Virus record (IMG/VR): IMGVR_UViG_3300043410_001892
Location: 119,145 to 183,144 of that record
Strand: one strand, 5' to 3'
Origin: a virus
Length of the DNA stretch: 64,000 nt
Position 1 is the first letter of the stretch. Each line of letters opens with the position of its first letter. Positions 1 to 64,000 of this stretch are shown here, one piece after another. Position numbers and translations under genes: made by a program. The notes beneath the pieces are model-generated. The model made no database searches. It saw only the letters and a program-made list of their open reading frames with translations, and had not been told where the DNA came from.

Positions 1-973
1 ATTCTGAACCACCTTTGTAACCAATTAAGATTGAAGTATTGTCTGTAGCATAGCTGTTTACATATACTTTTAATGAGTTGTTTAAAGTACCAACGAATTT
101 TGTATTAGTTGGAGCTTCAAATGTACCTTCAGTTGTACGAGCAAATGCTGAAGTTGTAGCAGATTGCAAAATAGTTAATGCAAATGGAGATACAACAGCA
201 TAGTTACCAGCACCACGACGTGTACGTTGTGCAATCAAGTTGCTTACACGGTTGATTTGAACAGCTAATGCAGCGTGTTCGTCACCTACGAATGTAGCAG
301 TACCTGATACTGCAGATTGATTGTATGTTTCAACATCTGATCCAGCCAATGTTAATAATGAAGCGATAATTTCTTGATCGATCTCAGCGGTAATTTCTTG
401 AGCCAAAGCAGCCATAATTTCTGCTTCAACGTCAATACCTTGTTGTGCTTGCGCATCTTGAGCAGATTCAAATGTCCAGCGAGCTGACAACTTACGTGTT
501 TTAGCTTCAACTGTTTGTTTCAAGATTTGAATGCTCATTTTTTTACCAGCTTGTCCTTCTAAAGTTGCAGTTGACGTAGCTTTTGCTGCGTTTGCATTTT
601 CATTACCTGAATATGCTTCTGCAATTTTGAATGGGCTTAACGCTTCTTCGCCTGCTAATACACCTGCTCCAGTGCTTGTGTCTGCATAACGAACGCGCAA
701 TGTGTGGATTTGACCAACAGGACCAGTCATCGGTTGTACCCCAACCAATTCGTTAGCGATAACGGTTGGCATAACACGACGGATTACTGGTAAAATCACG
801 CGGTTTAAAGTTGCAACGTTGCCAGCAGATGTAGCACCAGCAGTTGGACTTTCCATCAAATACTTACGTGTATTTTCAAGTGTTACGCCCATTACTGATT
901 TTTTTGTACCTTGCAAGCCTTCTAAAAGAGCTTGTTTTGTTTCTGCCCAACGGCCATTAAGTAGTTCTGACAT
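1..973 (-). CDS. 23: Major capsid protein gp23 (3' end outside window)
   Basis: Reading leftward from ATG at 971-973 gives MSELLNGRWAETKQALLEGL and then a continuous frame to the window edge, about 324 residues, so the C-terminus is missing. The composition and order (VGVQPMTGPVGQIHTLRVRY, then AGEEALSPFKIAEAY, AAEAR-like helix replaced by KLSARWTFESAQDAQAQQG) are those of the T4 gp23 capsid family that forms the hexamers of the head shell. A strong ribosome site (AGGAG, 7 nt before ATG) supports the start. It lies directly after the scaffold and protease genes, as in T4, where gp23 is trimmed at its N-terminus by gp21 during maturation. Possible cleavage motifs of the L-x-E kind lie in the first 40 residues, but which is used cannot be read from sequence. 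Confidence 0.95.
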   Translation of the reverse strand, partial: MSELLNGRWAETKQALLEGLQGTKKSVMGVTLENTRKYLMESPTAGATSAGNVATLNRVILPVIRRVMPTVIANELVGVQPMTGPVGQIHTLRVRYADTSTGAGVLAGEEALSPFKIAEAYSGNENANAAKATSTATLEGQAGKKMSIQILKQTVEAKTRKLSARWTFESAQDAQAQQGIDVEAEIMAALAQEITAEIDQEIIASLLTLAGSDVETYNQSAVSGTATFVGDEHAALAVQINRVSNLIAQRTRRGAGNYAVVSPFALTILQSATTSAFARTTEGTFEAPTNTKFVGTLNNSLKVYVNSYATDNTSILIGYKGGSE

Positions 974-991
974 TTAAATTCTCCTAAATTT

Positions 992-2083
992 TTATAGTCC
1001 AGCGAGGCGGCGGATATCAATAATGTTTGATTCATCTTCGCTGCTACGGTTGGTGTTGGAAATTTTATTTCCGGTTATTTCTTTAGCTTCTACAAGAGCT
1101 TGTCTTTTTTGTGGTGCTTGTTTACCAGAAATTACTGCTGGTAAATATTTTTCAAAGCTTTCATTAAGTTTTGAAGTTTTCACACTCGTCATCAATTCGC
1201 TCATGATATCACGTTGCTCTACGCTAAGAGGAGCTAATAACTCACTCATGATATCTTTTCTTTCTTGCGTTTCTTTCAACGCACGGATTTCTGCTTGTTT
1301 GCTTTCTAATATTTTTTCAGCTTTGATAACTGCTTTAGCAGCTTCATTGATGGCCAAATCTTTCATGTCTATGACTTTGAGCAATTTTGCAGTTTCCGAT
1401 TTATCATTCAAGTAACTTGCTTGATATTCAGAAGCAAATGCTTCAAATAACTTACGACCAAAATCACTACGGCGAGCTGATTCAATGTCTTCTTTTAATG
1501 AAGTAATTTCAGCGTTTAAGGTTTGACCTACAACACTTTCAACCATTGTAGCTGCACGTTGTACAAATTGTTGTTTTACTCGTTTGATTTCTTGACGACC
1601 TTCACGAATTAGACGAACTTTTGATTCGGCTAAATCCTGTTTGTCTTTATAAAATTCTGTAATTTCTTGAGCCAAAGCTTCTACTACAAAATGTTCCAAT
1701 GTGCTAAATTTATTTGCCATTGACATTTGATCTTCGTGCAATTCTTTAACTTCTTGTGCTAATTGACGTGTAACGAATTTGTTAACCGTGTTTGCACTTT
1801 CAGTCATTTTCTTAGCAAATTTAACTTTCATTTCTGCTAATTGCATACGATCTGCAACGAATTCGCTAAGTTCATCAGATAGTTGTTCAGAGATCATACG
1901 ATCAACTGCTTCAACCATGATGTTTTTGTCATGCTCATACTTTTGAGCGAATTCTTCGCGTAGTTGTTGAGCAACAATTTCACGGTTTTCAACGATACGT
2001 TGTTCCCATGCTTGCTCAATAGACTCTTTGATCTCTTGCGAAACCACATTGTTTTCAAATAATGTTTTTAATGCATCCAACAT
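992..2083 (-). CDS. 22: Prohead core scaffold protein gp22
   Basis: A 363-residue, highly charged, almost wholly helical protein with long predicted coiled coils (roughly residues 10-280) and no hydrophobic core segments. It sits between the protease and the major capsid gene, the T4 gp22 position; gp22 forms the internal scaffold of the prohead and is later degraded by gp21. It is longer than T4 gp22 (about 270 residues). Several L/I-x-E tripeptides suitable for gp21 cleavage are scattered through it, including LFE at residues 8-10. The ATG at 2083 is preceded by AAAGGAG, which fixes the start. The stop overlaps a TATAAAAA sequence on the same strand that may contribute to gp23 expression. 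Confidence 0.88.
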   Translation of the reverse strand: MLDALKTLFENNVVSQEIKESIEQAWEQRIVENREIVAQQLREEFAQKYEHDKNIMVEAVDRMISEQLSDELSEFVADRMQLAEMKVKFAKKMTESANTVNKFVTRQLAQEVKELHEDQMSMANKFSTLEHFVVEALAQEITEFYKDKQDLAESKVRLIREGRQEIKRVKQQFVQRAATMVESVVGQTLNAEITSLKEDIESARRSDFGRKLFEAFASEYQASYLNDKSETAKLLKVIDMKDLAINEAAKAVIKAEKILESKQAEIRALKETQERKDIMSELLAPLSVEQRDIMSELMTSVKTSKLNESFEKYLPAVISGKQAPQKRQALVEAKEITGNKISNTNRSSEDESNIIDIRRLAGL

Positions 2084-2097
2084 GTGATTCTCCTTTA

Positions 2098-2724
2098 CTA
2101 TTGGAGTCCGTTTATTATATTTAATAAACTTTCTTTAAGGTATTTTTGCGCCTTTGGATCACCTCTTACCTCTTCCGCTAAACGAATTGAATTAAGACCA
2201 CCTTTACTATTCATTAAGTGTTCGTAGATTGGGGTAGGATAAGCTCCTGGTGCACTTGGTTGAGCTACCATATCAACTGTGATAATCTCAAAATCTGATA
2301 CTTCACCGGATCCGGAATCACTAACATTGCCAGATCCGCGTGAGCTAACGCCAAGTTTCACACCACTTTCTAACATGGTTTTAATTAGTTGACCCATTGG
2401 TGTTGGTAAAATTTTAAGTTTACCATAACCATTTGGACCTTCCATCCACATGTTAGTTATCATATGTGAAACTCGGTCTAAATTAATTTTTAGATCATCT
2501 GGGTGATCTACTTCTCCTAGTACAGAATAACCATTTTGAATTTGATCGTTGAGGGTCTTAACAGCCTTGCTAATCTCACTCACAGGGTACACACGTTGAT
2601 TTGCGTTTCGGATGCCACCTTGTATACAGATACCGCTCATATACAAGTTTTTTCCTTCCTTATCGTCAGATTCAACGATCATTTGCGCTTCGTTGAAGCT
2701 AAGGTTTTCTCGGAGATGTAACAT
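2098..2724 (-). CDS. 21: Prohead core protease gp21
   Basis: A 208-residue serine protease of the T4 gp21/herpesvirus-assemblin type that degrades the scaffold and trims head proteins inside the prohead. The active-site region is visible: VLGEVDHPDD with H74, and KLGVSSRGSG with the candidate nucleophile at S127 or S128. Length agrees with T4 gp21 (about 212 residues). The C-terminal part contains VAQPSAPGAYPTPIYEH, typical of the family. Start is ATG 2724, three codons after the upstream stop; the ribosome site is weak, so translational coupling with the upstream acidic protein is likely. Its presence gives a rationale for searching the phage for L-x-E cleaved capsid-targeted proteins. Confidence 0.95.
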   Translation of the reverse strand: MLHLRENLSFNEAQMIVESDDKEGKNLYMSGICIQGGIRNANQRVYPVSEISKAVKTLNDQIQNGYSVLGEVDHPDDLKINLDRVSHMITNMWMEGPNGYGKLKILPTPMGQLIKTMLESGVKLGVSSRGSGNVSDSGSGEVSDFEIITVDMVAQPSAPGAYPTPIYEHLMNSKGGLNSIRLAEEVRGDPKAQKYLKESLLNIINGLQ

Positions 2725-2727
2725 AAA

Positions 2728-3609
2728 TTACTTGCTGCCTCTTCCGCGGAATACACTTGTAGTGTTTTGTCCGTTGTCAGGACTTTTTCCTTTTGTTTCA
2801 GGACCATGACCTGGTTCTCTTTTCTTAAATGCGGTTTTTCCAGCTTTGCTGTCTGGACGATTTTGGATTGTGCCTAAGCCTGAAGTTAAATCGCCTGCTT
2901 TAGGGCTTAACAATCCACCTTGGGTGCCTTCACCTTTAGATTCACCTGCAAATTTAGGTGCTACGCCGCCCATGTCGTTATATTTTGCTTTGTTAAAAAT
3001 ACTTTTGTTATTAACACCGTTGTCACCGTGTTTAGGTAATGCAACTTTGTTTACGTATTCAAACATGCTTTGGAATTCATTTTCTTCTTCACCGGCTCCA
3101 AATTCGTCGCCGCCCATGCCCATGTCGTCATCGCCCATGCCCATTTCGTCGCCGCCAAACATGTCGTCGTGTTCTGGTTCATCTTCTTCACCAGCTAATA
3201 ATTGTTCAAATTCTGATTTTAATTCGTCTAATGCATCTTCAAGATCTAATACACGATTTTCTAAATCGCCATCTTCTTCATCACCAAATTCGTCATCACC
3301 GAATTCATCACCTTCTTCATCACCGAATTCATCGCCTTCTTTATCGCCAAATTCATCGTCTTCGCCTTCTTCGTCATCACCAAAGGTGTCGCCGCCAAAG
3401 TCATCATCGCCTTCATCTTCGTCATCACCAAAGCTATCGGTGTCGTCTTCTTCAGACTCTTCTTCTTCTTCAAATTCTTCTGCTAATAATTTTTCGTAAA
3501 TCTCACGTGATTTACCTACTACGATATTGTGAAAAATATCTTTTGCTGCTTCATGATCTTCATTGATCAAAGCCTCAAGCATGGCTTCAAATTTGGTACG
3601 GTCAGTCAT
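2728..3609 (-). CDS. Acidic prohead core protein candidate (gp68 position)
   Basis: Start taken as ATG 3609 (MTDRTKFEAMLEAL), because AGGAGAG lies just upstream; an ATG 7 codons earlier (3630) has no ribosome site. The 293-residue product begins with a helical head (1-50), then a strongly acidic low-complexity tract (about 50-120) built of repeats around DEFGDEEG, a short coiled coil (EDALDELKSEFEQLL), a second Asp/Gly/Met tract and a basic, Gly/Lys-rich tail. Its place between portal and protease corresponds to T4 genes 67/68, whose products are internal prohead core proteins. Extremely acidic proteins are expected in such cores. Homology to gp67 or gp68 is not visible by eye, so the role is inferred from position and composition. 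Confidence 0.7.
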   Translation of the reverse strand: MTDRTKFEAMLEALINEDHEAAKDIFHNIVVGKSREIYEKLLAEEFEEEEESEEDDTDSFGDDEDEGDDDFGGDTFGDDEEGEDDEFGDKEGDEFGDEEGDEFGDDEFGDEEDGDLENRVLDLEDALDELKSEFEQLLAGEEDEPEHDDMFGGDEMGMGDDDMGMGGDEFGAGEEENEFQSMFEYVNKVALPKHGDNGVNNKSIFNKAKYNDMGGVAPKFAGESKGEGTQGGLLSPKAGDLTSGLGTIQNRPDSKAGKTAFKKREPGHGPETKGKSPDNGQNTTSVFRGRGSK

Positions 3610-3658
3610 GTTTCTCTCCTGTGATATCATTTTCTACAAGGCTGTCTTATATTTACAC

Positions 3659-3666
3659 TACTTATA
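3659..3666 (-). promoter_or_regulatory. Weak late-promoter-like octamer
   Basis: TATAAGTA on the minus strand, one base from TATAAATA, about 50 nt upstream of the acidic core protein start at 3609. Confidence 0.35.
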
Positions 3667-3719
3667 AAAAATATTGCAAATATGGCGCCAAAGCGATGGT
3701 TTTTGGCATGTTCTTTAGA

Positions 3720-3974
3720 CTATATACCAGTTGGCGCAGGTGTTGAATACATTGTATGAATAAAATTTAATTCAACTTCTTGTTCTAAGATATGAGCTTC
3801 ACTACTCTTCCGAAGTTCATTAATCTGTCTAAGCGATAATCTTGTTTTTCTCGTATCAGAACGATGAACTAACGATTTATCGTTATCAGAATTATACCTC
3901 ATATCACTGGCAACATGCTTTGAGTTTGGGTCGTTATAAAAAAGTTCTCTAAGTATCATAGTATTATTTATCAC
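3720..3974 (-). CDS. Small conserved-position protein between portal and core genes
   Basis: An 84-codon frame starting with GTG at 3974, or a 79-residue protein from ATG 3959 (MILRELFYNDPNSKH). Neither start has a good ribosome site; the GTG immediately follows the portal stop, which suggests translational coupling. The protein is charged and helical (LSLRQINELRKSSEAHILEQEVEL) with no membrane segment. Its location is that of T4 gene 67, an 80-residue prohead core protein, and the size fits, but no sequence match is recognised. Its N-terminus (M-I-L-R-E-L) is similar to the capsid-targeting-like starts further right, without a clear L-x-E cleavage site. Confidence 0.7.
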   Translation of the reverse strand: MINNTMILRELFYNDPNSKHVASDMRYNSDNDKSLVHRSDTRKTRLSLRQINELRKSSEAHILEQEVELNFIHTMYSTPAPTGI

Positions 3975-5716
3975 ATTGGAGGCGGTGCCATACCCGGTGC
4001 AGCAGGTGGCGGCATAGCTCCTGGCATACCGCCAGTCATTGGATCAGGTGGCATAACCCCTGGAGGTGCTGCTAAGTTACTTGCAGAGTTCATATCTTGT
4101 TCCATACCAGCAGCTGATAGCCCAGCTCCGCGTAATTCTCCTGCTGCATCTGTGTGAGTTGGCTGGCCTTTACCTTGTTCTTCACCCCATAGACGTTCAT
4201 TTTCTGCCATTTCGTCTTCAGTTAATCCTAAAAATCTTTTTAATGCAAAGCGTTTACTCATATAAGGCACTGCTTGAATAGTATTAAAGGTATTAATTCT
4301 TTCGGAATCTAAACTTGCTTGACGTGCGCTTGCGAAGTTCATTGGTGGGTTAAATTGTAATTCAAATAAATTTGAATCAATATTTGCACCGCGCGAGTAC
4401 ATGTACATTTTAAATTCATTTGTAAATACATCTGTGATTAAACTTTGCAATCTTTCGCAGTATTTGTTAAATCTTAACTCTTGAATATACGCTGTACCAA
4501 CACGCCCGTCTTGAAAACTTGATTGACTATCGTCTGCACCAGTTGGTAAGTAGCTACTTGGAATACGTAAGCCACGGAATAACTTGTTTGTAAAGAATTT
4601 TAAGTCATCAATTTCACCTAAATTAGTTCCGCCCGGTAATGTTTCTACTTTAGAACCGCGTCCTTCTGCAGTTTGTGGGAAGAAATAGTCTTCATTTATA
4701 CTTAAAGGATTGTAAGCACTGTCAATAACGTTCTGTCCACCGCCACTTTGGCTTGGAATTCTACGTTGATGTATTTCATTTTTAACTCTTTCTACAAAGG
4801 CCATAGCTAAATGGCTTGGCATATTACCAACATCGATATGAAATACGCGTCTTTCTGGAGCTCTTTGTATACGATATATTAAAATAGCATCTTCTAATAG
4901 TTCTTTTTGCTTATAAACTTTAAAAATATTCTCTAATAAGCTGTTACCAAACGGATAATTGTTATCTAACCCTTCAGAAAGTGATAAATGAACAACATGT
5001 TCTGCATCAACTGCGTGTTCTGTATCGCCTAAACCAAATCTTGAACCTGCTCCTGTATTAGGATATGGACCAGATGCACCATATTGAGCACCAGATGTTC
5101 CCATATAACCTGCACCTGATGTCATTCCACCGCCGGATTGTTTTGGATTTATGTTAGGTGTAATGCGTGTTGCTACGAGATTTTCAAAGTTAGGAGCTAA
5201 ATCTTTAATGATATACTGTACAGGCTTCTTTCCTTCGCTTTCATTTACGATTACAGTTTCAATTTTACTAGGATCAATCCAGTTCCATTTTTGATTTTCA
5301 GGATCTCTAATGAAAAAAGCATCACCGTATTTGAATACATTTCGAACAATCCTAAAGATTTTAGTATCAAAATTCTGTAATTTGTTCCATTGTTGTAGAT
5401 ATTCACCTAAAATTCTAATTTCTGAATTAGTTCCTCGATTATTCCAACGAACTGTAAATGGACTTTTACCATCTTTTAACTTTTGTGTACAAAATTCAGC
5501 GAGAATATCAAGTGCTGCGTTGATTTCAGGATCACTATCCATTACTTCGTACTGTTGATAACGATCAACACGATTAGGGCTTCCGGTATAAACATCTGGC
5601 AAGTAACTTGAATAATTTTTTCTTGCAGGTCCTGCTTTTGATGTTAAACCTAGTGTAGGAGTAGTATTAAGTTGTGTTGTACTGGATATTTCAGTGAAAT
5701 GTTTACGCCAGGCCAT
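3971..5716 (-). CDS. 20: Portal vertex protein gp20
   Basis: A 581-residue portal protein of the T4 gp20 family, forming the dodecamer through which DNA enters and leaves the head and on which the prohead is initiated. Diagnostic stretches include VDRYQQYEVMDSDPEINAAL near residue 52, LPGGTNLGEIDDLKFFTNKL (about 365) and RVGTAYIQELRFNKYCERL (about 405). The C-terminal 50 residues are Pro/Met/Gly-rich and look disordered. Length is slightly above T4 gp20 (524). ATG 5716 is preceded by TAGGAG. Stop overlaps the next small gene's GTG. It heads the head-assembly operon. Confidence 0.97.
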   Translation of the reverse strand: MAWRKHFTEISSTTQLNTTPTLGLTSKAGPARKNYSSYLPDVYTGSPNRVDRYQQYEVMDSDPEINAALDILAEFCTQKLKDGKSPFTVRWNNRGTNSEIRILGEYLQQWNKLQNFDTKIFRIVRNVFKYGDAFFIRDPENQKWNWIDPSKIETVIVNESEGKKPVQYIIKDLAPNFENLVATRITPNINPKQSGGGMTSGAGYMGTSGAQYGASGPYPNTGAGSRFGLGDTEHAVDAEHVVHLSLSEGLDNNYPFGNSLLENIFKVYKQKELLEDAILIYRIQRAPERRVFHIDVGNMPSHLAMAFVERVKNEIHQRRIPSQSGGGQNVIDSAYNPLSINEDYFFPQTAEGRGSKVETLPGGTNLGEIDDLKFFTNKLFRGLRIPSSYLPTGADDSQSSFQDGRVGTAYIQELRFNKYCERLQSLITDVFTNEFKMYMYSRGANIDSNLFELQFNPPMNFASARQASLDSERINTFNTIQAVPYMSKRFALKRFLGLTEDEMAENERLWGEEQGKGQPTHTDAAGELRGAGLSAAGMEQDMNSASNLAAPPGVMPPDPMTGGMPGAMPPPAAPGMAPPPM

Positions 5717-5766
5717 ATATTTCTCCTAATGTTTGTTCTTTTTGTTGTATATTCATTTTTTCATCC

Positions 5767-8700
5767 TTAATAGAACCTATTAGACATATTATTCGTAGCT
5801 TTCACTTGTTTTTGACTGCTTGAACTAATAGATTCAGTATGTGAAGCCATTTGTGACATTGTTTTATTTAACTGTATCACTGCATCGTATATCTCTTTTA
5901 GGCTAACTGTATGAGATGTTTGTGATGATGCAGGTTTTGCATTTGATTGTTGCTCTGTATGCATTGGCTCCGGTGCATGTACCGGTGCAGGTTTGGTTGT
6001 TAGTTCATGTGTTGACGGTGCAACTTGATTTTGTGTCACATCTTTAATCTGAGCATGTGAACTTTTAACACTTTCAGCATCTTTTCTTGCATTAAACTCT
6101 TGCCAAGACTCTAAACCACCAATATGATGTGGTGCAGGTTTAGCAACACCTGCAGGTTCTGCCGATTTTGCTGATTGTCCTTTAGCTTTATCTTCATTAA
6201 CTATAGATTTCCAAAGATCGTCATGTTTATACAAACCAGAATTTTTTATTTGTTCTCTATATATGTTTGCCGGATCATTTGGGTCTGCTTTTCTTGCTGC
6301 AATAGCCTCTGGTGTATTCTCTGCGGCAAGTTTTGCTGCATTTTCTTCCGGAGTTTCTTGTTTAACATTTTCATACCGTACATTTCCGCGTGTAAACAAT
6401 GGACTATTGTCAGGTTTGAACATATCTCCTATTTTATCAAAGAATCCTTTTGATTCTGTTGGCTGATTTGCTTCAAGTTTTTGTTCATTTTCAACTGGAA
6501 CTGGAGTTTCTTGATTAGGAGCTAATGTTTCTGATACTTTTGCAGATTCATCTTGTAATTTTGCTGCAGTAACATCTTTATTAGTTGCACTTTCAGCAAA
6601 TTTATCACCAAGACTGTTAAATGACGCAGAATAGTCTGGAGATTTAAATGTTTCCATTGCATTTGTTAGCTTTTCAGTATTATCCTCTGGTTTAACAACA
6701 TTAGTAGAAACAGATTCTGTAAGTTTATCACTTAAATTGTTAAATGACTTATCTAAAGATGATTCTTTTTTCTCTTCTGGTTTTTCTGTGCTAATTTCTT
6801 TAAAGTCTAAACCGGTTGACAGTACATCTTTCTCTGCAGTTTTAATTTGAGCTTTTTCTTCAGGTGGTTTTTCTGTTTTCTTTGGTTCAACTATACGTCC
6901 TTCTTCTATATCACGTTGTTTTTTCTCTGCAGCTAATGTCAGTTCACGTTGTCTAGCGGCTGCAGCAGTTTCTGCATCATATTTTGGCTTAAACGCTGCA
7001 TACTGTGCTTCAAATATTGGTAGATCATGAACTGCATCTTCATCATTTCTACCTTTTAGCTCGGCAATTTTGTCAATAAAGAATTTGTTTTCACCTTCTC
7101 TTACTTTACGTTTAATTGTTTCAGTAGATTGTATACCAGTTTCTAACTCTTTCATTTCTGCATTAGTAAACTCATCGCGAGGATCTTTTAATCCAGCTTC
7201 GGCATCTTTTGATGTACCTGCAGGAGGTGGAGGTGTGTTTTCTGCAGTCTTAATAGTTGCGGTATCAGTAGTTGTAGGCGGTGCAGTAGCTGGTAGAGTT
7301 GATTTTGCAGGTTCAGTTGTTGGTGTTGCAGGTTCTGGTTCGCGCGAATAAGTAATTTCTGGTTTATTTCTTTCAGCTATAGCTGCTTGTTCTTTATTTG
7401 CGTTTTCTTGTTGTTTCTTTTTATCTTCTGCAGAGTTATCAGCTTTATTCACAATAGAACTTTTACTTTCTTTAATGTTTCCATCAACATGAAGACCAAT
7501 ATTTTTAAATATTTCCATTAATTGTTCATTAAATTTATCTGTAGCTGGAATAAATGAAATGTTTTTCATTTTATCAGTAACTTCAGACAATCTTAAGACA
7601 ACCTTTTCCATTTGGTCGTTAACACGATTAAATACACGTTCAATATCAGCAGCATTCGAAGTTGACATTGGTTTTATTTGATTAGCAATGTCTGTACCAA
7701 AAGAAGTTGGTAATGGAAAGTTCATTGACCCAGATTTAGACGATGAAGATGTTGAAACTTGCTGAGATAATTGTCTAAACATATCCCTAGGGAACATTTT
7801 TTCAATAAATCTCATCATTTGATCTTCATTTGCAACTATTTCATTACCGTGAAGTAATGCAGGTTCACCTTTTGGATCAAAGTTTGTAAACATATCTTTA
7901 AATCCGCCGCCACCTGACAGGAATTTTTCAAATTCCGGTGTACCACTGGCAAAAATGTGTGGCTCTTCCTTACCAAGAGGTTTAGTTAAATCATTTGGGT
8001 CTCGAATGTTGTTTGATTCGTTTTCTTTTAGTTTAGAACCTTCGTCAAACCGTTTGCGTAAAGAATCTGGAATTATTCCTTTGCCAATATCATTTAATTC
8101 ATTTGTAGCAGCATTTTTTAAACCTTGTAGTTCTTGTTTCCAACCTTCTTGAGATCTATTTCTAAGAAGATTATCAAGTTGCCCATTTTTATTAAGTGCT
8201 TCAATTACTTTGCCACCGTCTCTAGCTAACTCACCAAAGACTGAACTCAATCCGCCAGCTGCTCCTTTTAAATTACGATCAATTTCGTTAATAGTAGTTG
8301 CTAATTTAACTGCTGGATCAGTTATAGGTTCACCAGTAGGCTTTTGTCCTGCAGCTTCTTTACGAGCTTCTTCTTGCATTAACTTAAGAGCTTCGCCGGC
8401 ACCAACATGTGCCTCTGCCATTTTAGCTTCTAATTGTTGAAGACCTGGCGTTTTTACATATTCGTCACCTAATCGATCTGGTACAGAGCCCGCCGGGCCG
8501 CCAATCATACCTAATGTTGATACAGGTTTCTTTTCTAATCCTTCAACATGTTTAGTAATAGCAGTGTCAAACAAATTCTTTAGATTTGCAACATCTTCTG
8601 GACTTTTAGCGTTACGAATAGCGTTTCCTACTCTAACTGCCTCAGCTAACGACCCAGTTGCACCTAATGTTGCGGCAGCTTTAGTACCTTCATCTGTTCG

Positions 8701-9591
8701 AATTGCACCAGTAGCTTGTTCAACGATAACAGTTTTCATTGCTGGACTTGCATTAGATAACTGTGGTAGTATTGCATCTAATGCTTGGCGTTGCATTGGA
8801 TCTAATGAACGCATCATTGCTTGAATTCGTTTATCAGATTTTATTTGTTGCAGTTGTTCTAATTGTTCTTTTTTACCAATACCTGTTATACGTGAATTTT
8901 CGTCAATTGATTCAATTAATTTTTCAGTTGCGTCAATTTGTCGTTGCCGCATTAATGGATCATTAGCATTAAATCCAGGTTGATTCATACTTGCAACATA
9001 CATTGCTTTATTAATCAGTTCTGCACTCATGCCTAATTTTTCAAGTTGAGCAATAATTGGTCTCTGATGCAACTGCTCATTCATTTCTAAGAAATTTTTC
9101 TGAGCTCGATTAACAGTTGAACCTAATGCACCTAATTCAGCAGCACCTTTTTTAACCATTTCGGTGTATTCGTCTTGGGTCATACGAGCACCTTTGATTA
9201 AAGAATCAAATTCTGCTATGTTATTTCCAAATGTTGCACCGTACTCGCTTGCTTTGTTTAAGTTTGAATTAGTTGTAAGGACAGCATCACTAATCTTTTT
9301 ACCAGCGTCGCCAAGAATTTTTCCAAATGCTCCACCATAGTCGGATAATGCTTTATTAAAATTAGTTAATGCGTCTTTAGTAGTTGCAGTACCTGAACCA
9401 AGTTTCTCAAGTGCATCCCCAAGTGTGCTTGCTCCATCGGCAGCCGTGTTAAGTCCTTTCTTAAGCGAATTAAAAGGTGTAAGAGAGAATCCGCCACCAC
9501 CTCCGCCACCACCTCCGGTATTAGAGCCTTTTAATGTTTTATTAAGAGCATCAATCGATTCTCGTAGTCGTACTGTATCTTCATCACTCAT
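5767..9591 (-). CDS. Tail tape-measure protein candidate
   Basis: A 1274-residue protein with a nine-glycine run near residue 26, alternating helical segments (about 40-350), and a long charged Pro/Glu/Lys/Thr-rich, probably extended or coiled C-terminal half (700-1230). No enzyme motif is seen. Length, repetitive helical character and place beside a gp26-like/tail chaperone-like gene suggest the tape measure, the role of gp29 in T4, although sequence identity with gp29 is not apparent. T4 gp29 is about 590 residues, so a longer tail or additional domains would be implied. ATG 9591 is preceded by TAGGAT. A perfect late promoter (TATAAATA, 9645-9638) lies upstream. An alternative is another large internal virion protein. 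Confidence 0.6.
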   Translation of the reverse strand: MSDEDTVRLRESIDALNKTLKGSNTGGGGGGGGGFSLTPFNSLKKGLNTAADGASTLGDALEKLGSGTATTKDALTNFNKALSDYGGAFGKILGDAGKKISDAVLTTNSNLNKASEYGATFGNNIAEFDSLIKGARMTQDEYTEMVKKGAAELGALGSTVNRAQKNFLEMNEQLHQRPIIAQLEKLGMSAELINKAMYVASMNQPGFNANDPLMRQRQIDATEKLIESIDENSRITGIGKKEQLEQLQQIKSDKRIQAMMRSLDPMQRQALDAILPQLSNASPAMKTVIVEQATGAIRTDEGTKAAATLGATGSLAEAVRVGNAIRNAKSPEDVANLKNLFDTAITKHVEGLEKKPVSTLGMIGGPAGSVPDRLGDEYVKTPGLQQLEAKMAEAHVGAGEALKLMQEEARKEAAGQKPTGEPITDPAVKLATTINEIDRNLKGAAGGLSSVFGELARDGGKVIEALNKNGQLDNLLRNRSQEGWKQELQGLKNAATNELNDIGKGIIPDSLRKRFDEGSKLKENESNNIRDPNDLTKPLGKEEPHIFASGTPEFEKFLSGGGGFKDMFTNFDPKGEPALLHGNEIVANEDQMMRFIEKMFPRDMFRQLSQQVSTSSSSKSGSMNFPLPTSFGTDIANQIKPMSTSNAADIERVFNRVNDQMEKVVLRLSEVTDKMKNISFIPATDKFNEQLMEIFKNIGLHVDGNIKESKSSIVNKADNSAEDKKKQQENANKEQAAIAERNKPEITYSREPEPATPTTEPAKSTLPATAPPTTTDTATIKTAENTPPPPAGTSKDAEAGLKDPRDEFTNAEMKELETGIQSTETIKRKVREGENKFFIDKIAELKGRNDEDAVHDLPIFEAQYAAFKPKYDAETAAAARQRELTLAAEKKQRDIEEGRIVEPKKTEKPPEEKAQIKTAEKDVLSTGLDFKEISTEKPEEKKESSLDKSFNNLSDKLTESVSTNVVKPEDNTEKLTNAMETFKSPDYSASFNSLGDKFAESATNKDVTAAKLQDESAKVSETLAPNQETPVPVENEQKLEANQPTESKGFFDKIGDMFKPDNSPLFTRGNVRYENVKQETPEENAAKLAAENTPEAIAARKADPNDPANIYREQIKNSGLYKHDDLWKSIVNEDKAKGQSAKSAEPAGVAKPAPHHIGGLESWQEFNARKDAESVKSSHAQIKDVTQNQVAPSTHELTTKPAPVHAPEPMHTEQQSNAKPASSQTSHTVSLKEIYDAVIQLNKTMSQMASHTESISSSSQKQVKATNNMSNRFY

Positions 9592-9616
9592 TTTAAAAAT
9601 CCTAAAAAATTATGTA

Positions 9617-9624
9617 TATAAATA
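9617..9624 (+). promoter_or_regulatory. T4-type late promoter for gp26-like gene
   Basis: Exact TATAAATA, 32 bp before the gp26-like ATG at 9657. It faces a mirror-image copy at 9638-9645 on the other strand, so the two octamers form an 8-bp inverted repeat separated by 13 bp. Confidence 0.8.
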
Positions 9625-9637
9625 TGGTTTATACTTA

Positions 9638-9645
9638 TATTTATA
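9638..9645 (-). promoter_or_regulatory. T4-type late promoter for tape-measure candidate
   Basis: Exact TATAAATA on the minus strand, 46 bp upstream of the ATG at 9591. With the opposing copy at 9617-9624, both start sites would fall near 9631, so polymerase binding should be mutually exclusive. Confidence 0.8.
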
Positions 9646-9656
9646 CGGAGTTATTC

Positions 9657-10487
9657 ATGGAACAAAACCCTTTACAAGAATTTTTTAGACAACCAAAAAT
9701 TTATATTTCATTGCCATCAAAAGGAATTTACAATGAACTTGGATCAATTAGTGGAGATCCAAGTCATTTACCAGTGTACGGTATGACAGGAATGGATGAA
9801 ATTATGATGAAAACACCTGATGCACTATTAAATGGTGAAAGCACAGTGTTATTAATCGAAAGTTGCTGCCCATCAATTAAAGATGCATGGCAAGTAAATG
9901 CATTGGATACAGATTTACTGTTAACTGCTATTCGAATTGCAACATTTGGAAATAATTTAGAAATTATGCATACATGTTCAAACCCAGAATGTGAATCTGA
10001 AAACGAATATGACGTTGACTTAGGTACAGTTATTGATCATTTCAATAAATGCAAATATGAAAATCAAATAAAAATTGGCGGGTTAACTATTAGACTGCAA
10101 CCGTTAACATATCGCCAAACTACTGATTTTGCATTAAAGAATTTTCAATTACAACAAAAATTATCAAATTCTAAATCATTAGATGACGAAAAACAAAAAG
10201 AAATAGTTGCTCAATTATTTAACGATCTAAGATCTATTCAAAATGACATTTATTTTGAAAGCATTGAATCAATTGATACTGGAAAAGTCGTAGTAACTGA
10301 TAGAGATCATATTCGCGATTGGTTATCAAATTCTGAAAAAGATGTATTTAAGAAAATTCGTAATACATTTGATGTTAATAAAGCCAATTGGAAAATTCCA
10401 AATGTAAATGTAAAATGTGATAGTTGTGGAAAAGAAGCTTCATTATCAATTGATTTAGATCAAACTAATTTTTTCGATCCCGCCTAA
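9657..10487 (+). CDS. 26: Baseplate hub protein gp26-like (zero-frame product)
   Basis: A 276-residue protein of the T4 baseplate family that includes gp26 (IYISLPSKGIYN near residue 15, then LPVYGMTGMDEIMMKTPDALLNG). Start chosen at ATG 9657 because GGAG precedes it; an in-frame ATG at 9612 lies upstream of the promoter. Four cysteines in two pairs (C107/C112 and C254/C257, the latter CDSC) could bind zinc. The gene ends in a TTTTTTC run in frame (10469-10475) followed after 6 nt by a nested stem-loop, and the -1 frame stays open for 77 further codons. T4 gp26 has about 208 residues. Opposite orientation to the tape-measure candidate, with overlapping late promoters. It may act as a tail assembly chaperone in G/GT style; that is inference. 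Confidence 0.85.
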   Translation: MEQNPLQEFFRQPKIYISLPSKGIYNELGSISGDPSHLPVYGMTGMDEIMMKTPDALLNGESTVLLIESCCPSIKDAWQVNALDTDLLLTAIRIATFGNNLEIMHTCSNPECESENEYDVDLGTVIDHFNKCKYENQIKIGGLTIRLQPLTYRQTTDFALKNFQLQQKLSNSKSLDDEKQKEIVAQLFNDLRSIQNDIYFESIESIDTGKVVVTDRDHIRDWLSNSEKDVFKKIRNTFDVNKANWKIPNVNVKCDSCGKEASLSIDLDQTNFFDPA

Positions 10488-10708
10488 TTGGGTTATCTCC
10501 TTCTGATATTAGAGAATATCTAATTAGGCTTGATAATAGTGCAAAACGTATTAAGCATGAATTATTTAGAATTTGCTGGTATATGAGAGGTGGTGTTTCG
10601 ATACATCAGCTGATGCATGTGTTGAGTCACGAAGACCGATCAATTATGTACGATATTATCAAAGATAACATTGAATTAACAAAAATATCTAAAATGCCAT
10701 TGTTATAA
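9657..10708 (+). CDS. gp26-like -1 frameshift fusion product (350 aa)
   Basis: Slipping one base back at T-TTT-TTC (10469-10475) joins the first 273 codons to a -1 frame that runs from 10475 to the TAA at 10706-10708. The extension reads RSRLIGLSPSDIREYLIRLD, then a basic helix, then RICWYMRGGVSIHQLMHVLS and ends TKISKMPLL. It looks like genuine protein: no internal stop, good amphipathic helices, and it ends one base before the next gene's stop at 10709. The extension has no ATG near its beginning and no ribosome site, so independent translation is unlikely, although an upstream ATT or TTG could in principle be used. Many long-tailed phages make a tail chaperone pair by -1 frameshifting just before the tape-measure gene. 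Confidence 0.72.
10469..10529 (+). promoter_or_regulatory. Programmed -1 frameshift signal: slippery heptamer plus stem-loop
   Basis: Heptamer TTTTTTC at 10469-10475 is in the correct X-XXY-YYZ phase for the gp26-like frame. After a 6-nt spacer, GCCTAATT (10482-10489) pairs perfectly with AATTAGGC (10522-10529). Inside it GATATT (10505-10510) pairs with AATATC (10515-10520) around an AGAG loop. The zero-frame stop TAA (10485-10487) lies within the stem. Confidence 0.72.
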
Positions 10709-11452
10709 TTAGTAAATTAAAAATCCATTCTTATCTCTATGTAACCCTTGTGGAGTATACTCATAATCTGGATCAGCAATTCTTGGAGTCATGTAATCAT
10801 TTTGTGAATTTGGTTTTGTAGGATCAACTGGTGTAGGCGCAGGGGTTGCTGTTTGAGTAGCCTGTGGTGCTGGTTGATCAGGCACTTGTTTTTTATCTTG
10901 ATTAACAGCTTCTTGAATTGTATTATGTAACCAATCAATAGCAATTGTTCCGTATCTACCCATGTCTTTAAGAATACTTACTGATATAAGTGATGCAAGT
11001 GCCTCTGTACCTTCTTTGGTACGTAATTGCTGCATTAAATATATTCTCGCACCTTGGCTTAATATTTTGTACATACTAGCAATTAGTGGACCTACAACTG
11101 GGATAATACTAATAAATCTTATGAATACTACATCTGTTAGAAATGAACCAACTGCAGCTACTAAGCCAACTCCAAGCTTGGCCATCATCTCACCTGCTTT
11201 TGCAGATCGATATTCATTAAATTGTTGTTGTGTTGCGACCCCTGATTTCAATGCTTCATCTGCTTGATTCATTTGAGTAAGATAATCAATTACAGGAGAT
11301 AATAACGATGCTAATCCTAACCAACCAAGAGCTGTTTTAAAAGAGTTAAAGCCAGCTTTAACTCTAGATCCTCCATTAATATTAATAGTGGGCGGAGCAT
11401 CTGCTTCATTTAAATGTGTGTGGCGTTTAGCTGTTATCTCTCTGACTTTCAT
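10709..11452 (-). CDS. Membrane-associated protein with capsid-targeting-like N-terminus
   Basis: A 247-residue protein of unknown family. Residues 38-58 and about 88-131 form hydrophobic helices (GVGLVAAVGSFLTDVVFIRF and IISIIPVVGPLIASMYKIL-like stretches), so it probably inserts into a membrane; the C-terminus is a Pro/Thr/Ala/Gln linker followed by a polar tail. The first 16 residues, MKVREITAKRHTHLNE, followed by Ala, resemble T4 capsid-targeting sequences (MKTYQEFIAE, then Ala) cut by gp21 after L/I-x-E. If so it would be packaged in the head and ejected with DNA. An AATAAATA late promoter (11506-11499) and ATAAAAGGAT ribosome site precede ATG 11452. Function otherwise unknown. Confidence 0.75.
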   Translation of the reverse strand: MKVREITAKRHTHLNEADAPPTININGGSRVKAGFNSFKTALGWLGLASLLSPVIDYLTQMNQADEALKSGVATQQQFNEYRSAKAGEMMAKLGVGLVAAVGSFLTDVVFIRFISIIPVVGPLIASMYKILSQGARIYLMQQLRTKEGTEALASLISVSILKDMGRYGTIAIDWLHNTIQEAVNQDKKQVPDQPAPQATQTATPAPTPVDPTKPNSQNDYMTPRIADPDYEYTPQGLHRDKNGFLIY

Positions 11453-11498
11453 TTATAATCCTTTTATTCCTTTCAGAATAATCCTTAAATATTAACGA

Positions 11499-11506
11499 TA
11501 TTTATT
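11499..11506 (-). promoter_or_regulatory. Late-promoter-like octamer before 247-aa gene
   Basis: AATAAATA on the minus strand, about 47 bp upstream of ATG 11452; matches the NATAAATA motif found before several virion genes in this window. Confidence 0.5.
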
Positions 11507-11523
11507 AAAAAAAATAAAACATA

Positions 11524-11548
11524 TTAAAAGATGAACTAACGTTCATCT
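11524..11548 (-). terminator. Intrinsic terminator at 3' end of structured RNA
   Basis: On the minus strand AGATGAAC pairs perfectly with GTTCATCT around a GTTA loop (11548-11529), followed by TTTTAATAT. On the plus strand no T-run follows, so the terminator points leftward. Confidence 0.6.
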
Positions 11549-12092
11549 ATATTTCGCTTTCGCTCAATATATTTTTTCTCTTAAAAGCAATAATGAAAAA
11601 AAATAATATTTTAATTATGAAATAATATTTTAAATTAATTTAGGGAGACACATCACTTTGGAAGTTAAGGTGCACCCTGTAACCCCAGGTGCAAAGATAT
11701 CTCCCCATCGTCTCGGTATATCGCAGTAAGAATTTGTGACTGTAGACTCTTGTTATCGGCTACCTCCAAACCGTCACTTACAGGTATTTTTAAGATATAA
11801 CTTTCAGGTGCATTGTATATCATTACAAGATTGTTACCATTACTGGTATTCTACAGATTTACGGCTACGCATCTGTACCCAATGCGTATACAACCTTTGC
11901 ATTGACCTCACTGCGGCTCGCCACCATTCCGATTAAACAAAGCATTGACGTCATGGGACGTTGCTTTTGGCATCCTCCTTCAGAGGGTAGTGTTTAAAAG
12001 CCGTTGCACAATCAACGGTTTGAGCAGCGGTTCTTATTCTAGAACTTAACTCAGCAGTATTACAGTCTGGCCTGCCAACCTTATGTTAGTGT
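11526..12092 (-). ncRNA. Large structured noncoding RNA candidate (~570 nt)
   Basis: The only stretch over 300 bases without a convincing gene (11453-12130). From about 11641 it is visibly richer in GC than its surroundings and packed with inverted repeats: GGGAGA 11643/TCTCCC 11700; CTTTG/CAAAG; TGCACC/GGTGCA; TACCA/TGGTA (about 11837-11850); TACAGAT/ATCTGTA (11852-11877); AATGC/GCATT (about 11881-11903); AAAGCA/TGCTTT enclosing ACGTC/GACGT (11937-11967); CCTC/GAGG; CCGTTG/CAACGG (12001-12018); GTTCT/AGAAC (12030-12045). The minus strand is favoured because a CATAAATA late promoter (12110-12103) precedes it and a U-tailed hairpin ends it. It lacks tmRNA, RNase P, tRNA and group I intron signatures. 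Phage-associated ornate RNAs such as GOLLD or ROOL are the nearest concept; no family is recognised. Confidence 0.6.
11548..11571 (-). other. GAAA-tetraloop hairpin with tandem G-A mismatches
   Basis: Minus-strand TATATT pairs with AATATA; inside are two opposed GA dinucleotides and a GC/GC stem closed by a GAAA loop. It directly precedes the terminator hairpin. Tandem G-A pairs and GNRA loops are common RNA tertiary-contact elements. Confidence 0.5.
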
Positions 12093-12102
12093 ATTGTGAA
12101 AA

Positions 12103-12110
12103 TATTTATG
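12103..12110 (-). promoter_or_regulatory. Late-promoter-like octamer for structured RNA
   Basis: CATAAATA on the minus strand between RNase HI and the structured RNA region; predicted start near 12095. Confidence 0.45.
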
Positions 12111-12130
12111 AAGTTTTTTTTACAAGGTGA

Positions 12131-12559
12131 TTAAATCTGGTTGCAATTACGAGCAGCAGATTCAGCTAATGTATTAGCACGTTCGTTTCCTGGATTACCA
12201 GAATGTCCTTTTACCCAAGCCCATTCAATTGTATGAGGAGCTGCAGCAATTTCTAATTGAAACCATAAGTCTTTATTCAAGTAGTCTTTGCGATTAGTTT
12301 TTTTCCAATTAGGAAACCATTGGGTAAAGCCGTCGATGAGATATTTTGAATCTGAATATAATTTAACATTACATGGTCTTTTTAAACGCGAAAGTGCTTC
12401 AATTGCAGCTTGCATTTCCATGCGATTATTAGTAGTTAGTGGATCATGTCCACTAAATTCTTTAATTACATCTTTATATTGCATGGTAATTCCCCATCCG
12501 CCTTTACCTGGATTTGGTACACATGCGCCGTCTGTATAAATTATTACGAGTTCTTCCAT
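12131..12559 (-). CDS. rnhA: Ribonuclease HI
   Basis: A 142-residue RNase HI, which cuts the RNA strand of RNA-DNA hybrids and so can remove primers. The fold's markers are clear: IYTDGACVPNPGKGGWG with D10, TNNRMEMQAAIEAL with E48, LYSDSKYLIDGF with D70 and WVKGHSGNPGNERAN with H119. The fourth carboxylate, Asp in the usual NERxD motif (D134 of E. coli), is Asn129 here. The corresponding D-to-N change in the E. coli enzyme is known to keep activity, so it is probably functional. A sigma-70 promoter (12666-12638) and a GATAAATA octamer (12608-12601) both lie upstream. T4-like phages generally use an unrelated RNase H (the FEN-type exonuclease, also present at 63149), so this one may be of cellular origin. 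Confidence 0.94.
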   Translation of the reverse strand: MEELVIIYTDGACVPNPGKGGWGITMQYKDVIKEFSGHDPLTTNNRMEMQAAIEALSRLKRPCNVKLYSDSKYLIDGFTQWFPNWKKTNRKDYLNKDLWFQLEIAAAPHTIEWAWVKGHSGNPGNERANTLAESAARNCNQI

Positions 12560-12600
12560 AGTGTTTTGTTAGATATATAGGTTTAGTATTTTTAAACAAA

Positions 12601-12608
12601 TATTTATC
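12601..12608 (-). promoter_or_regulatory. Late-promoter-like octamer before RNase HI
   Basis: GATAAATA on the minus strand, 42 bp upstream of ATG 12559. Confidence 0.45.
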
Positions 12609-12637
12609 TGAACAACTTCTCCACCTTGTTAGAAATG

Positions 12638-12666
12638 ATTATACAGTCATTAGTATCAAAAGTCAA
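12638..12666 (-). promoter_or_regulatory. Sigma-70 (early) promoter for RNase HI
   Basis: TTGACT (12666-12661), 17-bp spacer, TATAAT (12643-12638) preceded by TG. The same design is found before gp55 and MoxR. Confidence 0.8.
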
Positions 12667-12711
12667 CTGCTATTATTGCCAAAGGTAAATATACACAATA
12701 TAGGAACACAT

Positions 12712-13710
12712 ATGAGAGTTATAGATATTATGTTAAATGAAGAGGTAAAAGGATATGCAGTAGCAGTTGAAAATGCTCACGCTTGGATTGAACGACTTAA
12801 ACAATTTATGAACCCCAACGATCCTCAACGACCATTTGTATTAAGAAAAAATGTTAATGTTGTATATGAGTTAACAGCTGACAAATATGATGCTAATCAA
12901 CGTAACGAGCAAGAGATAATATTAGAAGCATATGACTTAATTGCTGCCGCAATTCAAACAGGTGATCATTTGCAAATGTCAGCAGCAACAACAAGACTTA
13001 GTCGAAAACTTAAAGAATATTCTAATCGAGAAGTTACTAGAATTAGAAAAGAGTCAGGAGTTCGTACAACAAAGAAAGCAGACCGAATTTCATTACCTGA
13101 TCAAATAGCAAATGTAATTGATTTTATTAATTCTCCAAATAATCGACGATTAGATAATCGATATACGTATGAGAGATCATTTATGTCGCTTGCAGATAAA
13201 CTGACATTAGAAAAATGGATTAAAGATACTTATAAGACCGATAAACTAAAACTACAAGCACTTGTTAATTGGTTGAAAGATAAAGAAACTCGAACAGCAG
13301 CACCAAAAGAACTGGAAAACACTCACGGTGAATTGCCAGAGGATTTTGATCCACAAAATCCTCTGCATGTGTATTGGAAAAATATAGTAGATACAACAAG
13401 ATGGAGAGGCGATAATGTGGAAAATAGTAAAACACAGTATACAATGTCTTATAAAGAGCTATGGCAGATTATAACTGAACAAGATTGGAAGTGCTATTTA
13501 ACTAATATTCCAATGTTAGGGATTACAAGCCATGAAAATTCTATAAGCATAGATAGAAAAGATTCAACTGTAGGTTATATTTCTGGTAATGTTGCATTCT
13601 GTTGTTATCGAGCAAATATAATAAAAGGAACGTTAACAGTTAACGAATTAGTTGCAGTGTGTAAACAGATTCTAATACATAAAAATATAATTTCAAAGGA
13701 ATTAAAATGA
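12712..13710 (+). CDS. HNH-type nuclease-like protein 1, capsid-targeting-like N-terminus
   Basis: ATG 12712 is chosen since AGGA lies 7 nt upstream; the longer frame opens only with TTG at 12676. The 332-residue product begins MRVIDIMLNE then E, resembling a capsid-targeting peptide with an L-x-E cleavage site. The middle is charged and helical with no recognised domain. The C-terminal 80 residues carry an HNH-like pattern: WKCYLTNIPM, SISIDRKDSTVGYISGNVAF and YRANIIKG. The His usually placed before the I-D of such enzymes is replaced (S-I-D), so catalysis is uncertain. It overlaps the following HNH gene by 4 bp (ATGA). It could be a homing-type endonuclease, but the N-terminus argues for a packaged, ejected protein. 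Confidence 0.75.
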   Translation: MRVIDIMLNEEVKGYAVAVENAHAWIERLKQFMNPNDPQRPFVLRKNVNVVYELTADKYDANQRNEQEIILEAYDLIAAAIQTGDHLQMSAATTRLSRKLKEYSNREVTRIRKESGVRTTKKADRISLPDQIANVIDFINSPNNRRLDNRYTYERSFMSLADKLTLEKWIKDTYKTDKLKLQALVNWLKDKETRTAAPKELENTHGELPEDFDPQNPLHVYWKNIVDTTRWRGDNVENSKTQYTMSYKELWQIITEQDWKCYLTNIPMLGITSHENSISIDRKDSTVGYISGNVAFCCYRANIIKGTLTVNELVAVCKQILIHKNIISKELK

Positions 13711-14651
13711 AAGCAACCGAAATTTTAGAACAGCTAGATAATCGAGGTAGGTACCCAGGTGAAGCAGCAACAAATGGACTAACAATACACACCAGAGTAG
13801 AAAATATAATGAATCAATCAAAAAAATTGCTGAATTTATATAGACCGTATCTAGTTCGTGGAGAAATTAAAAATTTGGTACAAATATATAAAATTGCTTC
13901 TAAAGAATTTAAAAACCCAACAGATTTAGATTATGCAACAATATTAGTAACATCAAACGAACTTAGACCGTATGTTAAACGACTTGCTAGTAAAATGAAA
14001 GAAGCCATAAAAAATCCATCACCTGAAGAGTTTAAATTAGCTTCTATAAGTAATCATAAAGTGTTTGGAGGATGGCCAATTGAAGATATTAAATATGATT
14101 TGAATAGTATAGCAAGAACTCGACCTGATTTAAGCGATGCAGTAAATAACTTAATACAAGATGTTGAGGGGTATAATCAAAATAAGAGGCTTCGTGGTGA
14201 AGTAACATTTAATACAGATTATTCTGATAACATTGAAGATGCAGTAACTCGACGATATAATAATTCAAGAGTAAGAAACAAAAAAGGAAAATTAACAAAT
14301 CCTAAACGAAAAAAAATAACTATATCTACTAATTATGCAATTGAAATTGCTGCAAATCAACATTACACATGTGCGTTATCAGGAATTCCAATGACAGCAG
14401 TTCAAGGTCCAAGTCAACTTAGTATTGATCGAATTAGCTCTAAACATGGATATCATCGCGGCAATGTTCAATTTTTATTAGCTCGAGTTAATATGATGAA
14501 AGGTAATTTATCTGAGAATAAATTTTTAGATTGGTGTTTGCAGATATACAAAAACAATTCTAATATACCGGTTACTAACTCTGATTTAGCTGCGGCACTT
14601 GCTAGACCAGTATTGTCTAATAACAATACTACTTCAAACACAGATCCTTAA
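13707..14651 (+). CDS. HNH-type nuclease-like protein 2, capsid-targeting-like N-terminus
   Basis: A 314-residue protein starting MKATEILEQLDNRG at ATG 13707, overlapping the previous stop (ATGA) with AAGGA as ribosome site, so the two genes are co-translated. The C-terminal region repeats the partner's layout: HYTCALSGIPM, then LSIDRISSKHGYHRGNVQFL and RVNMMKGNLSENKF, an HNH/treble-clef pattern with N in GNV and in VNMMK. The central region differs from the partner. ILE at residues 6-8 could be a gp21-type cleavage site. The 3' end overlaps the convergent PD-(D/E)XK gene by 23 bp. Likely a diverged duplicate of protein 1. Confidence 0.78.
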   Translation: MKATEILEQLDNRGRYPGEAATNGLTIHTRVENIMNQSKKLLNLYRPYLVRGEIKNLVQIYKIASKEFKNPTDLDYATILVTSNELRPYVKRLASKMKEAIKNPSPEEFKLASISNHKVFGGWPIEDIKYDLNSIARTRPDLSDAVNNLIQDVEGYNQNKRLRGEVTFNTDYSDNIEDAVTRRYNNSRVRNKKGKLTNPKRKKITISTNYAIEIAANQHYTCALSGIPMTAVQGPSQLSIDRISSKHGYHRGNVQFLLARVNMMKGNLSENKFLDWCLQIYKNNSNIPVTNSDLAAALARPVLSNNNTTSNTDP

Positions 14652-15147
14652 CAACATCTTTATTTTCACTCCAAAAAGAATCGTAATCAGTAAACACCCA
14701 TTTACCGTTCTTTTTGGAGTAATAGTCTACACTTTTTTGTAGTTTAAATTTTTTGATATGTTTATGTTCAAACGCAACATAAGAGCCTTTGCGATTAAAC
14801 TTCATCATAATGATATTAAAGTCATCCTTATCAGCAACTTCTAAAGTTTGCTCAATCCAAGTATCTAAAATCTTAATTTCACCTGCAGTAAACAATTGAT
14901 GAAATGGAAAATCAGCATAAGATTTACATTCGGCATTAAAGTGTTTCCAATTTAATGGCGGTACAATATCACCTTTCATAGCACGAATTTGTCCTTCATG
15001 TAAGAACTCTTTACGTACTGCATTCTTACCTCCGATATAAGCACCACTTCCTGGAACTCTCATAAAGTGTTCTTTAAAGAGACTAGTTAAATGTTTTGAT
15101 ACGGTGTTTTCCCAACTGTTTCCTTTTGTTTTAGATTTGCTTGGCAT
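14629..15147 (-). CDS. PD-(D/E)XK nuclease-like protein
   Basis: A 172-residue protein with the layout of small restriction-endonuclease-fold phage nucleases and archaeal-type resolvases: GNSWENTVSKHL with E13, a Gly/Ser-rich RVPGSGAYIGGK loop, MKGDI with D60 and FNAECKSY with E73 and K75. These residues form the usual E...D...ExK metal site. It may resolve branched DNA or degrade host DNA; T4's own resolvase gp49 belongs to a different family, so this could be a substitute, but that is inference. ATG 15147 has AAAGGATTAAG upstream. Its 3' end overlaps the plus-strand HNH gene by 23 bp. Confidence 0.72.
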   Translation of the reverse strand: MPSKSKTKGNSWENTVSKHLTSLFKEHFMRVPGSGAYIGGKNAVRKEFLHEGQIRAMKGDIVPPLNWKHFNAECKSYADFPFHQLFTAGEIKILDTWIEQTLEVADKDDFNIIMMKFNRKGSYVAFEHKHIKKFKLQKSVDYYSKKNGKWVFTDYDSFWSENKDVVKDLCLK

Positions 15148-15156
15148 CTTAATCCT

Positions 15157-15480
15157 TTAATTTTTATGTCTAATTTTTAATTTATTTATTGGTTCAAGTA
15201 TGCCAGCTTCTTCTTTTTGAGCACGTTCTTTAATCATAGCAATTGCTCGTTTACTTGGAATTTTTGGAGAGAAATGTGTGTATCTCCAATCTTGTACCAC
15301 TAATCTTTGATCGGTACAAAGATTAGTTAGTTGTATTCCAATCTTTTTTAACAACATTAATTCTTTTCGTAAATCAACACAAGTTTGTGAATTTTGTATT
15401 GTAACCCAGTTATTATGAGCTATAAAATAGTCATTAAATACTTTCATTATTTCATCGTGTAATTCTTCATTTGGTAACAT
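15157..15480 (-). CDS. Small hypothetical protein
   Basis: A 107-residue helical, basic protein (LHDEIMKVFNDYFIAHNNWV; RKELMLLKKIGIQLTNLCTD; C-terminal KLKIRHKN). No family recognised and no membrane segment. ATG 15480 overlaps the TAA of the 687-residue gene (TAATG) and a GGAGGT ribosome site lies inside that gene's last codons, so it is in the same operon, followed by the PD-(D/E)XK gene. Confidence 0.75.
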   Translation of the reverse strand: MLPNEELHDEIMKVFNDYFIAHNNWVTIQNSQTCVDLRKELMLLKKIGIQLTNLCTDQRLVVQDWRYTHFSPKIPSKRAIAMIKERAQKEEAGILEPINKLKIRHKN

Positions 15481-17543
15481 TATTGACCTCCGTAAGCTAA
15501 TTCTCTTAATTTTTCTTCTTCTTCATTTGTTAGCAATTTTAGGTTTATAAAATTAAATGCTGTTGGATTAGATTTAATTGCAGCTTTACATAACTGGAAA
15601 TTTTTGAAATTATCGTTTATCCATTTTAAGTTATAACCGTCTATTGCTACTGATTGATGCGCGAGTTGTTCGTACTGATCAGCTGTAACATAGCCGGCAT
15701 CTATTGGCAAAGATTCACCATCGGCAACAGGAGTAATATGTTGTAATGAAGCTCCGTTGGCGATTGCTTTTGATGCAATTTTAAATGTTTGAATACCACC
15801 TTTAAAGAAGTTATGATCAATCAATACATCAAGAGTATTAAGACTTCCTCTAGCACCAGCTGCAGACATACATAAGTTAAATGCTTGTTCATCTGTAAAA
15901 CTATATCGATTGATAAATTCGTCTATTAAAAATGGAGCTGTTTTTAATGCAATAATTGCTAATTCGTATAATTCGTCCGGTTTAACAACATCATCGAGTG
16001 ACCAACTAGTTCCACTTGGATCAATTATGTTACCGTCAACTGACGCAGCAGTTTTTAACTGTTCAAAGGTTAGATAGTCATCTACTAAATCACCTCTCAA
16101 GTATTGTACTATATGAGGGTTAGATTCAACTGCTAATCCTAGTAACTTCCCTATATCTTGATGATTTAGTATACCTATATTTTCGATATCTGCAAATGCA
16201 TAGCTAGGATCTGATGAATTTGCTACTATTTTTACACAGATATCTAAATCGATAAATTGAAGATCAAATGAATCGAGATCCCAATTATTTCCAGATTCGA
16301 ATGCAGCTTTAACTAACTCTTTGTAGTGTTTATAATGAGACGGAATATGCTCAAATATATCGTAACGTCGATTGTTATAAACTGCTTCTTTTAGTATTTC
16401 AAAATCATTTCTAACTTTTGCACTTGCAAAATTAAGTAGTTCTGGATATGCTCCAATACGACGTCCAACACGTTGTTTGTAATTTTGGATAGTGTCAGGT
16501 GCATAAATTATCAAATCGTTATTTTGTTCAATTGCGTTTTCCCAAGCGTCATTAGACAGATCAATATCTCCTTCTTCGGTTATTAGTGAACCTATACCGG
16601 GAGATTTATCAAGTGCAACTGATCTAAATCTTTCATTAGCTAACACGTTCTTTGGCGCTCTTAAGAAGTCAATTGGATATTTTTCAATTTGATCGTCAAT
16701 TAGTTTAGGTTTAGTAGCTATGATTTGATTGAGCATATTATTTGGTAAATCAAATACAGAAAAGTCAGTTGCTGGTAACCATGAGTCTTCTCCGATTCCA
16801 TTTACCACTGGACTTAATAATAATGCTAATATATCTGGATAGAATTTGCTACTAGGTTTGCTATTTTTAGGACCTTTTGTTTGATATAACTCATGAGTAT
16901 TTGGATTCCATTCAAATGTTAGCATAGGTTGCGGAGTTGAAGTTCTTAAACTTAACAAGTTATTTTCAGGGAATTGACAAGTACCGCAATGTCCCATAAA
17001 CTTTGATTCTGGGTTGTGTGAATTATAAGGTAAATGCCACCATGTGTTGTTAGTGCTTGGTACTTGCAATACAGGATGGTCGCCTTCTAATATTTCTATT
17101 GGTTTTGCGATTTTTCTTGCAGCTTCATTATCTTTAAATATTTGTTCTTCTGCTTTACCAAATTCTGCTATTACGTTGGTTACATTTGTACCTGGGCGAA
17201 TTGCATTTACTACATCTATTATTCTTTTATTTGTAGCAAATTCAGTAGCAAGCCAATGTGATAGGGAATATTCAACTGATCCTAATGAATCAAATATAGT
17301 TGGGTCATTAAGCCATGCAGGTGGGAGTAAATTTGCTAACGCCTCTTGATTTCTATTTAAACCAGCTTCTAATATACCTAAATACCAAAGTATAGCTTGG
17401 TTTTTTTTCAAATAAGTTGCAGCCCATTGAACTTTCTGATCAATTGCTGCAGCGTCATCAGGAAACGAGGTTTTAAGTTTGTTAACCTTGCTTTGATAAT
17501 TTTCAAATAAATTGATTGATTCGTATAATTCTCTTAATCGCAT
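15480..17543 (-). CDS. 687-aa protein with MGHCG/SLR motif and repeat-like C-terminus
   Basis: Function not recognised. The N-terminus MRLRELYESINLFE, then N, resembles a capsid-targeting peptide with L-x-E cleavage. Around residues 185-240 is KFMGHCGTCQFPENNLLSLR, then PMLTFEW and YQTKGPKNSKPS. This order (HCG..., SLR, TFE, Q-KG-N-KP) resembles a motif seen in PcfJ-like and other large phage proteins, from memory only. The C-terminal half contains short helical units (NDFEILKEAVYNNRRYDIFE; KHYKELVKAAFESGNNWDLD) reminiscent of DUF4116-type repeats. RBS AGGA precedes ATG 17543. A degenerate late octamer (ACTAAATA) lies upstream. It is separated from gp46 by a hairpin, heading its own three-gene operon. 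Confidence 0.72.
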   Translation of the reverse strand: MRLRELYESINLFENYQSKVNKLKTSFPDDAAAIDQKVQWAATYLKKNQAILWYLGILEAGLNRNQEALANLLPPAWLNDPTIFDSLGSVEYSLSHWLATEFATNKRIIDVVNAIRPGTNVTNVIAEFGKAEEQIFKDNEAARKIAKPIEILEGDHPVLQVPSTNNTWWHLPYNSHNPESKFMGHCGTCQFPENNLLSLRTSTPQPMLTFEWNPNTHELYQTKGPKNSKPSSKFYPDILALLLSPVVNGIGEDSWLPATDFSVFDLPNNMLNQIIATKPKLIDDQIEKYPIDFLRAPKNVLANERFRSVALDKSPGIGSLITEEGDIDLSNDAWENAIEQNNDLIIYAPDTIQNYKQRVGRRIGAYPELLNFASAKVRNDFEILKEAVYNNRRYDIFEHIPSHYKHYKELVKAAFESGNNWDLDSFDLQFIDLDICVKIVANSSDPSYAFADIENIGILNHQDIGKLLGLAVESNPHIVQYLRGDLVDDYLTFEQLKTAASVDGNIIDPSGTSWSLDDVVKPDELYELAIIALKTAPFLIDEFINRYSFTDEQAFNLCMSAAGARGSLNTLDVLIDHNFFKGGIQTFKIASKAIANGASLQHITPVADGESLPIDAGYVTADQYEQLAHQSVAIDGYNLKWINDNFKNFQLCKAAIKSNPTAFNFINLKLLTNEEEEKLRELAYGGQ

Positions 17544-17584
17544 TGTTGCGTCCTAAATAATATGTATTTAGTACTTAAGACAAT

Positions 17585-17606
17585 GCCACTTTGGTTAAAA
17601 AGTGGC
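17585..17606. other. Perfect 8-bp stem-loop between gp46 and 687-aa gene
   Basis: GCCACTTT, loop GGTTAA, AAAGTGGC. Neither side has a proper T-run, so it may be an mRNA-end stabiliser for the gp46 transcript rather than an intrinsic terminator. Confidence 0.5.
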
Positions 17607-17613
17607 ACTAATG

Positions 17614-19380
17614 TTATCGTATTTCTAAATCTGTATCGTATGACGTAAAACCGTTTTCTTTTACAACTCTAAGTACATTGTTTACTCTTCCAATTAGTTC
17701 TTCTTTGTGACTAATTAAGAATACATTTTTATGGCGTTCTCGTGCCATACCTTTTAATACACTTAGCGCGTTTTCTATACCATTTGCATCTAATCCATTA
17801 TCGATAAGTTCGTCTACAAACAGCAAGTTTATACCTTGATATAAGCTTTCCCATACATCACGGAATGCCCATGACATACCTAAAATAAGTCTATTACGTT
17901 CTCCACGTGAGAGATTGTCAAAATCTAAATCTTGTCCTAATTGTGTAATTTCTACATTTAGATCATTTTGGAATATAACATTATGCGGTAATCCCATCTT
18001 ATCTAAGTAGTAAGTTAAACGACTGTTTAGATAGGCTAAGTTTTGATCTATAATCTTTTTACGGATAAAACTGTCTTTATTGGTTAGCAATTTAAGCAAA
18101 AACTCTTGATGATCTTTAAGTTTAGTTGCATCGTTTATCTTATCCCAAACAATGTCTTGTAGTGCAGTATTGCGTAATTCGTCAATTTGTTCTTGATATG
18201 GATCAGTTTCAACTGCTTTAATTTCTAGTTGTTGTTCTAATGATTTAAAGTTTGTCTGATGTTTTAATGCTTGTTCAAGGGTGTCATAATATGTTTCTGG
18301 ACGCTTTTCAATTACTGCAAACTTACTTAATTCGTCACAAATCTTAGTGTGATCAGCTGATACTTTATCATAATATTTTTGTGCTTCAAGTAAGTGCTGA
18401 GTTGCATTTTCTAATAATTCCTCATGTTTATGATCATGTAGTTCTTGATCACAAGCATGACATTTTTTATTATCAAGTGATTCAATTTCTTTAACATATT
18501 TGTCACGAGTTTTAATAGCTTGCGATGATGCTGATTCTAAAGTTGCTTTTTCTTTGTTAAGACTTGCCATCGTTGCACGTTGTTCTAAGTATTCTTTTAG
18601 TACAGCGTGATTAGCAATTTCAGCTTCAATATCTACACCTTCCATATCAACAATGGCTCTTGCAAGTTTTTCTAAATCAGTTTCTTGTTGATTATACCAT
18701 GCAGTTTGTCTTAGTAGTAATGTATCAATACTCTGTTGAATCTTTTCATTTGATTTCTTAGCAGCTTCAATATTGGCAGTTTCTTGATAGATGATGTCTT
18801 TAGATTGCCTAATTTGTTCTTTAAGAACTTCAGCTTTTTCACTTAGTAAAGTAATACCTAGTAACTGTTCAATAATCTCACGTTGATCATTGGCACGCAT
18901 TGACAAGAATGGTTCTGTGTATGTGTTCAATGCCACAATGTGCTTAAACATATCGTGACTCATACCAACTAGATGATGCAAATCTTTCTGTGTTTCACGC
19001 ATATCGCCTTGTGCATCATCTGTTAAAACTTGAGATTCTTCGTTGACAAAAAACTTAAGAACAGTAGGTTTACGACCTCGTTCAATACGATAGTTTACGC
19101 CTTCTTTTTCAAATGAAAGTGTAACTAACATGTTCTTGTTATTGATCTTGTTGATTAAATTGTCTTTTTTAATGTTAGTAAGAGCAGTGCCAAACAGCGC
19201 ATAACTAAGTGCGTTGACAATTGTAGTCTTGCCAGTTCCGTTTCGAGAACCGGCATCATCACCGCCTTGATCTAAGTTTTCTCCTAGTACGAGTGTTAGG
19301 TTTTCTTTCTCAAAGTCTACAGCTTGAGTTTGATTGCCAACACTCATAAAGTTTTTTACAGTTAGGGTTTTAATGATCAT
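17614..19380 (-). CDS. 46: Recombination endonuclease subunit gp46 (SbcC/Rad50-like ATPase)
   Basis: A 588-residue SMC-like ATPase. Walker A is at residues 44-52 (GSRNGTGKT), followed by two long coiled-coil arms separated by a zinc-hook CHAC near residue 307, then the signature-like FDNLSRGERNRL, Walker B LLFVDELID (about 516) and the H-loop FLISHKEEL. With gp47 it processes double-strand DNA ends and supports T4 recombination-dependent replication and host DNA breakdown. It begins at ATG 19380, overlapping the gp47 stop by 4 bp. Length is close to T4 gp46 (560). Confidence 0.97.
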   Translation of the reverse strand: MIIKTLTVKNFMSVGNQTQAVDFEKENLTLVLGENLDQGGDDAGSRNGTGKTTIVNALSYALFGTALTNIKKDNLINKINNKNMLVTLSFEKEGVNYRIERGRKPTVLKFFVNEESQVLTDDAQGDMRETQKDLHHLVGMSHDMFKHIVALNTYTEPFLSMRANDQREIIEQLLGITLLSEKAEVLKEQIRQSKDIIYQETANIEAAKKSNEKIQQSIDTLLLRQTAWYNQQETDLEKLARAIVDMEGVDIEAEIANHAVLKEYLEQRATMASLNKEKATLESASSQAIKTRDKYVKEIESLDNKKCHACDQELHDHKHEELLENATQHLLEAQKYYDKVSADHTKICDELSKFAVIEKRPETYYDTLEQALKHQTNFKSLEQQLEIKAVETDPYQEQIDELRNTALQDIVWDKINDATKLKDHQEFLLKLLTNKDSFIRKKIIDQNLAYLNSRLTYYLDKMGLPHNVIFQNDLNVEITQLGQDLDFDNLSRGERNRLILGMSWAFRDVWESLYQGINLLFVDELIDNGLDANGIENALSVLKGMARERHKNVFLISHKEELIGRVNNVLRVVKENGFTSYDTDLEIR

Positions 19381-20387
19381 AGATTGCTATAAATTGATAA
19401 TAATGTGTTTTTGTTATATGATTCTGAGTCAATGTTTATAATTTGATTTGCTACAATTTCGTCTATACTTTCAAAAGATTCAACGTCAACTGTAGTTTCT
19501 AAGTCTAGTTGTTTACGCTCTTCGATTACTTTAAGTTCTCTTAATTGGTAATCACCAATGAACTTTTCTTTAATAAAACTTGCTTCTTCAAAGCTAATAT
19601 CAATGTCTAATGAAACTCTTAAGTGTTGTTTTGGTTTTAAGATTTTATCAGCATCATCAATAAGTTGACTTAATTTAACAGTTCTAAATGTAGGTTGATC
19701 TGGCCAAGTATAGTATTCCGGCTGTCCTCCCCATTCTAAAACCATCATTCCTCTTGCATCATCCCAAGCATCTGCATAGTTATGTGGAAATGCATTTCCA
19801 ATATAGTGCATGTTTTTTTGATGCTGTCTTTTGTGAAAATGTCCACTAAAACCAAGTTCATAGTTATTAAAAGCTTCTAAACTTATATCACCATGGTCGG
19901 GCATTTGCACCATTGCATTCATAAAGAAGTGAGGTAATTCAAAATGTCCAAAGATGTATTTTGCATCTTTTTTGCCTATTTGTTTCCATTCATCGTGTAC
20001 AAGCCACGGGCATAATGTAACATTTCCAATAGTAGTAGGGTGATGAACTACTGTAATTCCTGGAATATATTTGCCAAATTCTACACTATGAATATCACGT
20101 TTATCTTTATAGTATAAGTCATGATTACCTGGGAAAAAGTAAAAAGCATCAAATGCTTGACCTAATTTTTCTAAAGCTCTTAGGCTGTAATCCATGGTAG
20201 TGATGTTTAGATTGTTGCGGGAGTGATGCCAGTCTCCCATAAAAATACCAACATCACAATTTTCTTCTTTAGATTTAGCAATGTACCAATCTACGAATGA
20301 TTCGCAATCTTGATTGTGTACACTGCTATTTGATTTTAATCCAAAATGTATATCTGTAAATACCGCTGCTTTTTTAAATAAATTCAT
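19377..20387 (-). CDS. 47: Recombination endonuclease subunit gp47 (SbcD/Mre11-like)
   Basis: Start set at ATG 20387 (MNLFKKAAVFTDIHFG), which overlaps the upstream stop as ATGA; the frame extends 13 codons further but inside the previous gene. The 336-residue protein has the Mre11 metallophosphatase motifs in order: FTDIHFG (D12, H14), GDWHH (51-55), GNHD (87-90), FGHFE (147-150) and GHFH (182-185). It forms the nuclease partner of gp46, encoded next. Length fits T4 gp47 (339). Confidence 0.97.
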   Translation of the reverse strand: MNLFKKAAVFTDIHFGLKSNSSVHNQDCESFVDWYIAKSKEENCDVGIFMGDWHHSRNNLNITTMDYSLRALEKLGQAFDAFYFFPGNHDLYYKDKRDIHSVEFGKYIPGITVVHHPTTIGNVTLCPWLVHDEWKQIGKKDAKYIFGHFELPHFFMNAMVQMPDHGDISLEAFNNYELGFSGHFHKRQHQKNMHYIGNAFPHNYADAWDDARGMMVLEWGGQPEYYTWPDQPTFRTVKLSQLIDDADKILKPKQHLRVSLDIDISFEEASFIKEKFIGDYQLRELKVIEERKQLDLETTVDVESFESIDEIVANQIINIDSESYNKNTLLSIYSNL

Positions 20388-20626
20388 GTATCTGGGTGTT
20401 CGTCTGAGTTTTGTAATAAGAACCATGATAATGCTTTTTCATCATTAAACACAAGTGATCCATAAATGCCGTATTCGTCTGCGTAACCAATGTTGCATTT
20501 ATATTTGTTTTCAAATAGTTTAACGATAGTTGTAAAATTTAGGTTAGCATGTTCAGGATTTTCTTTTAATAAGTTTTTATAAGCATTATCGACTATTGGG
20601 TGAGTTAAACTAATTTTGTTACTCAT
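20384..20626 (-). CDS. Small protein between gp55 and gp47
   Basis: An 80-residue protein, MSNKISLTHPIVDNAYKNLL at its start, containing NIGYADEYGIYGSLVFNDEK and a helical end. No family recognised, no cysteine cluster or membrane segment. It overlaps the gp55 3' end by 8 bp and gp47's start by 4 bp, so it is translated as part of the gp55-gp47-gp46 operon. Confidence 0.82.
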   Translation of the reverse strand: MSNKISLTHPIVDNAYKNLLKENPEHANLNFTTIVKLFENKYKCNIGYADEYGIYGSLVFNDEKALSWFLLQNSDEHPDT

Positions 20627-21443
20627 AATCTTCTGACCGTCTTAATGAGATTTCATATTCTTCAGAACCAGTACGAGTATAAGAAGGGTTCATACCGTTC
20701 ATTTCTAATATGTCGTCACGTATATTTTGGTTTCGTTTTTCTATGTTTATAACTCTAACAAAAGAGTTAGTTACTGCTGCCGTAAAGTATGCGAACGGAT
20801 TATCTGACTTTGATTCATCGAATTGTAAACCAATTTGAGTTAGTTGTAGAATAGCTTGTCCGCGCATTTCGTCGTTGTATGTATAACCTCTAACATTACC
20901 TCTTGTTGCATAACGTTCACAAAGTGTAATCATCATACGAGCTAAAGTATTGGTAATTTGTCCTGATGTTTTTTCAAAATGTCCAGTTTCTAAGTCACCT
21001 TTCCAATGACTTTTACCTACACATACAAGTTTATCATCAATAAATTTATAGTGTTGGAATGGTGGAAAGTTAACTTTTTCTCGACGATCTGCTTCTGTTT
21101 TAGGATTTTTCTTTCTTACTGAATTAAGCGGAATGTGGTCGTAAGTCATAATTCTAAATACTAAATCAGTTTTTGGTATAGATTTGTAGTTAACTTCACA
21201 GTCTGCTTGTTTAATTTTTTCACCTTCATTTTTTCGTTTAACATAGTCTAAATCTCCTAATCGTTTTGCTTGATTGCGTTTAGCTTCTGCAACAGTTCTA
21301 ATATTGATTTTATCTAATCCTGTTAATATTATATCGTATTGATGAAAAGATGGATCAGTAAAAACGCAATATGAGCTTTTTGATCTATGAATTTCTAATA
21401 ACATGTCCTTATTATTTAGGTAATTTACTTTAGGTGTAATCAT
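20619..21443 (-). CDS. 55: Late-transcription sigma factor gp55
   Basis: Start placed at ATG 21443 (MITPKVNYL) with TGGAGAT upstream; a longer frame from 21515 would read through a sigma-70 promoter and give a false hydrophobic leader. The 274-residue product carries the gp55 core at about 158-247: KTSGQITNTLARMMITLCER, RGYTYNDEMRGQAILQLTQ and FDESKSDNPFAYFTAAVTNS, ending in IEKRNQNIRDDILE. This is the sigma region-2-like part that recognises the late TATAAATA element. T4 gp55 has 185 residues; the extra ~100 residues are N-terminal and of unknown role. Tandem sigma-70 promoters precede it. It heads the gp55-gp47-gp46 operon and explains the NATAAATA promoters elsewhere in the window. Confidence 0.95.
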   Translation of the reverse strand: MITPKVNYLNNKDMLLEIHRSKSSYCVFTDPSFHQYDIILTGLDKINIRTVAEAKRNQAKRLGDLDYVKRKNEGEKIKQADCEVNYKSIPKTDLVFRIMTYDHIPLNSVRKKNPKTEADRREKVNFPPFQHYKFIDDKLVCVGKSHWKGDLETGHFEKTSGQITNTLARMMITLCERYATRGNVRGYTYNDEMRGQAILQLTQIGLQFDESKSDNPFAYFTAAVTNSFVRVINIEKRNQNIRDDILEMNGMNPSYTRTGSEEYEISLRRSEDYE

Positions 21444-21468
21444 TTGTGTATCTCCATTTACACTAATA

Positions 21469-21497
21469 ATTATACAACCAAAAATCAAAATAGTCAA
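21469..21497 (-). promoter_or_regulatory. Sigma-70 promoter P1 for gp55 operon
   Basis: TTGACT (21497-21492), 17-bp spacer, TATAAT (21474-21469) preceded by TG; start would fall about 20 nt before the gp55 ATG at 21443. Confidence 0.82.
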
Positions 21498-21520
21498 GAG
21501 ATTTATACCTTTCATCTAGT

Positions 21521-21549
21521 ATTATACATGATAGTTTGTCATAAATCAA
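21521..21549 (-). promoter_or_regulatory. Sigma-70 promoter P2 for gp55 operon
   Basis: TTGATT (21549-21544), 17-bp spacer, TATAAT (21526-21521) preceded by TG, 52 bp upstream of P1 in tandem. Confidence 0.7.
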
Positions 21550-21587
21550 TTACTTTGGTAAAATTAACTATGTAGTTAATGAGTTCA

Positions 21588-21595
21588 AATAAATA
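21588..21595 (+). promoter_or_regulatory. Late-promoter-like octamer for baseplate operon
   Basis: AATAAATA, 22 bp before the ATG at 21618; head-to-head with the gp55 early promoters. Confidence 0.5.
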
Positions 21596-21617
21596 ATAAA
21601 ATAAAGAGGATATAATT

Positions 21618-22544
21618 ATGTCATTAGCAGGATTAGGCGCAGCAGTTGGTGCAGGTATAGGAGCAGCAGGCAACGCCAGCAATTTTTTAAGTAATTTAAG
21701 GTCAGCAACACTACCTCGAGCTGGAGAAATTGCTGGAGATTTAATGAGTGCCTATGCAGTTTACACTGATAGTACAATTGACGATTGGCGTGTGCGATTA
21801 ACATTGCCAACCTGGCCAAGTTTTAGAGGAAGTCCGGTTTTAAAGCCGTTAAATGATATTGGAGGAATGATATTTCCTTATACTCCGCAGATTACACTTA
21901 ACAATAGTGCAAGTTATTCAAAAGTATCACCAGTTCATTCAAACTTTATATTTCAAGCATATCAACACAGCGATCCTGGTACAATCACTATTGTAGCGCC
22001 AATGAATGTTGAGGATACTGCACAAGGATTATATTGGATAGCTGCATTGCATTACTTTAGATCAATAACTAAAATGTTTTCAGGAGCAGATCCTAAAGCA
22101 GGAAATCCGCCACCTATTGTACAATTAAACGGATACGGAAGTTATGTGTTTAAGAATATGCCAGTTGTTGTAACAAACTTTACCACAACATTAAATGCAG
22201 AATGTGATTATATTCCAGTTGAAACAAAGACAAGTATTGCTGGAATGGTTAATTCTATCGCAGGCGGTATTGGAGGAGTTGCAAGCGGCATAGGCGGAGC
22301 ATTTGGATTATCAAAAGTAACAGACGCAATTACAGATATTACTGATGGTATTGGAGAAGTAGCAACTCTTGCAAATTCATTAGGAGTTGGCGGTAAAATG
22401 AGTGGCGGGATTGCACATGTTCCAACTAAAAGTTCGTTTACTGTAACATTAGTACCTGCTTACAGCAGAACAAGTGCGCGTAAGTTTAGTTTGGATAACT
22501 TTGTTGCAGGTGGTTATCTTAATAATAGTTATGGGTATTTATAA
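21618..22544 (+). CDS. Baseplate tail-tube cap/initiator protein (gp48/gp54-like)
   Basis: A 308-residue protein with a Gly/Ala-rich N-terminus, a central STIDDWRVRLTLPTWPSF region and the characteristic YWIAALHYFRSITKMFSG, GNPPPIVQLNGYGSYVFKNM and VVVTNFTTTLNAECDYIPV stretch seen in T4-like baseplate tube proteins, then a Gly/Ile-rich segment (about 215-265). These proteins cap the baseplate hub and start tail-tube polymerisation. Which of gp48 or gp54 it corresponds to cannot be settled by eye. AGAGGAT precedes ATG 21618. Its stop overlaps the gp53-like start. Confidence 0.75.
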   Translation: MSLAGLGAAVGAGIGAAGNASNFLSNLRSATLPRAGEIAGDLMSAYAVYTDSTIDDWRVRLTLPTWPSFRGSPVLKPLNDIGGMIFPYTPQITLNNSASYSKVSPVHSNFIFQAYQHSDPGTITIVAPMNVEDTAQGLYWIAALHYFRSITKMFSGADPKAGNPPPIVQLNGYGSYVFKNMPVVVTNFTTTLNAECDYIPVETKTSIAGMVNSIAGGIGGVASGIGGAFGLSKVTDAITDITDGIGEVATLANSLGVGGKMSGGIAHVPTKSSFTVTLVPAYSRTSARKFSLDNFVAGGYLNNSYGYL

Positions 22545-22846
22545 TGGCAGCAAAATATAGAAATACAAGTCCGTGGTACAACACACAAATTAAACAAGAT
22601 TATCTTGATGTATTAACCATACGTCCAGTTGCAGCTGAATTAGCTGATTTTTTATATACAATTGAGTTACAATATAAACATCGTCCTGATTTGTTAGCAT
22701 ATGATTTATATGGTGATTCTAGTTTATGGTGGGTATTTACACAACGAAATCTTGACGTGATACAAGATCCTATATTTGATTTTGTACCAGGTACGCAGAT
22801 ATATATCCCCCAGTTGAGCAAGTTAAAAATAGCATTAGGTATATAA
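22544..22846 (+). CDS. 53: Baseplate wedge protein gp53-like
   Basis: A 100-residue protein with the gp53 signature: a YDLYGDSSLWWVFTQRNLDV core followed by DPIFDFVPGTQIYIP, an arrangement that connects wedges in the baseplate. T4 gp53 is about twice as long (196), so this is the compact form found in many T4-related phages. ATG overlaps the preceding stop (TAATG). Order with the hub, spike and gp25 agrees with a baseplate operon. Confidence 0.82.
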   Translation: MAAKYRNTSPWYNTQIKQDYLDVLTIRPVAAELADFLYTIELQYKHRPDLLAYDLYGDSSLWWVFTQRNLDVIQDPIFDFVPGTQIYIPQLSKLKIALGI

Positions 22847-22847
22847 T

Positions 22848-25028
22848 ATGGCATCAATTTTAAACTCAGCAACTAATCTTCTTAAAGAATCTGCAGCTAC
22901 AATTGCTGATAGTATTGGAGAAATTGCATCAACATTAGGTTTGGATTTTGAATCAGATACAACGATTAAACTTCCACTACCAAATGTTTTACATGATTTT
23001 GCAAGTTATAATTATATCATAGGATTAGGTGTTCTTACTACTTATGATTTGCATAATCCTGATACTACTTACATGCAAAATATAACTATGCCTTCAAAAG
23101 AGCAAACAATTTTAATATGTAAGACAGGCGGTGCTGATCCTAATAATCGTGTTAAAACTGATTATGGTAGATATGAATTTTTCATCGATAATCTATCCAT
23201 TGACTCGGCTATAGGTTTACAAAATGTTGCCACAACTAATGCAACCACAATGACATTCACTGTTACTGAACCGTATAGCATGGGATTATTTGCAATGGCT
23301 TGCCAAACTGCATCTGCAAAAGCAGGACACCAAAATTGGACGGATGCTCCATTTCTTTTAACTTTAGAATTTAGAGGAAATGATGAAATTGGCATGATGT
23401 TACCAGTTCGAGCAGCTAATCGGTATATTCCAATTAAAATTGCATCAATGGATATGAAAGTAACACCAGGCGGAGCAGTATATGAATGTTCTGCGTATGC
23501 TTGGAATGATCAAGGTCTTAGTTATAAAAATTCAGCATTAAAATCAGATATGGCTATTAAAGGTTCAACTGTTCAAGAAGTTTTACAAACAGGAGAACAG
23601 AGTCTACAAGCAGTTTGGAATACACGATTAAAAGAGTTTAAAACACTTGGAGTAGTTAATGTTCCTGATGAAGTTATTATTTTATTTCCAAAGGATATAA
23701 GTTCTGCACCTAAATCAGAAGGTGGATTTGGAGGAGGAGCAACACTCGGAAGTGCATCTCCTGAGCAAGTGTATGAAAAGTTAGGAACAAAGTTAAGTTC
23801 TGTTAACAAAACACAAGTTCAAGATGCAGAGCAAGTTAATCTGTTAGGAAAAGCATACATGGGCTATACTTCAGAAAAACGACCAGATGTTCCGTTTGAT
23901 AAAGTAGCAGATGCATGGGACGAAGATAAGAAAGTATTAATTAGAGCAAAACAGAATTCCAGTAAGCCTACTGAAGGTATTTTTAAATTTAGACAAGATA
24001 CTGACATACCAAATGCAATTAACCAAATATTATTGTCAAGTGATTTCCCATATGGAACATTTGATCCAAAGGCGTTATCTCCAGAAGGATATAGAACATG
24101 GTGGAGGATTGATATACAAGTTTATATCAAAGATCCTACTGCAAACTTAGATAAAACAGGTGTGCCACCTAAGATTATTGTGTATAGAGTAATACCTTAC
24201 AAATCACACTCAAGTAGAGGAATTATTGGTGTTAACCAAACACCAGTCGGATACGATAAGTTACTTAAAAATATAGTAAAAGAATTTAATTATACCTATA
24301 CAGGTAAAAACATAGATGTATTGGACTTTAATATTAACATTAATGCCAGTTTCTTTGCAATGATGACAGCAGATGCTGGACGAGATACACAAGATCAAAA
24401 GACATCAGAGAATGCTGGACAAGGTAAACCGGATACAGATACTATTAACATTGCAGGTGCTGCTCCTCAACAAGGAACGTTTTCACAACGTATGGAGTAT
24501 ATTAGCAATTTAACAGGAACAGATAGATACGGCGGTGGCGGTAATGATACTACTGCAACTCGAGCTGCAAGGATATACCACGATGCAATTACGCATGGTT
24601 GGGATATGCTTAATATAGAAATGAAAATTGTAGGTGATCCGTACTTCATTGCACAAAGCGGTATGGGGAATTATACATCAAAACAAACACAAATAGCTAA
24701 TCTATGCACAGATGGCTCAGTTAATTGGCAAGGTGCCGAAGTAGTTATTGCAGTAAACTTTAGAACTCCAATTGACATACAAAATGATACTGGTATGTAT
24801 GCTTTTAATGGCGACATGCCAACATCTCCTTTAATGCAATTTACTGGAGCATTTCAAATAACCACATTAGTTAGTACATTTAAAGGTGGAAAATTTGAAC
24901 AAACATTAAGTGGATTTAGATATCCAATGCAAGAATCTTCAGCACTTCCTGTTGCAGATTTATCATTTAACTTAGACAACCTTGTAAAAAAAGGTGTAGG
25001 ATTTATTAGCGACATAGCAGGCATATAA
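22848..25028 (+). CDS. Baseplate hub protein (gp27-position)
   Basis: A 726-residue protein. Residues 50-230 (GRYEFFIDNLSIDSAIGLQ; TMTFTVTEPYSMGLFAMACQ; PFLLTLEFRG) look like the tube-like beta domain of hub proteins of the gp27 class; the rest includes Gly-rich linkers (FGGGATLGSA, about 300) and a beta-rich C-terminus with YPMQESSALPVADLSF. It is encoded directly before a gp5-like spike, the usual hub-spike pair. T4 gp27 has 391 residues, so this hub is nearly double. The match is by pattern and context, not by clear identity. Confidence 0.68.
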   Translation: MASILNSATNLLKESAATIADSIGEIASTLGLDFESDTTIKLPLPNVLHDFASYNYIIGLGVLTTYDLHNPDTTYMQNITMPSKEQTILICKTGGADPNNRVKTDYGRYEFFIDNLSIDSAIGLQNVATTNATTMTFTVTEPYSMGLFAMACQTASAKAGHQNWTDAPFLLTLEFRGNDEIGMMLPVRAANRYIPIKIASMDMKVTPGGAVYECSAYAWNDQGLSYKNSALKSDMAIKGSTVQEVLQTGEQSLQAVWNTRLKEFKTLGVVNVPDEVIILFPKDISSAPKSEGGFGGGATLGSASPEQVYEKLGTKLSSVNKTQVQDAEQVNLLGKAYMGYTSEKRPDVPFDKVADAWDEDKKVLIRAKQNSSKPTEGIFKFRQDTDIPNAINQILLSSDFPYGTFDPKALSPEGYRTWWRIDIQVYIKDPTANLDKTGVPPKIIVYRVIPYKSHSSRGIIGVNQTPVGYDKLLKNIVKEFNYTYTGKNIDVLDFNININASFFAMMTADAGRDTQDQKTSENAGQGKPDTDTINIAGAAPQQGTFSQRMEYISNLTGTDRYGGGGNDTTATRAARIYHDAITHGWDMLNIEMKIVGDPYFIAQSGMGNYTSKQTQIANLCTDGSVNWQGAEVVIAVNFRTPIDIQNDTGMYAFNGDMPTSPLMQFTGAFQITTLVSTFKGGKFEQTLSGFRYPMQESSALPVADLSFNLDNLVKKGVGFISDIAGI

Positions 25029-26458
25029 TGGGACAACATCATCAAGACGTAGCACTAACAGCATTACCTGATCCAAGACCAGGGCCATATTTGGCAGTAG
25101 TGATAGGACATTTAGATCCAACATTTATGGGAGGGCTTGAAGTAGAAATTCTAAGACCAGTAGGTAACAGTCCAAGGAGTGGAGAAATACATCAAGTAAA
25201 ATATATGAGTCCATTCTACGGAGTAACAGGATCTGATTATGTATCAGAACAAGAAGACAATTATCAGAATACACAAAAGAGCTATGGAATGTGGATGGTA
25301 CCACCTGACCCTGGTTCTGTTGTCATGATTATATTTGTAGACGGCGATCCTAAAAAAGGTTATTGGATGGGGTGTGTTCCTGACTTTTCAATGAATTTTA
25401 TGGTACCTGGCATCGCAAGTACTGAAAATTTATCAGATGATAAAAAATATAATAGTGATGCAACAAGATCTCCTGTAGCTGAGTATAACTTCATGTTTAA
25501 TGATAGTAATACTAATAATCCTACACGTATTAAGAAACCTCAACACCCATTTGCTGCAGTTTTAAAAGAAAGCGGATTAGATAAAGATGATATTCGTGGA
25601 ACTACTACCAGTAGTGCAAGACGTGAAGCTCCTTGTATGGTATTTGGCATATCAACACCAGGCCCAATAGACAAGCAATCAGGTGCTAAACGAGGAAAAA
25701 TTGGAACTAACGATCATCCACTTGATACTTTTGTTAGTAGATTAGGTGGATCAACATTTGTAATGGACGACGGCGATGATAAGTTTCTCCGTAAAAAACC
25801 CGCATCGGAAGATAAACCGGATTATGTATCTAAAGAAGAAAGTTCATCAGATGGTGATGTTACAATTCCTCATAATGAATTAGTTCGTATTAGAACAAGA
25901 AAAGGACATCAAATATTACTTCATAACAGTGAAGATCTAATTTATATCGCCCACGGAAGTGGTAAATCTTGGATTGAAATGACTGCTAACGGTAAAATTG
26001 ATGTATATTCTAAAGATAGTATGAGTTTCCATACAGATGCTGATTTTAATTTTTCAGCCGCTGGTGATATTAACTTTACATCAGCTAAAAACATCAATCT
26101 CAATGCAGTTACTGATGTTAAAATGACAGCAGAAGGTAATATTGATCTTAATTCTAATGCAAGTATACGCCAAACTTCTACAGGTAAAAATGAAACAAAA
26201 GCCGGCGGAGATATCATAGAAACAGGAGCTAATATCCATATGAATGGCCCAGGTGCAGCAAGTGCAGCTAAAGCTCCTGTAGCCAATCGTCGTCCAGGAC
26301 CTGAACCTTGGAAAGGACATGAAAATTTAAACCCAAAAAACTATACATCTGATAAAACAAAAGCGGTTGACAAAGACAGCTATAAAGAACCAGAAGCTGA
26401 AATAAAATATACAATACCGGACACATTTAACAAACATAGAGAGGCACCGCCAAAATGA
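25028..26458 (+). CDS. 5: Baseplate spike gp5-like, without lysozyme domain
   Basis: A 476-residue spike protein. Residues 1-140 form an OB-fold-like region (GPYLAVVIGHLDPTFMGGLE; WMVPPDPGSVVMIIFVDGDP; KKGYWMGCVPD). The region from about 295 to 420 has short alternating beta repeats (GKIDVYSKDSMSFHTDADF; AAGDINFTSAKNINLNAV; AEGNIDLNSNASIRQTS), the triple-stranded beta-helix needle. T4 gp5 carries a lysozyme domain between these two parts; here the intervening region (about 150-290) has no lysozyme motif. TAATG overlap with the hub gene; ATGA overlap with gp25. Confidence 0.85.
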   Translation: MGQHHQDVALTALPDPRPGPYLAVVIGHLDPTFMGGLEVEILRPVGNSPRSGEIHQVKYMSPFYGVTGSDYVSEQEDNYQNTQKSYGMWMVPPDPGSVVMIIFVDGDPKKGYWMGCVPDFSMNFMVPGIASTENLSDDKKYNSDATRSPVAEYNFMFNDSNTNNPTRIKKPQHPFAAVLKESGLDKDDIRGTTTSSARREAPCMVFGISTPGPIDKQSGAKRGKIGTNDHPLDTFVSRLGGSTFVMDDGDDKFLRKKPASEDKPDYVSKEESSSDGDVTIPHNELVRIRTRKGHQILLHNSEDLIYIAHGSGKSWIEMTANGKIDVYSKDSMSFHTDADFNFSAAGDINFTSAKNINLNAVTDVKMTAEGNIDLNSNASIRQTSTGKNETKAGGDIIETGANIHMNGPGAASAAKAPVANRRPGPEPWKGHENLNPKNYTSDKTKAVDKDSYKEPEAEIKYTIPDTFNKHREAPPK

Positions 26459-26892
26459 CACAGCTATATCATAGGATTAGATTACCTGCGTATTCAAAAC
26501 CTGATAATACGATAAAACCTAAGACATATAAAGGGTTTAGTACAATTACATCATCAACTGAAAATTACAGTTTGTATGATTTTGATTTAATTAAGCAGGA
26601 TATTTTAAACCATTTTCACACACGTCAAGGTGAGCGATTGATGCAACCACGGTTTGGAACAATTATTTGGGATTTGTTATTTGAACCTCTAACAGAAGAA
26701 ATTAGATTGATAATCAAACAAGACATTGAAAATATTATTAACTATGATCCGCGTGTTCAAGTTGCTGATACTAATATTATAACTTATGAAAGTGGTTTAG
26801 AGATTTCTATGTCGTTAACTTATGTTCCATATAACCTTACTGAAACAATATTGTTAAGGTTTGACCAAGGCGCAAGCTTCTTAGCTCAATAG
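26455..26892 (+). CDS. 25: Baseplate wedge protein gp25
   Basis: A 145-residue protein of the GPW/gp25 family, a lysozyme-like fold in the inner baseplate that starts sheath assembly. Diagnostic parts: NHFHTRQGERLMQPRFGTII, WDLLFEPLT and IINYDPRVQV. Length is near T4 gp25 (132). It begins with ATGA overlap after the spike and ends 47 bp before gp6. Confidence 0.95.
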   Translation: MTQLYHRIRLPAYSKPDNTIKPKTYKGFSTITSSTENYSLYDFDLIKQDILNHFHTRQGERLMQPRFGTIIWDLLFEPLTEEIRLIIKQDIENIINYDPRVQVADTNIITYESGLEISMSLTYVPYNLTETILLRFDQGASFLAQ

Positions 26893-26912
26893 TAATGCGC
26901 TAAAATATTAAT

Positions 26913-26920
26913 AATAAATA
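26913..26920 (+). promoter_or_regulatory. Late-promoter-like octamer before gp6
   Basis: AATAAATA, 19 bp before ATG 26940 and just upstream of the TTAGGA ribosome site. Confidence 0.45.
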
Positions 26921-26939
26921 CCCTTATTAGGATACAATT

Positions 26940-29900
26940 ATGAGTTCAACTGACAGACAAAACAGATTATTAGTAGCTGAAGATTGGAAAAAAATATACC
27001 AATCTTACAAAAGTGCAGATTTTCAAAGTTATGATTTTGAAAATTTAAGACGCACAATGATAGATTACATTCGTCAAAATTATCCTGAAGACTTTAACGA
27101 TTACATCGAAAGTTCAGAATATTTGGCATTAGTTGATGTGATTGCATTTCTTGGGCAAAGTGTTGCATTTCGTGTAGATTTAAATGCAAGAGAAAACTTT
27201 TTAGAATTAGCAGAACGTCGAGACAGCGTTTTAAGATTATCAAGATTAATTAGTTATAATGCAAAACGAAATACCGCAGCTCGAGGATTGTTAAAATTTT
27301 CATCAATTCAAACTACACAAACTGTACTTGATAGTAACGGAAGAAACTTATCAGGACAGTCAATAGTTTGGAATGATTCATCCAATGACAATTGGTATGA
27401 TCAGTTTATTAAAGTAATAAATGCTGCTATGTCAACTACTCAGCAATTTGGAAATCCGTCAGATAAAGGTACAATTTACAATATTCCAACTGAACGATAT
27501 ACATTACAAACACTTTCTGCTGAAAAACCAATATATTCATTTTCAAAAACAGTAGCTGGTAGATTGATGAATTTTGAAGTTACTAGCACAACATTCAAAG
27601 GGCAAGATTACATCTATGAAGAACCGCCTAAACGCGGTAATAAGTTATCTTGTGTCTTTAGAAATGACGGAAGAGGGTACGGCAGTGCAGGGTCTGGATT
27701 CTTTTTGAACTTTACACAAGGTACGATTGGACAAAATCAATTTACAATTTCACAACCAAGAAGTAACGAAATTGTTGAAGTAGCTACAACTGGCATTAAC
27801 GACTCTGACGTTTGGTTGTATAAATTAGACAATAACGGTGATGAAGTTGAAGAATGGACTAAAGTTCCAAATATTGAAGGTAACAATATAATCTATAACA
27901 GTCTTAGTAAAGATATTAGAAACATTTTTAGTGTTATTACAAAAACTGATGATAGTATCAATTTGTCCTTTAGTGATGGTACATTTGGCAATATCCCAAC
28001 TGGAACTTTTAGAATTTATTACAGAACAAGTAATGGAATTTCATATGATATTAACACTCGCGATATTCGTAATGTTTCAATATCAATTCCGTATACATCA
28101 AATTTAGGCCAAACTGAAACATTATCAATAACAATGTCGTTGGCAACATCAGTTACTACTGCTGATACGTCAGAAACTGATAGAAGCATTAAAGCTAATG
28201 CACCTGCTACATTTTATACTCAAAACAGAATGATCACAGGGGAAGATTATAACATTTCTCCATTAAGTGCAAGTCAACAAGTGTTAAAAGTTAAAGCTGT
28301 TAATCGTGCGTCAAGCGGTATTAGTAGATATTTTGATTTAGTAGATCCAACAGGGAAGTTTAGTTCTACTAATTTATTTGCAGACGATGGTGTGATTTAT
28401 AAAGAAGATTATCAAACATATAATCAATTTTCTTATTTGACTAAAACTGATATTGAAGGAGCAATCAATAATACTGTAACTCCTTTATTAAATAGAGCTC
28501 AATTGCGTAATTTCTTTTATTCAAAGTACACAAATGTTGGTGTAGTTGTTGGTGGATCTGTTATTAAATGGGATGCAGGATTACTAACATCGGGCAATTT
28601 GATAGATAATAACAGCATTAGATATCGTGTTGGTGCATCGTTTACTAGTACACAATTAAGATTTGTTAAAACTGGATCTTTGATTAAGTTTACTGCACCT
28701 TATAGTACATCTACATACGGAGCTGGTATATATCAAGGCGAAAGAATCAAATATTATTTTGATACAACAACTGCTGATAATAAATTAGTATTAGAAGACA
28801 AGTACCAAAATCTTACAACTGATACTGTCAAAGGTGCAAGTGAATATATTTGGGCATCGGTTGTATCAGTTGTAACTGATGGAACTATTACTAATGGAAT
28901 AACATTGAATATCAATGTGCCATCGGACGCAGTAGTTTCACAAGTAATACCTCAATTTAGAGTAACAATAGAACCAAGTGTTATTACAAGTATGATTGAT
29001 TTAATTTTTGAAAACAAATCATTTGGTTTATCATATAATGCTAACACACAAATATGGCAAATTGTATACGAATCAAACTTAAATTTAGTTTCATCGTTTA
29101 ATTTAAACACACAAGGGCGAGTATCAAATAGACAAGAAGATTCAAGTTGGATGATTTTGTTTACTACTGATAACGAATATTATACTGTAACTAGTAGAGA
29201 AACAAGATATGTATTTGAAAGCGATAAGCAATTAAGATTCTATTTTGATAGTAATGAAAAGATAAAAAACAGCATTTCAAATGTTTCAGTTAGAGATAAA
29301 ATTAACATTCTAAGTGTTAACACACGACCAGATTCAATTCAATCATATACCAATGACCTTAAATGGGAAATTGTTTCAGAATATATTGGGTTAGATGGTT
29401 ATGTTGATAACAAAAAAGTTGTTATATCGTTTGCAGATTCAGATGATAACGGTGTAGTCGATGATCCAGAATTATTTTATAAAATTGTATCACCGTCAGT
29501 AACTGATATGAAAAAATATATCATAGAAGAAAGATATTTAATAGCAAATGGACAAGAAGATTATCGATATGTTGAAAATAAAAATTTGATAACAGTATTA
29601 ACCGACCCATCTACAAGACTTGGAACACCTGGAAAGTATTACTATTTACCAACAGTTAATATAGTTAAAGTAGCAGATGCAGATGGAAAGTTAGTGCCAA
29701 CATTAGATTATCGAGTATACAGTGGTAGAGATAAGTTAAGATTCCAATATATTCATAATGCAAATTATGATGCACGAATTGATCCATCTGTAAGTAACAT
29801 AATTGATGTTTATATCTTAACAAGAAGTTATGATATTGCAATTAGACAATGGGTTAGTGGAGTTATATCTGAAAAACCATTGCCCCCAGGCACAGATGAG

Positions 29901-30413
29901 CTATATAATTTAGTTGCTCCTTCGTTGAATTTAATTAAATCTATTTCTGATGAAGTGGTATATCATCCAGTAACTTATAAGATATTATTTGGTGAATCAG
30001 CAGATCCTGAAGTACAAGCTATCTTTAAGATTACAAAAACCCCAGGTAGAGTAATATCAGATAACGATATAAAATCACAAGTTATTACTGCAATTAATAA
30101 GTTCTTTTCTTTAGATAACTGGGATTTTGGAGATACATTCTTCTTTAGTGAATTGGCAACATTTGTAATGAATGATGTTTCTCCTAATCTTTCTAATTTT
30201 GTAATTGTGCCTAAACACGATTCACTTAATTTTGGTGGTTTATTTGAAATTAGATCCTTGAGTAATCAGATTTTAATCAATGGTGCAACGGTAAATGATA
30301 TTGAGATTGTATCAGGTTTAACATCAACAAACATTAAATCATCAAATATTAGCACACAATCTAACACAACAATTCGTCAAACAATAACAAGCTCGTCATA
30401 CGGGAGTAACTAA
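26940..30413 (+). CDS. 6: Baseplate wedge protein gp6
   Basis: A 1157-residue gp6-type wedge protein that forms the inner iris of the baseplate with gp7 and gp25. The first 120 residues contain DFENLRRTMIDYIRQNYPED and ALVDVIAFLGQSVAFRVDLN, both characteristic, and ARENFLELAERRDSVLRLSR follows. RMITGEDYNISPLS (about 430) matches the baseplate J-like core. T4 gp6 has 660 residues, so this protein has a large insertion in its second half. TTAGGA precedes ATG 26940. The stop overlaps the next start (TAATG). Confidence 0.93.
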   Translation: MSSTDRQNRLLVAEDWKKIYQSYKSADFQSYDFENLRRTMIDYIRQNYPEDFNDYIESSEYLALVDVIAFLGQSVAFRVDLNARENFLELAERRDSVLRLSRLISYNAKRNTAARGLLKFSSIQTTQTVLDSNGRNLSGQSIVWNDSSNDNWYDQFIKVINAAMSTTQQFGNPSDKGTIYNIPTERYTLQTLSAEKPIYSFSKTVAGRLMNFEVTSTTFKGQDYIYEEPPKRGNKLSCVFRNDGRGYGSAGSGFFLNFTQGTIGQNQFTISQPRSNEIVEVATTGINDSDVWLYKLDNNGDEVEEWTKVPNIEGNNIIYNSLSKDIRNIFSVITKTDDSINLSFSDGTFGNIPTGTFRIYYRTSNGISYDINTRDIRNVSISIPYTSNLGQTETLSITMSLATSVTTADTSETDRSIKANAPATFYTQNRMITGEDYNISPLSASQQVLKVKAVNRASSGISRYFDLVDPTGKFSSTNLFADDGVIYKEDYQTYNQFSYLTKTDIEGAINNTVTPLLNRAQLRNFFYSKYTNVGVVVGGSVIKWDAGLLTSGNLIDNNSIRYRVGASFTSTQLRFVKTGSLIKFTAPYSTSTYGAGIYQGERIKYYFDTTTADNKLVLEDKYQNLTTDTVKGASEYIWASVVSVVTDGTITNGITLNINVPSDAVVSQVIPQFRVTIEPSVITSMIDLIFENKSFGLSYNANTQIWQIVYESNLNLVSSFNLNTQGRVSNRQEDSSWMILFTTDNEYYTVTSRETRYVFESDKQLRFYFDSNEKIKNSISNVSVRDKINILSVNTRPDSIQSYTNDLKWEIVSEYIGLDGYVDNKKVVISFADSDDNGVVDDPELFYKIVSPSVTDMKKYIIEERYLIANGQEDYRYVENKNLITVLTDPSTRLGTPGKYYYLPTVNIVKVADADGKLVPTLDYRVYSGRDKLRFQYIHNANYDARIDPSVSNIIDVYILTRSYDIAIRQWVSGVISEKPLPPGTDELYNLVAPSLNLIKSISDEVVYHPVTYKILFGESADPEVQAIFKITKTPGRVISDNDIKSQVITAINKFFSLDNWDFGDTFFFSELATFVMNDVSPNLSNFVIVPKHDSLNFGGLFEIRSLSNQILINGATVNDIEIVSGLTSTNIKSSNISTQSNTTIRQTITSSSYGSN

Positions 30414-33400
30414 TGGCTAACAGAAAAAACAATAATCTATATATACCAAGATCGGTAACTTTTGATACAAGTGATAGCGATAACACTGCAAACTTTTTAC
30501 CAAGGTATTATAAAACTGATGCTAATCGGAAGTTTTTGCATTCAACTATAAACCAACTTGTACAGCCAGGGGTTGCTAAAAAGGTTAGTGGATATATTGG
30601 TCGAATGACAGCTAAAGCAACCAAATATGACGATATATTTGTTGATGCAGCTACAGTATTGCGACAAAACTACCAGTTAGAACCTGGATTTGTAATTGAT
30701 GATAAGTTAGGAAATACTACATTTTTTAAAGATTATCAAGATTATATTAATCAATTAGATGTAAATGGATCTAATGTATCAGTGCATTCACGCCTAAACA
30801 AACAAGAACTGTATAGTTGGGATCCGCATATTGATTGGGATAAAATCTCAAATTTTCAAAATTACTACTGGTTGCCTAACGGACCGGATGTAGTAACAAT
30901 CCGTAATGTTAAATTAAAAGATTCTACATTAGAATATAGTGTTAAAAGTACAACAACAAATGAATATGTATTTTCACCAGATGGATTAACTAAGAACCCA
31001 ACTATTAAATTGTATAGAGGACAAACTTATACTTTTAAGATTAATAGCCCTAAACAACCATTTAGTTTTAAAACTGAAAGAACAGTTTCGTCACTTGATA
31101 ACTACAAACCTACTACATTAACGACTGATGTTTTTGTTACAGCTAAAGATTCAACTGGAAAAACTATAAAAGATGAGAACGGAAAAGTTGTAAAACAAAT
31201 GGTATATGAAGTTACTAAAGGCACTATTACCTTTACTGTACCTATCGATGCCCCAAATAAATTATTCTATTCTAGCAGTAATAACTTAGAATTAAGTGGT
31301 GTTATTGAAGTTTTAAATTTAGAAGATGGCGCAGATTTTGATGTTGATAGTGAAATTTTAGGAAAATCAAAGTATACATTGATCAATGGTTTAAAATTGA
31401 GTAATGGTATGAAAGTTCGATTTGCTGGAAATGTTACTCCTGTAGAATATGCATCTGGTAATTTTTATGTTGAAGGAGTAGGTTCGTCAATACAGTTAGT
31501 TCCAGAATCACAATTAGAAGCAGTTACTCCGTACACTACATCAGAAACCATGTTGTTTGATATCGAATTGTTTGATGCAGTTCCATTTGATGATGCAATT
31601 TCATATTCTGGTACACCTGATTATGTTGTAATTAATCGAGGAAGTAATGATAAAAACTTTTGGAGTAGAAACAACAAATGGTTTCACAAAGATGTAATTG
31701 AAGCAAGTGCGTTGTACAATAACATTCAACCATTGATTGATCAATCAATGAGAGCAGTTAGACCTATTATTGAATTTGAAAAGAATCTAAAATTATTTAA
31801 TTTTGGAACTTATGCAATTAACGATGTATCATTTGTTGATCAGTATACAACTGATGCGTTTTCTACAATTGAAGGATCATTAGGGTATTCAGTCGATGGC
31901 ATTCCATTAGCACATGGCGATACTATTATATTTGCTGCAGAAAAAGATGAATTAGTTAAAAACAATATATATCAAGTTGAGTTTATTGATGTTAAGCATG
32001 AAATTTCAAAATTAGGAGCTAGTAGACAAATTAGATTGGTTCTAATTGACACTCCTGGATACAACCAAGTTGCTATTGTTAAACGTGGTAAAACATTGCA
32101 AGGCAAAACATTTTGGTTTAATGGATTAACATGGGTTGAAGCACAACAAAAAACTAAGATAAATCAATTTCCGTTATTTGATATGTTTGATGATAATGGT
32201 GTTAGTTTTAGTGATAAAAGTGAATACTTAGGTTCTTCATTTAAAGGAACTACTGTATTTTCATACAAAGTAGGAACAGGAGCAATTGATCCAAAGTTAG
32301 GATTCCCATTATCTTATAAGAATATTAGTAATATTGGAGATATTGTTTTTGATTTTTCGTTACTTAGTGATACATTTCTTTATGAATTAAACGGTACTAA
32401 TGTAACACGAAAAATTGATAATGGTTTTTTAGTTGTTGCTAATTTTAATGATTATACTTTTGTTAATGGTTGGAAAACGTGTACGATTGAAAATACACAA
32501 CCTGCTATACAATTATATATAAATTCAGGTCTAACAAACGATTTTAATATTGATATGTTTGACGGATTACCTGATGATATTAATGTAAGGGTTTATGTTA
32601 ACAATGAACGTGTAAGCAATTGGTCAATATATGTAATCAATCGTACAGATGTTAAAAGTGCATGCTATAGTGTAGTATTTGATACACCAGTTAGTCTTTC
32701 TGATTCAGTGTTGATTAAAGTTTATTCGAATCATCCTATCAATCGTAATGGATATTATGAAATTCCTATTAACTTACAAAATAATCCATTGAATGGTATT
32801 TTAACTGAGTTTACATTAGGTGAAGTTGTTAATCATGTTGATAGCATCATTGATCATGTTTACTATTCGTTGCTTGATCAAAATGTTGTATTTGATAACA
32901 ATTTACGAGATATTGGAAGTGTAACAGAATATGGTACTAAGTTTGTACAGCATAGTGGTCCTATAGGGTTATCTTTATATCATGTAGCATCTGATGATAA
33001 TAATGTTATTCGAGCAATTGAAAAATCACGTGATGATTATTGCAGATTTAAACGAGCATTTATTACAGTTGCAGAAACTATGGGAGTTGACAAAGAAACT
33101 CCAGAGCATGTTGATTTAATTTTAGAAAAATTAACAGAAAATATGCCAGTAACTTCGCCGTATTATTTTAGTGATATGGTGCCATTTGGTGCAAGTATTA
33201 AGACTAACATAGTAGTTGGAAGCCATACAAGTGGTGTGTTTTCATTAGCTAAACCATTTAGCTTAGATGTATTATCAAACAAATCAGTTACTGTATATTT
33301 GAATCAAGTTCAGCTATTACACGGTTGTGAATACACGTTTAGTGATCAAGGTTTTGTTTATATTTCTGTAAATTTAGAAGTTGATGATATTGTAACAATT

Positions 33401-36400
33401 GTTGAATACGAAAATACCGACGGATGTTTAGTACCAGAAACGCCAACAAAACTTGGTATGTGGCCTAAATTTGAACCAAAAATATATTTAGACACTACAC
33501 TAATAACGCCTATGAATGTAATTCAAGGGCATGACGGTAGTATTATAGTTGCATACAATGACTATCGTGATGATTTGTTATTAGAATTAGAAAAAAGAAT
33601 TTACAACAATATCAAAGTTAAGTATGATACTACTATTTTTGATATTCATGATTTTATTCCTGCATTTAATCAACAAAATGATTATACATTAGAAGAGTTT
33701 AATTTAGCATTGCTTCCAAACTATCATAAATGGTCATTAAACACTGGTATAGATTTTTCAACTCCATTGTCATATGATAAAACAAATTCGTTTACTCATT
33801 TATATGAATCAAATGCTACAACTGCAACTCCTAAATTTTGGAGAGGGATTTATCAATGGATGTTAGGCACTGATCGTCCTCATATTTGCCCATGGGAAAT
33901 GTTAGGATTTAGTGAAGAACCATTATGGTGGGTATCAGTATACGGTCCAGCACCGTATACAAGTAACAACTTAATTTTATGGGAAGATTTAAGTAATGGT
34001 TTAGTTAAAGAACCTAACAAATCTGAAGTTGTTTTAGAAAAATATGTTAGACCGTATGTAGCAACACATATTCCTGTTAATGAAAACGGAGAATTGATAA
34101 GTCCATTTGATGCTATGTTAGCACATAGTCTTGGGGCATCGTCTCAAGGTTCGTTTACATTTGGTGATATTTCTCCAGTTGAATCGGCTTGGAGACGCAA
34201 TTCTCACTATCAATTTAGCGTAATAAAAACCTTAATATTGTTATATCCATCTAAAATTATTGGATTGTTAATTGATAGATCACGTATAAAACGAAATTTA
34301 GTTAATCAGTTAGTTTATACTGAAACCGGAACTCGTCTTAAAATATCAGACATTGTGTTTCCAAGTGTTTACTTAACAGAGACTCGTGTACAAACTGCAG
34401 GACTAATTAACTTCTTAATTAATAACATAAATTGTGATAGTTTAACATTTTACAATGAATACAAGTATAATTTAAAAATGTTATCAGCTCGCATTTGTTA
34501 TCGTGTTGGTGGATTTACAAGTAAAGAAAAGTTCAACTTATTGTTAGATTCTAAAACACCAACATCAACTGGTAGTATTTTTATTCCACAAGAAAATTAT
34601 AAAATTCGATTGAATACATCGTCACCTGTAACTATGATAAGTTATAGCGGTGTAATTATTACAAAAATTCAAGGTGGGTTTGAGATTAAAGGATATAGTC
34701 AATCTAATCCAATTTTTAATTATTTTGAAGGATCATCTGGTTATGATGTTACTGTAGGTAGTATATCTGAAAGTTATACGCCTTGGAACGCGTATCAAAC
34801 ATATATTTCAGGTTCTATTGTTATGTATGCAGGAAAATACTATCGTGTATCTTCAACATTTACTGCATCAGGAGAGTTTGACAGATTAAATCTTGTGGGA
34901 TTAGCAAGTTTACCTATGGTAGGCGGTGCAACTGCAGTATTCAATAGAGTGTGGGATAGATCTACTGTAAAATCAATACCATATGGTACTAAGCTGTACT
35001 CAATTCAAGAAGTTGTTGATTTCTTGTTAGGTTATGGTGAATGGTTAACTTCAGAAGGGTTTGAGTTTGAAGAATATAATGAAAAAATGTCAGCTGTTAT
35101 TAATTGGCAAACTAGTGCAAAAGAGTTTTTATTTTGGACTACACAAAAATGGGCAGCAAATAAAGAAACATACAACACTTGGGAAGAATGGACTTCTGGG
35201 AATACATATACATTTGGAAGTATTGTTAGATACAATGGAAAGTATTATAAAGCATTGCATACCATTACAAATACCGTATTTGATCAAAATGAATATTTGT
35301 TATTAGAAAATGTTGATCTAACAGGTAGTTCAGTACTTGCATTAAGTCCTGGGGCAAAATCTTTAGTATTTAAGACAGTATTAAGTGTAGTTGATAGCAT
35401 TATTAATCCAAATAACTTGTATGAGTTGTTAGATGGAAATGGCAAACCAATTAGACCGCATGTTATGAATACATATCGTTCTGATAATTTTGTTAGTTAT
35501 ACACCAACTACTGAAGTTGGAATCTATTGTGCAACATTCTATTTAATTCAAAAAGAACATGTTGTAATTTTAGATAATACTACAATGTTTAATGACATAA
35601 TTTATAATCCAGAAAGTGGTTATAAACAAGATAGAATTAAAGTATCCGGATATGTTAGTGCTGAATGGAATGGCTCATTAAATGTACCTGGATTTATTGT
35701 TGATCAAGCTATAGTTAATGAATGGGTTCCGTGGAAAGAATATGCATTAGGTGATATTGTTGTTTACAGATCATACTATTACAGTGCAATTCAGTTTTTA
35801 CAAGGAACTGAAACATTTGATGAAACTATGTGGGTGATGTTAAGTTCTAAACCAACCCCTGGATTGCTACCTAACTGGAACTATAAAGCTACACAATTTA
35901 CAGATTTTTATAGCTTAGAAAGTGAAAACTTTGATGTGGGTCAACAGAAAATGGCTCAACATTTAACTGGATATCAAAAAAGAGAATATTTAGAAAATAT
36001 CATTCAAGATGATGTAAGTGAGTTTAAATTCTATCAAGGAATGATAATTGAGAAAGGTACTCAAAATGTACTTAACAAATTGTTTGATGTATTAAGTGCA
36101 GACGGACAAGACAGTTTGAAGTTTTACGAAGAATGGGCAGTTCGTTCCGGGCAGTATGGTGCAAGTTCTGCCTTTGAGAATATTGAATTTGTATTAGATG
36201 AGTCTTTATTTAAGATAAATCCTCAAGGATTTGAGCTAGTAGATTATCCAATTACAATAAAAGATTTGATTATTAGACAAACTCCTAAAGATTTATACTT
36301 AACACCATTTGGATATAAGCCAAATATTTGGCCATCTGTTAAAACTATTACTAAAAATGCAGTTTATGCTAGAAATGAAGAATTTTCAAAAGTGTTAGTA

Positions 36401-39400
36401 TCAATTGATGACTTAGCATCTGCTGATATTACAACTTATGTGGATAATGAGTATGTAAGTTGCACATTCTCTGCAGATAACACTTGGAATGCATATCAAT
36501 ATAGAGTATTAGATTTACCTGTGATTGAAATAATAAGTTTAAACATTAATAAAACTCAATTAAGATTTACTGTTAGTAAAACCCCAGTGTTAGTTGACGA
36601 ATATATTGGTATTATTTCTGAAGTTACTAACTTAAATGGATTCTTTAAAGTAGTACAAGCGACTACTGATACTTTTACTATTGATACTCAACCAGTAACA
36701 GTTCCAACTGAATTTACTGGAATAATGTTAAGTGTATTAACTAATCGTCGAGTTGATTCAATCGATGATTCTACATATAATATTGATGATGTTACTAATG
36801 GTAGTTTGTTATGGACAAACAATACAGATAATCAATGGAAAACTTGGGAATACCAAACTGTTTATGTTCAAAGTATTAAAGAAAACTTTGACCAGCAGAT
36901 GCAAAATTATGCTCGAGCAGTAGCAGTTAATTCTACAAGTACAACTATGGTAGTTTCTGCAACTTATACTAAACCAAATGATGTTACTCAATACGGTACT
37001 GCATTAATTTATAATCGTGATAGAACAACTGATTCATGGATATTAAGACAAACAATAGTTAACCCATTGTTTGGAACCGGATATGTTTCATCTAATCCAG
37101 AAACTATATGTAAAGCAGTTGCAATTTCTAATGACGGAACTTGGATTGCACTAGGGTCACCGGGTACAAGTAATACAAAAGGTATAGTTTCAATTTATAA
37201 AGTAGATGATGCAGGAATGTACAACTTAGAAAAAACAATAGTAAGTCCTGCAAATCAAATTGGAGAAAACTTTGGATCTATATTGAAGTTTAATAACAAT
37301 ATGTTGTTTGTAGGAACTGCGGTTAACAAATTGTATGTTTTGAAATTTAAATTATTCTCGCATGCTGAAAGATTGTACAATCCAAAAGGTAGTATTGGGG
37401 TGTCGTTGTTTGTGTCATCCACCGCTGATATAGAAAAAGGCATGAGCATATTTGGTGACGGCTTTGACGGAACACAAACTGTTGTAGAAGTTGGAAGTAA
37501 TAATCGATTAGTATTAAGTTCTGCTCCAATATCAACTCCATCAGGATTTTTATCATTTGTTAGTTATGATTGGGTAGTTAATGAAACGTTAACTGGTTCA
37601 ACTAATTATTTTGGTAATTCATTTAGTATATCATTATCTAACTTCTTAGTAGTATCAGACTCGCATGATGATTTAGGAAAAGTATTCACGTATGAGCAAG
37701 ATGCAGAAGGATATTTTGGAGAACCAGTTGATATTATTGTACCTATCGATAATGAAACATTATTTGGATCAAATGTTGCAGTATCATCAAACGGAGGATA
37801 TATTAGTATTGTTTGTACTGTTGATGATATAGAACAAATTGAAACCTTTATCAGAGGAGATTATCTCAATATCATCTTCAATGCAGTTGGAAATCATGTT
37901 CAATTTGTTAATCTTAATAAAACAATGATTGTATCAACAATTGGAATACAGAATGTAACAGTTGATGTTTATGATATGTATGAAACTAAATGGGTGTTTA
38001 GTGAAAGATTATTGGCAACTAATGGAACTGGTTATGCTGCTAATGTTGTATCAACTAGTCGTAACATTTTAATTGGATTGCCTGAAAACGGTTCAGGTAA
38101 AATTTATGAATATACAAAACCAAGAAATGCGTATAGTTGGACAGTTAAGAATTATGCAATTGATAAACCAGATCCGCATAAAATTAAACAAGCATTCTTA
38201 TATAATCGTGTTACAAATGAATTAATCAAATATTTAGATGTTGTTGATTCTGTAAATGGAAAACATCCAAAGATTGCTGAACAAGAATTAAAATTCAAAT
38301 CAGCATATGATCCTGCTGTGTATTCGTCAGGTACATCAACAATAGTTAATATTGATTCCGGAATAGCTTGGGGTCCTGAGCAAGTTGGGTCGTTATGGTG
38401 GGATTTGCGTACTGCTACATTTATTGATTGCTTTGCTAATGATATAATTTATCGTACAAGCACATTGAGTACGTTAGCAGCCGGTGCATCAATTGACATT
38501 TATGAATGGGTTGAATCTAAACTTTTACCAGAAGCATGGGATACTCAAGCTGATACTATTGCAGGATTAACTGCAGGAATTAGTGGAAAATCAATATACG
38601 GTAATACAGCATATTCTGAAATAAAAAAATATGATACAGTAGGACGTAGATATATTTCAACATACTACTTCTGGGTTAAAAATAAACAAACTACTCCGGC
38701 AGTTAATGGCAGAACTATATCTGCATATGATGTTTCTAATTTAATTTCAAATCCAAAAGGTGAAGGATATGAGTTTTTATCATTAACTGGTTTAAATTCG
38801 TTTAGTTTAGTTAACATACAACATTTATTATCACATAAAGATGTAGTATTATCAGTAGAATATTGGTTAACAGACAAGATTGATCAAAATATTCATACCC
38901 AATGGAAATTGATTAGTTCTTCTCCGTATTCTACAATACCTTCTAATATTGAACAAAAATGGGTCGATAGTTTATGTGGAAAAGACATTCAAGAGCGTAT
39001 GGTCCCTGATCAAACATTACCAATAAAATTAAGATATGGTATTGAGAATCGTCCCCGTCAAGGAATGTTTATTAATCGATTTGAAGCATTAAAACAGTAT
39101 TTTGAACAAGTAAATGCAGTGTTGAAAAAACATTTAATTGTTGAATCTCGTAACCTTACAGCGTTATATAAGTTTGATAGTATTCCATCTGAAAACCAAG
39201 CATTATCAGATGTAACAGTTGATACATACGCTGATTTAGCATATGAGTCAGCAAACTATTATTTAAAACCAAGTTTAAAACCAATCATTTCACATGGTAG
39301 AATCATTAATATTATTATTGATCATCCAGGAAAAGGTTATATAACAGCTCCGTATATCAATGTGCATGGCACAGGGAAAAATGCTAAAGTTAGAGCTACA

Positions 39401-42400
39401 ATTAATTCGTTAGGAGAAATTACCGGTTGTCAAATATTAAATCGTGGTGAAGGATATGCTGATAACACTGTGTTAACTGTAAGAAGTTATTGTGCATTGG
39501 TATTAAGTGATGAGAATACAAACAACCAGTGGTGTGTTTATTCGTATGATGTTAATAACAATTTATGGTCAAAAGTAAGATCGCAAGCATATGACGTTAC
39601 TCGGTATTGGAATACAATTGATTGGTATGATACTAATTATAACGAGTTTACAACTATAGATTTTTCAATTGATACTTACACTGATCTAAACACAATTGAT
39701 GTAGCCATTGGACAAAAAGTTAAAATCCAATATACGTTATCTAATAATTGGGTCTTGTTAGAAAAATATGCTAATTCTACAAGTTATGATTGGACTGAAT
39801 CTTATAAAATTATAGGAAGTGAAAACGGAACTATTCAATTTAGTAAATTGCTATATGACTTTTTAAATTCTCCAATTGGATATGATGGGTTATTATATGA
39901 CAATTGGGTTTATGACAATTGTGCAGGAATCGAAATTCGTTATATTCTAAATGCAATTAAGAATGACTTGTTAATTGACGATCTTAGTACTGAGTATTTG
40001 AATTTATTCTTCTCAAATGTTAGATATGCGTTAAGTGAACAAAATTACATTGATTGGATTTTTAAAACAAGTTTTGTTAATGTAACACATAATATTGGTA
40101 AATTACATCAAAGTACTACATATAAAAATGATAACTTATCTAATTTTGAAGACTACGTTTCTGAAGTAAAACCATATAGGACTCAAGTTAGGGAGTATGT
40201 TAGTGCTTATAGTAATTTTGAAAATAACGAGTTAATGGTTACTGATTTTGATATGCCACCAATTTATGATCATAATTATAAAACAGTGAATACAATTAAC
40301 ACACGGATCGTAGATGGTATAATTACGTTTGATAATTTATCAATTAATGAGTATCCGTGGAAATCATGGTATGATAATTTAGGATTTTCAGTTGACAGTA
40401 TAAAACTAATTGACGGCGGAAGTGAGTATATAACTGAACCAGTAGTTAAAATTGAAAGTGCAGTTGGGTCAGGAGCAACAGCTCGAGCATTTATATCTAA
40501 TGGAAAAGTAACAAGAATCAAATTAATGACAGCAGGATCTGGATATTTAACTATTCCAACTGTTACTATTGTTGGTGGTTTTGCATCAAGTGGAACAGAA
40601 GCTAAAGCAGTTGTAACATTAGGTAAGGGTGTCATTAGATCTAATATGACTACTATCAAATTTGATAGAATTACTCAAAATGTATTAGTAAGTGATTTAA
40701 CACACACTGATACGTTAACAGGTAGTGGATCAAAAGTACAATTTAGCTTATCATGGGCTCCTGATTTAGGAGTAGGAAATACCACTGTAAAAGTAAATGG
40801 TGTAATATTAATACGCGACATGTACACATTGCAAGTAACAAGCAGCTCAGGAATTCATAGTGGAAATATAACATTTAACGCGGCACCCGCACTGGGTAGC
40901 ACTATTACTGTAACTTACTTAAAAAATGTTACGTTGTTAAATGCTGTAGATCGAATTGAGCATTATTATAATCCGCAGGTTGGTGATATTGGGAAAGATC
41001 TTGCACAATTAATGACTGGTATTGATTACGGCGGTGTTATAGTAAGTGGTCTTACATTTGGTGCAGCTACTGGATGGGGAGTATCAGGATTTTCATCAGG
41101 AAAGTGGGATGCTACAGCATCAATTTCAAATTATAAAGTAACTATACCTCGTGATGAATATCAAATTATATTACCATATACTCCAGAGTTTGGTGCAAGA
41201 TTAAATGTGTATTATGATAACGGTTCAGGTGCTCAACCTGTAAGAATTGATGATCCTAATTTTACACTTACTGGAAATAATGACAACAATCCTAATGCAG
41301 TTATGTTAACACCAGTATGTACAGGTGTTGATAATATTGTTGAAATTCCAAAATGGTTTACACATGAATTTGATTCATACACATTTATTATACGTGATGA
41401 AAGAAGTGACGGAAGTGAAGAAACTACAGATTATGATGTTTCGTTAAATGGCGGAACATTTGAATACATGTCTGCTTCTGGATTCCTTACAGAAGATTTA
41501 ATTATAGATGGTGACAAATTTGATTCAAACTGGCCCGGCCCAGAAGAAATAGTACCAGGGCATGTTATTGATACTATTGCTATTAAAGTATATACTGCTG
41601 ATAATACTGGTGCGTATATGCAGTTTAAAGACATGCTAAATCGAGTAACATATAAACGATTAGCAAGTAACAAGCAAACTATGTTGGCAAGATCGTTGAA
41701 ATATAATGATTCTACAATTTTAGTTGATGATGCAAGTAACTTTGAAGTACCAGATCCGTCAGTAAATATGCCAGGAATTGTGTTTATTAATGGAGAACGA
41801 ATTGAATATTTTACAATAGTTGATAATGAATTAGGGCAGTTAAGAAGAGGAACATTAGGAACTGGAATAGTTGAAGAATATCCAATTGGCACTGATGTTC
41901 AAGAATTAGGCAGTACAGAAACTATTCCATATAATGAAACAACTGTTATTCATCAAGCAACATTGGCAGATAATACAATATTAATTAAAACTGCAGCTGA
42001 CACTGCGTATGGTGATTCATTTGTAGTATTAGTTCCATTTGTACCAAAAAGAGCAAGAGTTAAATGGAAATATTCAGTAGGAATACCAGCAACATACGGG
42101 CAATGTGACGAAGTTGAAGTGTTCATTGGGGGATACAATTACGGTGCAGTTTGGGTGTCAAATGCACAATATTACATTAATGATGTAGTAACAGTTGGTA
42201 GTTATGTTTATAAATGTGTAACTGATCACATAAGCACGGTGTTTAGTAATGATTTTAATGTTGATATTACTAAGTCAAAATGGATATTCTTTGTAGGTAA
42301 TACTCGTTTACAAAAAGAACCATATACAGTGTATAATGAAAGATTAGTTTCAATAACAAATCCAACTGGAGAACAACAATTTCCTGCAGATTTTTCAGTA

Positions 42401-42553
42401 AATGGAAAATACAAAGAAATTCGAATCTCAAATACGTTTAATTTAGCTCAAAATACTGTAATTACGGTTGTTAAGAAAATGGGACACACTTGGTCAGATA
42501 CAGGTACTGAAGTAACATTTATACAAGCAGTTGATCAATCAGAGTTCCGATGA
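30413..42553 (+). CDS. Giant baseplate wedge protein (gp7 position)
   Basis: A 4046-residue protein directly after gp6, the place of T4 gp7 (1032 residues). N-terminal ~180 residues (LQVQPGVAKKVSGYIGRM-like, SWDPHIDWDKISNFQNYYWL) look like the conserved wedge anchor. About 190-305 is a cupredoxin-like module (LYRGQTYTFKINSPKQPFSF ... PNKLFYSSSNNLELSGVIEV). Four short Trp/Tyr-rich modules of chitin-binding type-3 style (W-x4-Y-x2-G-x2-V-x-Y-x2-x-Y) sit near residues 1457, 1587, 1767 and 3912. Two G-x-G-Y-type beta modules lie near 2966 and 3326. A propeller-like stretch with NDGTWIALGSPG lies near 2240. It probably links the wedge to fibres and may bind host surface sugars. GGGAG precedes ATG 30413. 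No frameshift or internal stop. Confidence 0.8.
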   Translation: MANRKNNNLYIPRSVTFDTSDSDNTANFLPRYYKTDANRKFLHSTINQLVQPGVAKKVSGYIGRMTAKATKYDDIFVDAATVLRQNYQLEPGFVIDDKLGNTTFFKDYQDYINQLDVNGSNVSVHSRLNKQELYSWDPHIDWDKISNFQNYYWLPNGPDVVTIRNVKLKDSTLEYSVKSTTTNEYVFSPDGLTKNPTIKLYRGQTYTFKINSPKQPFSFKTERTVSSLDNYKPTTLTTDVFVTAKDSTGKTIKDENGKVVKQMVYEVTKGTITFTVPIDAPNKLFYSSSNNLELSGVIEVLNLEDGADFDVDSEILGKSKYTLINGLKLSNGMKVRFAGNVTPVEYASGNFYVEGVGSSIQLVPESQLEAVTPYTTSETMLFDIELFDAVPFDDAISYSGTPDYVVINRGSNDKNFWSRNNKWFHKDVIEASALYNNIQPLIDQSMRAVRPIIEFEKNLKLFNFGTYAINDVSFVDQYTTDAFSTIEGSLGYSVDGIPLAHGDTIIFAAEKDELVKNNIYQVEFIDVKHEISKLGASRQIRLVLIDTPGYNQVAIVKRGKTLQGKTFWFNGLTWVEAQQKTKINQFPLFDMFDDNGVSFSDKSEYLGSSFKGTTVFSYKVGTGAIDPKLGFPLSYKNISNIGDIVFDFSLLSDTFLYELNGTNVTRKIDNGFLVVANFNDYTFVNGWKTCTIENTQPAIQLYINSGLTNDFNIDMFDGLPDDINVRVYVNNERVSNWSIYVINRTDVKSACYSVVFDTPVSLSDSVLIKVYSNHPINRNGYYEIPINLQNNPLNGILTEFTLGEVVNHVDSIIDHVYYSLLDQNVVFDNNLRDIGSVTEYGTKFVQHSGPIGLSLYHVASDDNNVIRAIEKSRDDYCRFKRAFITVAETMGVDKETPEHVDLILEKLTENMPVTSPYYFSDMVPFGASIKTNIVVGSHTSGVFSLAKPFSLDVLSNKSVTVYLNQVQLLHGCEYTFSDQGFVYISVNLEVDDIVTIVEYENTDGCLVPETPTKLGMWPKFEPKIYLDTTLITPMNVIQGHDGSIIVAYNDYRDDLLLELEKRIYNNIKVKYDTTIFDIHDFIPAFNQQNDYTLEEFNLALLPNYHKWSLNTGIDFSTPLSYDKTNSFTHLYESNATTATPKFWRGIYQWMLGTDRPHICPWEMLGFSEEPLWWVSVYGPAPYTSNNLILWEDLSNGLVKEPNKSEVVLEKYVRPYVATHIPVNENGELISPFDAMLAHSLGASSQGSFTFGDISPVESAWRRNSHYQFSVIKTLILLYPSKIIGLLIDRSRIKRNLVNQLVYTETGTRLKISDIVFPSVYLTETRVQTAGLINFLINNINCDSLTFYNEYKYNLKMLSARICYRVGGFTSKEKFNLLLDSKTPTSTGSIFIPQENYKIRLNTSSPVTMISYSGVIITKIQGGFEIKGYSQSNPIFNYFEGSSGYDVTVGSISESYTPWNAYQTYISGSIVMYAGKYYRVSSTFTASGEFDRLNLVGLASLPMVGGATAVFNRVWDRSTVKSIPYGTKLYSIQEVVDFLLGYGEWLTSEGFEFEEYNEKMSAVINWQTSAKEFLFWTTQKWAANKETYNTWEEWTSGNTYTFGSIVRYNGKYYKALHTITNTVFDQNEYLLLENVDLTGSSVLALSPGAKSLVFKTVLSVVDSIINPNNLYELLDGNGKPIRPHVMNTYRSDNFVSYTPTTEVGIYCATFYLIQKEHVVILDNTTMFNDIIYNPESGYKQDRIKVSGYVSAEWNGSLNVPGFIVDQAIVNEWVPWKEYALGDIVVYRSYYYSAIQFLQGTETFDETMWVMLSSKPTPGLLPNWNYKATQFTDFYSLESENFDVGQQKMAQHLTGYQKREYLENIIQDDVSEFKFYQGMIIEKGTQNVLNKLFDVLSADGQDSLKFYEEWAVRSGQYGASSAFENIEFVLDESLFKINPQGFELVDYPITIKDLIIRQTPKDLYLTPFGYKPNIWPSVKTITKNAVYARNEEFSKVLVSIDDLASADITTYVDNEYVSCTFSADNTWNAYQYRVLDLPVIEIISLNINKTQLRFTVSKTPVLVDEYIGIISEVTNLNGFFKVVQATTDTFTIDTQPVTVPTEFTGIMLSVLTNRRVDSIDDSTYNIDDVTNGSLLWTNNTDNQWKTWEYQTVYVQSIKENFDQQMQNYARAVAVNSTSTTMVVSATYTKPNDVTQYGTALIYNRDRTTDSWILRQTIVNPLFGTGYVSSNPETICKAVAISNDGTWIALGSPGTSNTKGIVSIYKVDDAGMYNLEKTIVSPANQIGENFGSILKFNNNMLFVGTAVNKLYVLKFKLFSHAERLYNPKGSIGVSLFVSSTADIEKGMSIFGDGFDGTQTVVEVGSNNRLVLSSAPISTPSGFLSFVSYDWVVNETLTGSTNYFGNSFSISLSNFLVVSDSHDDLGKVFTYEQDAEGYFGEPVDIIVPIDNETLFGSNVAVSSNGGYISIVCTVDDIEQIETFIRGDYLNIIFNAVGNHVQFVNLNKTMIVSTIGIQNVTVDVYDMYETKWVFSERLLATNGTGYAANVVSTSRNILIGLPENGSGKIYEYTKPRNAYSWTVKNYAIDKPDPHKIKQAFLYNRVTNELIKYLDVVDSVNGKHPKIAEQELKFKSAYDPAVYSSGTSTIVNIDSGIAWGPEQVGSLWWDLRTATFIDCFANDIIYRTSTLSTLAAGASIDIYEWVESKLLPEAWDTQADTIAGLTAGISGKSIYGNTAYSEIKKYDTVGRRYISTYYFWVKNKQTTPAVNGRTISAYDVSNLISNPKGEGYEFLSLTGLNSFSLVNIQHLLSHKDVVLSVEYWLTDKIDQNIHTQWKLISSSPYSTIPSNIEQKWVDSLCGKDIQERMVPDQTLPIKLRYGIENRPRQGMFINRFEALKQYFEQVNAVLKKHLIVESRNLTALYKFDSIPSENQALSDVTVDTYADLAYESANYYLKPSLKPIISHGRIINIIIDHPGKGYITAPYINVHGTGKNAKVRATINSLGEITGCQILNRGEGYADNTVLTVRSYCALVLSDENTNNQWCVYSYDVNNNLWSKVRSQAYDVTRYWNTIDWYDTNYNEFTTIDFSIDTYTDLNTIDVAIGQKVKIQYTLSNNWVLLEKYANSTSYDWTESYKIIGSENGTIQFSKLLYDFLNSPIGYDGLLYDNWVYDNCAGIEIRYILNAIKNDLLIDDLSTEYLNLFFSNVRYALSEQNYIDWIFKTSFVNVTHNIGKLHQSTTYKNDNLSNFEDYVSEVKPYRTQVREYVSAYSNFENNELMVTDFDMPPIYDHNYKTVNTINTRIVDGIITFDNLSINEYPWKSWYDNLGFSVDSIKLIDGGSEYITEPVVKIESAVGSGATARAFISNGKVTRIKLMTAGSGYLTIPTVTIVGGFASSGTEAKAVVTLGKGVIRSNMTTIKFDRITQNVLVSDLTHTDTLTGSGSKVQFSLSWAPDLGVGNTTVKVNGVILIRDMYTLQVTSSSGIHSGNITFNAAPALGSTITVTYLKNVTLLNAVDRIEHYYNPQVGDIGKDLAQLMTGIDYGGVIVSGLTFGAATGWGVSGFSSGKWDATASISNYKVTIPRDEYQIILPYTPEFGARLNVYYDNGSGAQPVRIDDPNFTLTGNNDNNPNAVMLTPVCTGVDNIVEIPKWFTHEFDSYTFIIRDERSDGSEETTDYDVSLNGGTFEYMSASGFLTEDLIIDGDKFDSNWPGPEEIVPGHVIDTIAIKVYTADNTGAYMQFKDMLNRVTYKRLASNKQTMLARSLKYNDSTILVDDASNFEVPDPSVNMPGIVFINGERIEYFTIVDNELGQLRRGTLGTGIVEEYPIGTDVQELGSTETIPYNETTVIHQATLADNTILIKTAADTAYGDSFVVLVPFVPKRARVKWKYSVGIPATYGQCDEVEVFIGGYNYGAVWVSNAQYYINDVVTVGSYVYKCVTDHISTVFSNDFNVDITKSKWIFFVGNTRLQKEPYTVYNERLVSITNPTGEQQFPADFSVNGKYKEIRISNTFNLAQNTVITVVKKMGHTWSDTGTEVTFIQAVDQSEFR

Positions 42554-42578
42554 ATAAACCTAACACTTAATATTACTT

Positions 42579-42586
42579 GATAAATA
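42579..42586 (+). promoter_or_regulatory. Late-promoter-like octamer for fibre cluster
   Basis: GATAAATA in the 53-bp gap after the giant baseplate gene, 20 bp before ATG 42607. Confidence 0.55.
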
Positions 42587-42606
42587 TACCATATAGAGAG
42601 ATTACC

Positions 42607-43218
42607 ATGCAGAGTACAGAAACAACAGGAATACACATTGAAGGACATCTTAAAATTTATGATCCTACAACAAATGAAGTATTTATTAATAAAAGAAACG
42701 CAATACATTATGAAAATATGAGTATTGCGTTAGCAAAAAGTATAGCTGACAGAGGCTATGGGTTCATTTATACAATGGCGTTTGGTAATGGAGGCACGTC
42801 GGTTGATCCGACGGGCATTATTACTTACTTAAAACCTAACAGTTCAGGAGTAAATGCAAGTTTATACAATGAAACATTTTCAAAAATTGTCGATGATAGA
42901 TCAGTGAATAACTCAAATCCTCTTCGAAATTTTATTGATACACGACATGTATCAGGTACAAATTACACTGATGTGTTTGTATCTTGTTTGTTAGATTATT
43001 CAGAACCAGATGGTCAAAATGCGTTTGATACAGCATCAAGTGTTAATGATTTATTTGTTTTTGATGAAATTGGTTTAAAATCATATAGTAATGATTCAGC
43101 TAATGACATGTTATTAACTCATGTTATATTTCATCCAATACAAAAATCATTAAATCGATTAATTCAGATTGATTATACAGTTCGAATTCAAAGTTTAACT
43201 GCATTAATAGGAGCATAA
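42607..43218 (+). CDS. Baseplate/fibre-cluster structural protein (gp8 position)
   Basis: ATG 42607 (MQSTETTGIHIEGHLKIYD) is chosen because AGAGAG precedes it; a TTG ten codons upstream overlaps the promoter. The 203-residue protein has YTMAFGNGGTSVDPTGIITY and LYNETFSKIVDDRSVNN, patterns I associate with baseplate wedge proteins of marine T4-like phages, and is beta-rich. It lies where T4 places gene 8, but T4 gp8 has 334 residues and homology is not clear. Confidence 0.72.
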   Translation: MQSTETTGIHIEGHLKIYDPTTNEVFINKRNAIHYENMSIALAKSIADRGYGFIYTMAFGNGGTSVDPTGIITYLKPNSSGVNASLYNETFSKIVDDRSVNNSNPLRNFIDTRHVSGTNYTDVFVSCLLDYSEPDGQNAFDTASSVNDLFVFDEIGLKSYSNDSANDMLLTHVIFHPIQKSLNRLIQIDYTVRIQSLTALIGA

Positions 43219-43219
43219 T

Positions 43220-45244
43220 ATGGCAGCGATTAATATTTCTTTTTCTGAAGGATCTAATAAGATAATAATCGAAGAAGGTGCATTCAACAAGCAAACATCG
43301 TTGACCTTAGTTGGTAAAAATGCATCAAATTATAGTGTTCCATTTGCTGAAAACTTCTTACATTTATTAGAAAACTTTTCAAGCAGATTACCGCCTGCAA
43401 ATCCAATAACTGGTCAACTATGGTTTGACAATACTCCGTCAATTAAAGCGTTAAAAGTATATAGCGGTACTGCATGGATACCGGCAGGATCGGTAAAAAA
43501 ATCTACATCAGCACCAGAAGATACAACAAGTTTGTCTGGTGATTTATGGGTTAATCCAGGTACTAGACAGTTATTCATGTATTCAGGAACTAGTTGGGAT
43601 TTAATTGGGCCTCAATTTAGTAGTGGAACACAAACTGGTCCAATGGTTGAAGTTGTTAGAGATATCTATGATGTAGATCATTCGGTATTAGTAATATATG
43701 CTAATGGAATTAGAGTAGGCATTATATCTGCTGAAGCATTTACTCCAAAGATTTACATGCTTGGTTTTTCAATACTTAAAAAAGGTATTAACTTATCAAC
43801 TAATGATGTTGTTGGTGAAGAAAACAAATTATGGGGTATTGCAGATAGCGCATCTGCATTAATGTGTAATGGTGAATATGTATCATCGACTAATTTTTTA
43901 AGAGGTGATAAGGTTAGCACATCGTTTGTATCATTAAACATTAAGGATAATGATGGAATAACAGTTGGTGGTGAATTAGGATTTAAGATTAGTACAGCTA
44001 CTGATAATTCAGTATATTTAACATCTAAAAAGAACACACCAATTTTGTTTAATTTTTACGATAACGATACTGCTTCGTCACCGGTTGGATTATATATTTC
44101 GCCAGAGTTTAAAGTAGGCATTGGTCTTAATAATGTTTCACCAGAAGAAACATTAGATGTTCTTGGCAATGCAGTAATTAATGGAGTTCTGACAATTACT
44201 GATTCAACTCCTGCAACTACACCATTAGTAGGCAGCTTTATAACAAATGGAGGTATTTCTGTTGGACAAGATTCAATTTTTAGTGGAGTTACTGCATTTA
44301 AAAATACTATTACATTGAGTAGAGCAACTGGTGGTCCAGTTTTAGTACCAAATTATACTAATGATTTAGCTGAATCAACAAATTTATCATTGCCGTTACA
44401 ACTAACTACATCAATTGACATTGGTACTGCAACACGTAAATTTAGAAATGTGTATGCTGATAGTTTTAGCGGTTCATTTTCTGGATTATTTGATGGACAG
44501 TTATCAGGAAGTCTTATTGGATCTGCAACTTCGTTAAAAAATGAAAGAACATTTTCATTAACAGGTGATATCACATGCGAACCAGTTCCATTTAACGGTA
44601 CTGCAAATGTAATGATGACTACTACTATTAGTTCAAACTTTATATCATCAAAAACAAGCGCAACTAGTTCATTAGACACTGATCAAATCTTAACATTTAG
44701 AGCAAGTACAGGTGTTCAGCGTACAACTAAATCTTTATTTTTAGAATCAGTTCCAACTGTTCCAATTGGAGCTATATTTCCATTTGCAGGTATAACAGTA
44801 CCAAGTGGGTACTTGTTATGTGACGGAAGTGAAGTTCCTGTTGCTACTTATGGGGAACTATTCACAGTTATTCGCTATTACTACAGAAACCAAGCAACGT
44901 TAATTGGTGCTGGAACGTTTGCACTTCCTGATTTAAGAGGTAGATTTCCATTAGGTCGTGATAATATGGACAATGATATTACTGTTAAAACACCAAGCGG
45001 TATTGTAGCGCATGCAGGTGGAAATCGTAATGGGCCAGGGACACAAAGTATTGATGCTGCTGGCAGAGTGCATAACGTATCTGCTAAAACAGTAGGCGGA
45101 TCAGCAGGTGCAGAAGCATTAGGTTTATCTGCAGCAACTGGTGCAACTGGATATAGCACTACACTTAATTCAACTGGGCAAATTTCATCAATATTAAACC
45201 CATATCAAACAATTAATTATATAATTTTTACTGGTGTATTATAA
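43220..45244 (+). CDS. Tail fibre protein with collar domain (gp12-like)
   Basis: A 674-residue fibre. Residues 1-160 are an N-terminal module shared with the next two proteins (FLHLLENFSSRLPPANPITG, QLWFDNTP). The middle is beta-rich with a GSFSGLFDGQLSGSLIG repeat-like stretch. The C-terminal ~160 residues contain the phage tail-collar domain found in T4 gp12: VPIGAIFPFAGITVPSGYLL, CDGSEVP and FALPDLRGRFPLGRDN, ending with a trimerising tip INYIIFTGVL. The tip probably contacts the cell surface. Starts 1 nt after the previous stop. Confidence 0.85.
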   Translation: MAAINISFSEGSNKIIIEEGAFNKQTSLTLVGKNASNYSVPFAENFLHLLENFSSRLPPANPITGQLWFDNTPSIKALKVYSGTAWIPAGSVKKSTSAPEDTTSLSGDLWVNPGTRQLFMYSGTSWDLIGPQFSSGTQTGPMVEVVRDIYDVDHSVLVIYANGIRVGIISAEAFTPKIYMLGFSILKKGINLSTNDVVGEENKLWGIADSASALMCNGEYVSSTNFLRGDKVSTSFVSLNIKDNDGITVGGELGFKISTATDNSVYLTSKKNTPILFNFYDNDTASSPVGLYISPEFKVGIGLNNVSPEETLDVLGNAVINGVLTITDSTPATTPLVGSFITNGGISVGQDSIFSGVTAFKNTITLSRATGGPVLVPNYTNDLAESTNLSLPLQLTTSIDIGTATRKFRNVYADSFSGSFSGLFDGQLSGSLIGSATSLKNERTFSLTGDITCEPVPFNGTANVMMTTTISSNFISSKTSATSSLDTDQILTFRASTGVQRTTKSLFLESVPTVPIGAIFPFAGITVPSGYLLCDGSEVPVATYGELFTVIRYYYRNQATLIGAGTFALPDLRGRFPLGRDNMDNDITVKTPSGIVAHAGGNRNGPGTQSIDAAGRVHNVSAKTVGGSAGAEALGLSAATGATGYSTTLNSTGQISSILNPYQTINYIIFTGVL

Positions 45245-46137
45245 TGAGTTATTCAATAAACAAAACAGATGGATCAATATTAACTGAAATTACCGACGGT
45301 ACTATTGATCAAATAACAACTGATCTAACATTATTTGGAAAAAGTTGTAGTTCATACGGTGAGTATTTAAATGAAAATTTTGTAAAGTTATTAGAGAATT
45401 TTGCAAAATCAACAAGTCCAGAGTACCCAGTTGAAGGGCAAATTTGGTATGATATTAGTGAAAAACGGTTAAAAGTTTATGATGGAAAAGGTTTTAGATT
45501 AACTGGTGGAACACTTGTTTCGGACTATGTTCCAAGTTCTATAGCACAAGGTGATATATGGATTGATACTGCACGTCATCAATTACATTTTCATGATGGT
45601 ACATCTGTAGTATTAGCAGGTCCGTTTGATTCTGAAATAACTGGATTTACAACTGTAACAGTATTTGATATCTATGGTTTTTCACATATGATTATGAAAA
45701 TAATGATCGATGGCGTGTTATTTGGTATTTTTAGTTCAGACACATTCACACCAGAGGGCGATATAGACGGATTTACTGAGATTGTCACAGGCATCAATTT
45801 GTTAAATTTATCAAGAATTACTAATTTAGATGATCCAGTTGACGACGGCGATGCTGTAGGGTATCGAATGGTAAAAGAAACTATATACCAGCAAGCTCCA
45901 TATGCTATATCATTAGATATAACAAGTTTAACTGGAACTGTGCAAAATCCACAAGATAAGAATCCACAAATTATAACTCAATATTTAAATAAAATATTTC
46001 CAGTTGGTAAATTTGAACTTACTTTTGAAACAACAGTTTATCCTGAGTGCAGAGTAGTTTGTACAGATGATGGTGAAGTTTCTATCAGACAGTTCTCGTT
46101 ACAAAACGGATCTTGGCAATTTGATTATGAAGTATAA
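45244..46137 (+). CDS. Short fibre-base paralogue
   Basis: A 297-residue protein that consists largely of the shared N-terminal module: FVKLLENFAKSTSPEYPVEG, QIWYDISEKRLKVYDG, GDIWIDTARHQLHFHDG, then FTTVTVFDIYGFSHMIMKIM and IDGVLFGIFSSDTFTP. The C-terminus is a small beta domain without collar or cleavage domains. It could be an adaptor or a fibre that lost its tip. TAATG overlap with the preceding gene. Confidence 0.78.
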   Translation: MSYSINKTDGSILTEITDGTIDQITTDLTLFGKSCSSYGEYLNENFVKLLENFAKSTSPEYPVEGQIWYDISEKRLKVYDGKGFRLTGGTLVSDYVPSSIAQGDIWIDTARHQLHFHDGTSVVLAGPFDSEITGFTTVTVFDIYGFSHMIMKIMIDGVLFGIFSSDTFTPEGDIDGFTEIVTGINLLNLSRITNLDDPVDDGDAVGYRMVKETIYQQAPYAISLDITSLTGTVQNPQDKNPQIITQYLNKIFPVGKFELTFETTVYPECRVVCTDDGEVSIRQFSLQNGSWQFDYEV

Positions 46138-46149
46138 CCGCGGATTTAG

Positions 46150-46157
46150 AATAAATA
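46150..46157 (+). promoter_or_regulatory. Late-promoter-like octamer before third fibre gene
   Basis: AATAAATA, 23 bp before ATG 46181, followed by TAAGGAA ribosome site. Confidence 0.5.
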
Positions 46158-46180
46158 TAATAAAATAAGGAATACCAACG

Positions 46181-47776
46181 ATGGCATATAACATCAACAA
46201 ATATAATACCTCAACAGCGCAAGCTATAATAGTTGAAGATGGTACTATTAATACTACGCTTGACATCAAATTAATTGGAAAAAACTATGCAGGGTATGGC
46301 GAAGCACAAAATGAGAATTTTGTATGGTTGCTTGAAAACTTTGCCAGTCGCACTGAACCACCTAACGCTATTGTCGGACAACTTTGGTTTGATAGTAATG
46401 CTCAAAAATTAAAAGTTAATTATGCAAACAGCAAATGGCATACAATAGGATTTATTGATGTTATTGGTGCTAATGAAACTGCCCAAGGCTTGCAAGTAGG
46501 CGACTGCTGGTGGAACGAAGTATCGGAACAATTGTATTGTAAAGGTAGTTCTGGCGATATATTAATTGGTGGTAAAGCACCAGCAGTTGTTACTCAAATG
46601 AGATCAACTACTGTTACTGATAAACTTAATCAAACACATGAAATTATTGAAGCAGTAGTAGAAGGAAGTACAATTTTCATTATTAGTTACGATACTGAGT
46701 TTGAATTAAAACCAACAGTTAGTGATATTAATGGGTTTGTTGGAAATAATAAAAAGATCTATCCAGGTATCACAATGCGTGATACTGAAGAAGATTTAAC
46801 TCCGTCATCAGGATTTAGAGTATGGGGAACTGTAACCAATTCTGAAAGATTAGGTGATAAGTTAGCAAGTGATTATGTTACATCATCAAATGCCGTGTTT
46901 AGTGATAGTTCAAATTTTTCAAGTGCTGGATTTACAATTGGTGCATTACCTAATAATATATTAAGTGTATACATTAATACAAATGATATACCAGTATTTA
47001 AAAATGAAGATTCTGATACTATCTATTTTGTAACCACAGGGTTATCACAGCAGGGTGCAAAAATACCATTATCAGCAATGACATTAGTTGGTAAAGATAT
47101 TTTACCAGGTGATGCAGGTGTTAGTAATATCGGATCGGATACCGAAAGATTTTCAACAGTATATGCAGATACATTTGATGGAACTGCAACAAATGCAACA
47201 CTTGCTGATACTGCAGATACAATGAATGCAGTTCAAGCAGATGGCACTACTATTGATACTGCGACTGCTGCAATTGGAACAATTGATACAGTTGGAAATT
47301 TAGGTGGAACAATTGCAGTTCGTACTGCAGTTGATGAAACATCTGGATCTACAACAGTAACTGCCGGAGCGTTACATGCTACGTATTTTGTAGGGATAGC
47401 GTTATTTTCAGGCGGTGCTGATATCGCTGAAAAATACCTTGCAGATGACACATATGATGTAGGTACAGTGTTAATGATAGGCGGAGAAAAAGAAGTAACT
47501 GCTGCACAAATTGGGTTTCGTGCATTAGGCGTAATATCACAACAACCTGGTTATTTAATGAATCATGAATTAGTTGATGGTACAGCAGTTGCGTTAAAAG
47601 GTCGAGTTCCTGTAAAGGTAACTGGAAATGTTAAAAAAGGTGATCGATTAATAGCTGCAGATAATGGAGTTGCAAAAGTATTAGAATCAGAATCTGATAG
47701 TTTAGTATTTGCAATTGCTTTATCAAATAGTGATAACACGGATGTTATTAGTGTAATCGAGGCAGTAATACTTTAA
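46181..47776 (+). CDS. Tail fibre protein with peptidase-G2/IMC-like C-terminus
   Basis: A 531-residue fibre. N-terminal 160 residues repeat the shared module (FVWLLENFASRTEPPNAIVG, QLWFDSNAQKLKV). The middle has threonine/alanine-rich short repeats (about 320-390). The last ~140 residues, with GGADIAEKYLADDTYDVGTV, GFRALGVISQQPGYLMN and ALKGRVPVKVTGNVKKGDRL, resemble the self-cleaving or trimerising end domain seen in many phage fibres (peptidase G2 style). Whether it cleaves itself cannot be seen from sequence. It has its own late promoter-like octamer. Confidence 0.8.
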   Translation: MAYNINKYNTSTAQAIIVEDGTINTTLDIKLIGKNYAGYGEAQNENFVWLLENFASRTEPPNAIVGQLWFDSNAQKLKVNYANSKWHTIGFIDVIGANETAQGLQVGDCWWNEVSEQLYCKGSSGDILIGGKAPAVVTQMRSTTVTDKLNQTHEIIEAVVEGSTIFIISYDTEFELKPTVSDINGFVGNNKKIYPGITMRDTEEDLTPSSGFRVWGTVTNSERLGDKLASDYVTSSNAVFSDSSNFSSAGFTIGALPNNILSVYINTNDIPVFKNEDSDTIYFVTTGLSQQGAKIPLSAMTLVGKDILPGDAGVSNIGSDTERFSTVYADTFDGTATNATLADTADTMNAVQADGTTIDTATAAIGTIDTVGNLGGTIAVRTAVDETSGSTTVTAGALHATYFVGIALFSGGADIAEKYLADDTYDVGTVLMIGGEKEVTAAQIGFRALGVISQQPGYLMNHELVDGTAVALKGRVPVKVTGNVKKGDRLIAADNGVAKVLESESDSLVFAIALSNSDNTDVISVIEAVIL

Positions 47777-47796
47777 GTAATTTAAAAGGAAAACAT

Positions 47797-50700
47797 ATGG
47801 CAACAGCAATCACAAATACCGATTTTAATGGAATCCAATCGAGAATAGCTCGTATTATGGGCGTTGGCGATGGGGACTATGGATACGGTCAGGTTTATGT
47901 AAGTGCGCCTGTAGATGAAGGAGATGTAATATCTCAGGAAGCATATATAAATTTAAGAGATGATATTTTAAGGGCAAGACAACACCAAGTGGGTGTTGCA
48001 CTGGGTGCAGGAGCAATACCAGTAGTCGGGTCATCAATGACGTTGGCAACTTGGACTAAATTTTCTACAGTGATGTCGCAAGTTGAAACAAGTAGAACAG
48101 TTGTACCACCTACTGTACAGCTTGTTAGAGAGCAATTAGACAGCACTAATTTAACTATAAATTGGAATAACACTTCAACATATACACTTACTGCACGGTT
48201 TAATGATGCAGATGCTATGAGAAATTATTTCAATGCAGGTAGTGTTATTGAATTTACAGCCGGTCTTGAAACTTCTTTGATAACTGCAAAGAATACATCA
48301 TGGAAAAACTTCTTAAAAAGTTTAGGAACAATTGCGTTTGGACGAGCGTTAACAAAATCGTCAAAAACATCAGGCGGAACAGCCATTGGTTATACACGAT
48401 TAACAGAAGACTTCCAAACGGTTTATAAAAAAAGCCCAACTGATGCATATAGATTGAATTCTTATGAAATTCAAGCTAAATTGAGTGATTATGATATTAT
48501 TTTTAATGTATTGTTTAATGATACATCAACTATATTGTCAGATTTAAATGTATCTGGTATATTAACCAGTACAGTAAATGCGTACTATTCAACTAATTTT
48601 GTTGAAACATTACCACCTGAAGCATACGATGTTGAGTTTATTGGTGGTACACCAACACCAACCTTTAGAATTGAAAGAGATGTTACTACTGTTCCTGAAG
48701 GAACAAGTGTATTATTTAGAATCTATACAAAAGATTTTATTGGTGAAGAAGGTGAAGATCCACAAATATATTGGTCAATTAAAGGCACAGGTGTCACACC
48801 TGCAGATTTTGATGAAACATCAGATATGTCTTCGTTGTCAAGTTTTACTACAATTCAACTTGATGAATCTGGGAACGGTTATGGTGAAATTTTATTAACT
48901 GCAGCACTTGATACAAAAACTGAAGGTCTTGAAAAGTTCAATATTGAATTACGTACATCTGATACTGGACCAGTAATTGCATCTATTGCTAATGCATTAG
49001 AAAAAATTGACGATACCTCAAAAACAGCACCAATTGTAATTGTAGCACCAACATATGAGTTTATGAATTTATCAGTTAACTCAGTTAATGAAGGTTCTGC
49101 TATATCTCTTACATTACTTACAACTAATGTTCCTGAAGGAACTGAAATTTCATGGACAACTGTTCGTTTAAGTACAGCATTAGAAGCTGCTGATTTTGCA
49201 GATAACAAATTAGATGGTGTTGAAACTATTGGTAGAAATGGAACATGTTCTATTGATAGAATGTTAATTAGTTCTGATTCTACAGAGGAAAAACTTGAAA
49301 ATTTCCGTATTGATGTTTATGTTAAAGATCCAAAAACTGGATTAAAAACACGTAAAGCAACCAGTCCAATGATTCAAGTTGTTGATACACAAGTAGCAGT
49401 AATTGAAAAACCATTTACTGTAACTAACAATAATCATATAACATCAATTACAGAAGGAGCAAATGCAAGTGGTGCAAATGGCCCAACTGGGGTAGTATTT
49501 AGAATTGACGGCCCTGCATCTGCTAAAAGTAAGCCAGTATATTGGTTAGTTCAAGGCACTTTTGGAACAGTTACTGCATCTGACATTGTATACAATGGGA
49601 CAAATACTTTAACTGGTACATTGATGCTTGATACTCTTAGCACTGGTAGTTTTACAATCTATGCAAATCATGATGGACAAACTGAACAAGTTGAAACCTT
49701 CAAAGTATATTTTTACAGTGATTCTGCTAGAACACAACAAGTTGCAGTAAGTGATACTATTAATATTACAGAAACAGTACCTTATTCAATTATACCAAGT
49801 ACACAAACTGCAGAAGAAAATGTAGGTGTAATTACGTATAATGTAACAACACCGTGGTTAAGCGATGTACCAACTGACTTATATTGGACTATTATTAATG
49901 ATCAAGGGGTTATGAAACCTGATGATTTTGATGAAAATACACTCTTTGGATCAGTAAATATTGTTGCAGGGTCTGGATCATTCAAATTACACCCTCGTAA
50001 AGATGGTGAAACTGAAGGTATTGAAAAATTCCATATAGCGTTGTGGAGTAGTCTTCTACCAGGCGGTGTTCCACCAGCCGGAACTCCATTAGCAACTACA
50101 GCAAGTTCAATTACATCTATTACAGAAACTGTACCGTATGAAATTAAATTATCAAACACTGCATTAGTATATGAAAACGACGGTATTGGTGTAACATTTA
50201 ACATTAAAACACCAAAATTACCATCGGGATCTTATGTTTGGTGGGAAACTATATCAGAAACTGGAACAGTTAATCAAAATGATTTTGCCGATGGTAAAAC
50301 TGCATGGTTTGTACCTGTTACTTCTGATAATACCGCAACTTTAACAAGACTTGCAGTAGCTGATTCATTAACTGAAGGAATTGAATCATTTAGAATACAA
50401 CTTCGTTCGGGATCTGCAAACGGTCGAATTGAAGCATTAAGTGATATTGTAAACATTGGCGAACGAGTTCCGTACAGAATTGTACCAAATACTTCAATCA
50501 TTGCAGAACAAGGCGATTTATTAGCTAGAGGTCCAACTGTTCAATTTACTGTAAATACACCTAAATTGCCAAATAATACATTGTTAAAATGGGTATTAGT
50601 GCCAATTGGCGATATTACTGATTCTGATATTTTAGTAACTGATGCTGATTTACAAGGTAGTAGATTAGATGGACATGTTAATATCTTTAACAATTCTGGA

Positions 50701-53700
50701 TCATTTACGATCACAGCATTAAACAATAATAGTCTTATTGAAAAAGATGAAGCATTTAGAATTCAATTATTTGATATAGATCAACAACCTGTAGAATTAA
50801 GTTCTATAGTCACTATTAAAGACATTTCTCAACCTCGTATTACTGTTGCAAAAGGTTCGTCGCCATTATATGAAGGTGGTATTAATCTACTTGGACAGCA
50901 AGTTGACGGTTCTGATACTATTGTTTTTAATGTTTACACACCATATTTGGCATCTGGTACATGGTATTGGACTACTGCAACTTCACAAGGTGTAATTCAA
51001 TCATCTGATTTTTCCGATGAAACTACACAAGGCACTGTAACCATTACAAATAGCCAAGGACAGATTACAAGAACAGTAAAAGCGGATCGTTTTTCTGAAG
51101 GAACTGATGCATTTTACATTGAATTGCGTGAGGTAAGTTATACAAGTGAAAGAGTAGCATACTCAAGTGTTGTTACTATTGTAAGTTCATCAAATACACC
51201 TGAAGAAATAGAAGTACCTGCAACTACATTTACATTGAGAACAATTAGTAGCACAAGTGAATTAGTAGCTGGACCAGCTTCTGTAGTAGAAGGAAGCCAT
51301 ATTACATTTCATTTAAGTACTGCAAGCCCAGTTCTTGTACAAGGTACTGAAATTTTATGGTCTTTGTACAAAGGTGTTGGTATAAATGAAGATGATTTTA
51401 TATTGCAAGTAGGCCAACAGTATGATGTGTTAACAGGAATAATTTGGGGTACATCGTTAATTGGTGCAAGTGGTTATGTTGATATTCCAATTTTTGCTGC
51501 TGCAAACAACGACGGAACAAGTGAAGAAGGATTTTTATTAAGAATCCATGAAGTTGGTGCTTCAGACTTTTATGCTCCAGTGGCGGTTGTATCTTCAACT
51601 ATTACTATTACAAAAGCAGTAATTTGCTCAGTTGAAGGGCCACAATCAATAACTGAAGGTGGCGGCGCAAATACATTTACAGTAAGAGCTCCATCTTCGT
51701 TAGCAAACAAAACATTAAGATGGACTATTTCGACTATGTCGGGTCTAACTGTAACTCAATTTTCAGAAACAGCTACATCAAACCATTTATATGGAGATGT
51801 TGCAGTTAATGGTTCTGGTGTTGGTACATTTATATTGACTGCGGTAGATACTGGACCTCATTCACCATATTCGTTTACATTTACTATTTCTGAACCACTT
51901 GAAGGCGGTGGATACCAATTAGTTGCTTCAACTTCAGTTACTGTTAGCATTTATCAATTAACTGGTTGGTCATTAACAACTACAACTCCAGGAGTTGTAT
52001 CTGTAGCAGAAGGAACACCGATATCATTTACGTTAACTACTCCATATTCTGCAACTGATATTGGTTATACATGGACTATTAACAAAAAAGCTGGCACTGA
52101 TCTTGGATTTAATAATGCATTCCCAAGTAAAACTGGCTCATTTACAGTTACCGCTGGACAAACAAGTAAAGTATTTTCTGTAACACCTGCAATAACAGAT
52201 GGGTTAGATGGAGTTAGATCGTTTTATTTAAGTTTCACAAAAAATAGTGGAGTTCCAGTTGTATTATCTGCACCAGGTGCTCCTGAAATTTCTATTTTAG
52301 AAACAGTTCCATATTTGGTTAAATTTGCAAATAATGCGTTAACCACTAGTGTAACTGCAGGTGCTCAAGTAACTTATAATGTTTCTACACCGTTAACATC
52401 TGAAGCAACTAAATGGGAAGTAGTTTCAATTATCCTAGGTAAAGTTACAAATGCAGATGTATCGCCTATGAATGGTCCATTGACTATAACTAATGGCGGC
52501 GGCTTTATTAACCTTACTATTTTGAACAATATAAATTCGATTGATCCAACTAAAGAATTTAAAGTTAGATTATTAAGTAATTCTAATTCAGAAGTTCAAT
52601 TAGGTACTAATGGACAACCAGCATGCCCGGTTACTATTATAACTAAAACTGTTTCAAATTCTTATGCTGCAAAACCTGCAGTTATTACAGAAGGTGGAAC
52701 ATTAGCCACAGTAACTGTCGATGTGTCAGTAAGCAGTGCGTATGCATCATCTACATTAACTTGGACTGTTGAAAGATATGCAGGAAATATTACATCAGGA
52801 GATGTATCAAGTTTAACTGGCCCAGTTACAATTGATCAATATGGTAAAGGACAATTTACATTGTCAGCTAATACTGATCAAGAATTAAATGAAAATGATG
52901 AATTTTATTTTTCATTTAGAACAAGTGCCGGACAAAGCATTACATTTGATATTCAACCTCGTGTTAAAATTGCAGATTCAGCAGTATATACAATGGTTGC
53001 AGTTAACGGTGCTACATCAATATTTGAATCGGGAACAATTCAATTTACTGTAACAGTCCCAAGTGCAGTTTCAATATCATCACTTGATTGGAAATTATTT
53101 ACATCTTCGGGTGCAGTAGTACCTACATCAAAGTTTTCGTCGGTATCTGGTAATGTTGCAGTTGTTACTGGTAATGTTGCTACGATCTCAGTAACTGCAG
53201 CATCAGGATCTGCTGGAACTGAAAGCTATTATTGCAAAATTTATCAAACTGGAACATCATATTCAACAGAATATACAGTATCACCAGATGCTCCAAGATT
53301 TACAATAAAAGCAGTAGGTTCATGGAGTATTATTACATCGACAAATCCAGTAGCTGAAGGAAGTACAGCAACTTATGTAATTACTCCACCTGCTAATGAT
53401 ACTACTTCTAATATTACATGGACAATTGTACCATCAGGTGCAAGTGCAAATGATTTTAGTCCAAATTCACTTACAAGTAATGGGTCATTAGCTAAAAATA
53501 GTTTAGGACAGTTTGTTGTTAATATAGATATTAATCCTGACTTAACAACTGAACTTGCAGTTGAATCGTTCCAAATAAATGTGTTTAAACCTGATTTATC
53601 ACAAGTAGTATTTCCAACAGGATGTCCTGCAATTACTATTACTGATTCATCAAAATCAACTGGTACATCAACTGGTACATCGACAACAGATCCAAATACT

Positions 53701-56700
53701 GGTACAGTTATTATCGATCCTGCAATTACTACTATATATAATTCAGGCACTTCAATTACAGAAGGCGGATATATGACATTTAAAATTAAGATTGATCATA
53801 AATCTGTAGCAGGGCTAGTTGCTGACAATTATAATTATACATGGCAAATTACAGGAGCTTCTGCAACTGTGTTGGCTAATTTAAGTAGTTCTACAACGAG
53901 TAAAGTAACATCAGGAGCATTAACAAGTGCAAAACTTACTGCAGCTCAGGCATTAGATAAGTTTCCAACATCGTCTGGCGTTGGGTTTGATATAACCTTA
54001 AATACCTATGCAGAAGTAACAATTTATTCAAGTACACCAGCTGATGGTAGTAAGACTAACTGTGGACCATTTAGTTTACAAGTGTCTCTTACAAGAAAAC
54101 CAACTATAAATAAAACCTCTGATTCTGTAACAGTCGTTAGTAAACCATTTACTCAATCGTTTACTAGTTCAACTCGTTTACCAATACCTCCAGGTGTTAG
54201 AATTGTAAAATTAACAGCTCTTGGTGCAGGTGGCGGTGGCGGTGGCGCTGACATTACAACTACATCATCAGGCGGCGCAGGTGGTAATTCTGAAGAAGTA
54301 ACATTTGATTGCACCTTACCACCAAATACTTCATCATTAAGTATTGTTGTTGGTAGAGGTGGCGGTGCTGGTACACAAGACGGATTCCCAGGAATAGGCG
54401 GAAGTGGATATGCAAATGGTGGTGCTGGCGGAGTGTATTCGTCTATCGGTACAAGTGGCACCGGCGGTGGCGGTGGCGGTTCGAGTGCTGTTATTGCTAA
54501 TACTATTGATGCAAACGGTAATACTACTCAAGTGCTATTATTATCATCAGGCGGCGGAGCCGGCGGTGGTGGCGGTAGTAAGAGTAAACCTGGTACAGCA
54601 GGTACTAACGTATCAGCAACCATTCAAACTTCTACTGCACAAACTAAAGTAAACGGTAATGACGGTGCAGCTAACTTAGTTGACGGCGGCGCCGGTGGTG
54701 GTGGAGGTGCTGGCGGTGGATCTGGCGGTATTGCTGGTAAAGATTCAAGTACGAGCGCTCAAGGCGGTACAGGTGGTACTTCGTATTATAATTCAACTTA
54801 CGCGACGGTTAGTAGTTTAAGAAATACAAGTGTTGTTACTGGCGGTATTGCTGGTACCTCAACTACTAAAAATGGACAAGCAGGTAAATCTGGAAGAGTT
54901 GACGTAGCATATACTATACAAGATCCTACTGCAACTGCAATTACTCCTGGAGTTGTAGCAGTTAGTAATACAAAAACTTATACATTTGGAAGAGACTCAT
55001 CGTGGACAGTTCCATATGGTGTTGAACAAATTATTATAAGTGCAGTAGCAGGTGGTAGTGCAACGGCTGCAGTGTATTCTTCAAAAAATAACTCTAACAA
55101 TCCACTAACTGTATATCCAGGTGCATCTGGTGCTTGTACAATTACTCAAAGAATACCAGTTGTTGCAGGTGATACAATTACAATGATAGTTGGTCGCGGC
55201 GGAAGATATGCTGATCCAAAAATGGATAATGGTTTAGTTAAAGGGATTAGTGATGGTACAGCAACTATTATTTTACATAATGGAACTGAAATCGTTAATT
55301 TAGGACCTGGTTCAATGTCAGTGTCTGGAACAACTGTAACAGCCACACCAGGTACTGTAATAAAATCAACGCCAGCATCAGCATCGTCATTAAACGAATC
55401 TGGATATGTGTGTAATCCAACTACATATAAACTCGTACGTTGGTTTGCAACTTCGGATACTGCTGGTGCTGCAGTTATATCAACTGCAGATATTGCCGCA
55501 GGCAAATATGTAACTAGTTGGTGGTGGGAATATACTACTGGAGGTCAAGCATTGCCGGCAGCATTCACAACCAGAGGAGTTAATTTCCCTGTAGGTTATG
55601 AAAATAGTGGGCTTTGGGAAAAAGATGGATGTGTAGTAATCCGTACATTTAGTGCATCTGGTGCGTTAGAACAAATATCATCTAATAGTATTACAACTAT
55701 ATCGCAGGTTCCTACATTATATGGACCATTCCTCTCAGATTTAGCAATAGGTCAAATGTCGTTAGTTGACAATACAATAACTATATCTAATCCAGATATA
55801 CCGTTGGTTGTTCTCCCTAGCACAGTAACAGTAACGGCTACTCCAGCACAACTAGCCGCAGCACAACAAGCCGCAGCACAACAAACTGTAACGTTGTCAA
55901 CTGCAGCTACAACAACAACATCTGTTACGACAACACCAACTACGACTACTACAGTTTTGACAGTAACGCCAAATACTACTGCAACATCAACAGCAGCACA
56001 ACAAACTGTAACGTTGTCAACTGCAGCACAACAAACTGTGATGCCTTTGACTACAGTAACAGTAACAGCGAACCCAGTTGCTACTGTTGAGCAAATTGTT
56101 GCTGCAACTACAACAGCTCAAACTACTTCAGTTGCAGGAACAGGAGTCGCAGCAATATCACTTCCAACAATGACTCAAAGTCCTGGACCAACTAATGTTT
56201 CTGTAATTAGAAATGCATCTGGTTTTGTTGTTACATGGGATAAATCATTTGTAGGATCAGCTACATATAGCGGTACGTATACAAATGGTTTAGATACTAA
56301 AACGTTTACTAAAATCACAGCTAATACACTCACAATACCAGAAAGTTTTATGAATGCATGGATAGGTGGAATAACGTTTAACGTGAAAATTATAGTTAGC
56401 GGTGCTGCTGATTCAGCTACATCAACTATTTCGTGGAAACCGGTAACTAAGAACGAAGTAATAGGAACTGCTAAATTAGTTCAAACAGCTAATCCAAATG
56501 GAACTGTTACTTATACTATTAATGACGGTTATGAAAATACAGTGAATATCAAAGCAAAAGATTTTTCTTTCTCATACTATGATTATGATACAGGAGATGA
56601 AGGCGAAACAGGATATTTACCTGGAAAAGTATTTGTTGCATCATCGATGACTATGCAAATGTCAGCATGGATGAGAATATCATTCCATGATGGCACTTAC

Positions 56701-56724
56701 AAATATATTCCTATTAGCTATTAA
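47797..56724 (+). CDS. Giant multi-Ig receptor-binding adhesin
   Basis: A 2975-residue protein. Residues 1-280 are a probable attachment head. From about 290 to 2080 lie about 15 beta-sandwich units of 105-130 residues, each with a start like SVNEGSAISL and SITEGGYMTF (EG-x-x-x-x-F) and a TEGIEKF-type end, resembling Calx-beta/Big repeats. Two modules with a VPxGV-type start follow near 2120 and 2395; the first contains a glycine-rich tract (about 2140-2330) like the adhesin loops of T-even gp38. A Thr/Ala/Gln-rich linker with a 35-bp direct repeat, an FN3-like domain (about 2785-2885) and a Tyr-rich C-terminal tip complete it. AAAGGA precedes ATG 47797. It is the last gene before a terminator. 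Confidence 0.85.
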   Translation: MATAITNTDFNGIQSRIARIMGVGDGDYGYGQVYVSAPVDEGDVISQEAYINLRDDILRARQHQVGVALGAGAIPVVGSSMTLATWTKFSTVMSQVETSRTVVPPTVQLVREQLDSTNLTINWNNTSTYTLTARFNDADAMRNYFNAGSVIEFTAGLETSLITAKNTSWKNFLKSLGTIAFGRALTKSSKTSGGTAIGYTRLTEDFQTVYKKSPTDAYRLNSYEIQAKLSDYDIIFNVLFNDTSTILSDLNVSGILTSTVNAYYSTNFVETLPPEAYDVEFIGGTPTPTFRIERDVTTVPEGTSVLFRIYTKDFIGEEGEDPQIYWSIKGTGVTPADFDETSDMSSLSSFTTIQLDESGNGYGEILLTAALDTKTEGLEKFNIELRTSDTGPVIASIANALEKIDDTSKTAPIVIVAPTYEFMNLSVNSVNEGSAISLTLLTTNVPEGTEISWTTVRLSTALEAADFADNKLDGVETIGRNGTCSIDRMLISSDSTEEKLENFRIDVYVKDPKTGLKTRKATSPMIQVVDTQVAVIEKPFTVTNNNHITSITEGANASGANGPTGVVFRIDGPASAKSKPVYWLVQGTFGTVTASDIVYNGTNTLTGTLMLDTLSTGSFTIYANHDGQTEQVETFKVYFYSDSARTQQVAVSDTINITETVPYSIIPSTQTAEENVGVITYNVTTPWLSDVPTDLYWTIINDQGVMKPDDFDENTLFGSVNIVAGSGSFKLHPRKDGETEGIEKFHIALWSSLLPGGVPPAGTPLATTASSITSITETVPYEIKLSNTALVYENDGIGVTFNIKTPKLPSGSYVWWETISETGTVNQNDFADGKTAWFVPVTSDNTATLTRLAVADSLTEGIESFRIQLRSGSANGRIEALSDIVNIGERVPYRIVPNTSIIAEQGDLLARGPTVQFTVNTPKLPNNTLLKWVLVPIGDITDSDILVTDADLQGSRLDGHVNIFNNSGSFTITALNNNSLIEKDEAFRIQLFDIDQQPVELSSIVTIKDISQPRITVAKGSSPLYEGGINLLGQQVDGSDTIVFNVYTPYLASGTWYWTTATSQGVIQSSDFSDETTQGTVTITNSQGQITRTVKADRFSEGTDAFYIELREVSYTSERVAYSSVVTIVSSSNTPEEIEVPATTFTLRTISSTSELVAGPASVVEGSHITFHLSTASPVLVQGTEILWSLYKGVGINEDDFILQVGQQYDVLTGIIWGTSLIGASGYVDIPIFAAANNDGTSEEGFLLRIHEVGASDFYAPVAVVSSTITITKAVICSVEGPQSITEGGGANTFTVRAPSSLANKTLRWTISTMSGLTVTQFSETATSNHLYGDVAVNGSGVGTFILTAVDTGPHSPYSFTFTISEPLEGGGYQLVASTSVTVSIYQLTGWSLTTTTPGVVSVAEGTPISFTLTTPYSATDIGYTWTINKKAGTDLGFNNAFPSKTGSFTVTAGQTSKVFSVTPAITDGLDGVRSFYLSFTKNSGVPVVLSAPGAPEISILETVPYLVKFANNALTTSVTAGAQVTYNVSTPLTSEATKWEVVSIILGKVTNADVSPMNGPLTITNGGGFINLTILNNINSIDPTKEFKVRLLSNSNSEVQLGTNGQPACPVTIITKTVSNSYAAKPAVITEGGTLATVTVDVSVSSAYASSTLTWTVERYAGNITSGDVSSLTGPVTIDQYGKGQFTLSANTDQELNENDEFYFSFRTSAGQSITFDIQPRVKIADSAVYTMVAVNGATSIFESGTIQFTVTVPSAVSISSLDWKLFTSSGAVVPTSKFSSVSGNVAVVTGNVATISVTAASGSAGTESYYCKIYQTGTSYSTEYTVSPDAPRFTIKAVGSWSIITSTNPVAEGSTATYVITPPANDTTSNITWTIVPSGASANDFSPNSLTSNGSLAKNSLGQFVVNIDINPDLTTELAVESFQINVFKPDLSQVVFPTGCPAITITDSSKSTGTSTGTSTTDPNTGTVIIDPAITTIYNSGTSITEGGYMTFKIKIDHKSVAGLVADNYNYTWQITGASATVLANLSSSTTSKVTSGALTSAKLTAAQALDKFPTSSGVGFDITLNTYAEVTIYSSTPADGSKTNCGPFSLQVSLTRKPTINKTSDSVTVVSKPFTQSFTSSTRLPIPPGVRIVKLTALGAGGGGGGADITTTSSGGAGGNSEEVTFDCTLPPNTSSLSIVVGRGGGAGTQDGFPGIGGSGYANGGAGGVYSSIGTSGTGGGGGGSSAVIANTIDANGNTTQVLLLSSGGGAGGGGGSKSKPGTAGTNVSATIQTSTAQTKVNGNDGAANLVDGGAGGGGGAGGGSGGIAGKDSSTSAQGGTGGTSYYNSTYATVSSLRNTSVVTGGIAGTSTTKNGQAGKSGRVDVAYTIQDPTATAITPGVVAVSNTKTYTFGRDSSWTVPYGVEQIIISAVAGGSATAAVYSSKNNSNNPLTVYPGASGACTITQRIPVVAGDTITMIVGRGGRYADPKMDNGLVKGISDGTATIILHNGTEIVNLGPGSMSVSGTTVTATPGTVIKSTPASASSLNESGYVCNPTTYKLVRWFATSDTAGAAVISTADIAAGKYVTSWWWEYTTGGQALPAAFTTRGVNFPVGYENSGLWEKDGCVVIRTFSASGALEQISSNSITTISQVPTLYGPFLSDLAIGQMSLVDNTITISNPDIPLVVLPSTVTVTATPAQLAAAQQAAAQQTVTLSTAATTTTSVTTTPTTTTTVLTVTPNTTATSTAAQQTVTLSTAAQQTVMPLTTVTVTANPVATVEQIVAATTTAQTTSVAGTGVAAISLPTMTQSPGPTNVSVIRNASGFVVTWDKSFVGSATYSGTYTNGLDTKTFTKITANTLTIPESFMNAWIGGITFNVKIIVSGAADSATSTISWKPVTKNEVIGTAKLVQTANPNGTVTYTINDGYENTVNIKAKDFSFSYYDYDTGDEGETGYLPGKVFVASSMTMQMSAWMRISFHDGTYKYIPISY
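55873..56027 (+). repeat. 35-bp direct repeat inside adhesin linker
   Basis: Positions 55873-55907 and 55993-56027 are identical (begin GCAGCACAACAAACTGTAAC), 120 bp apart, both in frame and encoding an AAQQTVTLSTAA linker unit. A third partial copy (GCACAACAAACTGT) follows at 56025. Confidence 0.85.
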
Positions 56725-56740
56725 TAAGAATGTATAAAAT

Positions 56741-56769
56741 AAAAAAGCCAGCTTATGCTGGCTTTTTTT
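56741..56769. terminator. Strong bidirectional intrinsic terminator
   Basis: AAAAAAGCCAGC, loop TTAT, GCTGGCTTTTTTT. The A-run and T-run make it work in both directions, closing the plus-strand tail operon (adhesin stop at 56722-56724) and the minus-strand ThyX operon (stop at 56774). Confidence 0.95.
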
Positions 56770-56773
56770 ATGA

Positions 56774-57565
56774 TTAGTGTTTATAAAAATTAAATAAATG
56801 TTGCCACCATTTAACTTCTTCTTTAAATGCAGAAAGAGCTTGTTTCTCTTCAATGACAACAGGTTCTGGTGGTTTAGGTTTTACAGGTTCCTGATAAACA
56901 AACTCATTTACCATTGGAAATACTGCGGAAATTGCTTGCGCACATGCTACAGCAACTAATTTGTGTTCAAGCTGTGTATCAACGTTACTGCGCACTTGTA
57001 TGTAGTGAATCCATGAGCGCAACGTCCCGTTAACATATACACGACTCTTAGTATTACCTTCTGGTAGAACGACACGAGCTTGTTCTTTAGCAATACCTTT
57101 ACTAATTGCCCATGCATATTGTACTTTTGCTGCTTCAATAAGATCTTGTTGTCTAAGTTTCCATTCATTATTAATTGCCTCTTCTTCAGCAGTATTAACT
57201 GTAATAGAGTTTTGACGATTCTTAGGATCTTGGAATCTTGCTTCGCGTATTTCAAAAGACAAGTCGTCTGTTGGGTCTGCATAACGTTGACTAAACTCTT
57301 GAAATCTAAATGAAGCGTGACGTAATAATTGACGAGCAATATCACGTGTGGTATTGATTTCTAAACATACATTAACCATTTCAAGTGGTGACCAATGTTT
57401 ATGTTTAATTAAGTAATTGATTAATTTTTCTGAAGTTTCTGTATTAAGTTGATTTGACGGGTTACTTACTCTAGCACAAAACGCAATGAGTTCTTGTGCA
57501 TCAGTAATTCCTAATTCGGCAAATTCTTCAGTTGGTTGAGAATATGATACTAATTTAATTGTCAT
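56774..57565 (-). CDS. thyX: Flavin-dependent thymidylate synthase ThyX
   Basis: A 263-residue enzyme converting dUMP to dTMP with FAD, NADPH and methylene-tetrahydrofolate. The ThyX motif is at residues 82-95 (RHASFRFQEFSQRY), with substrate-binding HWSPLEM before it and LRSWIHYIQVRSN after it. The C-terminal ~40 residues (KPKPPEPVVIEEKQ and a helical tail) extend beyond the usual core. T4 itself carries the unrelated ThyA-type td; ThyX is common in marine phages. ATG 57565 overlaps the upstream stop by 4 bp. Confidence 0.96.
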   Translation of the reverse strand: MTIKLVSYSQPTEEFAELGITDAQELIAFCARVSNPSNQLNTETSEKLINYLIKHKHWSPLEMVNVCLEINTTRDIARQLLRHASFRFQEFSQRYADPTDDLSFEIREARFQDPKNRQNSITVNTAEEEAINNEWKLRQQDLIEAAKVQYAWAISKGIAKEQARVVLPEGNTKSRVYVNGTLRSWIHYIQVRSNVDTQLEHKLVAVACAQAISAVFPMVNEFVYQEPVKPKPPEPVVIEEKQALSAFKEEVKWWQHLFNFYKH

Positions 57566-57882
57566 AGTTTTCTTTTTTTTAAAAAGTTTTTAGTTAATTT
57601 TTCGATATCTTTTCTAACTCGCACAGCATCGAGTTTAATATCAACATCTTCTACTCTGTTTTCATATTGGTTGAGTATTTCATCAAGTTGTGTTTGAAAT
57701 AATGTCCAACCATTTTTTTTAATTTGATTTGTTACCTTTATTTCCCAAGATTTAGTATCTTTAAAATTAATAATAACTGAATAGATATATTGTAGAGGTA
57801 TCACATTAAATGATACCTCATCAAATATTTCAGGCCAATATGAACGTACTTCCTTAGGAAGCAGCTTGTTCGGTTTTAGCAA
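57562..57882 (-). CDS. Small conserved-type hypothetical protein
   Basis: A 106-residue protein, MLKPNKLLPKEVRSYWPEIF at its start, followed by a beta segment and a helical, basic C-terminus. No function recognised. It overlaps the 3' end of the upstream gene by 29 bp in another frame and ThyX by 4 bp, so all are in one operon. Confidence 0.78.
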   Translation of the reverse strand: MLKPNKLLPKEVRSYWPEIFDEVSFNVIPLQYIYSVIINFKDTKSWEIKVTNQIKKNGWTLFQTQLDEILNQYENRVEDVDIKLDAVRVRKDIEKLTKNFLKKRKL

Positions 57883-58516
57883 CGGGAGCCTTTTTAGCAG
57901 CAGTTACTTTAGTCGGTTCTTCAACTTCGACTTCAGTTTTAGCTTTTTTAGTTGTTGGAACTAATTCTTCGGCCATTCTACGGAAAGATGCTGCTTCTTT
58001 TGATAAACGGTCTGCTTCTGAGCGATAATGTCTTGCTTGTTGTTCTGGAGTAAGCAATGAAATATCAGCTTTTTTATTTTCTGTTTCTTTTATTGCAACT
58101 TCAGATTCTTTGATTTGTTTTTCTACAGAAGTTTTAACCGACAAATCATCAACAGTAGTACCACGTTGTTCTGCAATTATTTGATTAAGTTCTGATAGCA
58201 CAATACTTGTTTGTGTATTTGGCAACATTTCAATTTGATCAGTTGGTGCTTTAACTAATCTACCCTGTGTGTGCAATGCAGATAACATTGTACTGCCATC
58301 TGGAAATAAACTACGAGCTAACACTTCAGCAAATTCGTATGCAGACTGACCTGCATTACTTTCAACTAAGTTAATAATTGCATCATGGTAACTATCTGGT
58401 AAATTCTCAGTAGGAATAATTAAGCAAGAGCCCGAATCACCTGGTAATGTACGATATGCAACTAAGCATTTTTTACCAGTAGTAATCACTCTACCTACAT
58501 GTTTAATATCAGCCAT
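57854..58516 (-). CDS. Conserved T4-like phage protein, coiled-coil C-terminus
   Basis: A 220-residue protein beginning MADIKHVGRVITTGKKCLVA, then YRTLPGDSGSCLIIPTENL and LVESNAGQSAYEFAEVLARS. I recall close relatives in marine T4-like phages with no assigned function. Residues 130-190 are a predicted coiled coil and the last 35 are Lys/Ala/Val/Glu-rich and probably disordered. Stop-start contact with the preceding 78-residue gene. Confidence 0.82.
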   Translation of the reverse strand: MADIKHVGRVITTGKKCLVAYRTLPGDSGSCLIIPTENLPDSYHDAIINLVESNAGQSAYEFAEVLARSLFPDGSTMLSALHTQGRLVKAPTDQIEMLPNTQTSIVLSELNQIIAEQRGTTVDDLSVKTSVEKQIKESEVAIKETENKKADISLLTPEQQARHYRSEADRLSKEAASFRRMAEELVPTTKKAKTEVEVEEPTKVTAAKKAPVAKTEQAAS

Positions 58517-58752
58517 TATGCACCTGCCTTAGCTTGTTCCGCAGTTTTAGCTTGTTCAGCAACTGTATTTAAAAAGGTGTCTAATTTAGTATAAGTTTGA
58601 CCAACTGCTACCATTTCGTTTGGTTTAAAAGCACCTCTTGAACTTGCAATATCAATAATCGTTTTTAATGCATTTAAATCATTAATAGTTAAATCAGCAC
58701 TAGTTTCTGCAGCTTGTGTTTGAGTAGTTTCTTGTTCTACGTTTTCTGTCAT
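58516..58752 (-). CDS. Small conserved T4-like phage protein
   Basis: A 78-residue protein with an acidic Thr/Gln-rich N-terminus and DLTINDLNALKTIIDIASSR, then GAFKPNEMVAVGQTYTKLD, a pattern I recall from cyanophage hypotheticals. GGAG precedes ATG 58752. Always beside the MADIKH-type gene in that memory; function unknown. Confidence 0.82.
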   Translation of the reverse strand: MTENVEQETTQTQAAETSADLTINDLNALKTIIDIASSRGAFKPNEMVAVGQTYTKLDTFLNTVAEQAKTAEQAKAGA

Positions 58753-58774
58753 ATATGTTCTCCGTTTTATGTAA

Positions 58775-59062
58775 TTATTTTATAATAAGATCTGAGCATG
58801 CAATTACGAAAAATCCTAATTCTTTTTCGGATTCAAACCCAATTGTAATATTATAAACAAAGGCATTATGTGCATTTAGTGAAATCCCTTTGTCTATGTA
58901 GTATCGATTATTTAAATTCTTTTCAATCCAGTCCTGGATAGATCTGATTAGTTCTGGATTGAATCTTTCAATTGTGAAGTATTTAAAATGAGGGCAGGCA
59001 AAGCCTACCCTACGAATGTTAAAAAAGTTTAAGGGATTTGGAGTCCCAGTTTTAAGTGCCAT
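58775..59062 (-). CDS. Small hypothetical protein
   Basis: A 95-residue protein with RRVGFACPHFKYFTIERFNP and an IRSIQDWIEKNLNNRYYID helix. No family recognised. ATG 59062 overlaps the VWA-gene stop by one base (TAATG), indicating the same operon. Confidence 0.78.
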   Translation of the reverse strand: MALKTGTPNPLNFFNIRRVGFACPHFKYFTIERFNPELIRSIQDWIEKNLNNRYYIDKGISLNAHNAFVYNITIGFESEKELGFFVIACSDLIIK

Positions 59063-60243
59063 TATGCTTTTTCCGTCTCAAGCTCGTAATATGCATATTC
59101 GCCCCATGGTGGAACAATTGTAGTAGTACCGTGAATAATAAATACAGTATCACAATATGTTTCATCACCCCATGAGCCCCATGGATAACCGTCAGTAAAC
59201 ATAATGAACTTTTTAGGTTCAATGTCGTTGTCTTTCATGTAATCCCAGTTACAATCAAACTCTGTACCGCCACCGCCTTTAACTTGATAGTCGTAAAACT
59301 CTTCAATGTTATACGCATCGTAATTTGCTTCGTTGTAAACTGCAGTATCAAAGCACCATAACTTAATCTTAAAGTCTTGGTATTCTTCCATAATGCCTTT
59401 GATTTCAGTTAAGAAGTCTCTTGCCTGCAACTCTGTAATTGAACCTGACATGTCAATAGCAATACAAATATCAATTGTTTCAGCAAAGTTACTACCAGGA
59501 AGTACTGCATTCATATGCCAGCCTTTTCTGTTTGGACGACTAAATGAAAAATCGTTACGGATAGTACTTTGAATTTGTTGACGTAAAATCTCACGCCAGT
59601 TCATTTTAGGTTCAGTAAGTGATTTGATCATTCGAGCAATACCTGCAGGAACATTACCAGCACCTACTGATTGTGCAGCAGCCATAGTAGCTTCACGAAT
59701 CTCATCACGAATCTTTTTAAGTTCGTCTTTAGAATATTGAGGACGACCAGAACCATTTGGATCACTTTCCCAGTCAATATGTTCGTCTAACATTTCACCA
59801 AGTTGACTAAGTGCGTTTTCGTCAAACTCTTCCATAAGTTTATCATAAATCTCTTCAGAGCCCATACCGTAATATTCTGGATTGTGAAAGATTTTAATCT
59901 CAGGAGGTGGTGAACCAATTTTGTCACGAACAAGTTGACCATTAACGTTATAGTCACACGCAATGTTAAATACTTTAGCATTACGACTTTCACGACGTCC
60001 CATGTGATCAAACACGTTGTGTAAAATTTCATGAGCAATAACAAACTCAATTTCTTTAATGCTTAATTTGCCAAAGAACTCAACGTTGTAAAAGATATGA
60101 CGACCATCAGTTGCAGCAGTTGGACACCAGTCAGTACCATCTACGATTTTTAAGCGTGTAGCCATGTTACCAAAGAAAGGGTGGCGCATCAATAAACCAA
60201 CACGCGCAATAATAATCTTATCAATAATTGTATCTAAAGCCAT
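59062..60243 (-). CDS. VWA/metallopeptidase-like partner of MoxR
   Basis: A 393-residue protein of the VWA-like DUF2201 type. The N-terminal half has a zinc-metallopeptidase motif HEILHNVFDH (H71, E72, H75, H80) and the C-terminal half a von Willebrand A domain with an intact MIDAS: DMSGS (about 263), GGGGTEFD (about 326) and MFTDGYPWG (about 349). Such proteins pair with MoxR AAA+ ATPases as metal-dependent adaptors or chaperones; the target in phages is unknown. AGGAATTACAC precedes ATG 60243. A terminator separates it from the MoxR gene upstream, suggesting partial uncoupling. Confidence 0.9.
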   Translation of the reverse strand: MALDTIIDKIIIARVGLLMRHPFFGNMATRLKIVDGTDWCPTAATDGRHIFYNVEFFGKLSIKEIEFVIAHEILHNVFDHMGRRESRNAKVFNIACDYNVNGQLVRDKIGSPPPEIKIFHNPEYYGMGSEEIYDKLMEEFDENALSQLGEMLDEHIDWESDPNGSGRPQYSKDELKKIRDEIREATMAAAQSVGAGNVPAGIARMIKSLTEPKMNWREILRQQIQSTIRNDFSFSRPNRKGWHMNAVLPGSNFAETIDICIAIDMSGSITELQARDFLTEIKGIMEEYQDFKIKLWCFDTAVYNEANYDAYNIEEFYDYQVKGGGGTEFDCNWDYMKDNDIEPKKFIMFTDGYPWGSWGDETYCDTVFIIHGTTTIVPPWGEYAYYELETEKA

Positions 60244-60274
60244 GTGTAATTCCTATAGAAGTGTAAATAAGTGT

Positions 60275-60302
60275 AAAAACGACACCGCCTTTCGGCGGTG
60301 TC
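60275..60302 (-). terminator. Intrinsic terminator between MoxR and VWA genes
   Basis: Minus strand: GACACCGCC, loop GAAA, GGCGGTGTC, then GTTTTT. A 9-bp GC-rich perfect stem. It follows the MoxR stop closely and precedes the VWA start by 32 nt. Confidence 0.85.
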
Positions 60303-60310
60303 ATACTACT

Positions 60311-61399
60311 TTAGTTCAACGCTGCAGTAATGTACTTACCGTATTTGGCATAAAAATCGTCAAAGCATGCAATTTTGTCTGTGTCTAATGGCAATCTGTA
60401 CGAGCATAATGCAAGTTTAGTAGCCATAATTGCAATTTCTGTTTCAAAGTTATTCATCATAAACAAGAAGAAATTGTTTACTTGTTCGTCAAACTTTGGA
60501 TCATTTTTAGATGCCGATTCTTTTAACTCGTAGCACAAGCTAATTGATAAAGAGTACATTGCTGAAATCTCTTTAGTTTCGCATTTTACAACTTTACCTT
60601 CAAGTACAGCGCGTGGATCAGGTAATTTACTTGCAAACTGTCTGTGTGCCATAAACTTAATAGCAAGACCTTCGCCAATTGAACCAGATACTAAGTCAGC
60701 TAATGTATCAGCACCAACGTCATCGTCTTGAATCAGTTCGCTTACAAAGCTCCATGAACGCGGTGTAGCAAATGCACGTGAACTTGATTTGTTGTCAAAT
60801 GTATACAAATCTTGTTTACTTGATGTTAAGAAACCTACAACGTCTGGATGAATGTTGTTGTCTGTAGCCCAGTCAAAGTAGTCATCCCAGTTATGTGTCA
60901 TTTCAATATGCACAAATCTGTTAGCAAGTGGAGCAGGCATACGATAAGTAACACCTTTGTCTGTTTCTCTGTTACCAGCAGCAACAATAACAACATTGTC
61001 TGGTAGTTCGTATTGACCTACGCGACGATTTAAAATAAGCTGATATGCAGCAGCTTGTACACTTGGTGCTGCAGAGTTCATCTCATCTAAAAACAAGATG
61101 ATACTTTTGTGTTGCTCTGCAAACTTTTTGCTTGGTAATTCACTTGGTGGAGCCCATACCATTGTTTGATCTACTGAATCAAAGTATGGAATACCTTTGA
61201 TGTCTGTTGGTTCCCACAAACTTAAACGAACGTCAATAACATGTGAATCTAACTCACTGCCTAGTTGTTTAATAATGTCAGATTTACCAATGCCTGGAGG
61301 ACCCCAAATAAAGATAGGACGTTTACTGCTAAATGCTTTGCGTAAGCATTTTTTAGCTGATTTAGGGCCAACAGTGCGTGAAGTAATTTCTGTGCTCAT
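60311..61399 (-). CDS. MoxR-type AAA+ ATPase
   Basis: A 362-residue AAA+ ATPase. Walker A GPPGIGKS is at residues 33-40, Walker B ILFLDEM at 101-107, sensor 1 AAGNRE at 140-145, and an arginine-rich LANRFVHIEM region follows. This is the MoxR class, which remodels proteins or inserts cofactors with a VWA partner, encoded next. CGAGGAT precedes ATG 61399. The upstream region contains a sigma-70 promoter and an 8-bp inverted repeat. Confidence 0.93.
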   Translation of the reverse strand: MSTEITSRTVGPKSAKKCLRKAFSSKRPIFIWGPPGIGKSDIIKQLGSELDSHVIDVRLSLWEPTDIKGIPYFDSVDQTMVWAPPSELPSKKFAEQHKSIILFLDEMNSAAPSVQAAAYQLILNRRVGQYELPDNVVIVAAGNRETDKGVTYRMPAPLANRFVHIEMTHNWDDYFDWATDNNIHPDVVGFLTSSKQDLYTFDNKSSSRAFATPRSWSFVSELIQDDDVGADTLADLVSGSIGEGLAIKFMAHRQFASKLPDPRAVLEGKVVKCETKEISAMYSLSISLCYELKESASKNDPKFDEQVNNFFLFMMNNFETEIAIMATKLALCSYRLPLDTDKIACFDDFYAKYGKYITAALN

Positions 61400-61447
61400 A
61401 TAGTAATATCCTCGTAGTGAGTTAAAAAAAGAAGTTAAAATTAGTAA

Positions 61448-61472
61448 GTTAACAATTTGTTGCGTTGTTAAC
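61448..61472. promoter_or_regulatory. Inverted repeat in MoxR leader
   Basis: GTTAACAA and TTGTTAAC separated by 9 bp, between the promoter and the MoxR start. It could be a repressor operator or an RNA hairpin in the leader. Confidence 0.5.
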
Positions 61473-61486
61473 TAACTATGCTGCAT

Positions 61487-61514
61487 ATTATACAGCATTT
61501 TTTTTAAAAGTCAA
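61487..61514 (-). promoter_or_regulatory. Sigma-70 promoter for MoxR
   Basis: TTGACT (61514-61509), 16-bp spacer, TATAAT (61492-61487) preceded by TG. The -10 box sits between ATGCTG and CAGCAT, a 6-bp inverted repeat, which may be an operator. Confidence 0.8.
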
Positions 61515-61532
61515 ATATTAAAAATGCCAATG

Positions 61533-61922
61533 TTATGTTGCATTGGTTCTTGAATTCATAGCCTTTGTTAATCCAAATCTACGAATGTCGTCTGAAAAGA
61601 AATAAAGTTCAACACATTTACGTTCTGAAAAGACAGTGATACTTTTATGTGTTAAGTAATATGGACAATCTAAAAACTTTTCTAAAAATACAATTGTTTG
61701 TGGACTTATATCAACATTTTCTAATAATGGAATTGTATATGATTTGAGTTCTAATGTATTAGTTAAGAACTCAAACCCTTCATTGGTTAACCTATAAGCA
61801 GTTTGCTTGCCAACTCGAGAAGAAACCCACCATTTACGTGAAAATAACTTTATATTGATATCGTCCGCAGATTTGCCCCATTGATTTAGAAATATTTTAG
61901 TTAATGCATCCCTTGGTATCAT
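61533..61922 (-). CDS. Conserved small protein, winged-helix-like layout
   Basis: A 129-residue protein with MIPRDALTKIFLNQWGKSAD, RKWWVSSRV, YRLTNEGFEFL and CPYYLTHKSITVFSERKCVE. The helix-turn-helix-like N-terminus followed by a beta hairpin suggests a winged helix. I recall similar proteins in cyanophages without assigned function. Overlaps the upstream gene by 4 bp (ATGA). Confidence 0.8.
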   Translation of the reverse strand: MIPRDALTKIFLNQWGKSADDINIKLFSRKWWVSSRVGKQTAYRLTNEGFEFLTNTLELKSYTIPLLENVDISPQTIVFLEKFLDCPYYLTHKSITVFSERKCVELYFFSDDIRRFGLTKAMNSRTNAT

Positions 61923-62194
61923 CTTACTATAATTCCTTTAGTCATTTTTATCACAGAAAAATCATTACAATTAAAAATAGTGTTTAATCTGTTGGATAAA
62001 TTATGGGCATGTCCTGGATTTGAAAATGAAGATTTTTTATATTTTGATCCAGTTTGTTTAGTAGTTGACCGTAAGTTAAACGGTTCATTTTTATACACAA
62101 CTGCCCATATTGCATCAGCTTCTAAAATTTGTTCTATAGTATGAGTATTTGGATCTATGTGTTCAATTAATACACGGGGTTTTGGTCTGGACAT
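61919..62194 (-). CDS. Small conserved hypothetical protein
   Basis: A 91-residue basic protein (MSRPKPRVLIEHIDPNTHTI; EADAIWAVVYKNEPFNLRS; a YKKSSFSNPGHAHNL segment). No function recognised; similar short proteins occur in T4-like cyanophages as I recall. AAAGGAG precedes ATG 62194, and a GATAAATA octamer lies upstream. Confidence 0.8.
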   Translation of the reverse strand: MSRPKPRVLIEHIDPNTHTIEQILEADAIWAVVYKNEPFNLRSTTKQTGSKYKKSSFSNPGHAHNLSNRLNTIFNCNDFSVIKMTKGIIVR

Positions 62195-62218
62195 AACTTC
62201 TCCTTTATAAACTACGTG

Positions 62219-62226
62219 TATTTATC
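62219..62226 (-). promoter_or_regulatory. Late-promoter-like octamer before 91-aa gene
   Basis: GATAAATA on the minus strand in the 37-bp gap, the only break in an otherwise overlapping run of genes. Confidence 0.45.
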
Positions 62227-62231
62227 GTATT

Positions 62232-62489
62232 TTAATCCCCAAAGTATCCACCGTCTAAGTTAATAGTTATAGTTTCTTCTTCGGATGACTCTTTTAAATT
62301 TAGATTATTTAATGATTTAAGTAGAGTTTCGTAGTCTTGATTAACTTTATCTAACATTTCAGTAAGTGTAGTATTAAGTAATCTAGCTTGTTGTATTGGT
62401 ATTTTAATTTCTTTTTGCTGTGTTAGCTCAGCTGCACGAAGCATCTGAGCAAACTGTGAGATTGCGGTAGTATTAATCTGATTTTGCAT
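62232..62489 (-). CDS. Small coiled-coil protein
   Basis: An 85-residue, mostly helical protein (MQNQINTTAISQFAQMLRAA; a TTLTEMLDKVNQDYETLLKS coiled coil) ending in an acidic tail INLDGGYFGD. No family recognised. It overlaps the 3' end of the 161-residue gene by 17 bp. Confidence 0.78.
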   Translation of the reverse strand: MQNQINTTAISQFAQMLRAAELTQQKEIKIPIQQARLLNTTLTEMLDKVNQDYETLLKSLNNLNLKESSEEETITINLDGGYFGD

Positions 62490-62958
62490 TGGATAACGCC
62501 ATTTTCATTTCTAATTCAGTTTTAAACGGGCCTTTATGTTCGTTTCTTTCAATAGTAATTACTTTAGGACAAAAACTTTTAACCCATCCTTTTTCAAATT
62601 TAATTGTGTAAAAACCAGCACAATATAAACTTTTACTGTTATCACTTTTAGTAAACAGTGGAAGTTTACGCTTAACATCGTAAACTGAATTATAGGGTTT
62701 ACAACTTGTTGGAAACCCATAACATTCATTTGGTTCTACTGCTGAGATTTTTACAGGATGTTTGGATAAGAAAAAGTTAGGGCCAAACTCTTTAGTTAAT
62801 TCTTCTTTTTTATTAAAAGAAACTTCAGTACTATTGCTACTTAATACATATCTGTTATTTTCCTTTTTATGTAAAGTAGCAACTTTCAGTCCATCTTGTT
62901 CTACAATCCAAAACTTTCCATCTACAATTGGTTTAGCATGTAGTTCAATATTTACCAT
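62473..62958 (-). CDS. Hypothetical protein
   Basis: A 161-residue protein with beta-rich N-terminus (KPIVDGKFWIVEQDGLKVAT), NECYGFPTSCKPYNSVYDVK in the middle and a helical end. Three cysteines but no clear metal motif. Function unknown. Overlaps neighbours by 7 and 17 bp within the operon. Confidence 0.8.
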   Translation of the reverse strand: MVNIELHAKPIVDGKFWIVEQDGLKVATLHKKENNRYVLSSNSTEVSFNKKEELTKEFGPNFFLSKHPVKISAVEPNECYGFPTSCKPYNSVYDVKRKLPLFTKSDNSKSLYCAGFYTIKFEKGWVKSFCPKVITIERNEHKGPFKTELEMKMALSNAKSD

Positions 62959-63152
62959 TTATCAACTCCTGAAATTTCAATAAGCTGACATGATTTTATA
63001 CCATTTACGATATATGGGAATGAAATAGTAAGTATAGAACCGATACCATTTGAGCTGTCACATGACAACTCAAATGTATTAACCTCAGGGAACTTGTCAA
63101 GAACTGCAAGGATTTCTTGCAGTTCGTCTTTATTTATTGTGATTTTTTTCAT
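62952..63152 (-). CDS. Small hypothetical protein
   Basis: Start placed at ATG 63152 (MKKITINKDELQEILAVLDK), which overlaps the exonuclease stop as ATGA; the longer frame to 63239 lies wholly inside the exonuclease gene. The 66-residue product is a helix plus beta strands (TFELSCDSSNGIGSILTISF). Function unknown. Confidence 0.78.
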   Translation of the reverse strand: MKKITINKDELQEILAVLDKFPEVNTFELSCDSSNGIGSILTISFPYIVNGIKSCQLIEISGVDKW

Positions 63153-64000
63153 AAATCTTGTGTTGGGTAATTGCGTTGAAAGGGATCGGCATAGTGCTGA
63201 ATGTTTTCTACAAGTCGTCTCATATCGTATGATTGGCAAAATTTCATCATACGTATACCAACTTCAGTAATGCCTTTTGGTTTAGAATTAGATTCTATTG
63301 TTTCGTTGATTATCTTACGAATATTATCTGGTTGTTGTGTTAAGTCAATAAGTGTTTTATTACGATTATAATCGTCTAACACTCGATGTTCAACACCATT
63401 GTGATCAGTCCAACGTTGTAATAAGAAGTTATTCCAAGCATAACCTTTGCTATTACGATCTTCAAATGCTTCCATAAGTCCTATTTTCTTTTTAGAACTT
63501 TTAACACGAGCACCTGGATAAGCTGAGAACACATTATCACTAGTATCGCCGCGGATACATTTTTCAAATAAAATCCATTCTGGATCAAATGGCTTTTTAT
63601 GTTCACCAGTTTTCTTATCAATCATTGGACGACCTTTGACGTCAAAATAACCATTGTGTGTAACATGATACATGTCAACACCGTTATATTGACTAACATT
63701 TGGGCTAATTAGTTGATGGAAATCTGAATCAGTACTAATGATAACATGTTCATCGTTAGGGTGAGATTGTATAAATCCGGCAATTAAATCATCTGCTTCT
63801 AACTGTGGATGACGCAATACAGTGCAGTTGGTTTTTTCATAAAGAAACGTAGTAAAATCCCCATATGCTTCCCAAAAGATTTTATCAACTTCTTGTTCTT
63901 TAGGAGTAAGTGCAGCTTTGGCAACTGCACGATTAGCTTTATATGGAGTGTAGAAGTCTTTACGCCATGATCGTCCTTCTAAACAAAATACAACATGATG
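63149..64000 (-). CDS. rnh: 5'-3' exonuclease, T4 RNase H/FEN family (5' end outside window)
   Basis: The frame is open from the window edge (HHVVFCLEGRSWRKDFYTPY) through LEADDLIAGFIQSHPNDEHV, IISTDSDFHQLIS and IRGDTSDNVFSAYPG to the stop at 63149, 283 visible residues. The carboxylate-rich motifs (EADD, STDSD, GDTSDN) are the metal sites of FEN-type flap nucleases such as T4 RNase H, which remove RNA primers at lagging-strand fragments. About 20-40 N-terminal residues are missing. An internal TTG at 63817 is not the start. T4 RNase H has 305 residues. With RNase HI at 12131 this phage has two independent primer-removal enzymes. Confidence 0.94.
   Translation of the reverse strand, partial: HHVVFCLEGRSWRKDFYTPYKANRAVAKAALTPKEQEVDKIFWEAYGDFTTFLYEKTNCTVLRHPQLEADDLIAGFIQSHPNDEHVIISTDSDFHQLISPNVSQYNGVDMYHVTHNGYFDVKGRPMIDKKTGEHKKPFDPEWILFEKCIRGDTSDNVFSAYPGARVKSSKKKIGLMEAFEDRNSKGYAWNNFLLQRWTDHNGVEHRVLDDYNRNKTLIDLTQQPDNIRKIINETIESNSKPKGITEVGIRMMKFCQSYDMRRLVENIQHYADPFQRNYPTQDL

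Follow-up and report, generated by a model that had tools for sequence, protein, structure and literature searches.

A review of bacteriophage T4 counts both gp26 and gp51 among the hub assembly chaperones and describes gp51 as required yet absent from the final particle (PMC3004832). Both proteins match the Pfam family PF12322, and gp51 has about 50 additional C-terminal residues. T4 gp26 ends in ...EFFELL, encoded by non-slippery codons (G TTC TTT). Vladimirov, Gautam & Davidson (2022, Virology 566:9-15) reportedly found frameshifting to be conserved in several T4-like groups, with T4 using genes 26 and 51. The same study is cited in PMC10885494 for some T4-like phages having short and fused long TAC genes instead of frameshifting, and in PMC12846349 for poly-T slippery sequences in T4-like TAC-N genes. 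Papers on gp26 and gp51 of other families were discarded as concerning unrelated proteins that bear the same numbers.

The stretch of viral DNA analysed here, from a jumbo phage, comprises 64 kb in its full length (the window) and carries a gp26-like gene with the following features:

9657..10487, plus strand: gp26-like gene, short form (TAC-N-like), 276 aa; ATG at 9657, TAA at 10485-10487
10469..10475, plus strand: slippery heptamer T_TTT_TTC, in phase with the frame from ATG 9657 to TAA 10485-10487
10476..10481, plus strand: spacer of 6 nt, read from the sequence
10482..10529, plus strand: stem-loop of 12 bp, 10482-10493 pairing with 10518-10529; starts 6 nt after the heptamer
10485..10487, plus strand: 0-frame stop TAA within the 5' arm of the stem, read from the sequence
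10469..10708, plus strand: -1 frame extension (TAC-C / gp51-tail-like), 79 codons from the heptamer, 77 new residues, TAA at 10706-10708

The original prediction of a programmed frameshift had named the in-phase TTTTTTC, the 6-nt spacer and an 8-bp stem. All three are present, the stem in fact folding as 12 bp with the 8-bp stem GCCTAATT/AATTAGGC (10482-10489/10522-10529) within it. Also confirmed is the -1 frame, open for 77 new residues to 10708 and ending one base before the next gene, which lies on the minus strand and ends at 10709. The predicted long form has 350 aa.

The gp26-like gene and its neighbourhood

By comparison with protein families, homology of the short form to T4 gp26/gp51 is established: it matches T4_baseplate (PF12322, the T4 gp26/gp51 family) at 1.7e-14 and the PHROG 150 baseplate hub family at 1.7e-15. 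Since both T4 proteins are listed as hub assembly chaperones (PMC3004832), this homology supports the link between the gp26 family and a chaperone role that had originally been suggested. Structures were predicted with environmental viral loci as alignment rows. The AlphaFold2 model of the short form reached a pLDDT of 91.4 and matched a T4-like baseplate hub assembly protein, itself a predicted structure, in BFVD (E 3.6e-21), and the extension was modelled as helical (pLDDT 89.6). A fold search among solved (PDB) structures retrieved nothing for the short form and no chaperone match for either the short-form or the extension model, and a lambda-type chaperone identity was dropped. The gp26-like gene had no match among the Pfam TAC families, the extension gave nothing significant against Pfam and PHROG, and a near-identity DNA search among named phages was likewise negative. 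The 372-kb virus record, which may be incomplete, holds one PF12322 copy, as would be expected if one gene yields both forms.

No tape-measure gene comes directly after the gp26-like gene in the window. Upstream and divergent lies a gene for a 1274-aa protein (5767-9591, minus strand), between a portal-like gene (3971-5716) and gp26. It has no family match in Pfam or PHROG, and it holds the place of the structural protein that adjoins gp26 in 121Q, CBB and PA5oct. The protein may be the tape measure or else a rapidly evolving component of the virion; as a tape measure it found no convincing match. Further downstream, two adjacent related-looking proteins (12676-14651, plus strand) share an HNH-endonuclease-like C-terminal stretch, with no Pfam or PADLOC match, and a 687-aa protein (15480-17543, minus strand) contains DUF4116 repeats (Pfam 3e-14).

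Conservation of the heptamer, the -1 frame and the stem

Relatives were gathered from IMG/VR and from named phages. The conserved set takes in the isolated jumbo phages Atu_ph07, Phosso, CBB, 121Q and PA5oct, whose gp26 shares only 25-29% protein identity with that of the window. Two loci stood outside the 94 intact ones, one at a contig end and one (L057:3001-3870) with an internal stop, TAA, in the gp26 frame. The latter retains both heptamer and extension, and its stop reflects either a sequencing error or a decayed gene.

The site is established by comparison of the loci: TTTTTTC is identical and in phase in all 94 intact homologous loci, 3-12 nt upstream of the stop. The terminal FF is coded T_TTT_TTC in 93 of 93 cases, as opposed to none of 23 FF pairs elsewhere in the same genes, where the favoured Phe codon is TTT (755 vs 170). 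The final gp26 codons are among the gene's most synonymously constrained. Beyond this lineage, the heptamer ending gp26 in other T4-like phages is TTTTTTC in P-SSM5, LG08, phiAS5 and S13, TTTTTTT in VmeM-32 and TTTTTTG in RL38J1. The Pseudomonas phage Cygsa01 (L104:2072-2982) also has a -1 frame after gp26, with an overlapping ATG but no classical heptamer; this phage may use coupling instead of frameshifting. The window was also screened for heptamers at most 15 nt from the stop of a frame of at least 60 codons, with 60 or more open codons required in the -1 frame as well. Two sites passed, the one at 10469 and a pair of overlapping genes near 57.58 kb on the minus strand, the latter being rejected as a frameshift site for its resemblance to an ordinary gene overlap. 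In this pair a short gene with an A-rich terminal run (57562-57882) overlaps a ThyX-like thymidylate synthase gene (56774-57565); it passed the screen with AAAAAAA, but the arrangement resembles the usual ATGA coupling.

Wherever the downstream sequence of an intact locus is complete, its -1 frame is open, over 72-79 codons. As judged from the pattern of stops and substitutions, it is under protein-level selection: all 75 unique 79-codon extensions are free of stops in the -1 frame, compared with averages of 6.8 and 10 stops in the other frames, and differences between close pairs at -1-frame codon positions 1/2/3 number 3621/1821/6302. Homologous -1 frames of the window extension were found in Atu_ph07 and Phosso (E 1e-5 to 2e-5).

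The stem, too, is established by comparison. That of the window folds with an MFE of -20.4 kcal/mol (z -3.4). In 59 homologues, a subset picked for sharing the window's stem layout so that the pairing counts lean towards that layout, 92.7% of the cells of the 12-bp stem are paired and double-sided changes occur at 7 of the 12 pairs. Sliding the partner by 1-3 columns reduced pairing to 18-55%, and none of 500 shuffles reached the observed values. Across 82 distinct loci, folding downstream of the heptamer had a mean z of -3.2, against -0.19 in upstream control windows from the same genes, and the first stem pair of relatives most often lies 5-6 nt past the heptamer. More distant phages have unrelated stems, several beginning at similar spacing, and downstream structure is weak in a few divergent relatives. 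Of the two hairpins originally described, only the outer one is thus a conserved and covarying element. The inner 6-bp hairpin (GATATT/AATATC) exists in the window, in competition with the final pairs of the outer stem, but with 58% of cells paired it does no better than shuffles and was rejected as a conserved element. The check proposed with the original prediction, an alignment of homologues, thereby showed that the heptamer, the -1 frame and the outer stem are all conserved and that synonymous changes are suppressed at the site. Taken together, comparative sequence evidence for programmed frameshifting is very strong.

Probable ribosomal frameshifting and its alternatives

One alternative is that the -1 frame is a gene in its own right, whose product arises by re-initiation or coupling past the gp26 stop and is never fused to gp26. 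Annotations of Phosso, 121Q, CBB, P-SSM5 and phiAS5 do give the frame as a gene of its own, and an ATG overlaps the gp26 stop in Atu_ph07, Phosso and the loci L007/L008, where re-initiation could add a separate product; the overlapping ATG of Cygsa01, which goes without a heptamer, points in the same direction. However, the window and most relatives have no ATG near the beginning of the frame, and still the residues there are conserved. In 62 of 75 extensions the earliest ATG is codon 39, inside the conserved WYMRGG motif, which makes a separate gene start unlikely in most members, although some extensions have TTG or GTG codons before it. An unfused second gene would also leave the invariant heptamer and the frozen FF codons unexplained, and we regard it as highly improbable.

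Even less credit is due to a shift arising in transcription, by slippage of the RNA polymerase on the six-T run. Such a run does exist at the site, but six T and then a C make a short tract for RNA polymerase to slip on efficiently; moreover, the tract keeps its codon phase, is always T_TTT_TTC and never longer in the lineage, and is followed by the covarying stem at ribosomal spacing. The least probable explanation, which can practically be dismissed, is a chance coincidence of TTTTTTC with an open -1 frame in AT-rich DNA. The heptamer by itself is indeed common and not enriched in the window (29 seen vs 33 expected), yet coincidence is refuted by the invariance over 94 diverged loci, the third-position substitution bias and the covariation of the stem.

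By far the best account of the locus is -1 ribosomal frameshifting, by which the gp26-like gene would very probably yield two proteins corresponding to the T4-type tail assembly chaperones TAC-N and TAC-NC. Most ribosomes would terminate at 10485 and produce the 276-aa short form. The 12-bp stem, 6 nt downstream of the heptamer, would pause a fraction of the ribosomes, which could slip back one base on T_TTT_TTC, with tRNA-Phe re-pairing from TTT-TTC to TTT-TTT. The slipped ribosomes would read on to 10708, giving the 350-aa long form with its helical C-terminal domain. By homology, the short form would be TAC-N, that is T4 gp26, and the long form TAC-NC, the equivalent of T4 gp51. Both proteins are expected to act together as chaperones on the tape-measure/hub complex in baseplate and tail assembly.

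Comparison with known systems

The likely correspondence of the extension to gp51 had been overlooked in the original prediction. In a cyanophage and five other T4-like phages, a small "gp51/baseplate hub assembly catalyst" or equivalent frame lies in -1 after gp26. The C-terminal gp51 tails of four two-gene T4-type phages matched the -1 extensions of cyanophage, Aeromonas and Rhizobium phages (hhalign 96.9%, E 1.8e-10), and on these profile data the link between these extensions and the gp51 tail is firm. The longer extension of the window lineage matched the pooled set moderately (hhalign 62%, E 7e-5, 52 columns) and occupies the same position as the gp51 tail after the FF junction. The original statement that frameshifting was undescribed for gp26 is out of date: according to PMC10885494 and PMC12846349, gp26/gp51 of T4-like phages were identified as TAC-N/TAC-NC in 2022, and the locus matches the scheme already assigned to these phages.

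Measured against what these sources give, our finding is a real and well-supported further example of a system described for T4-like viruses. With the general idea having been published in 2022, the gain is one of breadth and of the RNA element, not of principle; the near-invariant site and the covarying stem of the lineage are the only details that may be new. For giant phages, whose annotations routinely overlook the second half or give it as a small gene of its own, the sequence data make a strong case for an assembly switch, and a 96-nt cassette offers a ready assay target.

Among the wider G/GT-type systems, lambda gpG/gpGT (Xu, Hendrix & Duda 2004) likewise use a -1 frameshift at the 3' end of the chaperone gene to make a minor long form. 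In contrast, the window gene has another heptamer and is not immediately upstream of a tape-measure gene, and its protein lacks a Pfam TAC match or a PDB fold match to a solved tail chaperone. The TAC genes of Vandenendeviridae/Andersonviridae (phage Adele, PMC12846349) resemble our locus in that a poly-T -1 site is conserved close to the end of TAC-N and the extension is often annotated as a separate gene, but the reported motif is GTTTTT and the phage families are different ones. Closest are the T4-like TAC-N/TAC-NC proteins (gp26/gp51), which share PF12322, short and long forms and, according to the citing papers, a poly-T site ending the short form. Here the extension of the jumbo lineage is longer and contains WYMRGG. 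In T4 itself the two forms are separate genes, whereas in the jumbo lineage a single gene carries T_TTT_TTC together with a covarying stem. Our results support the view of the T4 gp26/gp51 pair as a two-gene version of a frameshifted gene. Whether the near-invariant T_TTT_TTC, joined in the window lineage by the covarying 12-bp stem, represents an ancestral frameshift element that T4-related jumbo and environmental phages still use, with the two genes of T4 as a later replacement, we would put at even chances.

Follow-up and report, generated by a model that had tools for sequence, protein, structure and literature searches.

A tandem pair of genes with PacI-type HNH domains and capsid-targeting-like leaders at an exchangeable locus of a T4-like jumbo phage

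The window analyzed here (64,000 nucleotides, positions 119,145 to 183,144 of the IMG/VR record IMGVR_UViG_3300043410_001892) lies in a source record of 372,173 bases from a T4-like jumbo phage. Its portal and late sigma factor relate this phage to GAP32, CBB, PA5oct, and Atu_ph07 among the T4-like jumbo phages, and it encodes gp23, gp20, and a Peptidase_S77 (gp21-type) prohead protease. We focused on two genes, whose products are referred to below as protein 1 and protein 2 (Table 1). The genes overlap by ATGA (13707-13710), which agrees with the sequence-only reading of the locus that had described them as co-translated. The best start of gene 1 is the ATG at 12712; an in-frame TTG is found 36 nt upstream, at 12676. 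Neither protein matched a nuclease family in Pfam, NCBIfam, or PADLOC, and tblastn searches of phage records with both proteins and with the N-terminal part of one allele returned essentially the HNH region alone or no match.

Table 1. Features of the gene pair and its surroundings, in window coordinates; a slash marks the cleavage point within a logo.
Feature	Position	Strand	Basis or remark
Gene 1, 332 aa: leader, variable middle, C-terminal PacI-type HNH domain	12712..13710	+	ORF, PHROG, AlphaFold2
Gene 2, 314 aa: leader, variable middle, C-terminal PacI-type HNH domain	13707..14651	+	ORF, PHROG, AlphaFold2
Leader of gene 1: MRVIDIMLNE, cleavage logo LNE/E	12712..12741	+	Weak alone; leader codons kept in three other alleles
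Leader of gene 2: MKATEILEQ, cleavage logo ILE/Q	13707..13733	+	PWM score; missing from L024 and L027 second genes
HNH core of protein 1: residues 278-307; D281, R282, Y289, N302	13543..13632	+	Alignment, AlphaFold2, PacI profile
HNH core of protein 2: residues 237-265; D241, R242, Y249, N262	14415..14501	+	Alignment, AlphaFold2, PacI profile
TAAATA late-promoter-like element, 26 nt before gene 1	12686..12691	+	Present in all four alleles
RNase H, left flank of variable site	12131..12559	-	Pfam RNase_H 2.7e-43; 80-83% identity in close relatives
PDDEXK_15 endonuclease, right flank; cassette abuts its last codons	14629..15147	-	Pfam 5.3e-25; empty-site comparison
gp21-type prohead protease, would trim tags	2098..2724	-	Pfam Peptidase_S77 4.1e-25
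Tagged gene across RNase H, MKVREIT...LNE/A	10709..11452	-	Leader match; fast-diverging
Tagged DUF4116 protein, MRLRELYE/S	15480..17543	-	Pfam, leader match

The two proteins are dissimilar outside of their C-terminal domains, with unrelated middles, whereas the C-termini are 34.5% identical over about 110 amino acids (E-values of 3e-10 to 5e-10). Both proteins also match the endonuclease families PHROG 3322 (1e-15 and 6e-16), PHROG 1035, and PHROG 3118. Thus, the earlier description of similar HNH-like C-termini behind different middles was correct. Structure prediction of both C-termini, which had been proposed as a check, was carried out with AlphaFold2 on 37-39 sequences. The models contain a confident beta-beta-alpha core (block pLDDT about 80-95), with two strands and a helix at residues 278-282, 294-298, and 299-307 of protein 1 and at residues 237-242, 254-258, and 259-265 of protein 2, while the middles were modeled poorly. 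HNH nucleases ranked first in Foldseek searches of the PDB, at E-values above 0.1: Cas9 HNH for protein 1, and PacI, Gme HNH, and Cas9 HNH for protein 2. Among predicted viral structures, we found 48 fold matches below 0.001, headed by a KBNP1711 protein; most of them are unnamed, and the named ones include an HNH endonuclease and an anti-sigma factor. Judged by the models and by the PDB ranking, both domains adopt the bba-metal fold. A tree of the HNH domains gave no answer as to whether the first genes and the second genes each have one origin.

It had been noted earlier that the usual catalytic His is not evident in protein 1. The residue is indeed absent; however, this is not a peculiarity of protein 1, as Arg occupies the position in eight of eight HNH domains from four alleles, protein 2 included. 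Homologues collected without forcing the motif carry R, Q, or K there and never H, and the catalytic His (DH or DHDH) of canonical HNH and endonuclease VII (DHHRN) enzymes is missing. The eight domains share instead an invariant set of S-x-D-R, Y, GN, F, N, K, and C. The best PDB match of a profile of 39 sequences was PacI, aligned on VDRSDSFEGYSPQN...N..K, with an E-value (0.025) that is weak taken alone and that we count against our main interpretation. The PacI-type motif D-R-x-D ... G-Y ... N ... N..K is present, with L024a and L027a lacking the G before the Y.

The HNH restriction enzyme PacI is active, with Asp and Asn as its metal ligands and Tyr as its general base (PMC4081073). Read off the alignment, the tyrosine of the GY motif would be the counterpart of this base, and the putative metal ligands and base would be D281/N302/Y289 in protein 1 and D241/N262/Y249 in protein 2. 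In other nucleases, the His residues are indispensable: T4 endonuclease VII requires its DHDH (PMC6083498), and the H82R change abolishes the activity of PhiPA3 gp210 (PMC11620839). We considered whether Arg at the His position marks a dead enzyme, an idea set back by the active PacI with the same motif. Because the substitution is family-wide and PacI is active with Tyr, the absent His, as far as alignment can tell, is not special to protein 1 and does not prove that the enzyme is inactive. An analysis of palindrome avoidance in the phage genome yielded no candidate target, and the PacI site, with 19 occurrences against an expectation of 21.5, is not avoided. PacI-type HNH genes were also seen elsewhere. 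A third, small one lies at G000:254479-254805 (L003) and is 87% identical in the relative G001. Another, with SLDRKD as in protein 1, is found in Escherichia phage KBNP1711 (39897-40349, L340), between two annotated DNA polymerase pieces, as an inserted homing nuclease would be.

The sequence-only reading had further attributed capsid-targeting-like starts to both proteins. In T4, the first 10 residues of IPIII are enough for targeting, and the gp21 cleavage logo is of the [LI]xE kind (PMC9026906). We found that about 24 proteins of the phage have the start M[KR]xx[ED][ILF] in common. We counted the stricter form M[KR]xxE[ILF] at 21 of 432 first ATGs, as compared to 4 of 1524 internal ATGs (p=6e-11), with the ORFs picked mechanically, so that some are perhaps not genes. 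An [LI]xE logo within residues 6-16 follows 17 of 24 tagged starts, as compared to 54 of 416 others (p=8e-10) and to 5 tagged starts on average when these residues are shuffled. The same pattern was observed in a relative of 372,016 bases, with 25 tagged starts, 21 of which have [LI]xE.

For protein 2, the attribution holds well, as its start outscores every one of the 1285 internal Met positions when the matrix is derived without it. The start of protein 1 is weaker, with 1.25% of internal Mets reaching its score, which counts against packaging; its leader is, however, kept in the three other alleles. Thus, the pair shares a leader with a gp21-type logo, strong in protein 2 and, in protein 1, weak alone but conserved among alleles. 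Tags on both genes are a property of the window allele: L024 and L027 have untagged second genes, beginning with MSTPEKYK and MKAQAYY, next to tagged first genes, and L034 has a fused chain. We also count the untagged second genes against packaging. Tagged genes elsewhere in the phage include G000:276173-276415, 283625-283975, 345104-346141, 272735-273373, and 349981-350700, and the tagged cargo comprises HicA-like, ParB_N-like, peptidoglycan-binding/SLT (transglycosylase), and kinase-like proteins.

An attempt to validate the tag through CBB, a relative with virion proteomics, failed because the parts of CBB examined contain no such tag, and this too counts against packaging. In this Pectobacterium phage (L212, at about 344-355 kb of its genome), many virion proteins found by mass spectrometry start with MLPFxRxxEYGN (PMC5259590). 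In the Agrobacterium phage Atu_ph07 (L213, at about 39.5-53 kb of its genome), a series of genes starts with M[KR]WxQL[TN]E, and several of them also have a YRGM motif. They lie in a cluster with many virion proteins, 29 of its 46 gene products having been detected in virions. By analogy, this parallel tag may lend indirect support to a virion role of the leader.

The TAAATA element upstream of gene 1 is also found ahead of several structural genes, and it is overrepresented upstream of tagged genes. Two further tagged genes lie close to the pair. The one across RNase H is 25-28% identical in relatives, as compared to 60-95% for its neighbors, and is unmatched in some. The DUF4116 protein on the other side was found in just one of the relatives' loci examined; together with G000:55465-65711, it makes up a family of five large proteins that have MRLRELY-like leaders, and the DUF4116 repeats are in the window copy.

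Next, we compared the site in relatives. In close relatives, whose RNase H is 80-83% and PDDEXK 90-95% identical, the site is either empty or occupied by HNH genes only ~25-35% identical. Three further allele types were found, and IMG/VR scans revealed no alleles beyond these four: L024 and L027 have two genes each, while L034 encodes one chain of 561 aa that contains two HNH domains behind the leader MKVTDILKE. A scan of genome contigs with a neighboring structural protein gave no match, and the retrieved DNA of distant relatives (PDDEXK identity of at most 63%) contained no such HNH gene. Between alleles, identity is 88-97% in the 150 nt before gene 1 and 63-100% over codons 1-9 and falls to 28-61% in the next 90 nt; thus, the leader is kept while the cargo is exchanged, for gene 1 only. 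Synonymous divergence reaches 0.45-0.65 within the cassette, whereas the two genes flanking it show 0.06 and 0.17, and therefore the alleles have been swapped rather than diverging in place. Between L024 and L027, dN/dS is 0.25-0.39 in the HNH parts and 0.69-0.75 in the middles: the HNH part is under purifying selection, and the middle is fast-evolving. In all four alleles, the cassette consists of a pair of HNH genes or a single fusion gene, and no adjacent immunity gene of the kind that accompanies polymorphic toxins and bacteriocins was found.

Together, these data are best explained by a late, swappable locus of the internal-protein type that carries two PacI-like nucleases as its cargo, a reading to which we assign a probability of about 0.52. 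The operon would be transcribed late, alongside structural genes. Its N-terminal leader would carry protein 1, and here protein 2 as well, into the prohead core, where the gp21-type protease would trim it at [LI]xE. The two PacI-type HNH proteins would work as a pair, a view favored by the fusion of both HNH domains in the single chain of one relative, and both would enter the next cell with the phage genome. There, they may make a specific cut, chosen by the fast-evolving middles, in host, plasmid, or rival-phage DNA. Packing into the head is favored by the HNH folds, the leader, the late-type element, the gp21-type protease, and the retention of the leader while the cargo diverges; it is the interpretation that fits gene 1 best, and for gene 2 it is reasonable. 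More tentatively, the pair may form a preloaded two-subunit restriction-like nuclease with exchangeable recognition domains, delivering a first strike on host, plasmid, or rival-phage DNA before expression; in this specific form, the proposal is possible but doubtful.

The earlier suggestion that the genes are packaged rather than homing gains from the leader, the late-type element, and the gp21-type protease; it is weakened by the clean presence/absence in relatives. This distribution had been named as a test, but the site being empty or holding a diverged pair is expected of homing genes too. Free-standing homing endonucleases are accordingly the strongest rival, although we consider them rather unlikely. 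Here, a selfish cassette would cut the empty RNase H-PDDEXK site and spread by repair, with the leader incidental or borrowed from a tagged neighbor. The site is empty in nine contigs from close relatives, so that the cassette is present or absent at a fixed position among otherwise similar phages, as homing genes typically are. The HNH family is frequent as stray small phage genes, one member sits between two DNA polymerase gene pieces, and in occupied relatives the near flanks are closer (0.06-0.23 synonymous) than gp47 further off (0.31). Homing is opposed by the presence of two genes, or of one double-HNH chain, whose middles are long and evolve fast, by the late-type promoter element before gene 1, and by a leader that matches 24 other proteins and is kept while the rest diverges.

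In a second alternative, which we regard as improbable, protein 1 alone would be the packaged effector and protein 2 a co-entering partner or a cytoplasmic protein, for example, an inhibitor in the producing cell. The untagged second genes of L024 and L027 next to tagged first genes would fit such a division of labor, but in the window the tag of gene 2 is better than that of gene 1, L034 places both HNH domains in one tagged chain, and both domains have the same D-R-Y-N set. Least probable of all are packaged DNA-binding or anti-defense proteins whose His-less HNH would bind DNA or a host nuclease, in line with the T4 internal proteins of assigned function, which inhibit restriction enzymes (PMC12373910), and with the inactivating His-to-Arg change in PhiPA3 gp210 (PMC11620839), as they are opposed by the match to the motif of PacI, active with Tyr as general base (PMC4081073), and by the invariant D, Y, and N of a domain under purifying selection.

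Known systems place the proposed packaged nuclease pair in context. The T4 internal proteins IPI, IPII, and IPIII resemble it in their short N-terminal leader with a gp21-type logo, in a leader that is common while the cargo differs, and in their variable hotspot; T4 Ip1-3 have the leader alone in common and are located in a hotspot (PMC12373910). In contrast, the T4 internal proteins of known function are inhibitors of GmrSD restriction enzymes, while the pair described here is nuclease-like and exceeds 300 aa in each protein. EcoRI and staphylococcal nuclease have been brought into T4 heads and then into cells by engineered tag fusion (PMC9026906). These constructs also place a nuclease behind a capsid-targeting sequence, but they are artificial, whereas the pair would be natural. 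The behavior of the T4 Ip locus and the engineered delivery of these nucleases together led us to propose a natural internal-protein locus with a PacI-type pair.

Among nucleases, PacI shares with both domains the motif DRxDSxxGYxxxN...N..K, the Arg at the usual His position, and the bba-metal fold. It is, however, a stand-alone restriction enzyme of 142 aa, whereas here the domain belongs to a predicted nuclease, is C-terminal to a long variable region, and occurs in tagged, tandem or fused form. T4 endonuclease VII and F-CphI (DHHRN) have the same fold, and PHROG 1035 "endonuclease VII" matches both proteins, but their DHDH and essential His residues are missing here. PhiPA3 gp210 is likewise an HNH nuclease from a phage and may serve in competition with a co-infecting phage; in contrast to the pair, it is intron-borne and His-dependent, and nothing points to its packaging.

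The match to PacI accounts for the many poorly named "HNH" proteins of phages that do without the catalytic His. In the literature cited, nucleases have entered T4 heads by engineered fusion alone; sequence-specific nucleases as natural capsid cargo would, if our reading is true, represent a different use of the T4-type delivery route. The tag statistics also make it possible to list the putative ejected proteins of an uncharacterized jumbo-phage clade from sequence, 24-25 per genome, and thus what jumbo phages inject becomes directly testable.
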